NCBI GenBank assembly: GCA_012735135.1
Contig: JAAYHY010000069.1
Coordinates: 1 to 50,006 of the forward strand
DNA length: 50,006 nucleotides
Reading direction: 5' to 3'
From: Bacillota bacterium
GTDB taxonomy: Bacteria > Bacillota > UBA4882 > UBA10575
Of the stretch, positions 1 through 50,006 are shown in pieces. The notes beneath the pieces were generated by a model, which had not been told where the DNA came from, did not search any database, and saw nothing but the letters and a program-made list of their open reading frames with translations. Position 1 is the first letter of the stretch. Each line of letters begins with the position of its first letter. The translations under genes and the position numbers were made by a program.

Positions 1-728
1 ATATTTTTACGGAACGGAACGGGATCTACATTATTGATCTCCAAAAAACCGTAATAATGGTGGAAGAAGCTTATCATTTCATCCGCGAAACCGTGGCGAA
101 CGGCGGTTCCATCTTGTTTGTGGGTACCAAAAAGCAAGCCCAAGAAGCCATCAAAGAAGAGGCGACCCGTTGTGACATGTTTTACGTCTCCCAACGTTGG
201 CTGGGCGGGATGTTGACCAACTTTGCCACCATCCGGTCCCGGGTGGAAAGGTTAAAGAAGATCGAACGGATGGCCGAGGACGGTTCCTTTACCGTTCTTC
301 CGAAAAAAGAAGTGCTCCAACTGGAAAGAGAACGGGAAAGACTGGAAAAGTTCCTGAGCGGGGTTAAAGAGATGAACCGGTTACCGGATGCCCTTTTTGT
401 TGTTGACCCGCGGAAGGAACGGATTGCCGTTGCGGAGGCCCGGAAGCTGAATATTCCGATCGTCGCGATTGTCGACACCAATTGTGATCCGGACGAGGTC
501 GATTATGTCATCCCCGGTAATGATGACGCCATTCGTGCCGTGCGGTTGCTGGCGGCAACCATGGCCGATGCCGTGATTGAAGGACGCCAAGGCGAACAGC
601 TCTCCGAAGCCGAACCCGGTGCTGAAGAAGCGGCCGTTGAAGCTGAGGAAGCTGAGGGGGAAAGCCTGATCGATATGGGCGAGGAGGAAACCTGGACAGA
701 AGACGAACCGGTCTCGGCAGAAGACTAA
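1..728 (+). CDS. rpsB: 30S ribosomal protein S2 (5' truncated)
   Basis: S2 is a small-subunit ribosomal protein that joins late on the back of the 30S particle. The open frame (reading from base 3) already encodes [16 protein letters not shown], a typical internal S2 stretch, before the first ATG at 57, so the true start lies upstream of the window. Family hallmarks follow: [40 protein letters not shown] and [15 protein letters not shown]. The C-terminus carries a Glu/Ala-rich acidic tail of about 40 residues, which is variable in the family. tsf follows downstream, the usual rpsB-tsf pairing. Confidence 0.97.
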
Positions 729-730
729 GG

Positions 731-778
731 AAAAGGGGTGAGCGGCGGGGCCTTCAAGCCTACCCTCCCCCTTTTTTT
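731..778 (+). terminator. terminator-like hairpin after rpsB
   Basis: A purine arm AAAAGGGG-t-GAG (731-742) can pair with CTCCCCCTTTT (765-775), leaving one bulged base, and a T-run continues to 778. It lies between rpsB and tsf, so it may reduce rather than abolish read-through into tsf. The imperfect stem and long loop lower the confidence. Confidence 0.5.
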
Positions 779-872
779 CATCACCGGTTACTAGCTTCTC
801 CCTCCAATGGAGATAATAGGGGGAGAAGGTTTATCTGGTACTGGAAAAATACTGGCGAAAGGGAGGAGAAAA

Positions 873-1829
873 ATGGAAATATCTGCTTCCATGGTGAAAG
901 AGCTTCGGGAGAGAACCGGGGCAGGATTCATGGATTGTAAGCGCGCCCTGGGCGAAACCAACGGCGATTTAGAAAAGGCCATTGAATATTTACGGGAAAA
1001 AGGATTGGCTTCTGCCGCGAAAAAAGCGGGGCGGGTCGCGGCTGACGGATTGGTTGACGCCTATGTTAATCCGGACCGGACCAACGGCGCTTTGGTGGAA
1101 GTCAACTGTGAAACCGACTTTGTGGCGAAAACCGATGATTTCCATAATTTTGTCCGGGAATTAGCCGAACATATCACGGTACAGAACCCCCAATCGGTCT
1201 CCGCCGATGAGGAAGGGGCTAAACCCCCCTATTTACTGGACCAACCTTTTAAAGACCAGCTTACCGTAGGTGAATATGTTACGCATTTGGTGGCCAAGAC
1301 CGGTGAGAAAATTACAGTGCGTCGTTTTGCCCATTACCAGACGGATGAGAAAGGTTTGGTCCAAGACTACATCCATATGAACGGGAAGATTGGTGTCCTG
1401 ATCGAACTGGCGCTTGACCGTCCCGACCTGAAAACCAACGACGAAATTTTGACGTTAGCCAAAGACTTGGCCATGCAAGTCGCCGCCGCCAAACCCGAAT
1501 ATGTGCGGAGGGCAGAGGTGCCGGCTTCGGTCATTGAAGCGGAGAAAAAGATCTATATCGCCCAAGCGATGAACGAAGGGAAACCACAGGCCATTGCCGA
1601 GAAGATTACCCAGGGCCGGATCAATAAATTATTCAAGGAGATTTGTTTAGAGGAACAAATCTTTATCAAAGATAATGAACAGACCATTGCCGGCCTGGTG
1701 GCGGAGACCGGGAAAAAACTTGGCGCCGCGATCAAGATTGTCCGGTTTGCCCGTTTTGAGAAGGGCGAAGGGATCGAGAAAAGAAAGGACGATTTTGCGG
1801 CGGAAGTTATGTCCCAGATTAATGGATAG
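873..1829 (+). CDS. tsf: elongation factor Ts
   Basis: EF-Ts is the guanine nucleotide exchange factor for EF-Tu. The chosen ATG follows GGGAGGAG at 861-868 with ideal spacing and gives the standard N-terminus MEISASMVKELRERTGAGFM; an in-frame ATG at 807 has no such support. The product is 318 residues. Visible motifs are the UBA-like N-terminal domain with TGAGFMDCKRAL (residues ~15-28), the core signature VEVNCETDFVAK (~77-88), and the C-terminal IKIVRFARFEKGEGIEK. It sits between rpsB and pyrH, as in most Bacillota. Confidence 0.97.
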   Translation: MEISASMVKELRERTGAGFMDCKRALGETNGDLEKAIEYLREKGLASAAKKAGRVAADGLVDAYVNPDRTNGALVEVNCETDFVAKTDDFHNFVRELAEHITVQNPQSVSADEEGAKPPYLLDQPFKDQLTVGEYVTHLVAKTGEKITVRRFAHYQTDEKGLVQDYIHMNGKIGVLIELALDRPDLKTNDEILTLAKDLAMQVAAAKPEYVRRAEVPASVIEAEKKIYIAQAMNEGKPQAIAEKITQGRINKLFKEICLEEQIFIKDNEQTIAGLVAETGKKLGAAIKIVRFARFEKGEGIEKRKDDFAAEVMSQING

Positions 1830-1855
1830 GGGACACCAATGGTGTTCCCTTTTTT
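1829..1855 (+). terminator. intrinsic terminator after tsf
   Basis: GGGGACACC (1829-1837) pairs with GGTGTTCCC (1841-1849) around an AAT loop, with one G-T wobble, followed by six T. The hairpin begins on the last base of the tsf stop codon, so it should end or attenuate rpsB-tsf transcription before pyrH. Confidence 0.8.
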
Positions 1856-1914
1856 GCAGGAATTTTCAGGTAGAGGAAGAAGATAAAAAATAATAAACTG
1901 GGGGTTAGGCCGGG

Positions 1915-2637
1915 ATGGAATCACCAAAATACCGACGGATTATGCTTAAACTAAGCGGCGAGGCCTTAGCCGGGGAAAAAGGTTTTGGCCTCAACCACGA
2001 AGTGGTCCAAGGGGTAGCCCACCAAATCCAAGAAGTGGTTAATTTTGGAGTTCAAGTCGCGGTTGTGGTTGGGGGCGGTAACTTTTGGCGGGGTTTAACG
2101 GCCAGTACCCAAGGGATTGACCGGGCCACCGCCGATTACATGGGGATGTTGGCGACGGTGATGAATGCTTTAGCCCTCCAGGATGCCTTTGAGAAAATCG
2201 GGATGGCCACCCGGGTGCTGACCGCCATTGAAATGCGGGAAGTGGCGGAACCCTATATCCGGCGGCGGGCCATTCGTCTCCTGGAAAAGGGACGGGTGGT
2301 GATCTTTGGGGCCGGAACCGGAAATCCGTTTTTCTCCACGGATACAGCTGCGGCTTTACGCGCCATTGAGGTGGAAGCGGAAATTATTCTGAAAGCCACT
2401 AAAGTGGATGGGGTTTACGAGCAAGATCCGAATGTTAATCCCGAAGCCAAGAAGTATGATGATCTAAAGTTTATTGAGGTCTTGAATAAACGCCTGAAAG
2501 TAATGGATTCTACCGCAACCTCCTTATGCATGGATAACAAAATTCCGATTATCGTCTTTAACCTAAATGAAGTGGGCAATATCAAACGGATTGTCATGGG
2601 AGAGAAAATTGGAACTTTTGTGAAAGGAGATGATTAA
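1915..2637 (+). CDS. pyrH: uridylate (UMP) kinase
   Basis: Hexameric bacterial UMP kinase of the amino-acid-kinase fold; it phosphorylates UMP to UDP in pyrimidine nucleotide synthesis. It has 240 residues, the family length. The N-terminal [13 protein letters not shown] contains the conserved lysine. The nucleotide- and UMP-binding motifs [32 protein letters not shown] and [17 protein letters not shown] are intact, followed by [13 protein letters not shown] and the C-terminal [10 protein letters not shown]. The ATG at 1915 follows a GGGGGTTAGG-type ribosome site. Its last codons hold the ribosome site of frr, so the two are probably translationally coupled. Confidence 0.97.
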
Positions 2638-2639
2638 CT

Positions 2640-3203
2640 GTGGAAACCATTAAAGAGGTATGGGAACAGGCTAACGGGCGGATGCAAAAAGTAATCGAAG
2701 TGGCGAAGAAGGATTTTGCCGCCATTCGCACCGGCCGGGCCAATCCGGCGATTCTGGACCGGGTGACGGTGGAGTGTTACGGTTCGATGATGCCCCTGAA
2801 CCAGGTGGCGAATATTTCGGCGCCGGAGCCGAGGATGCTGATGGTTCAACCTTGGGACAAGTCTATCTTGGCCAGTGTGGAGCGGGCCATTTTAAAAGCG
2901 GATTTAGGTCTTAATCCGACCAATGACGGAAATGTCATCCGTTTGGTCATTCCCCAACTCACGGAGGAACGCCGTCGCGAGCTTGTCAAGTTACTCAAGA
3001 AAGACGCGGAGGAAAAACGGGTTGCCATCCGTAATATTCGCCGTGACGCCAACGACACCATCAAAAAGCTGGAGAAAGATAGTGTGATTACCGAAGACGA
3101 GAGTAAAAAAGGGTTGGACGATATTCAAAAATTAACGGACAAATACATCGCGGAGATTGATAAGTTAACCGCCAATAAAGAGCAGGAGATTATGGAGGTC
3201 TAA
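2640..3203 (+). CDS. frr: ribosome recycling factor
   Basis: RRF splits post-termination ribosomes together with EF-G. The start is GTG at 2640, two bases after the pyrH stop, with AAAGGAGATGATT upstream inside pyrH. The 187 residues match the family length. Characteristic segments are [61 protein letters not shown] and EERRRELVK, with the coiled three-helix bundle formed by both ends. The gene order pyrH-frr-uppS-cdsA is standard. Confidence 0.97.
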
Positions 3204-3206
3204 TTT

Positions 3207-4007
3207 TTGAAATTATACTCCCTTTTTCCCAAAGGGTTTTGGCGCCGGGCGAAATTGGCCACGTCGGCTCAGACCATCCAACCGGGTGATCCAACTCTTC
3301 CGCAACATGTGGCGATAATTATGGATGGGAATGGCCGCTGGGCCCGGAAGCGGGATTTACCCCGTACCTTCGGCCATGAAGCCGGTTTAAAGAAAGTCCG
3401 GGAAATCACCGAAGAGTGTGGACGGTTGGGTATTCCTTATCTTACTCTGTTTGCTTTTTCCACGGAAAATTGGAAACGTCCGGCGCAAGAAGTATCTTAC
3501 TTAATGAACCTTTTCTACCAAAGTTTACAGCAGGTAACCGCTGAATTACATAGCCAGAGGGTGCGGATCCGTTTCCTTGGGATGATCGACGGTTTGCCGG
3601 CGAAACTAAGAACAATGGTTAAAGAAGTAGAGGCGCAAACGGCGGCCAACCGGGGGTTGAACTTAAATTTGGCGATTAATTACGGCGGGCGGAGCGAGTT
3701 GGTGCAGGCTGTTCGCCAACTGGTAAAGGAGGCACAGGAACAGTCCTTTGCTCCGGAGGAGATTACCGAAGAACGGTTGGCCGGTTATCTGTTTACCGCC
3801 GGGCAACCCGATCCCGATCTCTTGATCCGGACCAGCGGTGAACAACGGATCAGTAATTTTTTGTTGTGGCAAACGGCTTATACCGAGTTCTACTTCACCG
3901 ACACGCTCTGGCCCGATTTTGGCCCGGCCGAATTCAGGGAAGCGCTTTTGGCTTACAAGAAGCGATCCCGGCGGTTCGGGGGAATTAAAGAAGGGAGAGT
4001 AAAGTGA
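3207..4007 (+). CDS. uppS: undecaprenyl diphosphate synthase (cis-prenyltransferase)
   Basis: It condenses eight isopentenyl diphosphates onto farnesyl diphosphate in cis to make the C55 lipid carrier for peptidoglycan and envelope polysaccharides. The start is TTG at 3207, after TATGGAGGTC. The protein is 266 residues with a slightly extended N-terminus. Catalytic and binding motifs are IIMDGNGRWARKR (with the catalytic Asp), LTLFAFSTENWKRP, NLNLAINYGGRSE and DLLIRTSGEQRISNFLLWQ ending in TEFYFTDTLWPDF. It overlaps cdsA by four bases. Confidence 0.97.
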   Translation: MKLYSLFPKGFWRRAKLATSAQTIQPGDPTLPQHVAIIMDGNGRWARKRDLPRTFGHEAGLKKVREITEECGRLGIPYLTLFAFSTENWKRPAQEVSYLMNLFYQSLQQVTAELHSQRVRIRFLGMIDGLPAKLRTMVKEVEAQTAANRGLNLNLAINYGGRSELVQAVRQLVKEAQEQSFAPEEITEERLAGYLFTAGQPDPDLLIRTSGEQRISNFLLWQTAYTEFYFTDTLWPDFGPAEFREALLAYKKRSRRFGGIKEGRVK

Positions 4008-4822
4008 GGATACGAATCATATCGGGGATCACCGGCGGAATACTCTTTCTTTTCTTACTCATTAAAGGTGGCGCCTTACTATCCATAGCCGTTGGCCTTT
4101 TGTCGCTCCTGGCTACGCGGGAGCTCTGTCGTCTCTTCCAAAAGGCCGGGCTTGAAGTAAATCTGCCCTTAGCTTTCTTCTTTACTTTATTAATCATGAT
4201 TGGTGAGGCCATCCTTCGGCCGGACGGCAGCCACGGGTTGTCCCATGGCGTTTTTTGGGAGTTATCCTTTTGGGCGCTGCTCTTTACTTCTTTCCTTTTT
4301 TCCATCGGGAAAGGGACTACCCAAGGAACGTTGGTTTCTATTTTAGCCCAAGTCTTTGTCCTGCTTTATCCAGGCCTCCTTTTTACTTATATCCTGCAAA
4401 TCAGAAATTTAGCTTCCGCCGACGGGTGGAAATTATTACTCTTTGCTTTTGCGGTTATTTGGGGGACCGATACCGGCGCCTATTTTATCGGTTCCGCTTG
4501 GGGACGGACCCCGCTGGCTCCACGGCTCAGTCCCCACAAAACCGTGGAAGGGGCGGCGGGCGGATTATTGGTGGGGACGTTAACCGGCACCCTTGTGGGT
4601 TCGGTGTTGCAATTACCCTTAGTTTGGTTGTTGGGCGCCGGTCTTGTCACCAGTTTTACCGGCCAGCTTGGCGATTTGTTTGAATCATTTCTGAAGCGCA
4701 TTGCCGGCTTGAAAGATTCGGGTGTATTCTTACCCGGACACGGCGGGGTGCTTGACCGTTTCGACAGTGCTTTATTGGCCATGCCGGTGGTCTATTATTT
4801 GGCGCTTTTTTTATTATACTAA
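4004..4822 (+). CDS. cdsA: phosphatidate cytidylyltransferase
   Basis: A membrane enzyme that makes CDP-diacylglycerol from phosphatidate and CTP, the branch-point precursor of phospholipids. It has 272 residues and starts with GTG at 4004, overlapping the uppS stop. About eight hydrophobic segments are visible. The CDP-alcohol synthase signature spans roughly residues 229-249: SFLKRIAGLKDSGVF followed by GHGGVLDRFDS. GTDTGAYFIGS upstream matches the family. The overlap implies coupling to uppS. Confidence 0.96.
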   Translation: MRIRIISGITGGILFLFLLIKGGALLSIAVGLLSLLATRELCRLFQKAGLEVNLPLAFFFTLLIMIGEAILRPDGSHGLSHGVFWELSFWALLFTSFLFSIGKGTTQGTLVSILAQVFVLLYPGLLFTYILQIRNLASADGWKLLLFAFAVIWGTDTGAYFIGSAWGRTPLAPRLSPHKTVEGAAGGLLVGTLTGTLVGSVLQLPLVWLLGAGLVTSFTGQLGDLFESFLKRIAGLKDSGVFLPGHGGVLDRFDSALLAMPVVYYLALFLLY

Positions 4823-4874
4823 TTGCAGGCATGATTTATGGGTTCCGGACGTATGCTTAACAGGGTGAGGTCGG

Positions 4875-5939
4875 TTGCGCATCCCGGAACAAATCCGTTT
4901 ATATATCGTTTTTTTCTTGAGTATCTTTTTTTTCGTCTTTGCCGCCAAGTGCTTTTTACCCTTGGTCACGCCCTTTGTTTGCGGAATGGTTCTGGCCTCT
5001 TTGATTGAGTGGCCGGTGGCGAAGGTGCGGCGTTGGTTGGGGTTACCCCGTAATTTAGCGGTAATCTTCGTTTTATGTTTGACCCTGCTTCTCCTCAGCC
5101 TTGGCTTGACCTTTTTCTTCCTCCGCCTTTATGCGGAGACCAGGGATTTATTGATAACCTTACCCGGCCGGCTTACCCTCCTGGCCCGGGCTCTCAACCA
5201 CTTAGAAACGGAAATATATGCCCGCCTCCAGTGGCCGGAGGAATTATGGGACCACGGCCGGTTGTGGATGGATCAAATCCAGGCTACGATCGGCGGGCTC
5301 TTGCAGGGTGTGTTAAATCTCTTCCGCGGTTTGCCGCTTTTCCTCCTTAACCTGTTCCTAAGTGGTTTAACCGCCTTTTTTTTCAGTAAGGACCGGGCAA
5401 AGATAAACCATTTTTTCTTCACCTTGGTTCCGGACCAGTGGCGAAAAACCATCCGTGAACTCTACCGGCAAACCCTTGTTTGGGGATGGGGTTTCTTAAA
5501 AGCCCAGTTTATCCTGGCGATGATCACCGGCTTGTTCTCTGCTTTGTGCTTAGGCCTTTTTGGTTTTCCGAACCCCTGGTTAACCGGATTTTTCCTTGGA
5601 ATCGCCGATTTTTTACCGCTGGTGGGTCCGGCCGTCCTTTTTCTGCCCTGGATTGGCTGGCAGTTAGCCGTAGGCCAGCTGCGCAAGGCCTTTTTTTTGG
5701 GGGTTACTTTTCTTCTGACCATAGGCCTCCGGCAACTGCTGGAAGTCCGGTTGGTTGGGGCGGAGTTAGGTCTCCATCCGTTATTGGTTCTCCTCTCCCT
5801 TTATATAGGGGTGAAAAGTTTCGGGGTTTATGGCTTTTTTTTCGGCCCGATCCTGTGTGTTTTGGTCCGTTCCTTATACCAAGGGCTATTTTCGCACCAT
5901 AATCGGGCAAGAGGTTTTGGCTTCAATGAAGGTGAGTAG
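4875..5939 (+). CDS. AI-2E/YtvI-type multi-pass membrane permease
   Basis: A 354-residue polytopic membrane protein of the PF01594 superfamily, which includes AI-2 exporters and the sporulation membrane protein YtvI. It starts with TTG at 4875 after AGGGTGAGG. It has paired N-terminal helices, a central amphipathic segment (residues ~85-165) and C-terminal helices with PLVGPAVLFLPW and GVKSFGVYGFFFGPI, which resemble the conserved GP-rich motifs of the family. The substrate cannot be told from the sequence. It lies between cdsA and dxr in a tight operon, so a housekeeping envelope or sporulation role is as likely as signalling. Confidence 0.8.
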   Translation: MRIPEQIRLYIVFFLSIFFFVFAAKCFLPLVTPFVCGMVLASLIEWPVAKVRRWLGLPRNLAVIFVLCLTLLLLSLGLTFFFLRLYAETRDLLITLPGRLTLLARALNHLETEIYARLQWPEELWDHGRLWMDQIQATIGGLLQGVLNLFRGLPLFLLNLFLSGLTAFFFSKDRAKINHFFFTLVPDQWRKTIRELYRQTLVWGWGFLKAQFILAMITGLFSALCLGLFGFPNPWLTGFFLGIADFLPLVGPAVLFLPWIGWQLAVGQLRKAFFLGVTFLLTIGLRQLLEVRLVGAELGLHPLLVLLSLYIGVKSFGVYGFFFGPILCVLVRSLYQGLFSHHNRARGFGFNEGE

Positions 5940-5940
5940 G

Positions 5941-7113
5941 TTGAAAACCAACATCGTAATTCTTGGTGCGACGGGTTCGATCGGACGGCAAACCATCGAA
6001 GTGGCGCAGGCGTTGGCGGACCGGTTCCGGATTTATGGGCTTTCCGCCCATAACCAGGGGGCAAGGCTTGCCGAGCAAATCCGGAGGTTGTCCCCGGCAA
6101 AGGCGGTCGTGACCAACCCGGAACATTACCGGGAGGTGCTAACGATGACGCCCGGATGGCCAGGGGAGTTACTTTCCGGGCCCGAAGGACTGCTGGAATT
6201 GGTGACCGATCCTGCGGTGGACGTGGTGGTTTCCGCCATGGTCGGAGCCGCCGGGATCCGGCCTACCTTGGCGGCGCTGCAAGCCGGGAAAAAAGTGGCA
6301 CTGGCCAATAAAGAAACTCTGGTGGCCGCCGGAGAAATTATCATGGCCGAACTGGCCCAAGATAATCAAGATCATACAGTCCGTTTGATTCCGGTCGATA
6401 GTGAACATAGCGCCATCTTCCAGTGCCTTCAGGCCGTGCAGCCGGCAGCTTTAAAAGAAGTGCACCTGACGGCGTCCGGGGGGCCGTTCCGTCAGTTTAC
6501 CATCGAGCAAATGCGGACGATTTCCCCCGAAGCGGCGCTGGCCCATCCTACCTGGCGGATGGGGGGGAAGATCACTATTGATTCGGCTACCCTCATGAAC
6601 AAAGGGTTGGAAGTGATCGAGGCCCACTGGTTGTTCGGCCTTCCTTATGACCGGATTCAGGTGGTCATCCATCCCCAAAGTATTGTTCATTCTTTAATCG
6701 AACTGGTGGACGGTTGTTTATTAGCCCAGTTGGGACCGGCTGATATGCGTCTTCCCATTCAATATGCGCTTACCTTTCCGGAGCGGAAGGAGAACCCCTT
6801 CTCCCGCTTGGACCTTTATCACTTGTCCGCTTTAGAGTTTTATCCTCCGGATTTTACGCGTTTTCCCTGTTTGGAGCTGGCCTATGCCGCCGGGAAAGCA
6901 GGGGGTGCTTTGCCGGCGGTGTTAAATGCCGCCAATGAGGAGGCCGTCCGGGCTTTTCTGGCCGGCGGCATCGGCTTCCTGGAGATTCCCCGTTTGGTTG
7001 AACGGGTGATGAATGCCTATGCGAGGGAAAATAACCGGAAGCTAGATCTGGAGACGATCCTGGCTGTGGATGCCTGGGCCCGCCAGTTGGCCCGGCAACT
7101 GCTCTCCGGTTAA
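5941..7113 (+). CDS. dxr: 1-deoxy-D-xylulose-5-phosphate reductoisomerase
   Basis: DXR performs the first committed step of the MEP isoprenoid pathway (DXP to MEP, NADPH dependent). The NADPH-binding ILGATGSIGRQTIEV is at the N-terminus. The metal and substrate motifs NKETLVAAGE, PVDSEHSAIFQCL, TASGGPFR, HPTWRMGGKITIDSATLMNKGLE and HPQSIVHSLIE are intact. Start choice: TTG at 5941 follows AAGGTGAG (5929-5936) and gives a family-like N-terminus; ATG at 5926, overlapping the upstream gene by 14 bases, is the alternative. Together with ispG it supplies isoprenoids in the same operon as uppS. Confidence 0.96.
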   Translation: MKTNIVILGATGSIGRQTIEVAQALADRFRIYGLSAHNQGARLAEQIRRLSPAKAVVTNPEHYREVLTMTPGWPGELLSGPEGLLELVTDPAVDVVVSAMVGAAGIRPTLAALQAGKKVALANKETLVAAGEIIMAELAQDNQDHTVRLIPVDSEHSAIFQCLQAVQPAALKEVHLTASGGPFRQFTIEQMRTISPEAALAHPTWRMGGKITIDSATLMNKGLEVIEAHWLFGLPYDRIQVVIHPQSIVHSLIELVDGCLLAQLGPADMRLPIQYALTFPERKENPFSRLDLYHLSALEFYPPDFTRFPCLELAYAAGKAGGALPAVLNAANEEAVRAFLAGGIGFLEIPRLVERVMNAYARENNRKLDLETILAVDAWARQLARQLLSG

Positions 7114-7141
7114 TTGACCGGCAAAAGGAGGTAAGGTCGGT

Positions 7142-8224
7142 TTGTCCTGGGCAACCCTTCCTGTTTTTATCCTTCTTTTTGGCTTTATCGTTTTGATCCA
7201 TGAAGGCGGTCATTTTTTCGCCGCCCGCTGGTGCGGGGTGACGGTTCACGAATTTGCCGTCGGGTTGGGACCGGTCTTAGCCCAAAGGCGAAAAAACGGT
7301 GTTCTTTACTCCATCCGTGCGATTCCGTTCGGGGGTTTTGTAAAGGTGGCCGGGATGGATCTGGTTTTGGAAGGAAAACCGGCGCCCAAGAGGCCCGGGG
7401 AGAAACTCTTCTCCGACCTTCCCTGCTGGCAAAAGATCCTGATTGTGCTGAGTGGCCCGCTGAACAATCTCCTTTGCGCCCTGCTGACCTTTATTTTCAT
7501 CGCTGCGGTGCTGGGTTTGCCGGCCCAATTACAAACCGACCGGGCGGTGATCGGTTTCGTGGAACCCAATTCACCGGCCTACGAAGCGGGGCTGGCCACC
7601 GGTGATGAGATAATCGCCCTCAACGGTAAAGTAATCTCCCGTTGGGATCAACTCTCCACAGCTATCCAGGGGTTAGCCCACCAAAAACTGGAGTTGGTGA
7701 TCAAAAGACAGGATCAAATTCTAGTCCGGGAGCTTACCCCGGTTTTTGTTCGCACCCTAAGGGTGGCCAGGATCGGAATTTACCCGGTTTATGCTGTTAA
7801 AAAGTTACCCTGGCCGGAGGCCGTCCGGTACGGGGTGACCACGACCGGCCGTCAGTTGGTGGCGATCCCTGTTAGTGTATTCCAGATGATAACCGGCCGG
7901 GTTAACCCCCAGTTTATTGGGGTGATTGGGATGGTCGGAGCCATTGATCAAGCTTTAAAATCCGGGTTATATCTTCTTTTTACCATTGCCGCCAGTTTGA
8001 ATCTTTTTTTAGGGGTCTTTAATTTATTGCCGGTCCCCCTGCCTTTGCTGGACGGAGGCTGGATTGTCATTTACCTGCTCGAAGGGTTAAGAAGAAAGGA
8101 GTTTCGACCGGAACAGAAAGCCGTGGCGCAAGTGATCGGCGTGGTTTTAATCATGGCTTTTTACCTGACGGTGATTTTTAGTGATCTCACCAGTATGCTC
8201 CGGCGTCTGTGGCCGAAGGGCTAA
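7142..8224 (+). CDS. rseP: RIP metalloprotease RseP (site-2 protease)
   Basis: An intramembrane zinc metalloprotease that cuts anti-sigma factors or signal peptides within the membrane. It has 360 residues and a TTG start at 7142 after AAAAGGAGGTAAGG. The first helix carries the zinc site HEGGH (residues ~21-25); a PDZ domain follows at ~135-205 (GFVEPNSPAYEAGLATGDEI). The third zinc ligand region reads NLLPVPLPLLDGG, where the family normally has NLLPxPxLDGG, so two extra residues appear to sit in front of LDG. The ligand Asp is still present. Its place between dxr and ispG/proS is usual for Firmicutes. Confidence 0.95.
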   Translation: MSWATLPVFILLFGFIVLIHEGGHFFAARWCGVTVHEFAVGLGPVLAQRRKNGVLYSIRAIPFGGFVKVAGMDLVLEGKPAPKRPGEKLFSDLPCWQKILIVLSGPLNNLLCALLTFIFIAAVLGLPAQLQTDRAVIGFVEPNSPAYEAGLATGDEIIALNGKVISRWDQLSTAIQGLAHQKLELVIKRQDQILVRELTPVFVRTLRVARIGIYPVYAVKKLPWPEAVRYGVTTTGRQLVAIPVSVFQMITGRVNPQFIGVIGMVGAIDQALKSGLYLLFTIAASLNLFLGVFNLLPVPLPLLDGGWIVIYLLEGLRRKEFRPEQKAVAQVIGVVLIMAFYLTVIFSDLTSMLRRLWPKG

Positions 8225-8259
8225 ACGAGAGCATAGCGCTCCGGTGGGGAGGATGAGGA

Positions 8260-8700
8260 ATGGCTGGAAAGCGGAAAAATCCATGGCTGGATCCAAATAA
8301 AGAAGGCCGCACCAAGGGACGGCGCGCCAAGCGGTACTGCGCCCGGTGCGGGAATACCGTCCGGCAAAGCCGGATCTTAAAAGCCTATAACCTTTGTGAA
8401 TTTTGTGTGCAAGCAATGATCCAAAAGAAGGAGAAAAATTGGGTCTGCCTTGGGTGCGGCCGTTTTGCCCCGGAAGAGGTCAGGGTGGGGAAGGGTTATT
8501 GCCGTCAGTGTCTCTGTCCGGCCTGTGGCCAACCCGATCCGCCGGCGATGCGGAAGTTCGGTTTATGCCTGGACTGCGCGGAGAAGGCTGGTGTCTTCTG
8601 TCTCCGTTGCGGACGGGAAGCCCCGGCCCAAGTACGGAAGAACAAAGGTTACTGTGACCGCTGTGTCAAACCGGTTCACAGGATGGACAAGCAGAAATGA
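8260..8700 (+). CDS. cysteine-rich protein with four zinc-ribbon modules, function unknown
   Basis: A 146-residue basic protein I do not recognise. The ATG follows GGGGAGGATGAGGA. After a Lys/Arg-rich N-terminus there are eight CxxC pairs: CARC/CEFC, CLGC/CRQC, CPAC/CLDC and CLRC/CDRC. That is sixteen cysteines forming four rubredoxin-like zinc knuckles. Modules 2 and 4 are clearly related (CLGCGRFAPEEVRVGKGYC and CLRCGREAPAQVRKNKGYC), which points to internal duplication. There is no membrane segment. It lies in the rseP-ispG gap in the same direction, so it is probably co-transcribed. Nucleic-acid or ribosome binding is a guess based only on charge and zinc fingers. Confidence 0.8.
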   Translation: MAGKRKNPWLDPNKEGRTKGRRAKRYCARCGNTVRQSRILKAYNLCEFCVQAMIQKKEKNWVCLGCGRFAPEEVRVGKGYCRQCLCPACGQPDPPAMRKFGLCLDCAEKAGVFCLRCGREAPAQVRKNKGYCDRCVKPVHRMDKQK

Positions 8701-8736
8701 GGGCGCATTTTGCGTGATCGAAAGAGGGGAAGTGCC

Positions 8737-9825
8737 TTGCTAGCACGAAAGAAGACCCGTCCGGTCCGGGTGGGGAAAGTGGTGATCGGCGGTGAAGCGC
8801 CAATTATCGTGCAATCGATGACCAATACCGATCCCCGGGATGTGGCGGCGACTTTGCGCCAGATTGAAGAACTGGCCGCCGTTGGTTGTGAGTTGATCCG
8901 GGTGGCCGTACCCGACCAGGAAGCCGCCGTCAAATTAAAGGAGATCGTCCGGCGGTCACCCCTTCCGGTGGTGGCCGATATCCATTTCGATTACCGGTTA
9001 GCGTTAGCCGCCATTGAGGCCGGGGTGGCTAAATTACGCATTAACCCCGGGAATATCGGCGGTACCGACCGGGTGAAGGCGGTGGTCCATGCCGCCCAAG
9101 GGAGTGGGGTCGCCATCCGGGTCGGCGCCAATGCCGGCTCTTTACACCGGAGCTATTTAGAGCAAAGCAAGGGCGATCTGGTCCAGGCGATGCTCGCCAG
9201 CGTTGAAGACCAGGTCCGGCTAGTGACCGATGCCGGTTACGACCAACTGGTTGTTTCCCTCAAATCCTCGGATGTGCTGGAGACCATCCAGGTCTATCAG
9301 GCTTTTGCCGCCCGGTGGGATTTCCCCCTGCATCTGGGGATCACCGAAGCCGGCCTCCGTTGGCGGGGGATGATCAAATCTGCGGTCGGCCTCGGTGTTC
9401 TCCTTGCCCAAGGGATTGGGGATACGATCCGGGTTTCGCTGACCGGTGATCCCCGCCATGAGGTGAAGGCCGCCTATGAGATCTTAAAAGCGTTGCACCT
9501 CCGGGAGCATGGTCCGGTGGTGGTGGCTTGTCCAACCTGTGGGCGGTGCCGGATTGACCTGGAAAAGATCGTGGAGGGCGTGGAAGAACTGGTTAAGGAT
9601 CTGCCTTACCCCCTGCATTTAGCGGTCATGGGCTGTGCGGTCAATGGTCCCGGGGAAGCTTCCCGGGCCGACCTTGGTTTGGCCGGGGGAAAAGAGGAAG
9701 GGTTGATCTTCCGTCATGGCGAAATTCTACGGAAGGAGAAAGAAGACCGCTTGTTACCGGCTTTTGCCGAAGAACTCCAGAAGCTGATTGCGGAAAAATA
9801 CGGATCCGGTTATAATCAGTCTTAA
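8737..9825 (+). CDS. ispG: 4-hydroxy-3-methylbut-2-enyl-diphosphate synthase (flavodoxin/ferredoxin), IspG
   Basis: A [4Fe-4S] enzyme that converts MEcPP to HMBPP in the MEP pathway. The TIM-barrel part begins TRPVRVGKVVIGGEAPIIVQ and SMTNTDPRDVAATL. The cluster cysteines are in ACPTCGRC and GCAVNGPGEA. This is the short bacterial form, about 362 residues. Start choice: TTG at 8737 follows GAGGGGAAG and matches the family N-terminus; an upstream in-frame TTG at 8710 would add nine residues and overlaps a second possible ribosome site at the end of the preceding gene. Confidence 0.96.
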   Translation: MLARKKTRPVRVGKVVIGGEAPIIVQSMTNTDPRDVAATLRQIEELAAVGCELIRVAVPDQEAAVKLKEIVRRSPLPVVADIHFDYRLALAAIEAGVAKLRINPGNIGGTDRVKAVVHAAQGSGVAIRVGANAGSLHRSYLEQSKGDLVQAMLASVEDQVRLVTDAGYDQLVVSLKSSDVLETIQVYQAFAARWDFPLHLGITEAGLRWRGMIKSAVGLGVLLAQGIGDTIRVSLTGDPRHEVKAAYEILKALHLREHGPVVVACPTCGRCRIDLEKIVEGVEELVKDLPYPLHLAVMGCAVNGPGEASRADLGLAGGKEEGLIFRHGEILRKEKEDRLLPAFAEELQKLIAEKYGSGYNQS

Positions 9826-9852
9826 TCAAGCGAAAAGAGAAGGAGGTTAAGG

Positions 9853-11568
9853 ATGAGATATTCTCAGTATTACATACCAACCTTGCGGGAGATCCCGGCC
9901 GATGCGGAACTGGCCAGCCATAAATTGATGTTGCGCGCCGGCATGATCCGGAAATCATCGGCGGGGATTTATAGCTTTTTACCTTTGGCCCAGCGGGTCC
10001 TGAAAAAAATCATCCGGATTGTGGAAGAAGAGATGGACCGGGCCGGTGGGATGCAAGTTCTCCTCCCAATTGTCCAGCCGGCGGAGATTTGGAAACAGAG
10101 CGGACGGTGGGACGTGTACGGGGAAGAGATGTTCCGTCTCCAGGACCGTCACCAGCGGGATTTTTGTTTGGGCCCCACCCATGAAGAGATGATCACCACT
10201 TTAATCAAGAACGAAGTCCGTTCCTACCGGGAACTACCTCTTCGGATCTACCAGATCCAGAATAAGTACCGGGATGAGATCCGGCCCCGCTTTGGGGTGA
10301 TGCGGGCCCGGGAGTTTATCATGAAGGATCTCTACTCCTTCGACCGGGATGAGGAAGGGCTGAACCGGAGTTACCAAGCCATGTACGAAGCATATGAACG
10401 GATCTTTACCCGGTGCGGGTTGGCCTTCCGGGCGGTGGAAGCCGACTCCGGGGCCATCGGCGGTGATGTGAGTCATGAATTTATGGTGCTTGCCCCTTCG
10501 GGCGAAGCCGTTATCCTCTACTGTGAAGCCTGTGCCTATGCGGCCAATGACGAAAAGGCTTCCGCAGCGTTGCCGCCGGTGACCATGGAAGAGCTTCTGC
10601 CTTTGGAAAAGGTGGCAACCCCCGGCCAGGCGACAGTCCCCGAGGTGACGGCGTTTCTGGGGGTGAACCCCGACCGGTTAATTAAAACCCTCTTTTACCA
10701 GACCGATGAGGAGTTCATTGCCGTGCTGGTCCGGGGCGATGACGAACTCAATGAGATCAAGTTAGGTAATTTAATCAATAAACCATACCGTTTAGCTTCT
10801 CCCGAAGAACTCGCCGCCAAGCTGGAGTTGCCGGTGGGTTATGTGGGGCCGGTCGGTTTAAAGGATAAAGGGGTCAAGGTTTTGGCCGATTTAAGGGTTA
10901 AGACGATGAAGAATGCGGTCTGTGGCGCCAACCTTGAAGATTATCATCTCCGCCATGTTAATCTGGAACGGGATTTTACCGTTGATACCTACGCCGATTT
11001 AAGGCTGGCGAAAGCCGGTGACCCATGTCCCCATTGTGGTCATCCCTTGGCGGAGACCAGAGGGGTGGAAGTAGGGCACATCTTTAAACTGGGCACGAAA
11101 TACAGTAAGGCGCTGGGGGCCACCTTCCGGGATGAAGACGGCGAAGAGAAACCCTTCATCATGGGTTGTTATGGGATTGGGATCACCCGTATTATTGCGG
11201 CAGCTATCGAACAGAATAATGACCAGGATGGGATTAAGTGGCCGTTACCGATTGCGCCTTTCCAGGTGACCATTTTAGCTCTGGGGGTGGAGCAACAAGC
11301 GGTAGCGGAGGAGATCTATCAAGAACTGACGGCGGCCGGTGTGGAAGTGCTCTATGATGACCGGGACGAACGGCCGGGGGTTAAATTTAAAGACGCCGAT
11401 TTGATCGGGATTCCCCTTCGTCTCACGGTCGGTCCGAAAAGCATGGCCCAAGGTGAAGTGGAAGTCAAGATCCGGCGGAGCGGGGAAGAGCTGCGCTGGC
11501 CCCGCCCGGAGGTTACTTCCCGGGTGCTGGCCTTTCTTAAAGAAGAAAACCAGCGTCACTCTAACTGA
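9853..11568 (+). CDS. proS: prolyl-tRNA synthetase
   Basis: Class II aminoacyl-tRNA synthetase charging tRNA-Pro. The 571 residues and the insertion domain mark the bacterial-type ProRS with the editing (YbaK-like) domain between motifs 2 and 3 (roughly residues 225-400). Motif 2 lies in YRDEIRPRFGVMRAREFIMK; motif 3 in FIMGCYGIGITRIIAA. The C-terminal anticodon-binding domain contains YDDRDERPGVKFKDADLIG. A strong AAGGAGG precedes the ATG. The ispG-proS-polC neighbourhood is conserved in Firmicutes. Confidence 0.97.
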   Translation: MRYSQYYIPTLREIPADAELASHKLMLRAGMIRKSSAGIYSFLPLAQRVLKKIIRIVEEEMDRAGGMQVLLPIVQPAEIWKQSGRWDVYGEEMFRLQDRHQRDFCLGPTHEEMITTLIKNEVRSYRELPLRIYQIQNKYRDEIRPRFGVMRAREFIMKDLYSFDRDEEGLNRSYQAMYEAYERIFTRCGLAFRAVEADSGAIGGDVSHEFMVLAPSGEAVILYCEACAYAANDEKASAALPPVTMEELLPLEKVATPGQATVPEVTAFLGVNPDRLIKTLFYQTDEEFIAVLVRGDDELNEIKLGNLINKPYRLASPEELAAKLELPVGYVGPVGLKDKGVKVLADLRVKTMKNAVCGANLEDYHLRHVNLERDFTVDTYADLRLAKAGDPCPHCGHPLAETRGVEVGHIFKLGTKYSKALGATFRDEDGEEKPFIMGCYGIGITRIIAAAIEQNNDQDGIKWPLPIAPFQVTILALGVEQQAVAEEIYQELTAAGVEVLYDDRDERPGVKFKDADLIGIPLRLTVGPKSMAQGEVEVKIRRSGEELRWPRPEVTSRVLAFLKEENQRHSN

Positions 11569-11630
11569 ACAGGGCCGTCAGGGGTGAGTCATCCAATAAA
11601 ACCGGGTTTGTTAAAGCAAGGTGATGAGTA

Positions 11631-12269
11631 ATGAAAGTTGCCGCCGTGATCCCGGCTTATAACGAAGCGAAAAATATTGGCCGGGTGTTGGCGCCGCTAC
11701 GGGAATGTCCGGAGTTAGCCGAAGTAATCGTGGTCAGTGACGGATCAACGGACGGAACCGGAAACCTCGCCAGGAAAATGGGCGCGCAAGTGATTGAGTT
11801 ACCGGTGAACCAAGGGAAAGGGGCGGCTGTCTTGGCCGGAGTGAACGCGACGACGGCCGAGGTGATTCTCCTTTTGGACGCGGATCTGATCGGATTAACA
11901 CCCCAACACGTCAAGGAACTGCTGAATCCCATCTTTAGCCAGCAAGCGGTCATGACGATTGGGTATTTTACCTCCGGCCGGCTGCCGACCGATCTCTCCC
12001 AACAGATGATACCCTACCTTAATGGACAAAGGGCGGTGCGCCGTGAATTCTTTGCCAACCTTCCCGCCTTGACCGAGAGTAAGTATGGACTTGAAGTAGT
12101 GCTGAGCCATTACGCCCGGATTAACCATTGTAAAGTGGTCTGGGTCGCGCTCCCCAATTTAAGCCACGTGATGAAAGAGGAAAAAGTCGGTTTGCTCCGG
12201 GGTTTTGCGGCCCGTTTACGGATGTACTGGCAGATCATCAAGGTTTTGGTGGCCGTCAGGTTACCTTGA
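11631..12269 (+). CDS. family 2 glycosyltransferase
   Basis: A 212-residue GT-A fold glycosyltransferase. Visible are the N-terminal VIPAYNEAKNIGRVLAPL, the nucleotide-binding VVSDGSTDGTGNLA, the loop NQGKGAAVLAGV and the metal-binding LLLDADL (DxD-type). This pattern is closest to the glucosyl-3-phosphoglycerate synthase or dolichyl-phosphate-mannose synthase-like group. No transmembrane segment is obvious. The ATG follows AAGCAAGGTGATGAG. It stands between proS and polC; the acceptor is unknown. Confidence 0.85.
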   Translation: MKVAAVIPAYNEAKNIGRVLAPLRECPELAEVIVVSDGSTDGTGNLARKMGAQVIELPVNQGKGAAVLAGVNATTAEVILLLDADLIGLTPQHVKELLNPIFSQQAVMTIGYFTSGRLPTDLSQQMIPYLNGQRAVRREFFANLPALTESKYGLEVVLSHYARINHCKVVWVALPNLSHVMKEEKVGLLRGFAARLRMYWQIIKVLVAVRLP

Positions 12270-12325
12270 GGCCAACCGGTCGGCGGAAACAACATCTAGC
12301 TTATGGAAAACCGGTGGAGGTCAAG

Positions 12326-15300
12326 ATGGCAAAAGAGTATCGGATTATTCCAAAAAACAAAAACATCACAGAACTAGGGGGGATTGAAGAGATCTCCCTT
12401 TTCTTTCCCGATCTGAGGCAACTGGCGGAGGCCGAGATCGATCAGGTGATTGTCGACTGCCAACAGGAAGCGGTGACTTTGCAGCTGAAAGTGGCGGGTG
12501 AGTTAGATGATAAGTTACAAAGGAAGTTGGCGACCGGTTTTTCCCGGTTGTTAAAGGCCACCTGTAAAGTGGAAGTGGTCAGGAAGGAAGAAACTCCGTC
12601 CCCAAAGGGACCGGCAGTAACGGTGGAATTCTTGACCGACGCGCTGAAGAAGCAATTTCCAGCGGTCTTTGCCTGGTTTACGTCGTCACCGCTTACTTTG
12701 GACCAGGAGGGGAACCGTCTCATTTTTCATGTTAATTCTCCCTTAGCCGTTGATTACATCCGGCCACGGGAAAAACAGCTGCTTAGCTATTTACGGCAGC
12801 TTACCGGTATATCCTATAAATTACGTTACGAAATTGAAGAAGAGTTGCCGGAACCGCCACCGCTCCCCGATTTTCCGGTGGAACTGGAAGCGCCGGGACC
12901 GGAAAATCATCCCCCGGCGGAAAGGAACAAAGTCGATTCCGTCTTCTTAGGAAAGAAGATCACCGAACCACCGGTGGCCATCAAGGAGATCGACGCCGAA
13001 GATGATACGGTGGTGATCGAGGGGGAAGTGTTAAAGGCGGAGGTCCGGACCTTGAAGTCCGGCCGTAATCTCCTCCTGTTTGATCTGACCGACTACACCG
13101 ATTCCATCTCGGTGAAGGCTTTTGCCACCAACAAGCAGGATCCCGGCGACCAAGTGCAAAAGGGGATGTGGTTACGGGTTAAGGGTAATTTGCAATATGA
13201 TGAATATGCGAAAGAAACCGTGGTCATGGCCCGGAGTATTCAATCTGTCCCCCGTCCGCAAATACAGGACGAAGCCGCGGAAAAAAGGGTCGAATTGCAT
13301 CTGCACACTAAAATGTCGGCGATGGATAGTATCGTGGAACTGGAAAAAGCAGTGCAGACGGCAGCCGCCTGTGGTCACCAGGCGTTGGCCTTGACCGACC
13401 ATGGGGTGGTCCACGCTTTTCCGGAAGCCGCCCAGTTGGGCCGGAAATACGGGATCAAGATGATTTATGGTATGGAAGGTTACTTGGTAAACGACGAGGA
13501 AGCGATTGTCACCCGGGCGCCGGCTTGCGGTTTTGCCGATCGGCCGATTGTTGTGGTGGATATTGAAACCACCGGCTTTAACCCCCAGTGGTGCGAACTG
13601 TTGGAGGTTGGTGCGGTCAAGATCGTCGCGGGCGAAGTGACGGCTACTTTTGAACGTTTGGTCCGGCCGCAAAGGGCGATTCCCTATAAAATCCAGCAAT
13701 TAACCGGAATCTCCGATGCGATGGTTAAGGACGCGGCGCCCCCCGGAGAAGTCCTGGCCGATTTTGTGAAGTTTATCGGGGATGGGATTTTTGTGGCCCA
13801 TAACGCCCAGTTTGACTTCGGTTTTCTCCGGGAGAAGATCAAACAACATCTCCGGTTGGAGTTCCGGCCGCCGGTTGTCGATACGCTGGCCCTCAGCCGG
13901 ATCCTATGGCCCCAGTTGAAGAGCCACCGGCTGGATGCGGTCGCCAAAGAGTTGGGGATTGCTCAGGAGCACCATCACCGGGCGGGTGATGATGCCTTAA
14001 CGGCTTGGCGTATTCTCGAAAAAGGGTTAACCCTCTGCGCGGAACGGGCTTTAACAACCTGGCCGGAGCTGAATTCTTTAAACCAAGCCCTGAAGACAGA
14101 GAGTTTACATCCTTATCATATTCTCATCCTCGTCAAGGACCAGACCGGCTTAAGAAATTTGTACCGTTTGGTCTCCGTTTCCCATTTGGAACATTATCAC
14201 CGGCATCCCCGGATTCCCCGTTCCCTTTTATCGAAATACCGGGAAGGCTTGCTCTTGGGGTCGGCTTGCGAAGCTGGGGAGCTTTTTTCCGCTTTACTCA
14301 ACGGCGCCGACGAACAGAAAGTGCGCGAAATTGCCTCTTTCTATGATTTCTTGGAGATCCAGCCGTTGGCCAACAACGACTTTTTAATCCGGGAAGGACG
14401 GTTGACCAGGGACCAATTGATGGAGATAAACCGGACCATCTGCCGTTTAGGCGAAGAACTGGGGAAACCGGTGGTGGCCACCGGGGATGTCCATTTTCTC
14501 CGTCCCGAAGACGCCATTTATCGCCGGGTTTTACTGGCTGGACAAGGTTATGAAGATGCCGACCGGCAGCCTCCCTTGTACTTCCGCACCACCGGGGAGA
14601 TGCTGACTGAGTTTGCCTATTTAGAGCCCGAGTTGGCCCACCGGGTGGTCATCACCTATCCGCAACAGATTGTGAACACCATCGAGGACGTCAAACCGGT
14701 TCCCGCCGAGTTTTATCCACCCCACATTCCTGGCGCCGACGAAGAGATCCGGACCACGGCTTACCGCCGGGCGGAAGAACTGTACGGGTCGCCCTTGCCA
14801 CCTCTCGTTGTCGAACGTCTGGATTTGGAATTGAAAAGTATCATTGGCCACGGTTATGCCGTCTTATACTTGATCGCAGAAAAATTGGTCAAAAAATCCT
14901 TGGCCGATGGTTATCTGGTCGGGTCGCGGGGGTCGGTGGGCTCTTCCTTCGTCGCTACCATGTGCGGGATCACCGAGGTTAACCCGCTCCCCGCCCATTA
15001 CCGTTGTGCTCAATGTTTTTATACCGAGTTTATGGCGACGGGCGCCCTCGGTTCCGGTTATGACCTGCCGGATAAGGCTTGTCCCCGCTGCGGGGCGCCG
15101 CTCGTCAAAGACGGTCAGGATATCCCGTTTGCCACCTTTATGGGGTTTGAAGGGGATAAGGAACCCGATATTGATCTGAACTTTTCCGGCGAATACCAAC
15201 CGGTCGTCCTCCGCTATACCGAGGAGTTATTCGGGAAGGGTAATGTCTTCCGGGCAGGGACGATTACGGGACTAGCCGAGAAGACCGCTTTTGGCTTTGT

Positions 15301-16588
15301 CCGTGGTTATATGGAAGAACAAGGGTTAAATTTACGGCAGGCGGAGATCAACCGTCTGGTGCAAGGCTGTACCGGGGTGCGGCGCTCCAGCGGACAACAT
15401 CCGGGCGGGATGATCGTGGTCCCCCAAGGTCAAGAGATTTATAACTTTACGCCTGTCCAGTATCCGGCTAACGACCGGACGGCCGAATGGATCACCACAC
15501 ATTTTGATTATCATGGCGCCCTCGAGGGACACCTGGTCAAACTGGATATTCTTGGGCATGATGATCCGACGGTCATCCGGATGTTGCAAGATTTGACCGG
15601 AGTCGACCCGAAGACGATCCCGATGGACGATCCACAAACGATGAAACTTTTTTCTTCCATCGAACCGCTGGGGATCGATCCGGAGGTTCTCGGCTGTGAC
15701 CTGGGAACCTTAGGGATTCCGGAGTTCGGCACGGAATTTGCCCGGCAGATGTTGGAAGAGACCAAACCTAAAACTTTTGCGGAGTTGGTTTATATTTCCG
15801 GCTTGTCCCACGGGACCAATGTGTGGCTGGGGAACGCGCAGGAACTGATTAAGAATAAACAGGCCACCTTGCTCGAGGTGATTTCAACCCGGGATAAAAT
15901 CATGAATGATCTGATTTACCGGGGGGTACCGCCGAAAGCCGCCTTTACGATCATGGAAAAAGTGCGGAAAGGGCGCGGTCTGAATGAGGATGACATCAAA
16001 CTTCTGAAGGAGTATAAAGTTCCCCAGTGGTATATTGATTCCTGTTTGAAGATCCGGTATCTCTTCCCTAAGGCCCATGCGGTCGCGTACGTGATGATGG
16101 GTTTCCGGATCGCCTATTTTAAAGTGTACTATCCGGAGGCTTTCTACGCCGCCTTCTTCTCTATCCGGAGCACCGATTTTGACGCCGAGTCGGTGCTTGC
16201 CGGACCGGAGCAATGTAAAAAAACCATGAAGGAGCTGAAGGCGAAGGGAAACGAGATGACGGCGAAGGAGAAAGGACTCTATACCACCCTGGAAGTGGCT
16301 TACGAAGCGCTCCTCCGTGGGATCCGTTTTCTCCCCGTTGATCTGTACCATTCCGATGCCACCCGGTTTTTGATCAAACCCCATGGCTTGCTGCTCCCTT
16401 TGACTACGATCCAAGGGTTGGGGGAAGCGGCGGCCCGCACCTTGGTGGAGGCGCGAGAAGACGGCGCTTTTTGTTCGGTGGAGGATCTGAAGACCAGAGC
16501 CCGGTTGTCTTCCTCGGTCATTGAGATGCTGACCCGCCAGGGCTGCCTCCAGGGTTTACCCGCCACCAACCAACTGACCCTGTTTTAA
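12326..16588 (+). CDS. polC: DNA polymerase III alpha subunit, Gram-positive PolC type
   Basis: The replicative polymerase with built-in proofreading, 1420 residues. The ATG at 12326 follows GGTGGAGGTCAAG. Domains in order: N-terminal region, OB fold (~225-315), PHP domain starting at ~320 (HLHTKMSAMD, ALTDHG), DEDDh exonuclease inserted at ~408-575 (VVDIETTGF, VAHNAQFDFGFL, HHRAGDDA), the rest of PHP, palm with GSRGSVGSSF (~866) and the catalytic PDIDLNFSGE (D948 and D950), and a zinc knuckle with CAQC and CPRC. The C-terminal fingers contain RSSGQHPGGMIVVP. PolC in this form is diagnostic of Firmicutes and a few related low-GC lineages. Confidence 0.98.
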   Translation: MAKEYRIIPKNKNITELGGIEEISLFFPDLRQLAEAEIDQVIVDCQQEAVTLQLKVAGELDDKLQRKLATGFSRLLKATCKVEVVRKEETPSPKGPAVTVEFLTDALKKQFPAVFAWFTSSPLTLDQEGNRLIFHVNSPLAVDYIRPREKQLLSYLRQLTGISYKLRYEIEEELPEPPPLPDFPVELEAPGPENHPPAERNKVDSVFLGKKITEPPVAIKEIDAEDDTVVIEGEVLKAEVRTLKSGRNLLLFDLTDYTDSISVKAFATNKQDPGDQVQKGMWLRVKGNLQYDEYAKETVVMARSIQSVPRPQIQDEAAEKRVELHLHTKMSAMDSIVELEKAVQTAAACGHQALALTDHGVVHAFPEAAQLGRKYGIKMIYGMEGYLVNDEEAIVTRAPACGFADRPIVVVDIETTGFNPQWCELLEVGAVKIVAGEVTATFERLVRPQRAIPYKIQQLTGISDAMVKDAAPPGEVLADFVKFIGDGIFVAHNAQFDFGFLREKIKQHLRLEFRPPVVDTLALSRILWPQLKSHRLDAVAKELGIAQEHHHRAGDDALTAWRILEKGLTLCAERALTTWPELNSLNQALKTESLHPYHILILVKDQTGLRNLYRLVSVSHLEHYHRHPRIPRSLLSKYREGLLLGSACEAGELFSALLNGADEQKVREIASFYDFLEIQPLANNDFLIREGRLTRDQLMEINRTICRLGEELGKPVVATGDVHFLRPEDAIYRRVLLAGQGYEDADRQPPLYFRTTGEMLTEFAYLEPELAHRVVITYPQQIVNTIEDVKPVPAEFYPPHIPGADEEIRTTAYRRAEELYGSPLPPLVVERLDLELKSIIGHGYAVLYLIAEKLVKKSLADGYLVGSRGSVGSSFVATMCGITEVNPLPAHYRCAQCFYTEFMATGALGSGYDLPDKACPRCGAPLVKDGQDIPFATFMGFEGDKEPDIDLNFSGEYQPVVLRYTEELFGKGNVFRAGTITGLAEKTAFGFVRGYMEEQGLNLRQAEINRLVQGCTGVRRSSGQHPGGMIVVPQGQEIYNFTPVQYPANDRTAEWITTHFDYHGALEGHLVKLDILGHDDPTVIRMLQDLTGVDPKTIPMDDPQTMKLFSSIEPLGIDPEVLGCDLGTLGIPEFGTEFARQMLEETKPKTFAELVYISGLSHGTNVWLGNAQELIKNKQATLLEVISTRDKIMNDLIYRGVPPKAAFTIMEKVRKGRGLNEDDIKLLKEYKVPQWYIDSCLKIRYLFPKAHAVAYVMMGFRIAYFKVYYPEAFYAAFFSIRSTDFDAESVLAGPEQCKKTMKELKAKGNEMTAKEKGLYTTLEVAYEALLRGIRFLPVDLYHSDATRFLIKPHGLLLPLTTIQGLGEAAARTLVEAREDGAFCSVEDLKTRARLSSSVIEMLTRQGCLQGLPATNQLTLF

Positions 16589-16598
16589 AGGGCCGGTC

Positions 16599-16627
16599 TT
16601 GACAAAAGGATGGTCCTCAATAATAAT
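16599..16627 (+). promoter_or_regulatory. sigma-A-type promoter for lspA
   Basis: TTGACA (16599-16604), a 17-base spacer and AATAAT (16622-16627) match five or six positions of each consensus hexamer. Initiation would be near 16634, some 37 bases before the proposed lspA start and just after the polC stop. Confidence 0.65.
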
Positions 16628-16670
16628 TAATTTATTGGTAAAAAGGGAATCAATTTCTGGAGGATTAAAC

Positions 16671-17129
16671 TTGTTCTTTTATGTTATCATCTGCTTGGTG
16701 GTGGGAGTGGACCAATTAACGAAAGGGTTGATCCAACGCGCCTTGGTTCTCCACCAGAGTCTAACGGTGGTCCCCGGGTTTCTGGCGCTCACCCGGATCA
16801 ATAACCCGGGGGCTGCTTTTGGCATTTTACAGCATAAGACCATTCTTCTCGTGGTAGCCCCTTTACTCTTTTTTTCTTTGGTTTTTTTCTTCCGCAAGGA
16901 AATCCTGGAGTATCCCATGGCGTTCCGTTTGGGTTTGGCTTTTTGCTTGGGTGGAGCAGCCGGTAATTTGATCGACCGGATTCGCAACGGCGGCCAGGTG
17001 ATCGATTTTATTGATTTGGAATTTTGGCCGCTGCAAAACTTTCCCGTTTTTAACCTGGCGGATAGCGCCATTTTCATCGGCGTCCTGCTGATGGTTTACT
17101 GTTTGTGCAGATATGAAAATAAATACTAG
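16671..17129 (+). CDS. lspA: lipoprotein signal peptidase (signal peptidase II)
   Basis: An aspartic membrane protease that removes signal peptides from diacylglyceryl-modified prolipoproteins. The TTG at 16671 follows a clean TGGAGG (7-base spacer) and a nearby promoter and gives a 152-residue, four-helix protein of family length; a longer frame back to 16599 overlaps that promoter and is unlikely. Motifs: VDQLTKGLI, NNPGAAFGIL, GAAGNLIDRI and VIDFIDL, and FNLADSAIFIG with the catalytic aspartates in the last motifs. It is followed by lgt, the enzyme acting just before it. Confidence 0.95.
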   Translation: MFFYVIICLVVGVDQLTKGLIQRALVLHQSLTVVPGFLALTRINNPGAAFGILQHKTILLVVAPLLFFSLVFFFRKEILEYPMAFRLGLAFCLGGAAGNLIDRIRNGGQVIDFIDLEFWPLQNFPVFNLADSAIFIGVLLMVYCLCRYENKY

Positions 17130-17140
17130 GGGGAAGACTA

Positions 17141-17932
17141 ATGTATCCCGTCTTGTTTTCTTGGGGGCGGCTGCACATATATTCCTATGGGTTAATGGTC
17201 GCCCTGGCTTTGCTCGGAGGTCTTCTCTGGGTTGGTTTTTTGGCAAAGAAAAGAGCGATTGCGACCTTCGATCAGATCTTGGATTTTGCCTTTTTCGTGA
17301 TTATCGGGGGTCTCATCATGGCGAAAGTGGTTAACGTCTTGTATGATTTCCAGACGTATCTTCACAATCCGGCCATGATCTTCTCCGGTTTTACCGGTTC
17401 CTTCTTTGGAGCGGTGATCGGCGGGGTCCTGGTTGGGGTGGCTTATACGAAAAAGACGAAGATTGCCACTTGGCGTTTGGCCGATGTAATCGCGCTGTAC
17501 ATTCCGCTCGGGCATATTCTGGGGCGGTTCGGCTGTTTGTTGAGCGGTTGCTGTTACGGCGTGGAGTCCGCGCTGCCTTGGGCCTTACCTTGTGCCGTCG
17601 GGGATCCCAGTTTGCGTCATCCAACCCAGATCTACGAAATGTTGGCCAATCTGATCATCTTTTTCATCCTGGTTACGGTTGACCGCCGGGTCCAGCGGGG
17701 GAAAAGCCGGCTTTTTGATGGGTTTCTTTTTGGCCTTTATGTTGGCCTGTATTGTTTCGCCCGGACCATTGTGGAAGCTTTTCGCGACAGTCAGATTTTG
17801 GCCTTCGGCTGGCTCCGGACAACGCAGGTTTTTGCCTTCGGGATTGGCCTGGCCGTTTTCGTCTTTCTCTTGATCCGCCTCAAAAAACAGGCAAGGGATG
17901 AATGTGGTGCCTCTGCTTCGCTTGACCGTTAG
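17141..17932 (+). CDS. lgt: phosphatidylglycerol-prolipoprotein diacylglyceryl transferase
   Basis: Lgt moves diacylglycerol from phosphatidylglycerol to the lipobox cysteine, the first step of lipoprotein maturation. It has 263 residues and about seven hydrophobic segments. The N-terminal WGRLHIYSYGLMVALA and the central ILGRFGCLLSGCCYG resemble the variant Lgt signature found in many Firmicutes, followed by RHPTQIYEM. The ATG follows TAGGGGGAAG. It overlaps the next gene by 35 bases. The lspA-lgt pair forms a lipoprotein-processing unit. Confidence 0.93.
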   Translation: MYPVLFSWGRLHIYSYGLMVALALLGGLLWVGFLAKKRAIATFDQILDFAFFVIIGGLIMAKVVNVLYDFQTYLHNPAMIFSGFTGSFFGAVIGGVLVGVAYTKKTKIATWRLADVIALYIPLGHILGRFGCLLSGCCYGVESALPWALPCAVGDPSLRHPTQIYEMLANLIIFFILVTVDRRVQRGKSRLFDGFLFGLYVGLYCFARTIVEAFRDSQILAFGWLRTTQVFAFGIGLAVFVFLLIRLKKQARDECGASASLDR

Positions 17933-18863
17933 TCCGGAAGAAGAAGGAACCCGGATTGATATTTATCTTGTCAAGGTTGGGAAACTACCGTCCCGGGCCT
18001 TTGCCCAAAAATTATTGAAACGGGAGAAGGTAAAGATTGGTCCGGTGGCGCTTAAACCCAGTTATCTGGTGCGCGCGGGTGATGAAATCCAGATCGAGTT
18101 GGAGGAGGCCAAACCTCCGACCCTGGAGGCGGAAGATCTACCATTAAGCATCCTTTACGAGGACACGGATTTAATCGTGGTGAATAAACCCCGGGGGATG
18201 GTGGTCCATCCGGCGGCCGGTAACCCAAGGGGTACTTTGGTCAACGCTCTCCTTAAACATTGTCGGGATCTTTCCGGCATCGGCGGTGTCCTGCGGCCGG
18301 GGATTGTCCACCGTCTGGATAAGGATACCTCCGGAGCGCTGGTGGTGGCGAAAAACGACTATACCCATCTGGCCTTGTCGGCGCAACTAAAGAAAAGGGA
18401 GATGTTCCGGGTTTATATCGCGTTGGTCCATGGGTCTTTACCGGCGCTGGAAGGGGAGATTAATGCCCCCATCGGCCGTCACCCGGTCCACCGGAAGAAG
18501 ATGGCGGTGGTGCCTAAGGGCCGGCCGGCTACCACCCGTTACCGGGTTTTGGCCGAGTTGGGACCCTATACGTTGGTACAGGCCAAGTTGGTAACCGGCC
18601 GGACCCATCAGATCCGGGTCCATTTTCAATATCTCGGTCGCCCGGTAGCCGGGGATCCCGTGTATGGCCGGGCCAAAGAACCGTTTGCCCTCGACGGTCA
18701 AGCCCTCCATGCCGCTCTTTTGGGCTTTAAACATCCCCGTACCGGGGAAGAGATGCGGTTTACCGCGCCCCTTCCCCCTGATTTGAAGGCGGCGATCACC
18801 TATTGTCAAGAGCGGTGGGGCGGGGGAAAAAGCGAGATTATACTTGACCCGTTTCCGGATTAA
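17898..18863 (+). CDS. RluA-family rRNA pseudouridine synthase
   Basis: A 321-residue pseudouridine synthase of the RluD/YlyB subgroup, probably acting on 23S rRNA. The N-terminal S4-like domain (residues ~10-70; SRAFAQKLLKREKVKI) is followed by the catalytic domain with VNKPRGMVVHPAAG, the catalytic-Asp motif GIVHRLDKDTSGALVVAK and LVTGRTHQIRVHF. In Bacillus subtilis ylyB lies directly after lspA, which fits this neighbourhood. The ATG at 17898 lies inside lgt. GTG codons at 17904 or 17907 and a TTG at 17922 are alternative starts. Confidence 0.92.
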   Translation: MNVVPLLRLTVSPEEEGTRIDIYLVKVGKLPSRAFAQKLLKREKVKIGPVALKPSYLVRAGDEIQIELEEAKPPTLEAEDLPLSILYEDTDLIVVNKPRGMVVHPAAGNPRGTLVNALLKHCRDLSGIGGVLRPGIVHRLDKDTSGALVVAKNDYTHLALSAQLKKREMFRVYIALVHGSLPALEGEINAPIGRHPVHRKKMAVVPKGRPATTRYRVLAELGPYTLVQAKLVTGRTHQIRVHFQYLGRPVAGDPVYGRAKEPFALDGQALHAALLGFKHPRTGEEMRFTAPLPPDLKAAITYCQERWGGGKSEIILDPFPD

Positions 18864-18872
18864 TGGTATACT
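18844..18872 (+). promoter_or_regulatory. sigma-A promoter of the infC operon
   Basis: TTGACC (18844-18849), exactly 17 bases, then TATACT (18867-18872). The hexamers overlap the end and stop codon of the pseudouridine synthase gene. Initiation near 18879 gives a leader of about 160 bases before infC. Confidence 0.8.
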
Positions 18873-18878
18873 TCTTTA

Positions 18879-19041
18879 TGAAAATGCATTAAGTAGAAGC
18901 CTCTGCTTCTCACCCAGCGGTGAAGACCAGCTTGGGTTAATGACACCAAAGGATCGCCAAAGGCGAAATTCCTGTCTGTGAGCGAGTAGAGGATCTACTC
19001 GCTTATTTTATTATTCCAATTCAATCAGGAGGTGGCGGCCG
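18879..19041 (+). ncRNA. infC-rpmI-rplT leader, candidate L20-type autoregulatory RNA
   Basis: The leader is strongly structured. AGAAGC-ctct-GCTTCT (18895-18910) is a perfect hairpin. ACCCAGC (18912-18918) can pair with GCTTGGGT (18930-18937), while TCACC/GGTGA (18910-18923) offers a competing pairing. A terminator-like GCGAGTAGA-gga-TCTACTCGC hairpin (18982-19002) follows. In Firmicutes the infC operon leader is known to bind ribosomal protein L20 and control this same operon. Position, length and mutually exclusive hairpins fit that class. I cannot run a covariance search, so the family label is inference. Confidence 0.6.
18982..19012 (+). terminator. attenuator hairpin in the infC leader
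   Basis: A perfect 9-bp stem (18982-18990 with 18994-19002) and a GGA loop are followed by TTATTTTATT. It ends about 30 bases before the infC start, where an attenuator would be expected. Confidence 0.7.
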
Positions 19042-19554
19042 ATTAATAGTGAGCTGCGGATCAACGAAGAAATTCGGGCGAGAGAAGTGAGGGTTGTGAG
19101 CGCCGACGGCGAACAACTGGGGGTTCTTCCCATCAAAGACGCCTTGCGCCTTGCCCGGGAGAAGGAGTTGGATTTGGTAGAGGTGGCTCCTACCGCGAAA
19201 CCGCCGGTCTGTAAAATTATGGATTACGGTAAATACCGGTATGAGCAGAGCAGGCGGGAGCGAGAGGCCCGAAAGCGTCAGAAAGTAGTCGACATCAAGG
19301 AGATCAGGTTGACCCCGAAAATTGAAGCCCATGATTTTCAAGTCAAGATCAAACAGGCGTTAAAGTTTTTAGGCGGGGGCGATAAAGTTAAAGTCTCCGT
19401 AAGATTCCGGGGACGGGAGATTATCCATGCCGATTTGGGGAAAAACCTTCTTATGCAGCTTTACGAGGCCGTTAAGGACAAGGCGACCCTGGAACGGGAG
19501 CCGAAGGTTGAAGGCAGGAATATGATTATGATTCTATCCGCCAAACAGGAATAA
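19042..19554 (+). CDS. infC: translation initiation factor IF-3 (AUU start)
   Basis: IF-3 discriminates against wrong initiator tRNAs and starts and prevents 50S joining. The conserved N-terminus ELRINEEIRAREVRVVSADG lies upstream of the first ordinary start codon (GTG 19087). The correct start is the ATT at 19042: AGGAGGT at 19027-19033 stands eight bases before it, and translation from there gives 170 residues. AUU is the classic infC start in other bacteria and underlies autoregulation by IF-3. Other family segments are LDLVEVAPTAKPPVCKIMDY and the C-terminal DFQVKIKQALKFL. Confidence 0.93.
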   Translation: MNSELRINEEIRAREVRVVSADGEQLGVLPIKDALRLAREKELDLVEVAPTAKPPVCKIMDYGKYRYEQSRREREARKRQKVVDIKEIRLTPKIEAHDFQVKIKQALKFLGGGDKVKVSVRFRGREIIHADLGKNLLMQLYEAVKDKATLEREPKVEGRNMIMILSAKQE

Positions 19555-19592
19555 TAAGCGTAATGGAATTTTTTGAATAAGGGGAGAAAGCA

Positions 19593-19790
19593 ATGCCAAA
19601 AATGAAAACCCATCGTGGAGCGGCCAAACGGTTTACGCTAACCGGGAACGGGAAGATCAAAAAGAATAAAGCTTACCGGAGCCATATTTTGGAGAAGAAA
19701 GCGCCCGAGCGCAAACGTAATCTGCGGAAAGCCGAATTGGTTAGCCCCGCGGATGAGCGCCGGATAAAGAGAATGTTAGGGTTACAATAG
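19593..19790 (+). CDS. rpmI: 50S ribosomal protein L35
   Basis: A 65-residue, very basic ribosomal protein of family size. It starts [20 protein letters not shown] and ends RIKRMLGLQ; the middle [20 protein letters not shown] is typical. The ATG follows AAGGGGAGAAAGC. It lies between infC and rplT as usual and should share their leader-based control. Confidence 0.96.
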
Positions 19791-19830
19791 TCTTATGAAG
19801 ATGATGGTAATGTAGATAGGAGGAATTACT

Positions 19831-20184
19831 TTGGCACGGGTAAAAGGTGGTTTTACCACACGTCGGCGGCATAAAAAAATTCTTAAACTCGCAAAAGGCT
19901 ACCGGGGGACGAAAAGCCGTTTGTTCCGGGTGGCCAACCCACAAGTTTTAAAATCTCTATCTTATGCTTACCGGGACCGGCGTAATAAAAAACGGGATTT
20001 TCGCCGTCTCTGGATTGCGCGGATTAACGCCGCCGCCCGGATGAACGGGATGTCCTATTCCATGTTTATCAGCGGCTTAAAAAAAGCCGGAGTTCAGATC
20101 AACCGTAAAGTCTTGGCGGATTTGGCTGTGAACGACGGCGCCGCCTTTGAAAAGCTTGTTTCGGTGGCGAAACAACATTCTTAA
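19831..20184 (+). CDS. rplT: 50S ribosomal protein L20
   Basis: L20 nucleates 50S assembly and, in Firmicutes, binds its own operon leader. It starts with TTG at 19831 after ATAGGAGGAATTAC; 117 residues. Family segments: [51 protein letters not shown] and [16 protein letters not shown]. It is the last gene of the operon, followed at once by a terminator. Confidence 0.97.
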
Positions 20185-20188
20185 CGCG

Positions 20189-20209
20189 AACGGCCTTCCG
20201 GCCGTTTTT
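20189..20209 (+). terminator. intrinsic terminator after rplT
   Basis: AACGGCC (20189-20195), a TTCC loop and GGCCGTT (20200-20206) form a perfect 7-bp stem that runs into five T. Confidence 0.88.
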
Positions 20210-20211
20210 CC

Positions 20212-20337
20212 ATATAGTCGTCCATGCCGGCTTGCCTACAGCATTACGAAGTAATATATTCAAAGGCGGTTCCAAGTAATCGCCCACACCGGCTTTGGCC
20301 ATTTTACGCCAAGCGATGTAAATTCAAAGCCGGGTGA
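20212..20337 (+). repeat. two imperfect tandem copies of a structured ~62-base element
   Basis: Two adjacent units share CCGGCTT (20227-20233 and 20289-20295, 62 bases apart) and ATTCAAAG (20248-20255 and 20322-20329). Unit 2 folds with a perfect outer stem CCGGCTTT/AAAGCCGG (20289-20296 with 20326-20333) and an inner TGGC/GCCA hairpin. Unit 1 has an ATTAC-gaa-GTAAT hairpin instead. It lies in front of the rRNA methyltransferase gene. I do not recognise the element. Confidence 0.5.
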
Positions 20338-20386
20338 GGTGACAAGCCGCGAAGGCATCTTTTAAGGAAACGAGGAGGTACGGGGC

Positions 20387-21190
20387 GTGACCCTACTGAC
20401 CAGCCGGGATAACCCGATTATTAAGACAACCATTTCTTTACAAAAACGCAAAGGACGGGAGAGAAATCGTCTTTTCTTGGCTGAAGGCCGTCATCTGGTG
20501 GAGGAAGCTTTGAAATCTTCTTTTACCGTCCGCTGGGTGCTGGTGAAAGAGGGCGTACATTGTTCCGGTTCGTTCTGGGAATTGCTGGTAGAACAGAAGG
20601 TTCCTGTTTATCAAGTCTCCTCCCGCCTTTATCCGGCCTTAACCGAGACACAGACGCCCCAGGAGGTGCTGGGGGTGGTGGCCTATCCAGAGGAAACTAC
20701 GGATTTCCCCCCCATCGACCCTACATTTTGCGGTCTCATCCTCCATGCGCTTCAGGACCCCGGTAATTTAGGCGCCATTATCCGCACGGCGTGGGCGGCC
20801 GGCATCAAGACCATCTTTACGACCCCGGGAACGGTGGATCCTTACGGGGGAAAGGTGGTCCGCGCCAGTCAAGGCGGGGTTTTTAACTTGCGGCTTTTCG
20901 TCCGGCCATTGGATGCCATTTTGTCTTGGGCGCGAGCCGGTGGGGTTAGCATATGGGTGGCTGATCCCCGGGGGGCCAAAGTTTACTACCAAGCGGATCT
21001 GACCGGGCCGACCCTTTTTTTATTTGGCAATGAAGCCCATGGTTTTGCGGGAACCGGGTTGGCAGAAGACCGGACGGTGAAAAGTTTAAAGATCCCCTTA
21101 CCGGGCGGCGCCGAATCGTTGAATGTATCGATTGCAGCCGCCATCCTCATCTACGAAACCCTCCGTCAGCGGGGGGTGGATGGTGGTTAA
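20387..21190 (+). CDS. TrmH/SpoU-family RNA 2'-O-methyltransferase
   Basis: A 267-residue SPOUT methyltransferase that uses S-adenosylmethionine through a trefoil knot. It starts with GTG after ACGAGGAGGTACGGGGC. The N-terminal substrate-binding domain has QKRKGRERNRLFLAEGRHLV. The three SpoU motifs are present: ALQDPGNLGAIIRTAWAAGI, FLFGNEAHGF and IPLPGGAESLNVSIAAAIL. In many bacteria this gene lies between rplT and pheS; pheS/pheT are not here. The RNA target is not predictable, though 23S rRNA is usual. Confidence 0.9.
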   Translation: MTLLTSRDNPIIKTTISLQKRKGRERNRLFLAEGRHLVEEALKSSFTVRWVLVKEGVHCSGSFWELLVEQKVPVYQVSSRLYPALTETQTPQEVLGVVAYPEETTDFPPIDPTFCGLILHALQDPGNLGAIIRTAWAAGIKTIFTTPGTVDPYGGKVVRASQGGVFNLRLFVRPLDAILSWARAGGVSIWVADPRGAKVYYQADLTGPTLFLFGNEAHGFAGTGLAEDRTVKSLKIPLPGGAESLNVSIAAAILIYETLRQRGVDGG

Positions 21191-21220
21191 TTTTGCGGGG
21201 AAGGGCAGGAGGAAGAGAAG

Positions 21221-22447
21221 ATGGGCATTGAGGAGGAAGCATTAAAACTTCACCAAAGCAAACGGGGGAAAATTGAGATCCGGAGCAAGGTGCCCCTGGA
21301 GAATGCGGCGGATTTAAGTCTGGCCTATTCGCCGGGGGTCGCCGCCCCTTGCCGGGCGATTCAACGGGATTCATCTTTAGTCTATACATATACCAACAAA
21401 GGGAATACGGTAGCGGTGATCACTGATGGCACGGCTGTCCTTGGCTTGGGAGAGATTGGCCCCGAGGCGGCGTTACCGGTGATGGAAGGGAAAGCCATTC
21501 TTTTTAAACGGTTTGCCGGGATTGATGCCGTCCCTCTGGCGCTCGACACCACTAAGGTGGAGGAGTTTGTGGAGACGGTGGTCCGGCTGGCGCCTAGTTT
21601 TGCCGGGATTAATCTGGAGGATATTGCCGCGCCCCGCTGTTTCGCCATCGAGGAAGCCCTGGGTTCCCGCTTGGCGATCCCGGTTTTTCATGATGATCAA
21701 CACGGGACGGCCGTTGTTTGTCTGGCCGCGCTCAGCAATGCGCTGAGGGTGGGCGGTAATGAGCTGGACCAAGTAAAGATCGTGATTAACGGCGCCGGCG
21801 CCGCCGGGTTGGCGATTGCCCGTCTCCTTTACCGGGCCGGGGCGCGGCGCCTCTGCCTTTGTGACCGCCAGGGCATCCTCCATCCCGGGCTTGCCGGGCT
21901 CAACCCTTACCAGCAGGCAATGGCCCGGTTGACCAACGGGGAAGGGAAAACCGGCGATTTGGCTTCTGCCCTGGAGGGGGCGGATGTGTTCATTGGCGTG
22001 TCGGCGGCTGACCTTGTCTCCGGCCCGATGGTAAAAGCCATGGCCCCCCGGCCGGTTATTTTCGCCATGGCCAATCCGGATCCGGAGATCAGTCCCGAAG
22101 CGGCAAAAGCCAACGGCGCCGCCGTGGTGGGGACCGGCCGGTCCGATTATCCCAACCAAATCAATAATCTCCTGGGATTCCCCGGGATCTTCCGCGGCCT
22201 CCTGGCGGTCCGCGCCACCAAAGTGACGGAAGGAATGAAGCTGGCGGCGGCGAAAGCCCTTGCTGGTTTGGTCAGCCGGGAGGAATTAAGCGCCGACTAT
22301 ATTATTCCCAGTCCCTTTGACCGGCGGGTGGTGCCGGCGGTCGCTTGGGCGGTCGGGGCGGAAGCGTTAAAAGCGGGGGTAAGCCGGGTTAACCTTGACG
22401 CCCAGGGTCTCCGGACCATCCTCGAGGAACAGTTTGGTCCGTGGTAA
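21221..22447 (+). CDS. NAD(P)-dependent malic enzyme
   Basis: Oxidative decarboxylation of malate to pyruvate. The 408-residue protein is the short bacterial type without a phosphotransacetylase domain. Visible are the N-terminal KVPLENAADLSLAYSPGVA, the TDGTAVLGLGEIGPEAALPV and MEGKAILFKRFAGIDAVPLA segments, the metal site NLEDIAAPRCFAIE and FHDDQHGTAVV, and the dinucleotide-binding VINGAGAAGLAIARLL. The ATG follows GGCAGGAGGAAGAG. It follows the methyltransferase by 30 bases and probably shares its transcript. Confidence 0.94.
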   Translation: MGIEEEALKLHQSKRGKIEIRSKVPLENAADLSLAYSPGVAAPCRAIQRDSSLVYTYTNKGNTVAVITDGTAVLGLGEIGPEAALPVMEGKAILFKRFAGIDAVPLALDTTKVEEFVETVVRLAPSFAGINLEDIAAPRCFAIEEALGSRLAIPVFHDDQHGTAVVCLAALSNALRVGGNELDQVKIVINGAGAAGLAIARLLYRAGARRLCLCDRQGILHPGLAGLNPYQQAMARLTNGEGKTGDLASALEGADVFIGVSAADLVSGPMVKAMAPRPVIFAMANPDPEISPEAAKANGAAVVGTGRSDYPNQINNLLGFPGIFRGLLAVRATKVTEGMKLAAAKALAGLVSREELSADYIIPSPFDRRVVPAVAWAVGAEALKAGVSRVNLDAQGLRTILEEQFGPW

Positions 22448-22471
22448 ATCTTAACGAGTATTTAGCCGGCC

Positions 22472-22498
22472 GGAGCCGGATGGTGTTACCCCGGCTCC
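22472..22498 (+). terminator. GC-rich hairpin after the malic enzyme gene
   Basis: GGAGCCGG (22472-22479) pairs perfectly with CCGGCTCC (22491-22498). No T-run follows, so an intrinsic terminator is not assured; it may only protect the 3' end. The rest of the 22448-22631 gap shows no gene. Confidence 0.4.
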
Positions 22499-22631
22499 TG
22501 GCTTAGACAACTACTGGGAAAAGCAGACATAAACCCTCTTCTCTCTTCATAGTCTATAAAGAATATGGTCCGAGCGGAAAACCAATGACGCTGGCGGCGA
22601 GATTGATCGGCCATAAGGGGAGGGTTAATCC

Positions 22632-23243
22632 GTGAAAAGTGCGGTCTTTTTTTACCTGCTTGTTCTTTTATGGGGCGGTGGTCTGGTTTATCAATTTGTC
22701 AAATTAAGCCGGCAACGGGGGAAGGCTTGGGCGGCAGCCTGTGTTTACCGTCTTTTGCTTAATAATTTTTTTTGGCCGGTAGGGCCGGAGGCGCGGTACG
22801 ACAAAGATGTGCTGTCGATGGCGCTTTTGGTCAAAGCCGGAGCTCCTTTTGGTTTTGCGCTGATGGTGCGTTTTTTTTCGTTGACCCATTGGACGGAAGG
22901 CGTGCTCGTCCTGGTTATTCTGGCCGCCGCGGTTCTGGCCGTTTATTATTTAGCTTCGTTCCGCAATGAAAACCAGGCGATTCAGTGTGTATATCCACTT
23001 TCGGAAGAATACGGCGTCTATGAGATTATCTTGGGTACTTCCGGCGCGGTTCGGGAATGGGTCGGCACGACCCTCGCCGAGTTGGATCTTCGCCGGAAAG
23101 AACTGTTGGTTTTGTCGATCGCCCGGGAGGGGAAGCTGGTTACTTTCCCCAAGGGGCCTGAAGTTTTGCTGGCTGGAGACCGGTTGCTTGTCTTTGGGAA
23201 AACCGCTATTTTACCGGAAGAGCCGCTCTTGGGGAAAGACTAA
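22632..23243 (+). CDS. membrane protein with C-terminal TrkA-C (RCK_C) domain
   Basis: A 203-residue protein with an N-terminal membrane helix (residues ~3-22), one or two more hydrophobic segments around 75-110, and a cytoplasmic domain from ~125 that resembles the ligand-binding TrkA-C fold (YGVYEIILGTSGAVREWVGT, LVTFPKGPEVLLAGDRLLVF). TrkA-C domains usually sense nucleotides in potassium or other transporters. No NAD-binding RCK_N domain and no transporter gene is adjacent. It starts with GTG after AAGGGGAGGG. The function is unknown. Confidence 0.75.
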   Translation: MKSAVFFYLLVLLWGGGLVYQFVKLSRQRGKAWAAACVYRLLLNNFFWPVGPEARYDKDVLSMALLVKAGAPFGFALMVRFFSLTHWTEGVLVLVILAAAVLAVYYLASFRNENQAIQCVYPLSEEYGVYEIILGTSGAVREWVGTTLAELDLRRKELLVLSIAREGKLVTFPKGPEVLLAGDRLLVFGKTAILPEEPLLGKD

Positions 23244-23403
23244 TCTTCGCAACAGGCCGAACAGTCGCCGGAAGTGAAGAATCTCTGCTGCTCCCTTCGA
23301 GGCCGGTCTATTGGCATAATACAAAAAAAACCAAGGGTGACGATTCCCTCTCTAGGTGGAATTCATATAATGATAGTAAACAAGATTATAGGGAGGAATG
23401 GTC

Positions 23404-23499
23404 ATGACCGATGGTTCCTACGGGAGAAATTATAGCTATATGCCCTTTTTAATTTTCTTAATCCTTATCCTGTTGATTTTAGGTAGTGTTGGCTACTAG
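23404..23499 (+). CDS. small hydrophobic membrane protein, 31 residues
   Basis: ATG at 23404 follows ATAGGGAGGAATGGTC. The product begins MTDGSYGRNYSYMPF and continues into one hydrophobic helix (LIFLILILLILG) ending SVGY. A Gly/Tyr-rich polar N-terminus plus a single leucine/isoleucine helix resembles the tiny YjcZ-type membrane proteins of spore formers, but I cannot confirm the family. A strong terminator follows it directly. A very similar small gene lies 94 bases downstream. Confidence 0.7.
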   Translation: MTDGSYGRNYSYMPFLIFLILILLILGSVGY

Positions 23500-23503
23500 A
23501 AAC

Positions 23504-23539
23504 CAGGGGAGGCTTCCTCCCCTGTTTCACCTTTTTGTC
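23504..23539 (+). terminator. intrinsic terminator after the first small membrane gene
   Basis: CAGGGGAGG-ctt-CCTCCCCTG (23504-23524) is a perfect 9-bp stem, followed by TTT and, after five bases, a second T-run. Confidence 0.8.
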
Positions 23540-23593
23540 TTAGCCCGGCCCAGGGGACGGAATTGTAAAGTTTGAGACGGGAGGAGGTTGAAG

Positions 23594-23677
23594 ATGAAGT
23601 TACGCTTTGCCGGTTTGAACATCTCTCCCTTTACCCTTTTTTTAATTCTGATCCTATTGATCCTTGGATTTGCATAA
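23594..23677 (+). CDS. small hydrophobic membrane protein, 27 residues
   Basis: ATG at 23594 stands behind GGGAGGAGGTTGAAG, an excellent ribosome site. The product starts MKLRFAGLNISPFTL and ends FLILILLILGFA, with a single membrane helix. The helix is nearly identical to that of the 31-residue neighbour (shared LILILLILG), so the two are probably tandem paralogues. The function is unknown. Each has its own terminator, so they look like separate, individually regulated units. Confidence 0.7.
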   Translation: MKLRFAGLNISPFTLFLILILLILGFA

Positions 23678-23719
23678 GGGGAAAATTACAGCAATTGAGG
23701 CTCGGCCTTATAAAATCCT

Positions 23720-23751
23720 AACCAGGAAGATCCAATCTTACCTGGTTTTTT
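23720..23751 (+). terminator. intrinsic terminator after the second small membrane gene
   Basis: AACCAGG-AAGAT (23720-23731) pairs with ATCTT-a-CCTGGTT (23735-23747), with one bulged A and a CCA loop. A T-run continues to 23751. Confidence 0.85.
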
Positions 23752-23841
23752 ATTTATCCGTTTAGACGGGGGTCCGGCAAAGATTAAAGATTTAATAGGA
23801 AAACAAGTTTATAGGGATGCTAATAAGGAAAGGTGGTCCGC

Positions 23842-24303
23842 ATGATAGTTAAAAAACCTTTCCTTTTAATCTTATACAATCTGCCCGGTTTACCCTTAGC
23901 CGAGGGCTATACCCGGCTTATGAAGCATCTGGGTTTTACCAATTTGACTGTACTGGAAGCCTTAAGCTTAATGTGGATGGAGGAACCCAACTGGGTATTG
24001 GGGATTTTAGCTTTTCTGGGAGTAAGCACTTGGGAGACTTTGCTTGTCTATTATAGTACGAAATTTTGGGGGACCGATTATTTACCCCTCAAAGGAATGC
24101 TGATTGTTATGACTTGTCAAGCCATCATCTTTAGTCTGTATGGTATTCTTGGCGGACAGAGTCAATTGGCCCAAAGTGTTACCGGGAACTATGTTCATGC
24201 CTCCGGGGCTGCTTTTGGCGGCCTCTTGGTCGGCTATATCCTGAAAAAGTTTATAGTAAAGCCACAGCAAGAAAAGGAGGAGGGTTTCAACAATAACCGG
24301 TAA
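23842..24303 (+). CDS. small integral membrane protein, function unknown
   Basis: A 153-residue protein I do not recognise. ATG at 23842 follows AAGGAAAGGTGG. Helices are visible near residues 5-20, 50-72, 85-105 and 118-140. An amphipathic region with [12 protein letters not shown] lies between the first two. The C-terminus is polar ([10 protein letters not shown]). Its last codons carry the AAAAGGAGGAGGG ribosome site of the following DUF255 gene and its stop overlaps that gene's start region, so translation of the two should be coupled. Confidence 0.7.
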
Positions 24304-26377
24304 GCAGCAGAATAGATTAGCAAAGGAAAAATCGCCCTATTTACGACAACATGCCACCAACCCCGTTAACTGGTATCCTTGGGGCGAAGAAGCCTTTACG
24401 GCGGCTAAAACAGAGGATAAACCGGTCTTTCTCAGTATAGGTTACTCGACCTGTCATTGGTGTCATGTGATGGAAAGGGAGTCCTTTTCCGATCCGGAAG
24501 TGGGCGCGGCGCTAAATGCCGCTTTTATTCCGGTGAAAGTTGACCGGGAGGAACGGCCCGATGTGGATAGTATTTACATGACGGTCTGTCAGGCCATGAC
24601 CGGCAGCGGGGGCTGGCCGCTGACGGTCATTCTGACCCCGGACCAAAAGCCTTTTTTTGCCGGGACCTATTTTCCGAAAAAAAGTAGTTTCGGGCGGATC
24701 GGCCTGTTAGAATTAACCCAAAGGATCCGGGAACTCTGGTCCACCCGTCGTGAGCAATTGTTAACTGTGGCCGCCCAGAACATGGCGGTTTTAGCCGCCG
24801 GGGCAAAAAGGGGGGGCGAAGGGACGATCGAACCGGCTGTGCTGGACCGGGGTTTTTCCCAATTGGCCGCGGCTTACGATGCTCAGCATGGCGGTTTTGG
24901 TTTTGCTCCGAAATTTCCGGCTCCCCACAATCTCATTTTTTTGTTGCGTTACTGGAAGCGTACGGGAGAACAGAAGGCTTTGGCCATGGTGGAAGAGACC
25001 CTTGTCGCGATGCGGCGCGGCGGTATTTATGATCAGATCGGGTACGGCTTCCATCGTTATTCCACCGATGAACGGTGGTTTGCCCCCCATTTTGAAAAGA
25101 TGCTTTATGATCAAGCGATGTTACTCTTGGCTTACCTGGAAGCCTACCAGGTGACCAACCGCGGGTTTTACCGGCAAACGGTGGAAGAAGTCTTTACTTA
25201 TCTATTAAGAGAGATGCATGATCCAAGCGGCGGCTTTTACAGTGCGGAAGATGCCGACAGTGAAGGGGTGGAAGGGAAATTTTACTTATGGACCGGTAGT
25301 GAAGTGGAGAAGGTCTTGTCTCCCGATGAGAAGGCGTTGGTTACTGCCTATTTTAACTTGACCCCCGACGGTAATTTCCGGAGTCATGACCACCCGGAGG
25401 GCGTTAATCTTTTTTATCTCAAGACTGACCTTGCCGAAGTTGCCCAACAATTACGACTCAGCCCGGGAGAGGCCGAAGCGCTATTGGCTTCCGCCCGTAT
25501 GAAGCTCTATACCTACCGGAGACGGAGAGTCGCTCCCTTTAAGGACGATAAAATTCTGACCGACTGGAACGGGTTACTCTTGGCTGCTTTGGCCAAGGGC
25601 GGCAGGGTCTTGCAAGCGCCGGAATGGATCCGGACGGCGGAAAAGACGGCTGAATTTCTCCTGACGGCCATGCGCTCCCCCGACGGCGGTCTCTGGCATC
25701 GTTACCGGCAGGGGGAAGCAGGAATTCCCGGTTTCCTTGATGATTATGCCTTTCTGATCTGGGGTTTACTGGAACTGTTTGAGACTACATTTAAAACCAA
25801 CTACTTGGCGGAGGCTTTGGCGTTAAATACCTATCTCCGCCAGTATTTCCTGGATGAGGAGGAAGGGGGTTATTTCCAGACTTCCTTAACTGGGGAAAAA
25901 GTGCCGATTCGTCAAAAAGACCTTTATGACGGGGCCATTCCCTCCGGTAATTCGGTGATGATGCTCAATCTGCTCCGGCTGGCCCGGCTGACCGGTGACC
26001 CTTCTTGGCAGCAAGAAGCGGAAAGAATCAGCGCTTTCTTTGCCGGCCGGGTGATGACGGCGCCGGAAAACTACGCGCATTTTCTTTCCGCTTTGGATTT
26101 TGCCTTCGGCCCCAGCCAGGAGGTGGTGATCGTTGGACGCCGCGGGGAGGAACTTACCGAAAAAATGTTGACGCACTTGGCAACCACCTTCCATCCCCGG
26201 CGGGTGGTCCTCTTTCGACCCAGTGACGAGCTTCACCCGGCCATCACCGAGTTGTCGCCTTTTACCCAAGAACTTACGGCATTAGAGGGGAAGATCACCG
26301 CCTATATTTGCCGGGATTACCAGTGTAGTCAACCTACGACCGATTGGACTCATTTTCGGGAGTTGATTGAGGGGTAA
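24293..26377 (+). CDS. thioredoxin-domain protein of the DUF255/YyaL family (AUA start)
   Basis: A 694-residue protein with an N-terminal thioredoxin-like domain followed by an (alpha/alpha)6 barrel like N-acylglucosamine 2-epimerase or glycosidases; the cellular role of the family is not settled. Family hallmarks are [36 protein letters not shown] with the Cxx[21 protein letters not shown] and [17 protein letters not shown]. No ATG, GTG or TTG occurs in frame between the upstream stop (24257) and the CHWC motif. The only plausible start is ATA at 24293, eight bases after GGAGGG and giving [13 protein letters not shown], exactly the expected N-terminus. A frameshift or sequence error is the alternative. 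The 3' end overlaps the opposing TPR gene by 44 bases. Confidence 0.88.
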
Positions 26378-27236
26378 GCGCCGCCGGATCCGCTTCCGCT
26401 CCCTCTGCGGTTGACGGGCGGCGGGCAAGAGCGTTCTCCAGCCATTTCTGGGCTTCTTCTTTTGGGACATCGGAGAGGGCCGGATCTTCCGTGATCCGTT
26501 CGACGGCCGTAGCCAAATGTGCACAGGCTTGGTCGATCAGGCCCAGTTCCAACTCACAACGGCCCAGCCAATAGTAGGATTCCACCGGCCAGGAAGTATG
26601 TTTGATGCACCACTCGTAATTATCCTTGGCGGTGGCATAGTCTTGAAGGTCAAAATAGATACGGGCGCTGAGGATGACCGGATCGGGATCACTCACATCA
26701 TAGGTCCGGGCTTTAGCGGCGGCCTTAAGGGCTTCTTCCAAATGGCCTGCTTTATAATGGGTAAAGGCCAGATTGAAATAGACCTTCCCATTTTCATATC
26801 CTGTCTGGAGCAAGTTTTCAATGATCGAGAGGGCCTCTTCATATTTGCCTGTTTCCCGGTGACAAATGGCCCAGATATTCCGGAGATCCGGAGAAAGGGC
26901 TTTGCCGGGTTTTTTGTTGGCTTCGGCCAGAAGGTTGAGGGCTTCTTCCCAGGCGCCCCAGCGGGCGGTTGCCAAAGCTAAATTAATGTAAGGCTTGGGA
27001 CTGGCCGGTTGGCACGCAATGGCTTTTCGTAAATAGGTTTGAACTTTATCAGGGTCCATATTGAAGATGGCAACCAGGGTCCAAAAGGAGCCCGGAGCGG
27101 TAAAATAAAGGAGGAGTACCCAAAGGATGACGCCCAGGCCGAAAAGAAGCCAGCCCAACCGGAAAAAGAGGGCCAATCCACACCAGACCACCAGTAACCA
27201 CTGGATTTTTTCTTCCCATACGCGTTTCAATGGCAT
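26334..27236 (-). CDS. membrane-anchored tetratricopeptide repeat protein
   Basis: A 300-residue protein. Two hydrophobic segments (residues ~12-50) anchor it; from ~60 onward TPR-like helices follow ([71 protein letters not shown]). The C-terminal ~35 residues are Ala/Glu/Pro-rich and probably disordered. ATG at 27236 follows GTGAGGG on the minus strand. It converges on the DUF255 gene with overlapping 3' ends. It is likely a scaffold for protein contacts; partners are unknown. Confidence 0.8.
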
Positions 27237-27520
27237 AAATATCCCTCACTTTAATGAGCTATTCAATCCGGATCAGCTGCGGAAGTCCAGGAATGATCAG
27301 GAATAGTATAATTATACCGAAAAGAATGCTGTTCTTCAATAAAGACGACGGACGGGAGCCGTCAATCTGCTTGAACTTATTATGGAATAAGTTATCTTTG
27401 TTTTCTTTTTATGCTATATAACGGTTACCCCCGGTTCAGAAGGGAAAAAGCTGGAGGTATGATTGGGGGAAAAAGGGTTATACTAAAAAATCCCAAGGAA
27501 GGATTTGGGGGTGCGTTCAA

Positions 27521-27664
27521 TTGCGATGGGTATATTTTTGTGACCTTTTCTTCTGGTACCTGCAGAAAGTTTCCCTGTTGCTAATTTTAATTTGGTTCGC
27601 CCGCACCTGGTGGCGGGAGAGGCAAACCATAGAGAAAGATGAAGCGGAAAACCACCAAGGGTAA
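27521..27664 (+). CDS. possible small membrane protein, 47 residues
   Basis: TTG at 27521 opens a frame for MRWVYFCDLFFWYLQKVSLL, continuing with an Ile/Leu/Trp-rich helix to WFARTWWRERQ and a charged C-terminus (EKDEAENHQG). The stretch GGGGGTG upstream is a weak ribosome site. Single-helix topology with positive charges after the helix is plausible. It is the only coding candidate in the region 27237-27750. No homologue is recognised. Confidence 0.4.
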   Translation: MRWVYFCDLFFWYLQKVSLLLILIWFARTWWRERQTIEKDEAENHQG

Positions 27665-27700
27665 TCTTCTTTTTATCCTTGTCAGGAGTATCTCCATTAT

Positions 27701-27733
27701 AATAAGATAAAAAGAGGATGGTTTTATCTTATT
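27701..27733. promoter_or_regulatory. perfect 12-bp inverted repeat before the MurD-type gene
   Basis: AATAAGATAAAA (27701-27712) and TTTTATCTTATT (27722-27733) are exact inverse complements around AGAGGATGG. A candidate promoter (TTGTCA at 27680-27685, 18-base spacer, TAAGAT) overlaps the left arm. It could be an operator or an mRNA hairpin ending 17 bases before the GTG start. Confidence 0.5.
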
Positions 27734-27750
27734 GGCATAAGGAAAGGAAA

Positions 27751-29178
27751 GTGGTCACCCTGAAACAAAAGGTTGCCGTCTTGGGACTAGGCCTTGAAAA
27801 CCTGGCTTTGACCGATTATTTAGTTAACAAAGGTGAACATGTTACCGTTTGTGACCGGCGGACGGCCGAGCAATTGGGAGAACGTTTTCAAAAGCTGGCG
27901 GCTTTAGGGGTTGAATTCCGGCTTGGCCCGGACTACTTGGAAGGACTGGAGGACTTTCGGGTCTTGTACCGTTCTCCCGGTCTTCCTCTATTCCAACCGG
28001 AACTGATCCAGGCGAGGGAACGGGGGGTGGAGATCACCAGTGCCATGCGGCTCTTTGTTACCCTTTGTCCTTGTCCGATCATTGGGGTAACCGGGACGAA
28101 AGGGAAAGGCACAACCTCCACCTTGATTCACCGGATGTTAGTCCCGGCCCAACACCGGCGCGGCGCCCGGGCTTATCTAGGTGGAAATATCGGAGTGGCG
28201 CCCTTTTCCTTTTTACCCAAGCTTACCCCGGCCGATCTGGTGGTTTTGGAGCTTTCCAGTTTTCAATTGGAGGATATGGAGGAAAGTGTCGATATTGCCG
28301 TGGTGACGAATATTACAGAAGATCACCTGACGGCGGCCGACCCCAATAATCCCAACTACCACCGGAGCCGGGAAGATTATGTTCAAGCCAAAACCAATCT
28401 CTTCCGGCATCAGGACGGAGCCGGGATCACGATCTTAAATAATGATGACGGAACTTGCCGGTTCCTGACCCGGCTGGTCCCGGGTGAACTCCTTCTTTAC
28501 GGCAGCACTCCCCAGACCAAAGGCGCTTGGTATGAAGCGGCGGCCGGTGGCGAATATAAAATCTACTGGAACCTTGCCGGGACCAAGGAAGAATTAATTG
28601 CCAGTAGCCAGATTAAGCTCCGGGGGAAACACAATCTTTTAAATATTGCCGCCGCGGCATTAGCCGCCGGGAAGGCCGGGGCCGACCAGGAGACCATCGT
28701 GCAAGCGATTGCCGGGTATAATGGATTGGAGCATCGTCTGGAGTATGTAACGACCATTGACGGGGTGCAGTACTTTGATGATTCCTTTGCCACTGCGCCC
28801 GAACCAACCATGGTGGCTTTACGGGCTTTTTCGGAGCCGGTAATTTTGATTGCCGGAGGGGTGGATAAGGGGGCCGACTATCGGCCGTTGGCCGAGGAGA
28901 TTATCGCCGGTTCCGTCAAAGCGGTGGTGCTCATCGGCAAAATGGCTCCGGTCCTACGGGAAATCATCACCCGATTGGGGCTGGAGAAAGGAAGGGTGCC
29001 GCTCTTGGTGGAGGGCGGCGTGGAGATGGAGAGGATTACGGCGACGGCGAGGAGTTTGGCGAAACCCGGGGATGTGGTCCTGCTTTCGCCGGCCTGTGCC
29101 AGTTTTGATCTATTTAAAAACTATAAAGAAAGGGGTGATCTCTTTAAACAGGCGGTTCTAGCCTTGTCCGCGCCGTAA
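27751..29178 (+). CDS. murD: MurD-type UDP-N-acetylmuramoyl-L-alanine--D-glutamate ligase
   Basis: A Mur ligase that would add D-glutamate to UDP-MurNAc-L-Ala in peptidoglycan synthesis. GTG at 27751 follows AAGGA with a 7-base spacer; an upstream ATG at 27718 lies in the loop of the inverted repeat and is less likely. The product is 475 residues with an N-terminal Rossmann-like domain (VAVLGLGLENLALTDYLV), the ATP loop GVTGTKGKGTTSTLI, ELSSFQLEDM, NITEDHL and the C-terminal segment FDDSFATAPEPTMVAL. The loop reads GTKGKGTT instead of the usual GTNGKTT, and DDSFAT replaces NDSKAT, so substrate specificity deserves care. It is isolated from any division cluster. Confidence 0.8.
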   Translation: MVTLKQKVAVLGLGLENLALTDYLVNKGEHVTVCDRRTAEQLGERFQKLAALGVEFRLGPDYLEGLEDFRVLYRSPGLPLFQPELIQARERGVEITSAMRLFVTLCPCPIIGVTGTKGKGTTSTLIHRMLVPAQHRRGARAYLGGNIGVAPFSFLPKLTPADLVVLELSSFQLEDMEESVDIAVVTNITEDHLTAADPNNPNYHRSREDYVQAKTNLFRHQDGAGITILNNDDGTCRFLTRLVPGELLLYGSTPQTKGAWYEAAAGGEYKIYWNLAGTKEELIASSQIKLRGKHNLLNIAAAALAAGKAGADQETIVQAIAGYNGLEHRLEYVTTIDGVQYFDDSFATAPEPTMVALRAFSEPVILIAGGVDKGADYRPLAEEIIAGSVKAVVLIGKMAPVLREIITRLGLEKGRVPLLVEGGVEMERITATARSLAKPGDVVLLSPACASFDLFKNYKERGDLFKQAVLALSAP

Positions 29179-29290
29179 GAAGATCCACGCTAGCACCAAA
29201 AGGAAAAAAGAAATCCAGATCCGGTGGATCAGAGATCCAATTAAAGAAGAATGCGCGCAAAAAAACGGTTAAACTTTAAAGGAGGTAAGA

Positions 29291-30673
29291 ATGGCAGGGA
29301 TTGTAGGTATTTGTCGTACAGGTGAAAAGGCTTTAGTGAAAAGAATGTTGGAGAAGATTAGCCACCGGGGAACCGGCGGGCGGAAAGTGATCGAAAAAAA
29401 GGGGGGCGTTTTGGGGGTGGTTTACCGGAAGGACCGAAAGCCACCTTTTCTAAATAAACCACGGTGCACCGCGGTTTGGGACGGACGTTTCTCTGGAAGT
29501 CTCAAGCGGGTGGAGACCGATTCCCCTCTGGCGTTGGCGGCGATCAAAGACGGCCGGGTCTTGTTGGTCCGGGATGGGCTGGGAATTTCCCCCCTTTATT
29601 ATGGCGAGGTTGACGGAACTTTGGTTTTTGCTTCAGAAATCAAGGCCTTGGTTGGAATTACCAAGCAGATCCGGGAGTTTCCCCCCGGGTATAAATACTG
29701 TTCCGGGGAAGGCTTTCAACAATTTTTCGGTTTAAAAGAGGTTCCGGCTTGGCCGATGAACGAAGAGGAAGCGGCGGGTAAATTACGGCAGGTATTGGAA
29801 GATGCGGTCGCCCAGTACACCAAAGATCAAGTGGAGATTGGCGCTCTCCTTTCGGGAGGATTGGATTCCAGTACGTTGGCCGCCCTTGCCCGGTCTCAAG
29901 TGGAGCGGTTGCACACCTTTGCCTGTGGGCTGGAAGGGGCCTCCGACTTGGAGTATGCACGGGAAGTGGCGCGTCATATCGGTTCGGTCCACCATGAAGC
30001 GGTTTATTCCAGTACCGATCTTTTACGGGTTTTACCGGAGGTAATTTACCACTTAGAGTCCTTTGATGCCTTACTAATCCGTTCGGCTTTAACCCATTAT
30101 CTCGTCACCAAAATGGTCGCCGAGTATGTTCCGGCGGCTTTCTCCGGCGAAGGCGGGGATGAACTTTTTGCCGGTTATGATTATTATAAAAACTTGGCGC
30201 CCGACAGCTTAAACGGGGAGTTAATCGCCAGTATCAACCGGTTGCATAACACCGCCCTCCAGCGGGTTGACCGGTCGGCGGCGGCCTATGGCACCGAAGC
30301 ATATGTTGGCTTTTTATCCCCTCCGGTTGTTAAGTTGGCGGTGCGGATTCCGGTTGAATATAAACTGTACCAAGAGGCCAATGGAGAACCGGTGGAAAAA
30401 TGGATTTTACGAAAAGCGGTGGAGGACTTGCTACCGGAACAGGTTCTTTGGCGTCCGAAAGTCAAATTTTGGCAAGGAACGGGCGTCAAAGACCTCCTGG
30501 CTGCCTATGCCGAAACCCGCATTAGTGATGGGGACTTCCGGAGAGAAAGAAGATTGCCCGATGGTTCCCTCTTAAACACCAAAGAAGAATTACTTTATTA
30601 CCGGATTTTCAAAGAACACTTCGGCACGTTTACGGATCTGAATTTTGTCGGGCGGACGCGAAGGGTCTCCTGA
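29291..30673 (+). CDS. asparagine synthetase-like protein lacking the glutaminase cysteine
   Basis: A 460-residue member of the AsnB superfamily. ATG at 29291 follows AAAGGAGGTAAGA. The class II glutaminase domain is still recognisable (AGIVGICRTG, ISHRGTGGR, RDGLGISPLYYG, VFASEIKAL), but residue 2 is Ala instead of the catalytic Cys, and the domain is only about 150 residues. The synthetase domain is intact: ALLSGGLDSSTLAALA (PP-loop), FSGEGGDELFAGYDYY and the C-terminal LPEQVLWRPKVKFWQGTG. Free ammonia is therefore the likely nitrogen donor, or the enzyme amidates another substrate. It converges with aspartate kinase. Confidence 0.85.
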   Translation: MAGIVGICRTGEKALVKRMLEKISHRGTGGRKVIEKKGGVLGVVYRKDRKPPFLNKPRCTAVWDGRFSGSLKRVETDSPLALAAIKDGRVLLVRDGLGISPLYYGEVDGTLVFASEIKALVGITKQIREFPPGYKYCSGEGFQQFFGLKEVPAWPMNEEEAAGKLRQVLEDAVAQYTKDQVEIGALLSGGLDSSTLAALARSQVERLHTFACGLEGASDLEYAREVARHIGSVHHEAVYSSTDLLRVLPEVIYHLESFDALLIRSALTHYLVTKMVAEYVPAAFSGEGGDELFAGYDYYKNLAPDSLNGELIASINRLHNTALQRVDRSAAAYGTEAYVGFLSPPVVKLAVRIPVEYKLYQEANGEPVEKWILRKAVEDLLPEQVLWRPKVKFWQGTGVKDLLAAYAETRISDGDFRRERRLPDGSLLNTKEELLYYRIFKEHFGTFTDLNFVGRTRRVS

Positions 30674-30747
30674 GATCCGGAGCCCGTTGCATAAATTGGG
30701 ATCTTGCTTAAAGGACCTATTTTAGCAACCAAGCAATTCCCTTGGCG

Positions 30748-30825
30748 AAAAAAACCCGGATTCGCCGAACATCCTTACGCTTGTTTTATCTACCTTTTGG
30801 AATGCTCGGCAAATCCGGGGTTTTT
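30748..30825. terminator. bidirectional terminator between convergent genes
   Basis: A run of A plus CCCGGATTCGCCGAAC (30748-30770) pairs with GCTCGGCAAATCCGGGG plus T (30804-30825), with few mismatches over ~22 bp. The A-run at one end and T-run at the other serve both strands. It sits between the asparagine-synthetase-like gene (+) and aspartate kinase (-). The 33-base loop is long. Confidence 0.7.
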
Positions 30826-30836
30826 CATGCCCTTTT

Positions 30837-32168
30837 TTATCTTTCCGGATCAGGATCAACAAAGGCTGTATAGATCCGGCGGACAGCTTCTTCAAAATCT
30901 TTATTTTCAAGGCCGACGATGATATTGATCTCACTGGAACCTTGGTCAATCATGCGTACGTTGATGCCAGCTTCCGCTAAAGCCGTAAAAAGTTTGGCCG
31001 CGATCCCCGGCGTGTAGGCCATACCCACCCCCACCGTGGCGATCAGTGCAATATCATGGAAAACCTCAATGGCATCGGGCCGGCAGACGCGGTCGATATC
31101 AACCAGGACCTTTTCCAATTTGTTATCCAGTTGGGAATCGGCAATCACCAGAGATATGGTATCGATCCCCGAAGGCATGTGTTCAAAGGAGATGCCATGG
31201 TTTTCAATGACTGAGAGCAGTTTCCGGCCGAAGCCCGTTTCCGAATGCATCAATGTTTTTTCAATGGCGATGATGGTAAAACCTTTCCGGCCGGCAATAC
31301 CCGTAATCGAGCCGGGGGTTCTGATACTCCCGTTATCTTTGACAATTAAGGTGCCGGGATCGCCGGGATCATTGGTATTCTTAATGTTAATCGGAATTTT
31401 TGCTTCCCGCACCGGGAAGATGGCTTCGTCGTGAAGAACCGTAGCGCCCATATATGCCAACTCCCTGAGTTCCCGGTAGGTGATCTCCCGGATTGGTTTG
31501 GGATTTTCCACGATCCGTGGATCGGCCATCAGAAAACCGGAGACATCGGTCCAGTTTTCGTAGAGGGTAGCCTGGACGCCTCTGGCGACGATCGCCCCGG
31601 TGATATCGGATCCGCCCCGCGAGAAGGTGTGAATTTGCCCGTCGGGGGTGGAACCGTAAAAACCGGGGATCACGGCCTTCCGGTGGAGGGCCAATTCCTG
31701 GCTGAGGACCGCTTGGGTTTTTTCCGCGTCAAAGTGGCCTTGTTGGTCAAAGAAGATAATGGTTGCCGGGTCCACAAAGGTGTAGCCTAAATAAGCGGCG
31801 AGGATTTTTCCGTTGAGGTACTCGCCCCGGCTGGCCGTAAAGTCGGCGGAGGCCCCGGCGGCAATTGCCCTTTCAATGGCGTTGAATTCAGGGTCAAGGT
31901 CCAGGGATAATCCGAGATCAGCACAGATCGACTGGTAGCGGTCTTTGATGACCGTAAAGACATCCATAAAGGGATGCCCCTCTTGCGCCAACGCATGACA
32001 TTTATACAAAAGGTCGGTAACTTTATAATCGTTTTTGTCTCTTTTTCCGGGAGCGGAAGGGATTATATAACGGCGGTTTTCATCCGCCTCCACAATCGCC
32101 CGGACTTTCCGGAACTGGGCGGCTTCGGACAAGGAAGATCCGCCAAATTTAGCAACAATCGTACCCAT
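30837..32168 (-). CDS. aspartate kinase
   Basis: It phosphorylates aspartate, the first step towards lysine/diaminopimelate, threonine and methionine. It has 443 residues; ATG at 32168 follows AAAAGGAGGAAACAA on the minus strand. The kinase domain has the N-terminal VAKFGGSSLSEAAQFRKV, ASADFTASRGEYLNGKILAA and FSRGGSDITGAIVA. Two C-terminal ACT domains (from ~residue 300) would give feedback control by amino acids. This is the single-subunit monofunctional type. An upstream gap of 218 bases, AT-rich, separates it from the divergent DUF445 gene and should hold both promoters, but I cannot place them with confidence. Confidence 0.92.
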   Translation of the reverse strand: MGTIVAKFGGSSLSEAAQFRKVRAIVEADENRRYIIPSAPGKRDKNDYKVTDLLYKCHALAQEGHPFMDVFTVIKDRYQSICADLGLSLDLDPEFNAIERAIAAGASADFTASRGEYLNGKILAAYLGYTFVDPATIIFFDQQGHFDAEKTQAVLSQELALHRKAVIPGFYGSTPDGQIHTFSRGGSDITGAIVARGVQATLYENWTDVSGFLMADPRIVENPKPIREITYRELRELAYMGATVLHDEAIFPVREAKIPINIKNTNDPGDPGTLIVKDNGSIRTPGSITGIAGRKGFTIIAIEKTLMHSETGFGRKLLSVIENHGISFEHMPSGIDTISLVIADSQLDNKLEKVLVDIDRVCRPDAIEVFHDIALIATVGVGMAYTPGIAAKLFTALAEAGINVRMIDQGSSEINIIVGLENKDFEEAVRRIYTAFVDPDPER

Positions 32169-32386
32169 TTGTTTCCTCCTTTTATCTTCGCGGCTCTCAT
32201 TGGGGGATAGGATCGGGATTGAGGCCTTGCAACCCGTATAAAAAAAAGTAATTAAAAGATATTAGACGTAAAAATTTTATCGCCTTCCTCTTTACTTATT
32301 TTTAATAATTTTCAACCATCTTCAAAGGAAGCAGGATGAACAGGGCATTTATGGAATGATAAAGAAAGGACATAAGGTGAGAAAAG

Positions 32387-33532
32387 TTGACCCGCAAAGG
32401 AGACCGCAACCCGATGCCTTTTTCGACGGAAAAAATGTTTTTACGTAAATGGTTGATGAAGTTCAAAACCAATCTCCAGCACCAATTTAGTCCGGCGGTA
32501 GCCTTGGAAAAACCGGAAGAGAAAGAAGCGGAGAAAAGGCCCCTCTCACTCCGGATTGCCATGGTTTTGAATCTCTTGAATTATCCGTTGTTCTGGGGAG
32601 GAATTCTTTTATTATGCTGGCTGGTTCTGGAGTTCATCTTGGAAACCTTTTTTTCCCCGGCCTTCCTGACCTCCATGCGACGGTATAGCAGTCCGGTGGT
32701 GGCGGTCCTGGGCCCGGCGGTGGTCGGCTACTGGACAAACTGGCTGGCCATTAAGATGCTCTTTCATCCCCGGCGTAAAAATGCGGTTTGGTGGGGGCTA
32801 ATCCATGCCCGGCGGGAGGATTTGATCACGAGTTTAGCCGCAGGGATCAAGTCTTCATTGATTTCACCGGAGATCATCCGGAACTACCTTGAAGAACAGG
32901 GCGTGCTAACCAAATTGTCGGCGGGGGTTGCCCAAGCGCTGGATGGCGTCCTTAAAGACCCGGCTTTCCGCGGAGAATTGGAAGTGGTGATGGCCAGCCT
33001 GCTGCGGCGGTTACTCGAAGAACCGCGGACCAGGGAACAGGTGGACCAGTACTTGGAGTCTGTCATTACGGACTGGAGCGGCGTAAGCCTTGGGGGAAAG
33101 GTGCTGGAATGGACGAAACAACTGTGGGGGGCAGCCTTCCGGAAAAAGGTCTGGGCGTTTCTGGCCGAGCTTCCGGAGCGGGTGGAAGGTTTGACGCCCC
33201 GGATCATGGCTTCCCTCGAGACCATCCCGGCTAAACTGGAAGGGGAAGCCAAGACGGTTGAGGCTTTGACGGCGGAACTGATCGCCGACGGATTAGGGAG
33301 GATCGATTTCCAAAGAGTGATCCGGGGGCAATTGGCGAAGATGGATGCGGACGCCCTGGAACGGTTATTAACGGCCAATATCTGTGAGGAACTGGTCTTT
33401 ATCCAGGCCTCTGGGGGTATCTTCGGATTCTTGGTAGGCCTGGCTATTCTCTATCCCTTTTTACGTCCCCTTTTTCTGCTGATGGGTTTCGCCCTCTGGG
33501 GGCTTTACCGTTTGACGGTGGAAAAAAAATAA
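32387..33532 (+). CDS. DUF445 family membrane protein
   Basis: A 381-residue protein with an N-terminal membrane helix near residues 60-85, the family signature GYWTNWLAIKMLFHPRRK, a long helical middle part and a C-terminal membrane helix (GFLVGLAILYPFLRPLFLLM). The role of DUF445 proteins is not established. The TTG at 32387 follows AAGGTGAG; an ATG at 32414 after AAAGGAGA is an alternative. It is transcribed away from aspartate kinase and converges on the aminotransferase. Confidence 0.85.
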   Translation: MTRKGDRNPMPFSTEKMFLRKWLMKFKTNLQHQFSPAVALEKPEEKEAEKRPLSLRIAMVLNLLNYPLFWGGILLLCWLVLEFILETFFSPAFLTSMRRYSSPVVAVLGPAVVGYWTNWLAIKMLFHPRRKNAVWWGLIHARREDLITSLAAGIKSSLISPEIIRNYLEEQGVLTKLSAGVAQALDGVLKDPAFRGELEVVMASLLRRLLEEPRTREQVDQYLESVITDWSGVSLGGKVLEWTKQLWGAAFRKKVWAFLAELPERVEGLTPRIMASLETIPAKLEGEAKTVEALTAELIADGLGRIDFQRVIRGQLAKMDADALERLLTANICEELVFIQASGGIFGFLVGLAILYPFLRPLFLLMGFALWGLYRLTVEKK

Positions 33533-33552
33533 ACCAGCAGTTAAGCTGGTTT
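33522..33552 (-). terminator. terminator for the aspartate aminotransferase gene
   Basis: AAACCAGC/GCTGGTTT (33531-33538 with 33545-33552) form a hairpin. Read on the minus strand it is followed by TATTTTTTTTC. The hairpin overlaps the stop codon of the opposing DUF445 gene. Confidence 0.75.
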
Positions 33553-33565
33553 GGACGACAGCGCC

Positions 33566-34888
33566 CTAGACAATCTGGGCTTCCTTTCGGTCGCGATAAC
33601 CGGCCGGCGGGTGGGACCTTTCCCGGAGAATCTTTTCGATACTCACCAACTGGACACAGACGGTGAACAGTTCCATCGCCGTTTTAAGCTCATCCAAAGG
33701 TGGATAGGTTGGGGCGATGCGGATATTCTGATCCTGAGGATCGTGGCCGTAGGGGAAAGTGGCTCCGGCCTTCGTCAGCTCGACGCCCGCTTCAGCAGCG
33801 AGGCGGACTACCTCTTTGGCGCAGCCCGGCAGGGTATTAAAACTGATGAAATAACCGCCTTTTGGCCGGCTCCAAGTGGCAATCTTCTTTGCGCCCAACT
33901 CGGTCTGGAGGATCTTCTGGACCAACTCGAATTTGGGCCGGATGATGGCTGCGTGTTTCTGCATATGAACCAGTAAATTCTGGGCGTTTTTGAAGAAACG
34001 AACATGGGCCAGTTGGTTCAGTTTATTTGGCCCGATGGTCTGAATGGCCATTTGTTTTTTTAGGCGGTTAATATTTTTCACGCTGGAGGCGACCATCGCC
34101 AATCCGGCTCCGGCATAGGTGATCTTCGAGGTGGAGCTGAAAATATAGACCCGATCGGGATACCCTGCCTCTTCACATGCGGTAAGGATATTTTTGAGGC
34201 GGTCCGGTTGGCTGGTCAGATCATGCCAGGCGTAGGCATTATCCCAGAAGATCCGGAAGTCCCGGGCTTTGGTTTTCATTCCGGCGAGGCGTTCGACGAC
34301 CGTGTCCCCATAAGTAATCCCGGTGGGATTGCTATACTTCGGGACACACCAAATTCCTTTGATTGTTTCATCGGTTGCGACTAACCTTTCCACCAGATCC
34401 ATATCAGGACCGTCTTCCCGTAAGGGAACGGGAAGCATCTGGATATTATAAAATTCACAGATGGCAAAATGCCGGTCATAGCCGGGGCTGGGACAAAGAA
34501 ATTTCACCGGTTGCCGACTCCAGGGGGGTTCCCCTTCCTCGACGCCCAACAGTAGTGCCCGGGCGATCAGATCATGCATCAAAGTTAAACTGGAGTTGCC
34601 ATGGACGATAATCTCATCGGGCCGGACCTCCAATAATTCGGCAAACAGACGCCGGGCTTCCGGGAGGCCTTCGATGCCGCCGTAATTCCGGCAGTCGGTG
34701 CCGTCTTCCGCCCGGTAATCCCCCTGCAGACTCTCCAGTAATCCGGAAGAGAGGTCCAACTGTTCGGGGCAAGGCTTACCCCGGGCCATATTAAGCTTAA
34801 GCTGTTTGCGTTTGAAGTTTTCGTAAGTTAACCTCAGTTGCTTTTCTAAGGCCCTAAGCGTGTTCTGGTCTGACGTTAAAAAATCCAC
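33566..34888 (-). CDS. aspartate aminotransferase, MocR-like class I subgroup
   Basis: A PLP enzyme of 440 residues, resembling the Aminotran_MocR (PF12897) type aspartate aminotransferase. It interconverts aspartate and 2-oxoglutarate with oxaloacetate and glutamate. Features: MARGKPCPEQLDLSSGLL, YGGIEGLPEARRLFAELL, HGNSSLTLMHDL, CVPKYSNPTGITY, IFWDNAYAWHDL and the PLP-lysine motif FSSTSKITYAGAGLA. GTG at 34888 follows a GATTTGAGG stretch and gives the expected N-terminus; longer in-frame starts lie in the promoter. It and aspartate kinase together control aspartate flow. Confidence 0.88.
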   Translation of the reverse strand: MDFLTSDQNTLRALEKQLRLTYENFKRKQLKLNMARGKPCPEQLDLSSGLLESLQGDYRAEDGTDCRNYGGIEGLPEARRLFAELLEVRPDEIIVHGNSSLTLMHDLIARALLLGVEEGEPPWSRQPVKFLCPSPGYDRHFAICEFYNIQMLPVPLREDGPDMDLVERLVATDETIKGIWCVPKYSNPTGITYGDTVVERLAGMKTKARDFRIFWDNAYAWHDLTSQPDRLKNILTACEEAGYPDRVYIFSSTSKITYAGAGLAMVASSVKNINRLKKQMAIQTIGPNKLNQLAHVRFFKNAQNLLVHMQKHAAIIRPKFELVQKILQTELGAKKIATWSRPKGGYFISFNTLPGCAKEVVRLAAEAGVELTKAGATFPYGHDPQDQNIRIAPTYPPLDELKTAMELFTVCVQLVSIEKILRERSHPPAGYRDRKEAQIV

Positions 34889-34925
34889 CCTCAAATCCCC
34901 CTGAGCACACAGAAATTTTATTCTC

Positions 34926-34954
34926 ATTATAAGAAAGGAGGGATCGAAAAGCAA
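34926..34954 (-). promoter_or_regulatory. sigma-A-type promoter of the aspartate aminotransferase gene
   Basis: On the minus strand TTGCTT (34954-34949), a 17-base spacer and a perfect TATAAT (34931-34926). The leader is about 30 bases. A palindrome GTATAC-ag-GTATAC (34969-34982) stands just upstream of the -35 and could be an activator site. Confidence 0.6.
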
Positions 34955-34968
34955 TAAAAAGGAGGTAA

Positions 34969-34982
34969 GTATACAGGTATAC
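34969..34982. repeat. GTATAC-ag-GTATAC palindrome
   Basis: Two copies of the self-complementary hexamer GTATAC, two bases apart, lie between the divergent promoters of the aminotransferase (-) and tetR (+) genes. The rest of 34889-35245 contains no convincing gene, only promoters and operators. Confidence 0.45.
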
Positions 34983-35137
34983 CTTGCAACCGGGGCCTTA
35001 ATTCACCAACACTAATTGCCGGAAAATAAGAGATATCCTCCCGGCCGCGGGGTATGGACTGCCTAAGACGGCCATGATTAGTCTGGCCAGGACTTGTCGC
35101 CCTTCTTTTTGAGGCGCGCTAATGGTCTGCAGTGGCC

Positions 35138-35166
35138 TTGACAATTCCATCCATCCATGGTATTTT
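35138..35166 (+). promoter_or_regulatory. sigma-A promoter of the tetR gene
   Basis: TTGACA (35138-35143), 17 bases, TATTTT (35161-35166). Transcription would begin near 35173, just ahead of the candidate operator. Confidence 0.7.
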
Positions 35167-35184
35167 AGACTTAAAGACGATTTT

Positions 35185-35200
35185 GTTCGAATGGTCGAAC
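35185..35200. promoter_or_regulatory. candidate TetR operator 1
   Basis: The inverted repeat GTTCGA-atgg-TCGAAC contains CGAATGGTC (35188-35196), the same nine bases as operator 2. It lies just downstream of the tetR promoter, a classic site for autorepression. Outer bases CGATTT/AAATCG extend the symmetry. Confidence 0.6.
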
Positions 35201-35245
35201 CAGTCAAATCGTAGGGCCAGGCCAGCCTGAAGGGAGAATTTTACA

Positions 35246-35839
35246 ATGGAACCTACTAACAGTTCTGAAAATGATGTCCGCCAAAATATAATTGACGCTG
35301 CCCGTGAAATCTTTGCCCGTTATGGTTTTCGGAAAGCGACCATGGATGAGATTGCCCGGGCGGCGCGAAAAGGGAAAAGCTCCCTTTATCATTACTTCAA
35401 AAGTAAAGAAGAGGTTTTTCAGGAGGTTGTGGAACAAGAAGCCACAGAGGTTAAAGCAGAAATTGCCCGGGCGGTGGCCGCGGAAAAAACCCCTCAGCAA
35501 AAATTCCGTGCTTATGTGGTCACGCGAATGACCGCGTTTAAACGGGTGGCTAATCTTTTTACCGCATTTAAAGACGAATACTTGGAGAGTTATAGTTTTA
35601 TCGAACGGTTGCGTGAGAACTATAACCGGTACGAGATTGAGACGATTGCCGCCATTCTCAAAGAAGGGTTGGAAAAAGGGATCTTTGCCGTAAAAAACCT
35701 TGAGCTCACGGCTTATACCATTTTTATCGCCGCCAAAGGATTGGAGTATTCCTGGGCGCTGGAACCCGACATGAAACAGGTTGAAATCAATATCGACAGT
35801 ATGTTGGATATCCTCTTTAACGGCCTGGTTAAAAAGTAA
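35246..35839 (+). CDS. TetR-family transcriptional regulator
   Basis: A 197-residue repressor. The N-terminal helix-turn-helix spans residues ~12-58 (IIDAAREIFARYGFRKATM, DEIARAARKGKSSLYHYF, KSKEEVFQEVV). The C-terminal helical domain would bind a ligand and dimerise; FTAFKDEYLESYSFIERLRE suggests a fatty-acid or xenobiotic type pocket, but this cannot be fixed by sequence. ATG at 35246 follows GAAGGGAG. Shared operators suggest it represses itself and the exporter operon directly downstream. Confidence 0.9.
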   Translation: MEPTNSSENDVRQNIIDAAREIFARYGFRKATMDEIARAARKGKSSLYHYFKSKEEVFQEVVEQEATEVKAEIARAVAAEKTPQQKFRAYVVTRMTAFKRVANLFTAFKDEYLESYSFIERLRENYNRYEIETIAAILKEGLEKGIFAVKNLELTAYTIFIAAKGLEYSWALEPDMKQVEINIDSMLDILFNGLVKK

Positions 35840-35866
35840 TTTTTTTTACCGGTTATTCGACTAATA

Positions 35867-35879
35867 GACCCGAATGGTC
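35867..35879. promoter_or_regulatory. candidate TetR operator 2, before the exporter operon
   Basis: GACC-cgaat-GGTC contains the same CGAATGGTC (35871-35879) as operator 1, and GAATG-gtcaat-CATTC adds symmetry on the right. The gap 35840-36034 also holds GTACG-agagg-CGTAC (35949-35963). Confidence 0.55.
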
Positions 35880-36034
35880 AATCATTCTGGCCACCCCTTT
35901 GGCGCCGGGTAAAATTTGCCGCGCAAAATGGGTACACGCATCTTTTCCGTACGAGAGGCGTACACTCCTTCGACGTGTGCATACCAGATGGCGTAGCTTC
36001 GTGCGGAGCTAATTTTTTCGAAAGGAAGACCGTC

Positions 36035-39000
36035 ATGAAGGAACTGGCAAAAAAAATTATTGAAAAAAACCGGCTCGTTATTGTTCTTTTTACCCTTGTC
36101 ACCTTAATATTTGGCATTTTCCTCCGGGACTTGAAGATCAACCCCGATGTGCTCAGTTACTTCCCTAAAAACGACCCGGATGTCCAACTCTTCAACTACC
36201 TGGGTGAGGAATATGGTGGCAATTCTTTGGCCATGATTGTGCTGGAGACCGGGGATATCTTCACCACTGAAACCCTGACAGTCATTGATGAACTGACCAC
36301 CCGGTTTCAACTGGAACCGGGGGTCGCTTATGTGACTAGCCTCACCAATACGCTGGATATTAAAACGGACGAATACGGGTTTGAAATTGGACGGCTGGTC
36401 GACGTCACTAATTTACCCCGTGACCCGGACGCGTTGGCTGCATTAAAGGAGTACACCCTCTCCAAAGAGATGTTCCGCAATAACCTGGTCACCGAGGATG
36501 CCACCGCCACGCTCGTCATTTGCCGGCTCCAAACCAACACGGACCAGGTGGCGACCTGCCGCCGTTTAAAGGAGATCGTCGCCGAGACAGTTCCGGCCAT
36601 GAAAATCTATTACGGCGGAATCCCCTTCATGATTCTGGATTTACATAATATGATCACTGACGATCTGCAAATACTCATCCCCATGGTCAGCATAGTGATC
36701 GTCCTCTTTTTATACCTTGGCTTCCGTAAATGGGAAGGGGTTTTTCTGCCCCTGATCTCGGTGGCGGTAAGCCTCGTCTGGACTCTAGGGATCATGAGCC
36801 TCCTCAAGGTTCCACTGTCGATTATCTCCAATATCATCCCAGTGATCCTGATCGCCGTGGGAAATGCCTACACCATCCATGTGCTCAGCAGATTCAACGA
36901 AGCCCGGATTGCCCGTACCCGTGACTGCTTAGCTACGGCCTTGTATGAAGTGGCAACCCCGGTTTCTCTGGCCGGTATAACCACGATTGCCGGTTTCATC
37001 TCCTTCATTTTCGGTTCATACCTGGTCATGATTCAGGAGTTTGGTGTTTTTGCCGCTCTGGGCATCCTTTTCACCCTTCTCGTCTCCCTCGCCTTTATTC
37101 CGGCCCTTCTTGTCCTGGAAAAGAAGGAGCCGGACCAGAAGGCCAAAAAAGAGGAGAGAAGAAAAAGGTCGGCTCTTACCGGACGCATAACCCGGGGGAT
37201 CGAAAAACTGGTCACCAAAAGGCCAAAAGCCATTGTTTGGGTGGGTGTCTTCCTGGCCATCCTCGCCCTTACGGGTATCCCCCGGATCAGCCGTCGGGTC
37301 AACCTGGTCGAATACTTCCAGCCCCAGGCCCCAATCAGACAGGCGGAAACAATACTGGAGGAGAAATTTGGCGGTTCGGGTATTATCCAAATTTTAGCCG
37401 AAGGAGATATCCAAGACCCCGCGGTTTTACGGGAGATGGAGAAGCTGGAGGAGTTCCTGCTGGCCCAGGAAGGTATCCACAGCACCCAATCTGTAGTCAA
37501 CCTGCTCAAAGAGCTTAATCACGCCATGGGGGAAGAAAAAAACCTCCCGGATACCAAAGACAAGGTAATGAACCTCTGGTTCCTGCTGGAGGGCGAAGAG
37601 GTTATGACCCAGTTGGTCAATGCCGGACGGACGGAAGCGGTGATTCAGGCGCGAATAGTCGGAAGCTTGGAGGGTTCCCGCGCCCATAAACTAGTCCGAA
37701 CAATCAATGAATATACCGCCGGGATCGACCCGGAACTGGTTAAATTCAGCCAGACCGGGATGCCGGTCATCTACCGGAACCTGGATCTCTCCATCCTCAA
37801 GAGCCAATTCCAGAGTTTATTCATTGCCTTGCTTATGATCTTCCTCATCATGCTCTTCCTCCTTGGTTCACTGGCCGGCGGTTTGCTCGGCCTGGTTCCG
37901 ATCCTTTTCACCCTGGTCCTGATCTTTGGGTTCATGGGTTACGGCAAGATCCCCCTGGATATCGCCACCGTGCTTGTGGCGAGTGTCACCATTGGGATCG
38001 GTATTGATTATTCCATTCACTTTTTAAGCCGTTACCGCCAGGAACTGGCGCGCGCGTCCGCGGAGAAGCGGCCGGTAGAAATTGCGGTACGAACCACCTT
38101 AAACACCACGGGAGGGGCAATTCTGATCAACGTCTTCACCGTGGCCTTTGGCTTCCTGTCCCTTGTCTTTTGCCAGCTTGTCCCCATTCAACGTTTTGGG
38201 ATCCTGATCTTCGTTACCATGCTGGGTTCCGGCTTTGGCGCTATCCTCCTGCTCCCCGCAATTTTACTTCTGTATGGCGCCCGGTTGAACCTCCGTCCGG
38301 TCGCCGGCAGGGAAAAGGGGAAAAAAACTGATCTGGAAATAAGGAAAGGAGAGAGGAGAATGAAGAGATCCCTTTTCTACTTTGGATTATTACTCATCCT
38401 TCCCGGGTTGCTGTTTTCCGCGGCCGCTGCCGGGAGTCTTACCGCCGAGGAAATCATGGAACGGATTGACCAGACGGTCAGCGCTCCCCGGGACCAAGAA
38501 TTACACGTAAAACTGGTGATTACCGATGCCAAAGGGAACGAAAGCCACCGGGAGATGGTGCTGATGCAGAAAGGAAGCGACCGGCGGGTAGTAAAATTCA
38601 CCGCTCCGCCGGAACAAAGGGGTATTGCCTTCCTTTCCCTCCCCGGGGGCATGACCTATCTCTATCTGCCGGCTTACAAGCAAACCCGGCGCATCGCCGC
38701 GCATGTCCGGAACCAGAAATTTGCCGGGACCGACTTCTCCTATGAAGATATGGAAGCCCGGAAATACAGCACTGATTGGAATGCAAAACTACTGGCGGAA
38801 GAGGAGGGTCTCTACCGTTTGGAGTTGACACCGAAAGAAAAGACCGTTACCGATTACGGGCGGTTAATCGTGGAGGTTAAGGCCGATATCTTCTTCCCGG
38901 TTACAATTGAATTCTTCGATAAAGCGAACCGGCCACGGAAAGTGATGATCCAGGAGAAACTGGAACAGATTAACGGTTACTGGATAGCGCGGGAAGCTGA

Positions 39001-39109
39001 GATGAAGGATTTACAGGCCGGCACTTCATCGAAGATGTTCTTTACTGAAGTGAAATTTGACAGCGGTCTTCCGGATGATATCTTTACCGAACGCTACCTG
39101 AGCCGCTGA
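36035..39109 (+). CDS. RND/MMPL exporter fused in frame to a LolA-like protein
   Basis: A 1024-residue reading frame; ATG at 36035 follows GAAAGGAAG. Residues 1-775 are an RND transporter of the MMPL type with two six-helix halves and two large extracytoplasmic loops; the second half has the proton-relay motif GIGIDYSIHFLSRYR, while the first reads VGNAYTIHVLSRFNEA without the Asp. Residues 776-1024 are an outer-membrane lipoprotein-sorting-like (LolA fold) protein that still carries its own Met, signal peptide and ribosome site. The joint passes through a run of seven A (38321-38327); adding or removing one A would create a stop before the second part. Such proteins move lipids or hydrophobic molecules across the periplasm. 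A beta-barrel gene follows. Confidence 0.82.
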   Translation: MKELAKKIIEKNRLVIVLFTLVTLIFGIFLRDLKINPDVLSYFPKNDPDVQLFNYLGEEYGGNSLAMIVLETGDIFTTETLTVIDELTTRFQLEPGVAYVTSLTNTLDIKTDEYGFEIGRLVDVTNLPRDPDALAALKEYTLSKEMFRNNLVTEDATATLVICRLQTNTDQVATCRRLKEIVAETVPAMKIYYGGIPFMILDLHNMITDDLQILIPMVSIVIVLFLYLGFRKWEGVFLPLISVAVSLVWTLGIMSLLKVPLSIISNIIPVILIAVGNAYTIHVLSRFNEARIARTRDCLATALYEVATPVSLAGITTIAGFISFIFGSYLVMIQEFGVFAALGILFTLLVSLAFIPALLVLEKKEPDQKAKKEERRKRSALTGRITRGIEKLVTKRPKAIVWVGVFLAILALTGIPRISRRVNLVEYFQPQAPIRQAETILEEKFGGSGIIQILAEGDIQDPAVLREMEKLEEFLLAQEGIHSTQSVVNLLKELNHAMGEEKNLPDTKDKVMNLWFLLEGEEVMTQLVNAGRTEAVIQARIVGSLEGSRAHKLVRTINEYTAGIDPELVKFSQTGMPVIYRNLDLSILKSQFQSLFIALLMIFLIMLFLLGSLAGGLLGLVPILFTLVLIFGFMGYGKIPLDIATVLVASVTIGIGIDYSIHFLSRYRQELARASAEKRPVEIAVRTTLNTTGGAILINVFTVAFGFLSLVFCQLVPIQRFGILIFVTMLGSGFGAILLLPAILLLYGARLNLRPVAGREKGKKTDLEIRKGERRMKRSLFYFGLLLILPGLLFSAAAAGSLTAEEIMERIDQTVSAPRDQELHVKLVITDAKGNESHREMVLMQKGSDRRVVKFTAPPEQRGIAFLSLPGGMTYLYLPAYKQTRRIAAHVRNQKFAGTDFSYEDMEARKYSTDWNAKLLAEEEGLYRLELTPKEKTVTDYGRLIVEVKADIFFPVTIEFFDKANRPRKVMIQEKLEQINGYWIAREAEMKDLQAGTSSKMFFTEVKFDSGLPDDIFTERYLSR
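38360..39109 (+). CDS. LolA-like outer membrane lipoprotein-sorting protein, possible independent start inside the fusion
   Basis: ATG at 38360 stands directly behind AAGGAAAGGAGAGAGGAGA, far better than a chance match, and opens a signal peptide (MKRSLFYFGLLLILPGLLFS then AAAAGS). The mature part has LTAEEIMERIDQTV, HREMVLMQKGSDRRVVKF, ERQ-type turn APPEQRGIAFLSL and GTDFSYEDMEARKYS, as in PF17131-type proteins paired with RND exporters. The 249-residue size is normal for a free-standing periplasmic carrier. Translation could start here independently, giving a separate protein besides the fusion. Confidence 0.6.
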   Translation: MKRSLFYFGLLLILPGLLFSAAAAGSLTAEEIMERIDQTVSAPRDQELHVKLVITDAKGNESHREMVLMQKGSDRRVVKFTAPPEQRGIAFLSLPGGMTYLYLPAYKQTRRIAAHVRNQKFAGTDFSYEDMEARKYSTDWNAKLLAEEEGLYRLELTPKEKTVTDYGRLIVEVKADIFFPVTIEFFDKANRPRKVMIQEKLEQINGYWIAREAEMKDLQAGTSSKMFFTEVKFDSGLPDDIFTERYLSR

Positions 39110-39123
39110 AAGGAGAGGAGAAA

Positions 39124-40506
39124 ATGAGACGATTTACGCGATGGGTGATTCCACTTTTGGCGGCGATCGCGACCGGTGTTTGCAGCACTTGCGCCTACGC
39201 TCAGTTAGATTGGCACGGCAGTTTTACCGGAGACTACCGTTTATATCTGCATGAGGGGGGAAAATTCTCCTATGCCGGGCAGAGGTTTGCTTTTCAACCC
39301 GAAGCCCCGCTGGGACCGGCCAAATTTGCCGGTGAGGTCTGGCTCGATCTCCATGGACAGCCGGCGGTGAAAACTCTTTCCGGGCTCAACACTTACGGGA
39401 GCATCTTCCCCTGGAACCTCGAAGTGCGCGAGGCCTATGTGGAGATCTACGACTTTCCCCTGGACCGGATGGATCTCCGGGTGGGACGCCAATTGATCCC
39501 CTGGGGTGCCGGGGATCTGGTCAGCCCCACTGATAATATCAACCCCCTAGATCTCGCAAAGATCAAGGATTTTGGCCGGCGCCTGGGTTCCGATGCCCTG
39601 CAGTTTTCCTGGTACCCGGGGCCAGTGACGGTAACCGCCGTCTACGTTCCAGTCTTCACCCCGGCCCGTCTTCCCGCCAGTTGGGTGGAGCTCTTCTTAC
39701 CGGAACTGGCCGGTTTGAGTGAGGATAAGGTTATCCTCAACCTTCCGGCGGCTACTTTGCAAGAGTCCTCCTTCGGCATAAAACTGGCCGGGCGGATTGG
39801 CGGGTATGACTTGTCCTTAAGCTACTTGGACGGCCGGTATGACCTGCCGGCGCCCAAAGAGGTCCGGGGAAGAGTTGAGCAAATTACCAATCCCCCGAAT
39901 CCCTTGGAAAATCTAATCCTGGAGGAAGTTTCGCTCTTTTTCCCCCGCCGCCGTATTTTGGGGTTTGATTTCGCCGGCGAACTGGGCAGTGCCGGAATTT
40001 GGGCGGAGGCGGCGGTCTTTTTCCCGGAAAAAGTGACCACAGTGACAAAGATCCAACTGCCTGCCCCATACCCGGGGCAAACCCGGGAGACCGTAGTCCT
40101 GGATAAACCCTACACCAAATATCTGGTCGGTACCGACTATACTTTTCCGGACGGAACCTACTTTAACCTTCAATTCGTCCACGGGTTTCCCCACGAACGG
40201 GGGGCGGAAACACTGGAGGACTATTTCCTATTCGCAGCGGAGGACTATTTCCTCTTTGCACTGGAAAAAACGGTTCTAAACGGACGGGTAAAGATTATCC
40301 CCTTGTCCGGACTTTTGGCCGTTCAGGATTGGGAGGCGGTTAGTAAGAACTACGCAGTGGTCCTTGCCCCTGAAGTAAGCTGGTTCCCGGTGGACGGCGT
40401 CGAGTTCACTTTGGGGGTTAACTGGATCGAAGCGGCCGGGAATTCTCTCTTCAGCCGTTTTCGTAAAGATGATGAGTTGTATTTGAGATTTAAATATAGT
40501 TTCTAG
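39124..40506 (+). CDS. outer membrane beta-barrel protein (DUF1302-like)
   Basis: A 460-residue secreted protein. The signal peptide ends with AYA before QLDWHG. Alternating hydrophobic strands and WGAGDLVSPTDNINPLDL with VGRQLIPWGAGD match the pattern of DUF1302-like barrels, which in Proteobacteria often accompany MMPL exporters and LolA-like proteins. The last residues are FKYSF, an aromatic-ended beta-signal of outer membrane proteins. An eight-codon tandem duplication (EDYFLFAA/EDYFLFAL) lies at 40216-40263. ATG follows AAGGAGAGGAGAAA, 14 bases after the fused exporter gene. It is strong evidence for an outer membrane. Confidence 0.82.
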   Translation: MRRFTRWVIPLLAAIATGVCSTCAYAQLDWHGSFTGDYRLYLHEGGKFSYAGQRFAFQPEAPLGPAKFAGEVWLDLHGQPAVKTLSGLNTYGSIFPWNLEVREAYVEIYDFPLDRMDLRVGRQLIPWGAGDLVSPTDNINPLDLAKIKDFGRRLGSDALQFSWYPGPVTVTAVYVPVFTPARLPASWVELFLPELAGLSEDKVILNLPAATLQESSFGIKLAGRIGGYDLSLSYLDGRYDLPAPKEVRGRVEQITNPPNPLENLILEEVSLFFPRRRILGFDFAGELGSAGIWAEAAVFFPEKVTTVTKIQLPAPYPGQTRETVVLDKPYTKYLVGTDYTFPDGTYFNLQFVHGFPHERGAETLEDYFLFAAEDYFLFALEKTVLNGRVKIIPLSGLLAVQDWEAVSKNYAVVLAPEVSWFPVDGVEFTLGVNWIEAAGNSLFSRFRKDDELYLRFKYSF

Positions 40507-40619
40507 TATTAGCCAAGTACGCCACGCCGGCCACCGTCAGCAAAAATGGGGTGAAAAAAATAAAACCGGGTGGGTTGAACGGTTGCGAAGGTTTTTTCTG
40601 AGAGCCATTTCCGGAAAAG

Positions 40620-40664
40620 AAGGGAGTCTTTGTTTATTACCTAAGGAAGACTCCCTTTTCAATT
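40620..40664 (+). terminator. intrinsic terminator of the exporter operon
   Basis: AAGGGAGTCTT (40620-40630) and AAGACTCCCTT (40647-40657) pair perfectly over 11 bp around a 16-base loop, followed by TTTCAATTTT. Confidence 0.8.
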
Positions 40665-40690
40665 TTCTTTCATAAATTACCAATTTGAAT

Positions 40691-40696
40691 TATAAT
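40691..40696 (+). promoter_or_regulatory. -10 element for the metallo-hydrolase gene
   Basis: A perfect TATAAT; the -35 (TTTCAT, 17 bases upstream) is poor. Initiation near 40703 would leave a very short leader holding the GGTGAT ribosome site. Confidence 0.5.
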
Positions 40697-40713
40697 AGAG
40701 AAAGGTGATTAGT

Positions 40714-41451
40714 ATGGAGAAAAAAAAGCCGGTTGAGATTACTTATCTATTCAACAGCGGGTTCCTTGTGGAAACCGAGCAATATTTGCTGATTTTCGAT
40801 TATTACCAGGATGCGGCGGGGAGTAAACCGCGAAGCTTTTCTGGTTCCGCCACCCTTCCCCCTTTTTTAAGAAACAACAAGCCCGGGTTTGTTCTGGTTT
40901 CTCATCACCACGCGGACCATTACAACCCGGTGATTTTCGAATGGGGAAAACTAAAACCGGAACTCACCTATATTTTAAGTAGTGATATAAAGCTCCGGCG
41001 GCAAGGAGACCGGATTGAGCTGGTCTCCCCCGGCGAAGTCCGGACGGTTGGGCCTTTGTTCCTGAAAGTTTTTGGCTCCACCGACCAGGGGGTTTCCTTC
41101 TTGATCGAAGTTGAGGGTTGGCGTCTTTTTCACGCCGGCGATCTGAACTGGTGGCACTGGTGGGATGATTCCGAAGCCGAGCGGGCGGCGGCCGAAGAGA
41201 AGTTTAAGGCGGAGATTAGCAAGCTCAAGGGAGAACCGCTTGATCTCGCCTTTTTCCCGGTGGATCCACGGCTTGGCGAGTATTATTATTTGGGGGGAGC
41301 CTACTTTATTCAACAGTTACAACCGGGTTTTTTCATCCCTATGCATTTCGGCACCGAGTATCAAATCACGGAGCGCTTTGCCCGGCATGTCCAGACGCCG
41401 GCGACGAAGGTGGTCACCCTTCACCAGAGTCCCCAAAAAATCCTTCTGTAG
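40714..41451 (+). CDS. MBL-fold metallo-hydrolase
   Basis: A 245-residue metallo-beta-lactamase-fold protein, cytoplasmic by sequence. Metal motifs: VSHHHADHYNPV (HxHxDH type with an extra His), FHAGDLNWWHW (Asp ligand) and PMHFGTEYQI (last His). It resembles UlaG-type hydrolases. ATG at 40714 follows AAAGGTGAT; a GTG at 40705 would put the ribosome site inside the gene. It is a single gene between two operons. The substrate is unknown. Confidence 0.85.
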   Translation: MEKKKPVEITYLFNSGFLVETEQYLLIFDYYQDAAGSKPRSFSGSATLPPFLRNNKPGFVLVSHHHADHYNPVIFEWGKLKPELTYILSSDIKLRRQGDRIELVSPGEVRTVGPLFLKVFGSTDQGVSFLIEVEGWRLFHAGDLNWWHWWDDSEAERAAAEEKFKAEISKLKGEPLDLAFFPVDPRLGEYYYLGGAYFIQQLQPGFFIPMHFGTEYQITERFARHVQTPATKVVTLHQSPQKILL

Positions 41452-41631
41452 CGGAGCTTAACCTTTGAATGGGAAATATTATCTCTTTTGATCCCGGGAG
41501 GAATTTATGGATCATCAGCGAAACAGTAAAAGAAAGTAGCCTGTTAAGATCCGTAATTCTTGACATAATTCGTCAGTAAAACCCGACGTTTTGGATGGGG
41601 ATAAAGAAGAGCGCTAAAGGAGGAGACGATA

Positions 41632-42243
41632 ATGTGGCAATTATTTTTAAGCGGTGGCCCGGTAATGTATCCTTTACTATTCTGTTCTATACTGGTGCTG
41701 GCCATTGCCATTGAACGGCTGTGGTATTTTCTGAGTCAGCGGGGAGATATGGATGAAATAAGGAGAATTGTTTTCCGCCTGATGGAGAAAAATGCTCCTC
41801 TGGAAGCCATTCAATATTTGCAAAAGCAAAACCAACCAGTGGCACGGATGTTTCAAGCCGCTTTACTGCATTTCGGAAAAGACCGCGCTCAAATCGAGGT
41901 GACCCTCAGGGAAGCGGGGGAGGCGGAGATTAGAAAAATGGAACGGGGTTTGGGGTTACTTAACGTCATTATTACCGCCGCCCCGCTCTTAGGGCTTTTG
42001 GGTACCGTAACCGGGATTATCAGCAGCCTTAATGTTTTATCGGCCTTACAAGGGGTGGCTTCCCCGGCCCAATTGAGCGGCGGAATTGCCGAAGCGTTGG
42101 TGACCACGGCTTTTGGTTTGATTATTGCCATTCCTTCACTCTTTCTATTGCATGGGTTGAATGTGGCGATCGATAAAAAGATTCATTTGCTGAACCAGAT
42201 GGGTAAAGAATTTATGGACAACTACGAGAACCGAGGTGAGTAA
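41632..42243 (+). CDS. MotA/TolQ/ExbB proton channel family protein
   Basis: A 203-residue inner-membrane stator subunit with three helices: one near the N-terminus (PVMYPLLFCSILVLAIAIER) and two in the C-terminal half (LLNVIITAAPLLGLLGTVTG, IAEALVTTAFGLIIAIPSLF). The TolQ/ExbB signature with AAPLLGLLGTVTGII and TTAFGLIIAIP is complete. With ExbD it turns proton flow into movement of a TonB- or TolA-like partner. ATG follows AAAGGAGGAGACGAT. It is the first gene of a five-gene operon and overlaps the start region of the ExbD gene. Confidence 0.94.
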   Translation: MWQLFLSGGPVMYPLLFCSILVLAIAIERLWYFLSQRGDMDEIRRIVFRLMEKNAPLEAIQYLQKQNQPVARMFQAALLHFGKDRAQIEVTLREAGEAEIRKMERGLGLLNVIITAAPLLGLLGTVTGIISSLNVLSALQGVASPAQLSGGIAEALVTTAFGLIIAIPSLFLLHGLNVAIDKKIHLLNQMGKEFMDNYENRGE

Positions 42244-42244
42244 G

Positions 42245-42646
42245 ATGCTATTCCGGCGGCAAAAGCGGATTCCCCGGATTGATATTGTTCCGATGATCGA
42301 TATCATGTTTTACCTCGTTCTCTTTTTTATGGTCTTTACGACTTTCCGCACCTCGGTCTCGGGGATTCCCGTGGAGTTACCCCGTTCCAACCAAGCGGCT
42401 AATTTAGTACAAGAACGGGTGATGGTCACCATCAACCGTCAAGAAAAGGTGTTCTATAACGATCAGGAGATTTCTTTAACTAAATTAACACAGACCTTAA
42501 CCCCTTTAGCGCAGGCTAACCCGAATATATTGGTGATCATCAATGCCGACACCCAAGTTTCTTACGGAAGATTGATTGCGGTGATGGACGCCATCACCGA
42601 CGCCGGGGTCGCCCAACCGGCCTTAGGGGTAGAAAAGAAAAAATAA
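42245..42646 (+). CDS. ExbD/TolR biopolymer transport protein
   Basis: A 133-residue protein with one N-terminal membrane helix carrying the essential Asp in RIDIVPMIDIMFYLVLFFMV, then a periplasmic domain (NPNILVIINADTQVSYGRLI). This is the ExbB partner in the pmf-driven motor. ATG at 42245 follows GAGGTGAG; a GTG at 42236 would add three residues and overlap the exbB stop. The tight spacing shows coupling. Confidence 0.93.
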   Translation: MLFRRQKRIPRIDIVPMIDIMFYLVLFFMVFTTFRTSVSGIPVELPRSNQAANLVQERVMVTINRQEKVFYNDQEISLTKLTQTLTPLAQANPNILVIINADTQVSYGRLIAVMDAITDAGVAQPALGVEKKK

Positions 42647-42681
42647 AGCGCTATCCACGGTGCTCACTAGGAGGTTTCATA

Positions 42682-43527
42682 ATGGATAAACTCCGCTCCG
42701 GAGAATTTACACGCAAGGTCGGGTCTTTTCTTCTGGCTGTGGGGTTGCATGCCCTGATTTTACTTATTCATGGTAGTGGGTACTGGGCTAGCGGCGATGA
42801 ACTTGGGTTCACATTAATCCAGCCGCAACTGATCGAAATCGAACCGGTCCGGAAAGAAGCGCGGACCCAACCGCAAAAGCCGCCGTCCACCCCAAAACCA
42901 ACCGCCTCGGCGGCAAAAACCCCTCCAACTCAGGAACAACCGGCTCCTCCTCCCGTGGAAAAGCCCCTTACTTCCATTGAAGAGGTTCACCAGGAAAATC
43001 CGGCCCCGCGGGAGACCAGGACGGAACCGGGAGAGGTGGCGACCGGGCTTGAAGTTGCGGAAAGCAGCGAAGAAACCGGAAAGGAGCCCAGTCCGGTGAC
43101 GAACGGGGGTTCAACGGAAAGCGAGGGTGACCCCCAGGCTGAAGGCGAAACCGAAACTAACGAGCCGGCTGTGCCGGCCCTTCCGCCGCTGGGTGCAGCC
43201 GGCGGAATGGCGGGCGCGGTTCCCCGGTTCACTTATCCTAAGGGTGCAGAACATCTGGGCCTGGAAGGAAGGGTCTTGATGGAAATCTATCTGTCTCCGG
43301 ATGGCACCTTCTTAAAGGATCCAGTGATGCTTGCTTCTTCCGGTCATGAAGCATTGGACGACCATTGCCGGAGAATGTTTACCTCAAGAGAATGGAAGTT
43401 TAAACCAGCGGCTCAGCCCTATAAACTCCAGGTGGAAGTGGGTTATAAAAATTATGAAGTAACGATTGATTTTTTGGGGGAAGCAGCTTACCTTTCACCG
43501 GAGGAAGGAGGAGAATTGATTGAATAG
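42682..43527 (+). CDS. TonB-like energy transducer
   Basis: A 281-residue protein with an N-terminal membrane anchor (VGSFLLAVGLHALILLIHG), a long Pro/Glu/Thr-rich spacer (residues ~65-165) for crossing the periplasm, and a C-terminal TonB-fold domain (RFTYPKGAEHLGLEGRVLME, IYLSPDGTFLKDPVMLASSG, HEALDDHC). ATG follows TAGGAGGTTTCATA. The complete ExbB-ExbD-TonB set implies an outer membrane receptor to energise; no TonB-dependent receptor gene is in the window. An alternative is TolA-like envelope maintenance. Confidence 0.9.
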   Translation: MDKLRSGEFTRKVGSFLLAVGLHALILLIHGSGYWASGDELGFTLIQPQLIEIEPVRKEARTQPQKPPSTPKPTASAAKTPPTQEQPAPPPVEKPLTSIEEVHQENPAPRETRTEPGEVATGLEVAESSEETGKEPSPVTNGGSTESEGDPQAEGETETNEPAVPALPPLGAAGGMAGAVPRFTYPKGAEHLGLEGRVLMEIYLSPDGTFLKDPVMLASSGHEALDDHCRRMFTSREWKFKPAAQPYKLQVEVGYKNYEVTIDFLGEAAYLSPEEGGELIE

Positions 43528-45658
43528 GAAATCTAGGAATAGATGGCTTTCCATCTTTATTCTCGTGCTCTGTCTTATGGCGGTCTCCCTTGGGTTACCC
43601 GCCCAGGAGCCGGCGGTCTTTACCACAGGCGGGACGGGGAAAACAGTGGTTGGACAAGAAACTGACGGCAGCAAACCGGCGCTTCCCGCTTCTCTTCACC
43701 GGGACCCGGATCGTATAATTCTGGAAAATGAATATATTGCGGTGGCGGTGAATAATTCGGCCGATGCCACCGGCCGTTTTGGCATTAAAGTTACCGGCGG
43801 GGATCCCATGCGCACCGGTGACGAGGAAAAACCATTGATCTATGGCTACGAGATGCCCTGGACCTCATTTACCACCGTCCGGTTGGACGGCAAGGATTAC
43901 ATATTTGGGGGTAAAACACGTAAACGTTCCGGTGGAACCGGCGAGTACGGGACGATTATCCATGGTCCCGCCTGGAATAGTGAGACGGAGAGTATCACCA
44001 TGACCTGCCAGTATGGTTCCGTCGAGGTGACACAGGAGATCTCGATCGTCGAAAGCACAACGACGGGTTATCCTGATACAACCAAAATTAAGTATTCCAT
44101 CGTCAACCGGGATCAGCAAGCCCACGAGGTTGGGCTTCGTGTGGTAATTGATACGATGTTGGGGGCGAATGATGGCGCTCCCTTCCGGATTGGGGAAACC
44201 GCGGTCCAAACCGACGCGGTCTTTAATAAGGAGCGGCTGCCCGAATTTTGGCAGGCCTTTGACACCCTTACGGATCCGAAGGTCATTGCCCAAGGAACCC
44301 TGAAGGGAAGGGAGGCAACCCCTCCGGATTTGCTTTACTTTACGAACTGGGGTAGCGTGGCCGATAACCATTGGGAACCGCCTTTGGTTCCGGACCGGGA
44401 TTTTACCCGGGCCGGCGAATTTGAACTGGACAGCGCTGCGGTTTATCTATGGCAACCAGTGACGGTGCCGGCGGCCGGCAGTTCCACTTATGTCCTTTAC
44501 TATGGGTTGGGCGGGGTAACCGTTGTTCCGGGCCAACTCCAGTTGGGTGTCAGTTCTCCAGCGGAGGTTGTTTATTCCGATGATGAAGACCCCTTTTCTG
44601 TGGTGGCCTACATTCAAAATACCGGAAACGCTCCGGCCATGAGTGTGCGGGCCCGTTTGAATTTACCGTCGGCCCTACGCATTGCCGAGAATAAACCAAG
44701 AGAAATCTACATTGGGAAACTGGACCCCGGGGAAGTAACCCAGTTGCACTGGCAAGTTCGACCCACCGGAACCGTTTTTGGCGTCCTTGAACCCTTTTCG
44801 GTGGTGGCTTCCGCGATTAATGTTCCGGAGAACCGGGTAGAAAGAAGTATCCGGGTGGTGAAGCCGGCGTCCTTAACCCTAAGCGTCACTCCGCCTCCGA
44901 CCCCAAAGGTGGTGAATGAACGTCTGACCCCCGATCCCTACCCGGTCAGCGCCGTGATTAAAAACACGGGAGAATCCAACGCTTATGGGGTAATCGGCAG
45001 TCTACAATTGGGCGAAGGGATGCAACCGGCGCCCAAAGAGATCCTCCGGCGGTATATTGGCAATCTAAAACCAGGGGAAGAATATAAGATCACATGGTAC
45101 CTTACTCCGGAAGGAATCGGGAAACGTTCCTATCTTGGGATTCAATTCGAATCAAATTCCACCAAACCGGTGATGTATATTGCCGGGGTGCGTTTACCTA
45201 TTCTCATCCCTAAGGTGCGTTTAGTTCCATTAAAGACGGCGAAGGCCGGGGAACTGCTTCCCGTCGAAATCCGGGTGGAGAATCTTCCGATGCTGACCGG
45301 GGCAAAATTTGATCTGACGTATAATCCCGGTTTAATGCAGGTCATTAGGGTGTCAAGGGGATTGTTCTTTATTGAGAACCAGGCGATGACCCCTTGGCAA
45401 CCGGGGATGATTGACAACGCCACCGGGGTGGTGACCGGGATCGGCGGGTCACGGCAAGAAGCGGCAATGGTCAGTTCCTCGTTGGCGACGGTCCACCTCC
45501 AACTGGGAAAAAACCCCGGGGAAGCGATTTTGAGGCCAATGGCGATTAAACTTGAAAGCGCGGTGGCGAAGATTCCCTATTACGAAGTGGAAGGTCTAAA
45601 GATAACCATCAACCAACAAGGGGGTGTGCAAATTGAGACAATTAAGGTGGAGCAATGA
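43520..45658 (+). CDS. large secreted protein with Ig-like repeats and cohesin-like C-terminus
   Basis: A 712-residue protein I cannot assign. TTG at 43520 overlaps the tonB stop and follows GAAGGAGGAGAA. A signal peptide (RWLSIFILVLCLMAVSLGLP) ends near AQE. Residues ~45-330 look like a beta-rich domain with a substrate-handling look (ILENEYIAVAVNNSADATGR, GYEMPWTSFTTVRLDGKDYI). Two CARDB-like Ig repeats follow at ~345-450 and ~455-565, each with an xNTGxxxA segment (AYIQNTGNAPAMSVRARL, AVIKNTGESNAYGVIGSL). The C-terminal ~130 residues resemble a cohesin fold (AGELLPVEIRVENLPMLTGA, KFDLTYNPGLMQV). It is fixed between tonB and the SLH gene, so an extracytoplasmic partner of that motor is inferred. 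Confidence 0.75.
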   Translation: MNRKSRNRWLSIFILVLCLMAVSLGLPAQEPAVFTTGGTGKTVVGQETDGSKPALPASLHRDPDRIILENEYIAVAVNNSADATGRFGIKVTGGDPMRTGDEEKPLIYGYEMPWTSFTTVRLDGKDYIFGGKTRKRSGGTGEYGTIIHGPAWNSETESITMTCQYGSVEVTQEISIVESTTTGYPDTTKIKYSIVNRDQQAHEVGLRVVIDTMLGANDGAPFRIGETAVQTDAVFNKERLPEFWQAFDTLTDPKVIAQGTLKGREATPPDLLYFTNWGSVADNHWEPPLVPDRDFTRAGEFELDSAAVYLWQPVTVPAAGSSTYVLYYGLGGVTVVPGQLQLGVSSPAEVVYSDDEDPFSVVAYIQNTGNAPAMSVRARLNLPSALRIAENKPREIYIGKLDPGEVTQLHWQVRPTGTVFGVLEPFSVVASAINVPENRVERSIRVVKPASLTLSVTPPPTPKVVNERLTPDPYPVSAVIKNTGESNAYGVIGSLQLGEGMQPAPKEILRRYIGNLKPGEEYKITWYLTPEGIGKRSYLGIQFESNSTKPVMYIAGVRLPILIPKVRLVPLKTAKAGELLPVEIRVENLPMLTGAKFDLTYNPGLMQVIRVSRGLFFIENQAMTPWQPGMIDNATGVVTGIGGSRQEAAMVSSSLATVHLQLGKNPGEAILRPMAIKLESAVAKIPYYEVEGLKITINQQGGVQIETIKVEQ

Positions 45659-46322
45659 ACGGGGGATGAAGGCGGTAATTTTGGGCTTGTGCCTCTTACT
45701 CATCGCCGGACCGGCGCTTGGCCAGAGCCGTCCCTATTCCGATGTGCCGCAGTGGGCTTACCAAGCCGTCAAGAAACTGGTAGACAGCGGTTACCTGGAA
45801 CTTTATGAAGACGGTACTTTCCAGGGAAACAATCCGGTTGACCGTTATACCCTGGCGATGGTAGTCGCGAAGTTATTAGCCAATTTTGGAGAAGGGCCCG
45901 TCCGCGGAGGACAAGAAGATGTGGCTTTACTCCGTAAACTCTCCAACGAGTTCCAGAACGAATTGGTTCTGCTTACACTTAAGGACAAAGAATTGGAAGC
46001 ACGTTTAGTCCAAATTGAACAAGGAAAGTTGATCCTGGCGGAAGATCAGACGAAGAATACAACCAGCATCCAAACGCTCTCTGAAGAAGCCAAGGCATTA
46101 CGGACGGAGATTGTAAACCTCCGGAGCCAGGTTGCCGAGTTACTTAAGGAAAAAAACCGTTTAGAGGCCCAACTGTATACTCTGGAAAAAAACCAGGAAA
46201 AACAGAAGGATGCGATCGAGAGCTTAAAGGCCGAACTGGCGCAGGAGAAAAAGACCAACCGGATCTTACTGCTCTTTGTGGCCTTGGTTGGCGCGGCTGG
46301 AATCTTCCTCCCCGCCCAATAA
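45633..46322 (+). CDS. SLH-domain, coiled-coil, C-terminal membrane-helix protein (Omp-alpha-like)
   Basis: A 229-residue exported protein. A signal peptide (MKAVILGLCLLLIAGPALGQ) is followed by one SLH domain at residues ~33-78 (PYSDVPQWAYQAVKKLVDSG, FQGNNPVDRYTLAMVVAKLL), then ~115 residues of heptad-rich coiled coil (LEARLVQIEQGKLI, LRSQVAELLKEKNRLEAQLY), and one C-terminal membrane helix (ILLLFVALVGAAGIFL). SLH domains bind cell-wall polymers. The order SLH - rod - terminal membrane helix is that of Thermotoga Omp-alpha, which ties the outer sheath to the wall. TTG at 45633 follows AAGGGGGTG inside the preceding gene; ATG 45666 is an alternative. Confidence 0.82.
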   Translation: MRQLRWSNERGMKAVILGLCLLLIAGPALGQSRPYSDVPQWAYQAVKKLVDSGYLELYEDGTFQGNNPVDRYTLAMVVAKLLANFGEGPVRGGQEDVALLRKLSNEFQNELVLLTLKDKELEARLVQIEQGKLILAEDQTKNTTSIQTLSEEAKALRTEIVNLRSQVAELLKEKNRLEAQLYTLEKNQEKQKDAIESLKAELAQEKKTNRILLLFVALVGAAGIFLPAQ

Positions 46323-46364
46323 CAAACTGAAGGGGACGGGAAGGTTAAAGCTTGCTTCTTTAAA

Positions 46365-46393
46365 TTGACAACCGCATTCCGCTCGTTTATAAT
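46365..46393 (+). promoter_or_regulatory. consensus sigma-A promoter before the DUF177 gene
   Basis: TTGACA (46365-46370), exactly 17 bases, TATAAT (46388-46393): a perfect match. Initiation near 46400 leaves only about seven bases before the GTG start, with GAGGTGA near the 5' end of the transcript. Confidence 0.88.
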
Positions 46394-46406
46394 ACAGAGG
46401 TGAGTT

Positions 46407-46955
46407 GTGGTGGAACCAATCTTAAAGGTTGATTTTTCTTCGATTAAGGATACACCCGGGGCAAGTATCACGGTACAGGAGCAAATTACCCTCCCAAATC
46501 TCAATTGGGAGGGCAACCGTTTACTGGAGTTTATTAATCCTTGGCGGGTTAAACTGGATGTTACCAATGTTAAACGGGGTTACCAGGTGAGCGGGGAAAT
46601 GTGCGGCCGTTACCGGTTGAATTGCGACCGTTGTTTAGAAAAGGTGGAAGCGGATTTCACCTCCGACCTCAACGACTTGTTCCTTTTGGAATTGTCTCCG
46701 GAGGAAGAAGAAGCCAAAATTTATTCCGGGGACGAGTTGGATTTGACGGCGACCATTCTGGAAACGATTAATTTAAAAATGCCCCTGAAAACCCTATGTT
46801 CACCGGCTTGCCGTGGACTTTGTCCAGTCTGCGGGACCAACTTGAATCTCGAGACTTGCCACTGCCAACCGGAAAGGTTCGATCCTAGATTGGCGATGCT
46901 GCTTAAGTGGAAGCAAGAAAAAGGAGGTGGAAACGATGGCCAATCCGAAGCATAG
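46407..46955 (+). CDS. DUF177/YceD family protein
   Basis: A 182-residue protein of the family that is nearly always encoded just before rpmF; in plants and bacteria it is linked to 23S rRNA handling. Family features are LNCDRCLEKVEADFTSDLND in the middle and the C-terminal cysteine cluster CSPACRGLCPVCGTNLN. GTG at 46407 or the next GTG at 46410 is the start, behind GAGGTGA. The gene runs into rpmF, whose ribosome site lies in its last codons. Confidence 0.92.
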   Translation: MVEPILKVDFSSIKDTPGASITVQEQITLPNLNWEGNRLLEFINPWRVKLDVTNVKRGYQVSGEMCGRYRLNCDRCLEKVEADFTSDLNDLFLLELSPEEEEAKIYSGDELDLTATILETINLKMPLKTLCSPACRGLCPVCGTNLNLETCHCQPERFDPRLAMLLKWKQEKGGGNDGQSEA

Positions 46956-47121
46956 ACACTCCAGCGCCCGCGGGAGACTACGCCGTACCCACTGGAAATT
47001 AAAACTGGCTGCCTTGTCCCGCTGTGAACAATGTCAGGCGCCGAAGTTACCGCATCGTGTCTGTCCCAATTGTGGTTCCTACCGGGGGAGAAAGGTTATT
47101 GAAGTGAACACCCAAGGCTAA
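46936..47121 (+). CDS. rpmF: 50S ribosomal protein L32 (zinc-binding form)
   Basis: A 61-residue protein starting MANPKHRHSSARGRLRRTHW and keeping four cysteines (CEQC, CPNC), i.e. the zinc-ribbon form. ATG at 46936 follows AAAAAGGAGGTGG. It overlaps the DUF177 gene by 20 bases. The set DUF177-rpmF-plsX-fab is typical of Firmicutes. Confidence 0.96.
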   Translation: MANPKHRHSSARGRLRRTHWKLKLAALSRCEQCQAPKLPHRVCPNCGSYRGRKVIEVNTQG

Positions 47122-47130
47122 GCCGGACTT

Positions 47131-47166
47131 AAAAAGAAAAGGTCATTTACGACCTTTTTTCTTTTT
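47131..47166 (+). terminator. intrinsic terminator after rpmF
   Basis: AAAAGGTC (47137-47144), ATTTAC loop, GACCTTTT (47151-47158), flanked by A-rich and T-rich sequence that extends the stem. Confidence 0.82.
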
Positions 47167-47205
47167 ACTGGAATAAAAAACATATATGACAATAATATTT
47201 TTTTA

Positions 47206-47342
47206 GGAAGTGGCGCCTGCCGGCTTCTGACAGTACAACGAAGCTCCAGTCGGTTTCTTCGCATATTCCAAAACTCAGCTCCGGTTGAAAGCGGGCAACC
47301 ACACTTTGGCTCATCCTGAACCGGAAACGGCTCGCAACTTCC
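47206..47342. other. intergenic stretch with nested inverted repeats
   Basis: Between rpmF and plsX there are 327 bases without a credible gene. GGAAGT (47206-47211) and ACTTCC (47337-47342) could close a ~137-base fold, and CCGGTT/AACCGG (47281-47286 with 47319-47324) an inner one. It may be a structured RNA on either strand, or nothing. No known riboswitch pattern was recognised. Confidence 0.25.
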
Positions 47343-47382
47343 ATGTCTTAGGAAAAAATTCCTCAATTAGATAAATAATAAC

Positions 47383-47411
47383 TTTACTCCCGGATTTATC
47401 TTTGTTATACT
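47383..47411 (+). promoter_or_regulatory. sigma-A-type promoter of plsX-fabD-fabG
   Basis: TTTACT (47383-47388), 17 bases, TATACT (47406-47411), about 30 bases before the plsX ribosome site. No palindrome matching the FapR operator pattern was evident. Confidence 0.7.
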
Positions 47412-47448
47412 TTTTGTGATTACCCCAAAAACCTGAGGAGGTGTCAGA

Positions 47449-48447
47449 ATGAGAATTGCGGTGGACGCAATGGGTGGTGACTACGCGCCGCAGCAAGCCG
47501 TTTTAGGCAGTATTATGGCGGCGAAAGAGGAAAAGATCGCTTCGGTGCTGGTCGGAAGAAGCGAGGAGATAAACAGGGAACTTGCCCAGTATGAAGATTA
47601 CCCCCAAGATTTGATTACGGTTCAGGATGCCCGGGAAGTAGTGGAATTTACCGATCATCCGGCCATGGCCGTGCGGAAAAAACGGGATTCTTCCATTGTT
47701 GTCGCCAACCAACTGTTGAAGAATGGGGAAGCCGATGCGGTGATTTCAGCGGGAAATACCGGGGCGGCGATGACTGCTTCCCTTTTTATTCTCGGCCGGA
47801 TTCCGGGGATTACCCGGCCGGCGATTGCTATCCCGTTCCCGACGGTCAAAGGGGTCACTGTTCTACTGGACGCCGGCGCCAATGCAGAGAATGATCCTCA
47901 GGATTTAGTTCAGTTTGCCGTGATGGGCACGGTTTACGCCACGGCAATCTTGGGGGTGGCGACGCCGAAGGTGGGTTTGTTAAGTAATGGGGAAGAAGAG
48001 ACCAAAGGAAATAAACTGGTGCTTGAGACCTACCCCTTGCTTAAGGAAAGCGGTTTGAATTTTATTGGTAATGTTGAAGGCAAGGATATTCTCATGGGCG
48101 TCGCCGATGTGGTGGTCTGCGACGGGTTTACCGGTAATATTATTCTTAAATTTGCGGAAGGTATGGCCTCCGCCCTTTTCCAAAAGATGAAAGAAGCATT
48201 TCACCAATCAACCCTGACGAAACTAGGGGCGATGGCGGTTAAATCAGGTTTAAAAAAATTAAAGGCCAGTTTTGACTATTCGGAATACGGCGGAGCCCCC
48301 TTACTCGGTATTAACGGAGTAAGTATTATCAGTCACGGCCGGTCCGACGCCAAAGCTTTTAAGAATGCCATCAAAGCGGCGGCCAACAGCGTTGAGCAGG
48401 ATATGATCGGCAAAATCCGGGCATCCTTGGCTAAGGACGGGCAGTAA
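47449..48447 (+). CDS. plsX: phosphate acyltransferase PlsX
   Basis: It converts acyl-ACP to acyl-phosphate for phospholipid synthesis by PlsY/PlsC. It has 332 residues; ATG follows TGAGGAGGTGTCAGA. Family segments: RIAVDAMGGDYAPQQAVLGS, KKRDSSIVVANQLLKNGEAD, AVISAGNTGAAMTAS, LLSNGEEETKGNKLV, VCDGFTGNIILKFAEG and YGGAPLLGINGVSIISHG. It heads a fatty acid synthesis operon. Confidence 0.97.
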   Translation: MRIAVDAMGGDYAPQQAVLGSIMAAKEEKIASVLVGRSEEINRELAQYEDYPQDLITVQDAREVVEFTDHPAMAVRKKRDSSIVVANQLLKNGEADAVISAGNTGAAMTASLFILGRIPGITRPAIAIPFPTVKGVTVLLDAGANAENDPQDLVQFAVMGTVYATAILGVATPKVGLLSNGEEETKGNKLVLETYPLLKESGLNFIGNVEGKDILMGVADVVVCDGFTGNIILKFAEGMASALFQKMKEAFHQSTLTKLGAMAVKSGLKKLKASFDYSEYGGAPLLGINGVSIISHGRSDAKAFKNAIKAAANSVEQDMIGKIRASLAKDGQ

Positions 48448-48460
48448 CGGGGTGGAGCGC

Positions 48461-49381
48461 ATGACAGCAAAAATAGCTTTTCTTTTTCCTGGACAAGGCA
48501 GTCAGTATGTGGGAATGGGTCTCTCTTTCTATCAAGAATATGAGTTGGCCCGGTCGCTCTTTACTGAAGCCGAGGAAGTACTGGGGATCCCCCTCCGCAA
48601 ATATTGTTTTGAAGGCCCTGCCGAGGAGTTGACCCAAACACGCATTGCCCAGCCGGCACTTTTAACGGTGGAGTACATCATCTACCGTCTTCTGGTTGCC
48701 GCTGGCGTGGAACCGACCTGGGTGGCCGGACACAGCCTTGGTGAATATGGCGCTTTAGTGGCAGCCGGCGCCCTTTCCTTTGCCGATGGCTTGAAACTGG
48801 TCCAAAAGCGGGCGGCCTATATGGCAGAGGTTCCGACGCCCGGACAAATGGTGGCAGTCCTTAATTACCCCCTGACGGAGCTCAAGGCAATCGTCGAGGA
48901 ACTGGCGACAGAGGGGGTAATCGAGTTTGCCAACTTTAATTCACCGTCCCAGATTGTGGTCTCCGGCGAAAGCCGACTTGTGGCAAAACTGGTCGCCCGG
49001 ATTCAGGAAGATAAGACCGGCAAGGCCATTCCCCTGGCGGTTCAGGGTGCTTTTCATTCCAGTCTTATGCGGCCGGCGGCCTGCCGATTCCGCGCCGATC
49101 TGGAGCGGACAAGTTTTTTACCGCTTAAGACCCCTCTTTTTTCCAACGTTACGGCGGAAACAGTGGTCTCGTCCGTGGACCTTCCCTCGTTACTTGAGCA
49201 ACAGATCTATTCTCCGGTGCGCTGGGTGGAGATTACGGAAAATTTAATCTCCGCCGGTTGCGAACTCTTCCTTGAGCTTGGGGGTAAAGTCCTTTCCGGA
49301 TTGGTCAAAAAAACTTGCGCGGAGGCAAACACCCTTTCGCTCCGGGAAGCCGAGGACCTAAAAAAATACTTGCAAAAGTAA
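48461..49381 (+). CDS. fabD: malonyl-CoA:ACP transacylase
   Basis: It loads malonate on ACP for chain elongation. It has 306 residues. Motifs: IAFLFPGQGSQYVGMG, the nucleophile elbow AGHSLGEYGALVAAG with the active-site Ser, QKRAAYM with the Arg, and GAFHSSLMRPA with the catalytic His. ATG at 48461 follows GGGTGGAG; the GTG at 48452 lies within this ribosome site and is less likely. Confidence 0.96.
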   Translation: MTAKIAFLFPGQGSQYVGMGLSFYQEYELARSLFTEAEEVLGIPLRKYCFEGPAEELTQTRIAQPALLTVEYIIYRLLVAAGVEPTWVAGHSLGEYGALVAAGALSFADGLKLVQKRAAYMAEVPTPGQMVAVLNYPLTELKAIVEELATEGVIEFANFNSPSQIVVSGESRLVAKLVARIQEDKTGKAIPLAVQGAFHSSLMRPAACRFRADLERTSFLPLKTPLFSNVTAETVVSSVDLPSLLEQQIYSPVRWVEITENLISAGCELFLELGGKVLSGLVKKTCAEANTLSLREAEDLKKYLQK

Positions 49382-49396
49382 AGGAGGTTTAGTAAT

Positions 49397-50006
49397 ATGA
49401 AGTTAGCCCAGGAGGTGGCAATCGTTACCGGCGCCGCCCGGGGAATCGGCCGGGCGATTGCGGAAGCGTTGGCGAAAGAAGGAGCCAGAGTGGTACTGAC
49501 CGATGTCTTGCCGGAAGTTCACGCCACCGCGGAAGAGATGCGTCAAGCCGGGTATGAAGTGATGGCGCTCACCGGTGATGTGGCAAGCTTCACCGAGGCG
49601 GAACAATTGGTGGAGAAGACGGTTGAACATTTTGGACAAGTTGATATTCTTGTGAATAATGCCGGTATTACCAGTGATAATCTATTACTACGCATGACCC
49701 CGGAAGACTGGGAAAAAGTGATCAATATTAATCTGACCGGAACTTTTAACTTGACGAAAGCAGCAATTCGACCTATGATTAAAAGGAAAACGGGTAAAAT
49801 TATTAATATTGCGTCGATTATTGGCGAAATCGGGAATACCGGACAAGCAAATTACGCCGCTTCAAAAGCGGGTGTGAGCGCTTTCACCAAATCGGTAGCC
49901 AAAGAACTGGGTTCCCGTGGGATTCGTGTCAACGCGGTGGCGCCGGGTTTTATAAAGTCGAAAATGACTGATGTTCTCCCGGATAAGGTGAAGGCGGATT
50001 TAGAAA
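49397..50006 (+). CDS. fabG: 3-oxoacyl-[ACP] reductase FabG (3' truncated by window end)
   Basis: A short-chain dehydrogenase that reduces 3-oxoacyl-ACP with NADPH. ATG at 49397 follows AAGGAGGTTTAGTAAT. The frame stays open to the last base, giving 203 residues. Cofactor motif VTGAARGIGRAIAEAL, then NNAGITSDNLLLRMTPEDWE, the catalytic Ser (INIASIIGEIGNTGQ) and NYAASKAGVSAFTKS with the Tyr and Lys. RGIRVNAVAPGFIKSKMT follows. About 40 residues are missing beyond the window. Confidence 0.96.
   Translation, partial: MKLAQEVAIVTGAARGIGRAIAEALAKEGARVVLTDVLPEVHATAEEMRQAGYEVMALTGDVASFTEAEQLVEKTVEHFGQVDILVNNAGITSDNLLLRMTPEDWEKVININLTGTFNLTKAAIRPMIKRKTGKIINIASIIGEIGNTGQANYAASKAGVSAFTKSVAKELGSRGIRVNAVAPGFIKSKMTDVLPDKVKADLE

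Follow-up and report, generated by a model that had tools for sequence, protein, structure and literature searches.

In Escherichia coli, tolQ-tolR-tolA-tolB-pal encodes, in this order, two motor subunits, a transducer, a soluble periplasmic protein and a wall-binding tether. The transducer TolA grips TolB by beta-strand addition. A pull of TolA on TolB releases Pal for binding to the wall (PMC7391070). Tol-Pal is confined to the Gracilicutes, and among the diderm Firmicutes Ton systems are reported only from the Negativicutes (PMC12204202); in atypical diderms such as the diderm Firmicutes, pal and tolB are reported to be absent and what is left of Tol is a reduced set of parts (PMC8871954), and neither Tol nor TonB is mentioned in PMC5007114. 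Beyond classical Tol-Pal, the vWA force transducers and PorE have also been proposed as envelope or tether systems driven by a motor (PMC12204202). As for the tethers themselves, OmpM and SlpA of diderm Terrabacteria combine an SLH head and a coiled coil for wall binding with a C-terminal outer-membrane beta-barrel, and Omp-alpha (OmpA1) of Thermotoga, a spacer between outer membrane and wall that resides in the toga, i.e., the outer membrane, consists of an N-terminal SLH domain, a coiled-coil rod and about 20 C-terminal hydrophobic residues (PMC3387000).

The operon described here (Table 1) matches tolQ-tolR-tolA-tolB-pal in the order of roles. It lies in a window of 50,006 nucleotides, the whole stretch of DNA analysed, which is contig C29 of an assembly of 2.56 Mb that is 99% complete. 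All five ORFs are read from the same strand, with intergenic gaps of -8, +35, -8 and -35 nt in order; the Pfam matches to MotA_ExbB, ExbD, TonB_C and SLH each exceeded their own cut-off, and no terminator-like sites were detected between the five genes (positions 41632-46322). ORFs, gaps and Pfam matches thus all agree with the original prediction of an overlapping or nearly touching ExbB-ExbD-TonB-P712-SLH operon without terminators, P712 being a secreted protein of 712 residues. A promoter motif was found 43 bases past the last stop of the operon and ahead of yceD; together with the lack of internal terminator-like sites, it suggests that the transcription unit ends at the rod gene, and the motif appears to serve yceD onward and so to mark the operon boundary. 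The rod ORF might start at ATG 45666 instead of GTG 45624. A scan of the window against Rfam gave no match.

Table 1. Features of the five-gene operon and its downstream boundary (positions in the window).
Feature	Positions	Strand	Length	Basis
ExbB/TolQ-type motor subunit	41632..42243	+	203 aa	Pfam MotA_ExbB 2.9e-30
ExbD/TolR-type motor axle	42236..42646	+	136 aa	Pfam ExbD 1e-28
TonB/TolA-type force transducer	42682..43527	+	281 aa	Pfam TonB_C 2.7e-10
P712, secreted periplasmic protein	43520..45658	+	712 aa	CARDB 1.7e-6, AlphaFold2, Foldseek
SLH-coiled coil-C-terminal helix rod	45624..46322	+	232 aa	Pfam SLH 2e-7
Perfect sigma-70-type promoter motif TTGACA-17-TATAAT	46365..46393	+		Consensus scan 12/12, predicted

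We scanned GTDB contigs with P712 and obtained 65 loci, including 46 close ones (L031-L075 and L078). The series ExbB-ExbD-TonB-P712-SLH occurred in the same order and on one strand in about 47 loci (the 46 close ones and the window), 37 of them fully intact and the others cut by contig ends or N-gaps, except for L078, which has one broken frame. A seeming loss of the rod in L063 and L075 was traced to N-gaps within the SLH rod gene, and wherever ExbD was present and the interval between ExbD and P712 was intact, a TonB-like ORF was found. Carriers included Hydrogenispora, Limnochordia and Halobacteroidaceae (among them Fuchsiella alkaliacetigena), and the named relatives of the window's assembly are MAGs that bear the label Hydrogenispora, Limnochordia or unclassified Bacillota. 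Such repeated occurrence in one order shows that the linkage of the five genes is not due to chance. The neighbourhood comparison, which might have found the genes for P712 and the SLH protein unlinked from exbBD-tonB in relatives, revealed no such unlinking, and of the lineages guessed beforehand, Limnochordia and Halanaerobiales, the operon was recovered in Limnochordia and in Halobacteroidaceae. Downstream of the operon, yceD-plsX-fabD follows in the window's own family and ndk in Halobacteroidaceae, and in many Limnochordia the operon is preceded by spoIIA-like genes and dacF and followed by flagellar/chemotaxis-like genes (names outside the window's family as read from the sequences). Only the five genes cohere; the flanks change by lineage, and a role in division or in the envelope deduced from flanking genes was dropped for this reason.

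Omp85 is a marker of the outer membrane. In a phylum-wide sample of 149 genomes, full-length P712 (E below 1e-190) was found in 33 genomes from 17 families and Omp85 in 36, and all 33 genomes with P712 were Omp85-positive (Fisher p = 5.5e-30, a nominal value only, because the genomes are related to each other). The three of 36 Omp85-positive genomes that had no P712 (G056, G096 and G160), which we suspect to be Negativicutes, keep ExbBD inside receptor or ABC-import loci. In a closer sample of 61 genomes, P712 and Omp85 agreed in 35 of 36. With co-occurrence this near to complete, P712 can almost serve as an outer-membrane marker in this sample, and, as far as gene content can be read from sequence, virtually every diderm genome sampled in this part of the Firmicutes encodes motor, transducer, P712 and SLH rod side by side. 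Genomes without Omp85 yielded just the P712 N-terminal domain or weak partial matches, often within long proteins; in monoderms, the relatives of this domain are secreted proteins of large size, some of which carry SLH domains. Such relatives, and the fact that the same motor superfamily powers gliding (PMC7391070), could point to a motor like AglRQS or GldLM that serves gliding or travels in the envelope, with the rod as a wall-adhesion complex. However, the presence of the operon follows the outer membrane and not lifestyle, the window's genome has a flagellar gene cluster, and no adhesin gene travels with the operon among the loci compared, which makes a gliding function very improbable.

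The alignments indicate that the operon encodes an ExbB5-ExbD2-type proton motor with its catalytic residues intact: the pore residues Thr125 and Thr159 of ExbB correspond to T148 and T181 of E. coli ExbB, and Asp22 of ExbD, aligned to solved ExbD, corresponds to the proton-carrying D25 of the E. coli protein, and all three are invariant in 43/43 operon copies. The best NCBIfam models were tolQ and tolR, not exbB and exbD (for ExbB, 95 bits to tolQ vs. 64 bits to exbB), all below their equivalog cut-offs; in phmmer searches against PDB chains, ExbB was nearest to TolQ and ExbD nearest to ExbD. The operon copies of ExbB group apart from the ExbB of receptor loci with moderate support. The transducer comprises an N-terminal transmembrane helix with the motor-binding His, a Pro-rich linker and a TonB_C domain at about residues 180-251. 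Its transmembrane motif is SxxLH in most lineages, resembling SAVLH in TolA of E. coli, and AxxLH in the window's clade (here AVGLH, with Ser replaced by Ala). Transducer length and rod length showed no consistent relation across lineages.

Since a Ton system has the same ExbB-ExbD-TonB motor and a TonB_C domain, the operon could instead be a Ton-type import or export energiser, in which ExbBD-TonB powers an outer-membrane receptor or exporter whose gene lies elsewhere, with P712 and the rod as scaffolds for its docking at the wall. A Ton system, however, needs a receptor, and the Plug domain of TonB-dependent receptors was missing from 29 of the 58 genomes with P712, including the closed genome G164 (one ExbD, one TonB_C, no Plug); no receptor gene was found within the operon. 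In the near-complete genome G006, one of two ExbB-family genes stands beside the only OmpA domain of that genome (as MotA does beside MotB) and the other is in the operon, and TonB_C occurs a single time. Receptor loci, moreover, often bring their own TonB-ExbB-ExbD (L119, L121 and L122). The lone receptor locus of the window's genome (on C147) has a TonB with no ExbBD alongside and could borrow the operon motor, which may therefore also serve import. The operon motor is not tied to TonB-dependent receptors, and we consider a Ton-type energiser unlikely.

P712 consists of a signal peptide and four beta domains, i.e., a galactose-mutarotase-like supersandwich (residues ~58-340; predicted with AlphaFold2 and Foldseek), Ig/CARDB-like domains (~340-560; CARDB above its Pfam cut-off) and a C-terminal beta domain that is weakly cohesin-like (~565-710). 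The full-length AlphaFold2 model reached a mean pLDDT of 86.7 and a pTM of 0.74, so that the domains can be trusted more than their arrangement; modelled alone, the N-domain reached a pLDDT of 90 and a pTM of 0.90. A Foldseek search with full-length P712 was uninformative, being dominated by generic Ig-like repeats. With the N-domain, the best TM scores (0.58-0.59) were to PnsB2 and a cyclic glucan synthase, with similar values for GH94 phosphorylases and the periplasmic domain of YidC, and the fold also resembles GH116 domains and mutarotases. The cohesin-like part of the original prediction did not hold up as a cellulosomal cohesin, because the Cohesin match scored 19.9 bits against a cut-off of 24.1 and covered profile positions 7-58 of 139, the first third of the profile only; we regard the label as weak. 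No separate conserved TonB-box or TolA-box peptide was detected at the N-terminus of P712. The stretch NEYIRIVVN, which resembles EVRIVIDSG of E. coli TolB, is short and falls within a strand of the model, and we gave it no weight.

The mutarotase-like fold of the N-domain, in which the most conserved residues of P712 cluster, might suggest that this domain binds a cell-wall polymer or LPS and that the motor powers the assembly, remodelling or export of the glycan while the rod serves as its anchor. Yet the likeness is at the level of the fold only, with TM no higher than 0.59 and some 10% identity, sequence searches matched P712 to no enzyme family, and the same fold occurs in the non-catalytic PnsB2 and in the P1 domain of YidC. 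A glycan machine is thus a doubtful explanation, slightly more so than a Ton-type energiser.

All rod orthologues whose sequence we followed to the C-terminus begin with a signal peptide and one SLH domain, continue in a coiled coil that varies in length (judged from sequence and from weak matches to coiled-coil families) and end in a hydrophobic helix. Thermotoga Omp-alpha is laid out in the same way, a likeness of architecture (PMC3387000); unlike Omp-alpha, the rod is encoded in an operon with a proton motor. It shares SLH head and coiled coil with OmpM/SlpA but has a single hydrophobic helix in place of their barrel. An OmpM-type barrel was considered for the longer SLH orthologues, all of which proved to be longer rods. 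Outside the operon, G164 encodes a further protein of SLH domain and coiled coil, in which a long beta-rich part resembles OmpM. A single C-terminal alpha helix would also suit an anchor in the inner membrane, and some orthologues end in K or R, so the rod might tie the inner instead of the outer membrane to the wall, with the motor adjusting the link. This we hold to be improbable, since most orthologues have no basic tail, Omp-alpha, of the same layout, was found in the toga (PMC3387000), and the operon co-occurs strictly with Omp85.

Our preferred reading, to which we assign a probability of about 0.6, is that the five genes specify a machine like Tol-Pal, driven by the pmf, which would release or position an SLH tether between wall and outer membrane, with P712 in the place of TolB and the rod in that of Pal. 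Several lines of evidence favour it: the five genes keep their order in about 47 loci despite changing flanks, P712 tracks Omp85, half of the P712 genomes lack Plug (which speaks against import), canonical Pal and TolB are missing, the order of roles matches that of the E. coli operon, the rod has the Omp-alpha layout, and the motor residues are invariant. Like Tol-Pal, the operon has both a TolQ-TolR-type motor and a TolA-type transmembrane transducer with a TonB/TolA C-terminal domain. Tol-Pal, however, has the TolB propeller and the OmpA-type Pal, and P712 and the SLH rod share neither a sequence relationship nor a fold class with these. No TolB_N was found in the operon (one weak match among 61 genomes), no beta-propeller in P712, whose model is mutarotase-like and Ig-like, and no OmpA-type wall-binding lipoprotein of the Pal kind in the operon; the sole OmpA-domain protein of the window's genome is MotB, beside MotA, so that this genome has no Pal. 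We therefore class the putative machine, in part built from components unrelated to Tol-Pal, as Tol-Pal-like by analogy and not as a member, since TolB and Pal were searched for and not found. The vWA force transducers and PorE have other domains and occur in other phyla, and the operon is without vWA, TPR or propeller (PMC12204202). The parallel with tolQRAB-pal was missing from the original prediction. Against the Tol-Pal-like reading we count that P712 has neither the TolB fold nor a conserved TonB- or TolA-box, that three Omp85-positive genomes are without the operon, that the flanking genes offer no link to division, and that the lone receptor locus of the window's genome is without ExbBD. 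Of the prediction that a pmf-driven machine acts on the link between wall and outer membrane, linkage, co-occurrence with Omp85 and independence from receptors came out in favour; the function itself is what we infer.

For the mechanism of such a Tol-Pal-like machine, we infer all contacts, the insertion of the helix into the outer membrane and the action at the septum, and likewise localisation and phenotype. Proton flow through ExbBD would move the TonB-like protein across the wall, where its C-terminal domain would grip P712, probably by beta-strand addition as in TolA and TolB. P712 might keep the SLH rod (or adjacent glycan) mobile or unbound, and a pull on P712 would then release the rod, placing its SLH domain on the wall and its C-terminal helix in the outer membrane. 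If this happened locally, e.g., at the division site, tethers could be gathered there and the outer membrane drawn in with the wall, comparable to the task of Tol-Pal in Gracilicutes. That the operon is the general energised outer-membrane tether of diderm Firmicutes outside the Negativicutes, i.e., an equivalent of Tol-Pal with the unrelated P712 and SLH rod standing in for TolB and Pal, is a tentative extension to which we give slightly less than an even chance.

We found no description of this gene content in a search covering open-access papers, and the operon is real, conserved and apparently undescribed. The reported lack of tolB and pal in diderm Firmicutes and other diderm Terrabacteria (PMC8871954, PMC12204202) leaves the constriction of the outer membrane at division and its energised attachment to the wall to be explained, and a conserved set of five genes whose presence follows the outer membrane with hardly an exception is a concrete, testable candidate to fill that gap. 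If the operon is indeed such a general tether, the driving of tethers by a motor is either older than Pal or evolved twice. The set of genes would also bear on the original task of the Ton/Tol motor, import or tethering, and on the routes by which an outer membrane might be lost.

Many P712 proteins, the secreted component of the operon, carry NEYIRIVVN at their mature start, which resembles EVRIVIDSG, the TolA-binding start of E. coli TolB (P712 residues about 65-80 compared with the mature N-terminus of TolB, L123); the likeness is short and may have arisen by chance. The N-domain of P712 also opens very long secreted proteins at loci L080-L095 of Firmicutes generally taken as monoderm (Paenibacillus, Lachnospiraceae, Thermincola), some of which end in SLH domains, and no ExbBD was found near these genes.

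The rod is the SLH-coiled coil-helix protein of the operon. Its orthologue at L074, with 1480 aa, would span about 200 nm, provided that the coiled coil is one continuous stretch, whereas elsewhere the rod part comprises 120-450 residues. A second SLH-coiled coil-helix rod of the window's genome contains a TRYE motif, has no motor genes beside it, and is a putative plain Omp-alpha-like tether. At L053 and L071, an extra SLH gene directly precedes exbB, suggesting a six-gene version of the operon, and in one Limnochordia-class genus (G022, G020) a gene for a protein with two OmpA-type domains lies a short way upstream of the five genes, on the other strand.

Features in and beyond the window
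Feature	Location	Positions	Strand
Two OmpA-type domains	G022, contig C27	26327-26947	opposite to operon
Two OmpA-type domains	G020, contig C128	7046-7669	opposite to operon
Second rod, 207 aa	L135 (window's genome, contig C79)	1078-1701	minus
Rod orthologue, 1480 aa	L074	9861-14300	
Extra SLH protein	L053	6968-7657	
Extra SLH protein	L071	2172-2762	
TonB-dependent receptor, then TonB	L117 (window's genome, contig C147)	1342-4192	
MMPL transporter and LolA-like protein, one 1044-aa ORF	window	35975-39109	

The MMPL transporter and the LolA-like protein, whose part of the ORF has its own signal peptide, share one frame in the window but occupy two separate ORFs at L042; in the window the two genes have either fused or lost the stop codon between them. 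The window's genome encodes only one TonB-dependent receptor, and since no ExbBD adjoins this receptor-TonB pair, the receptor may borrow the motor of the operon.
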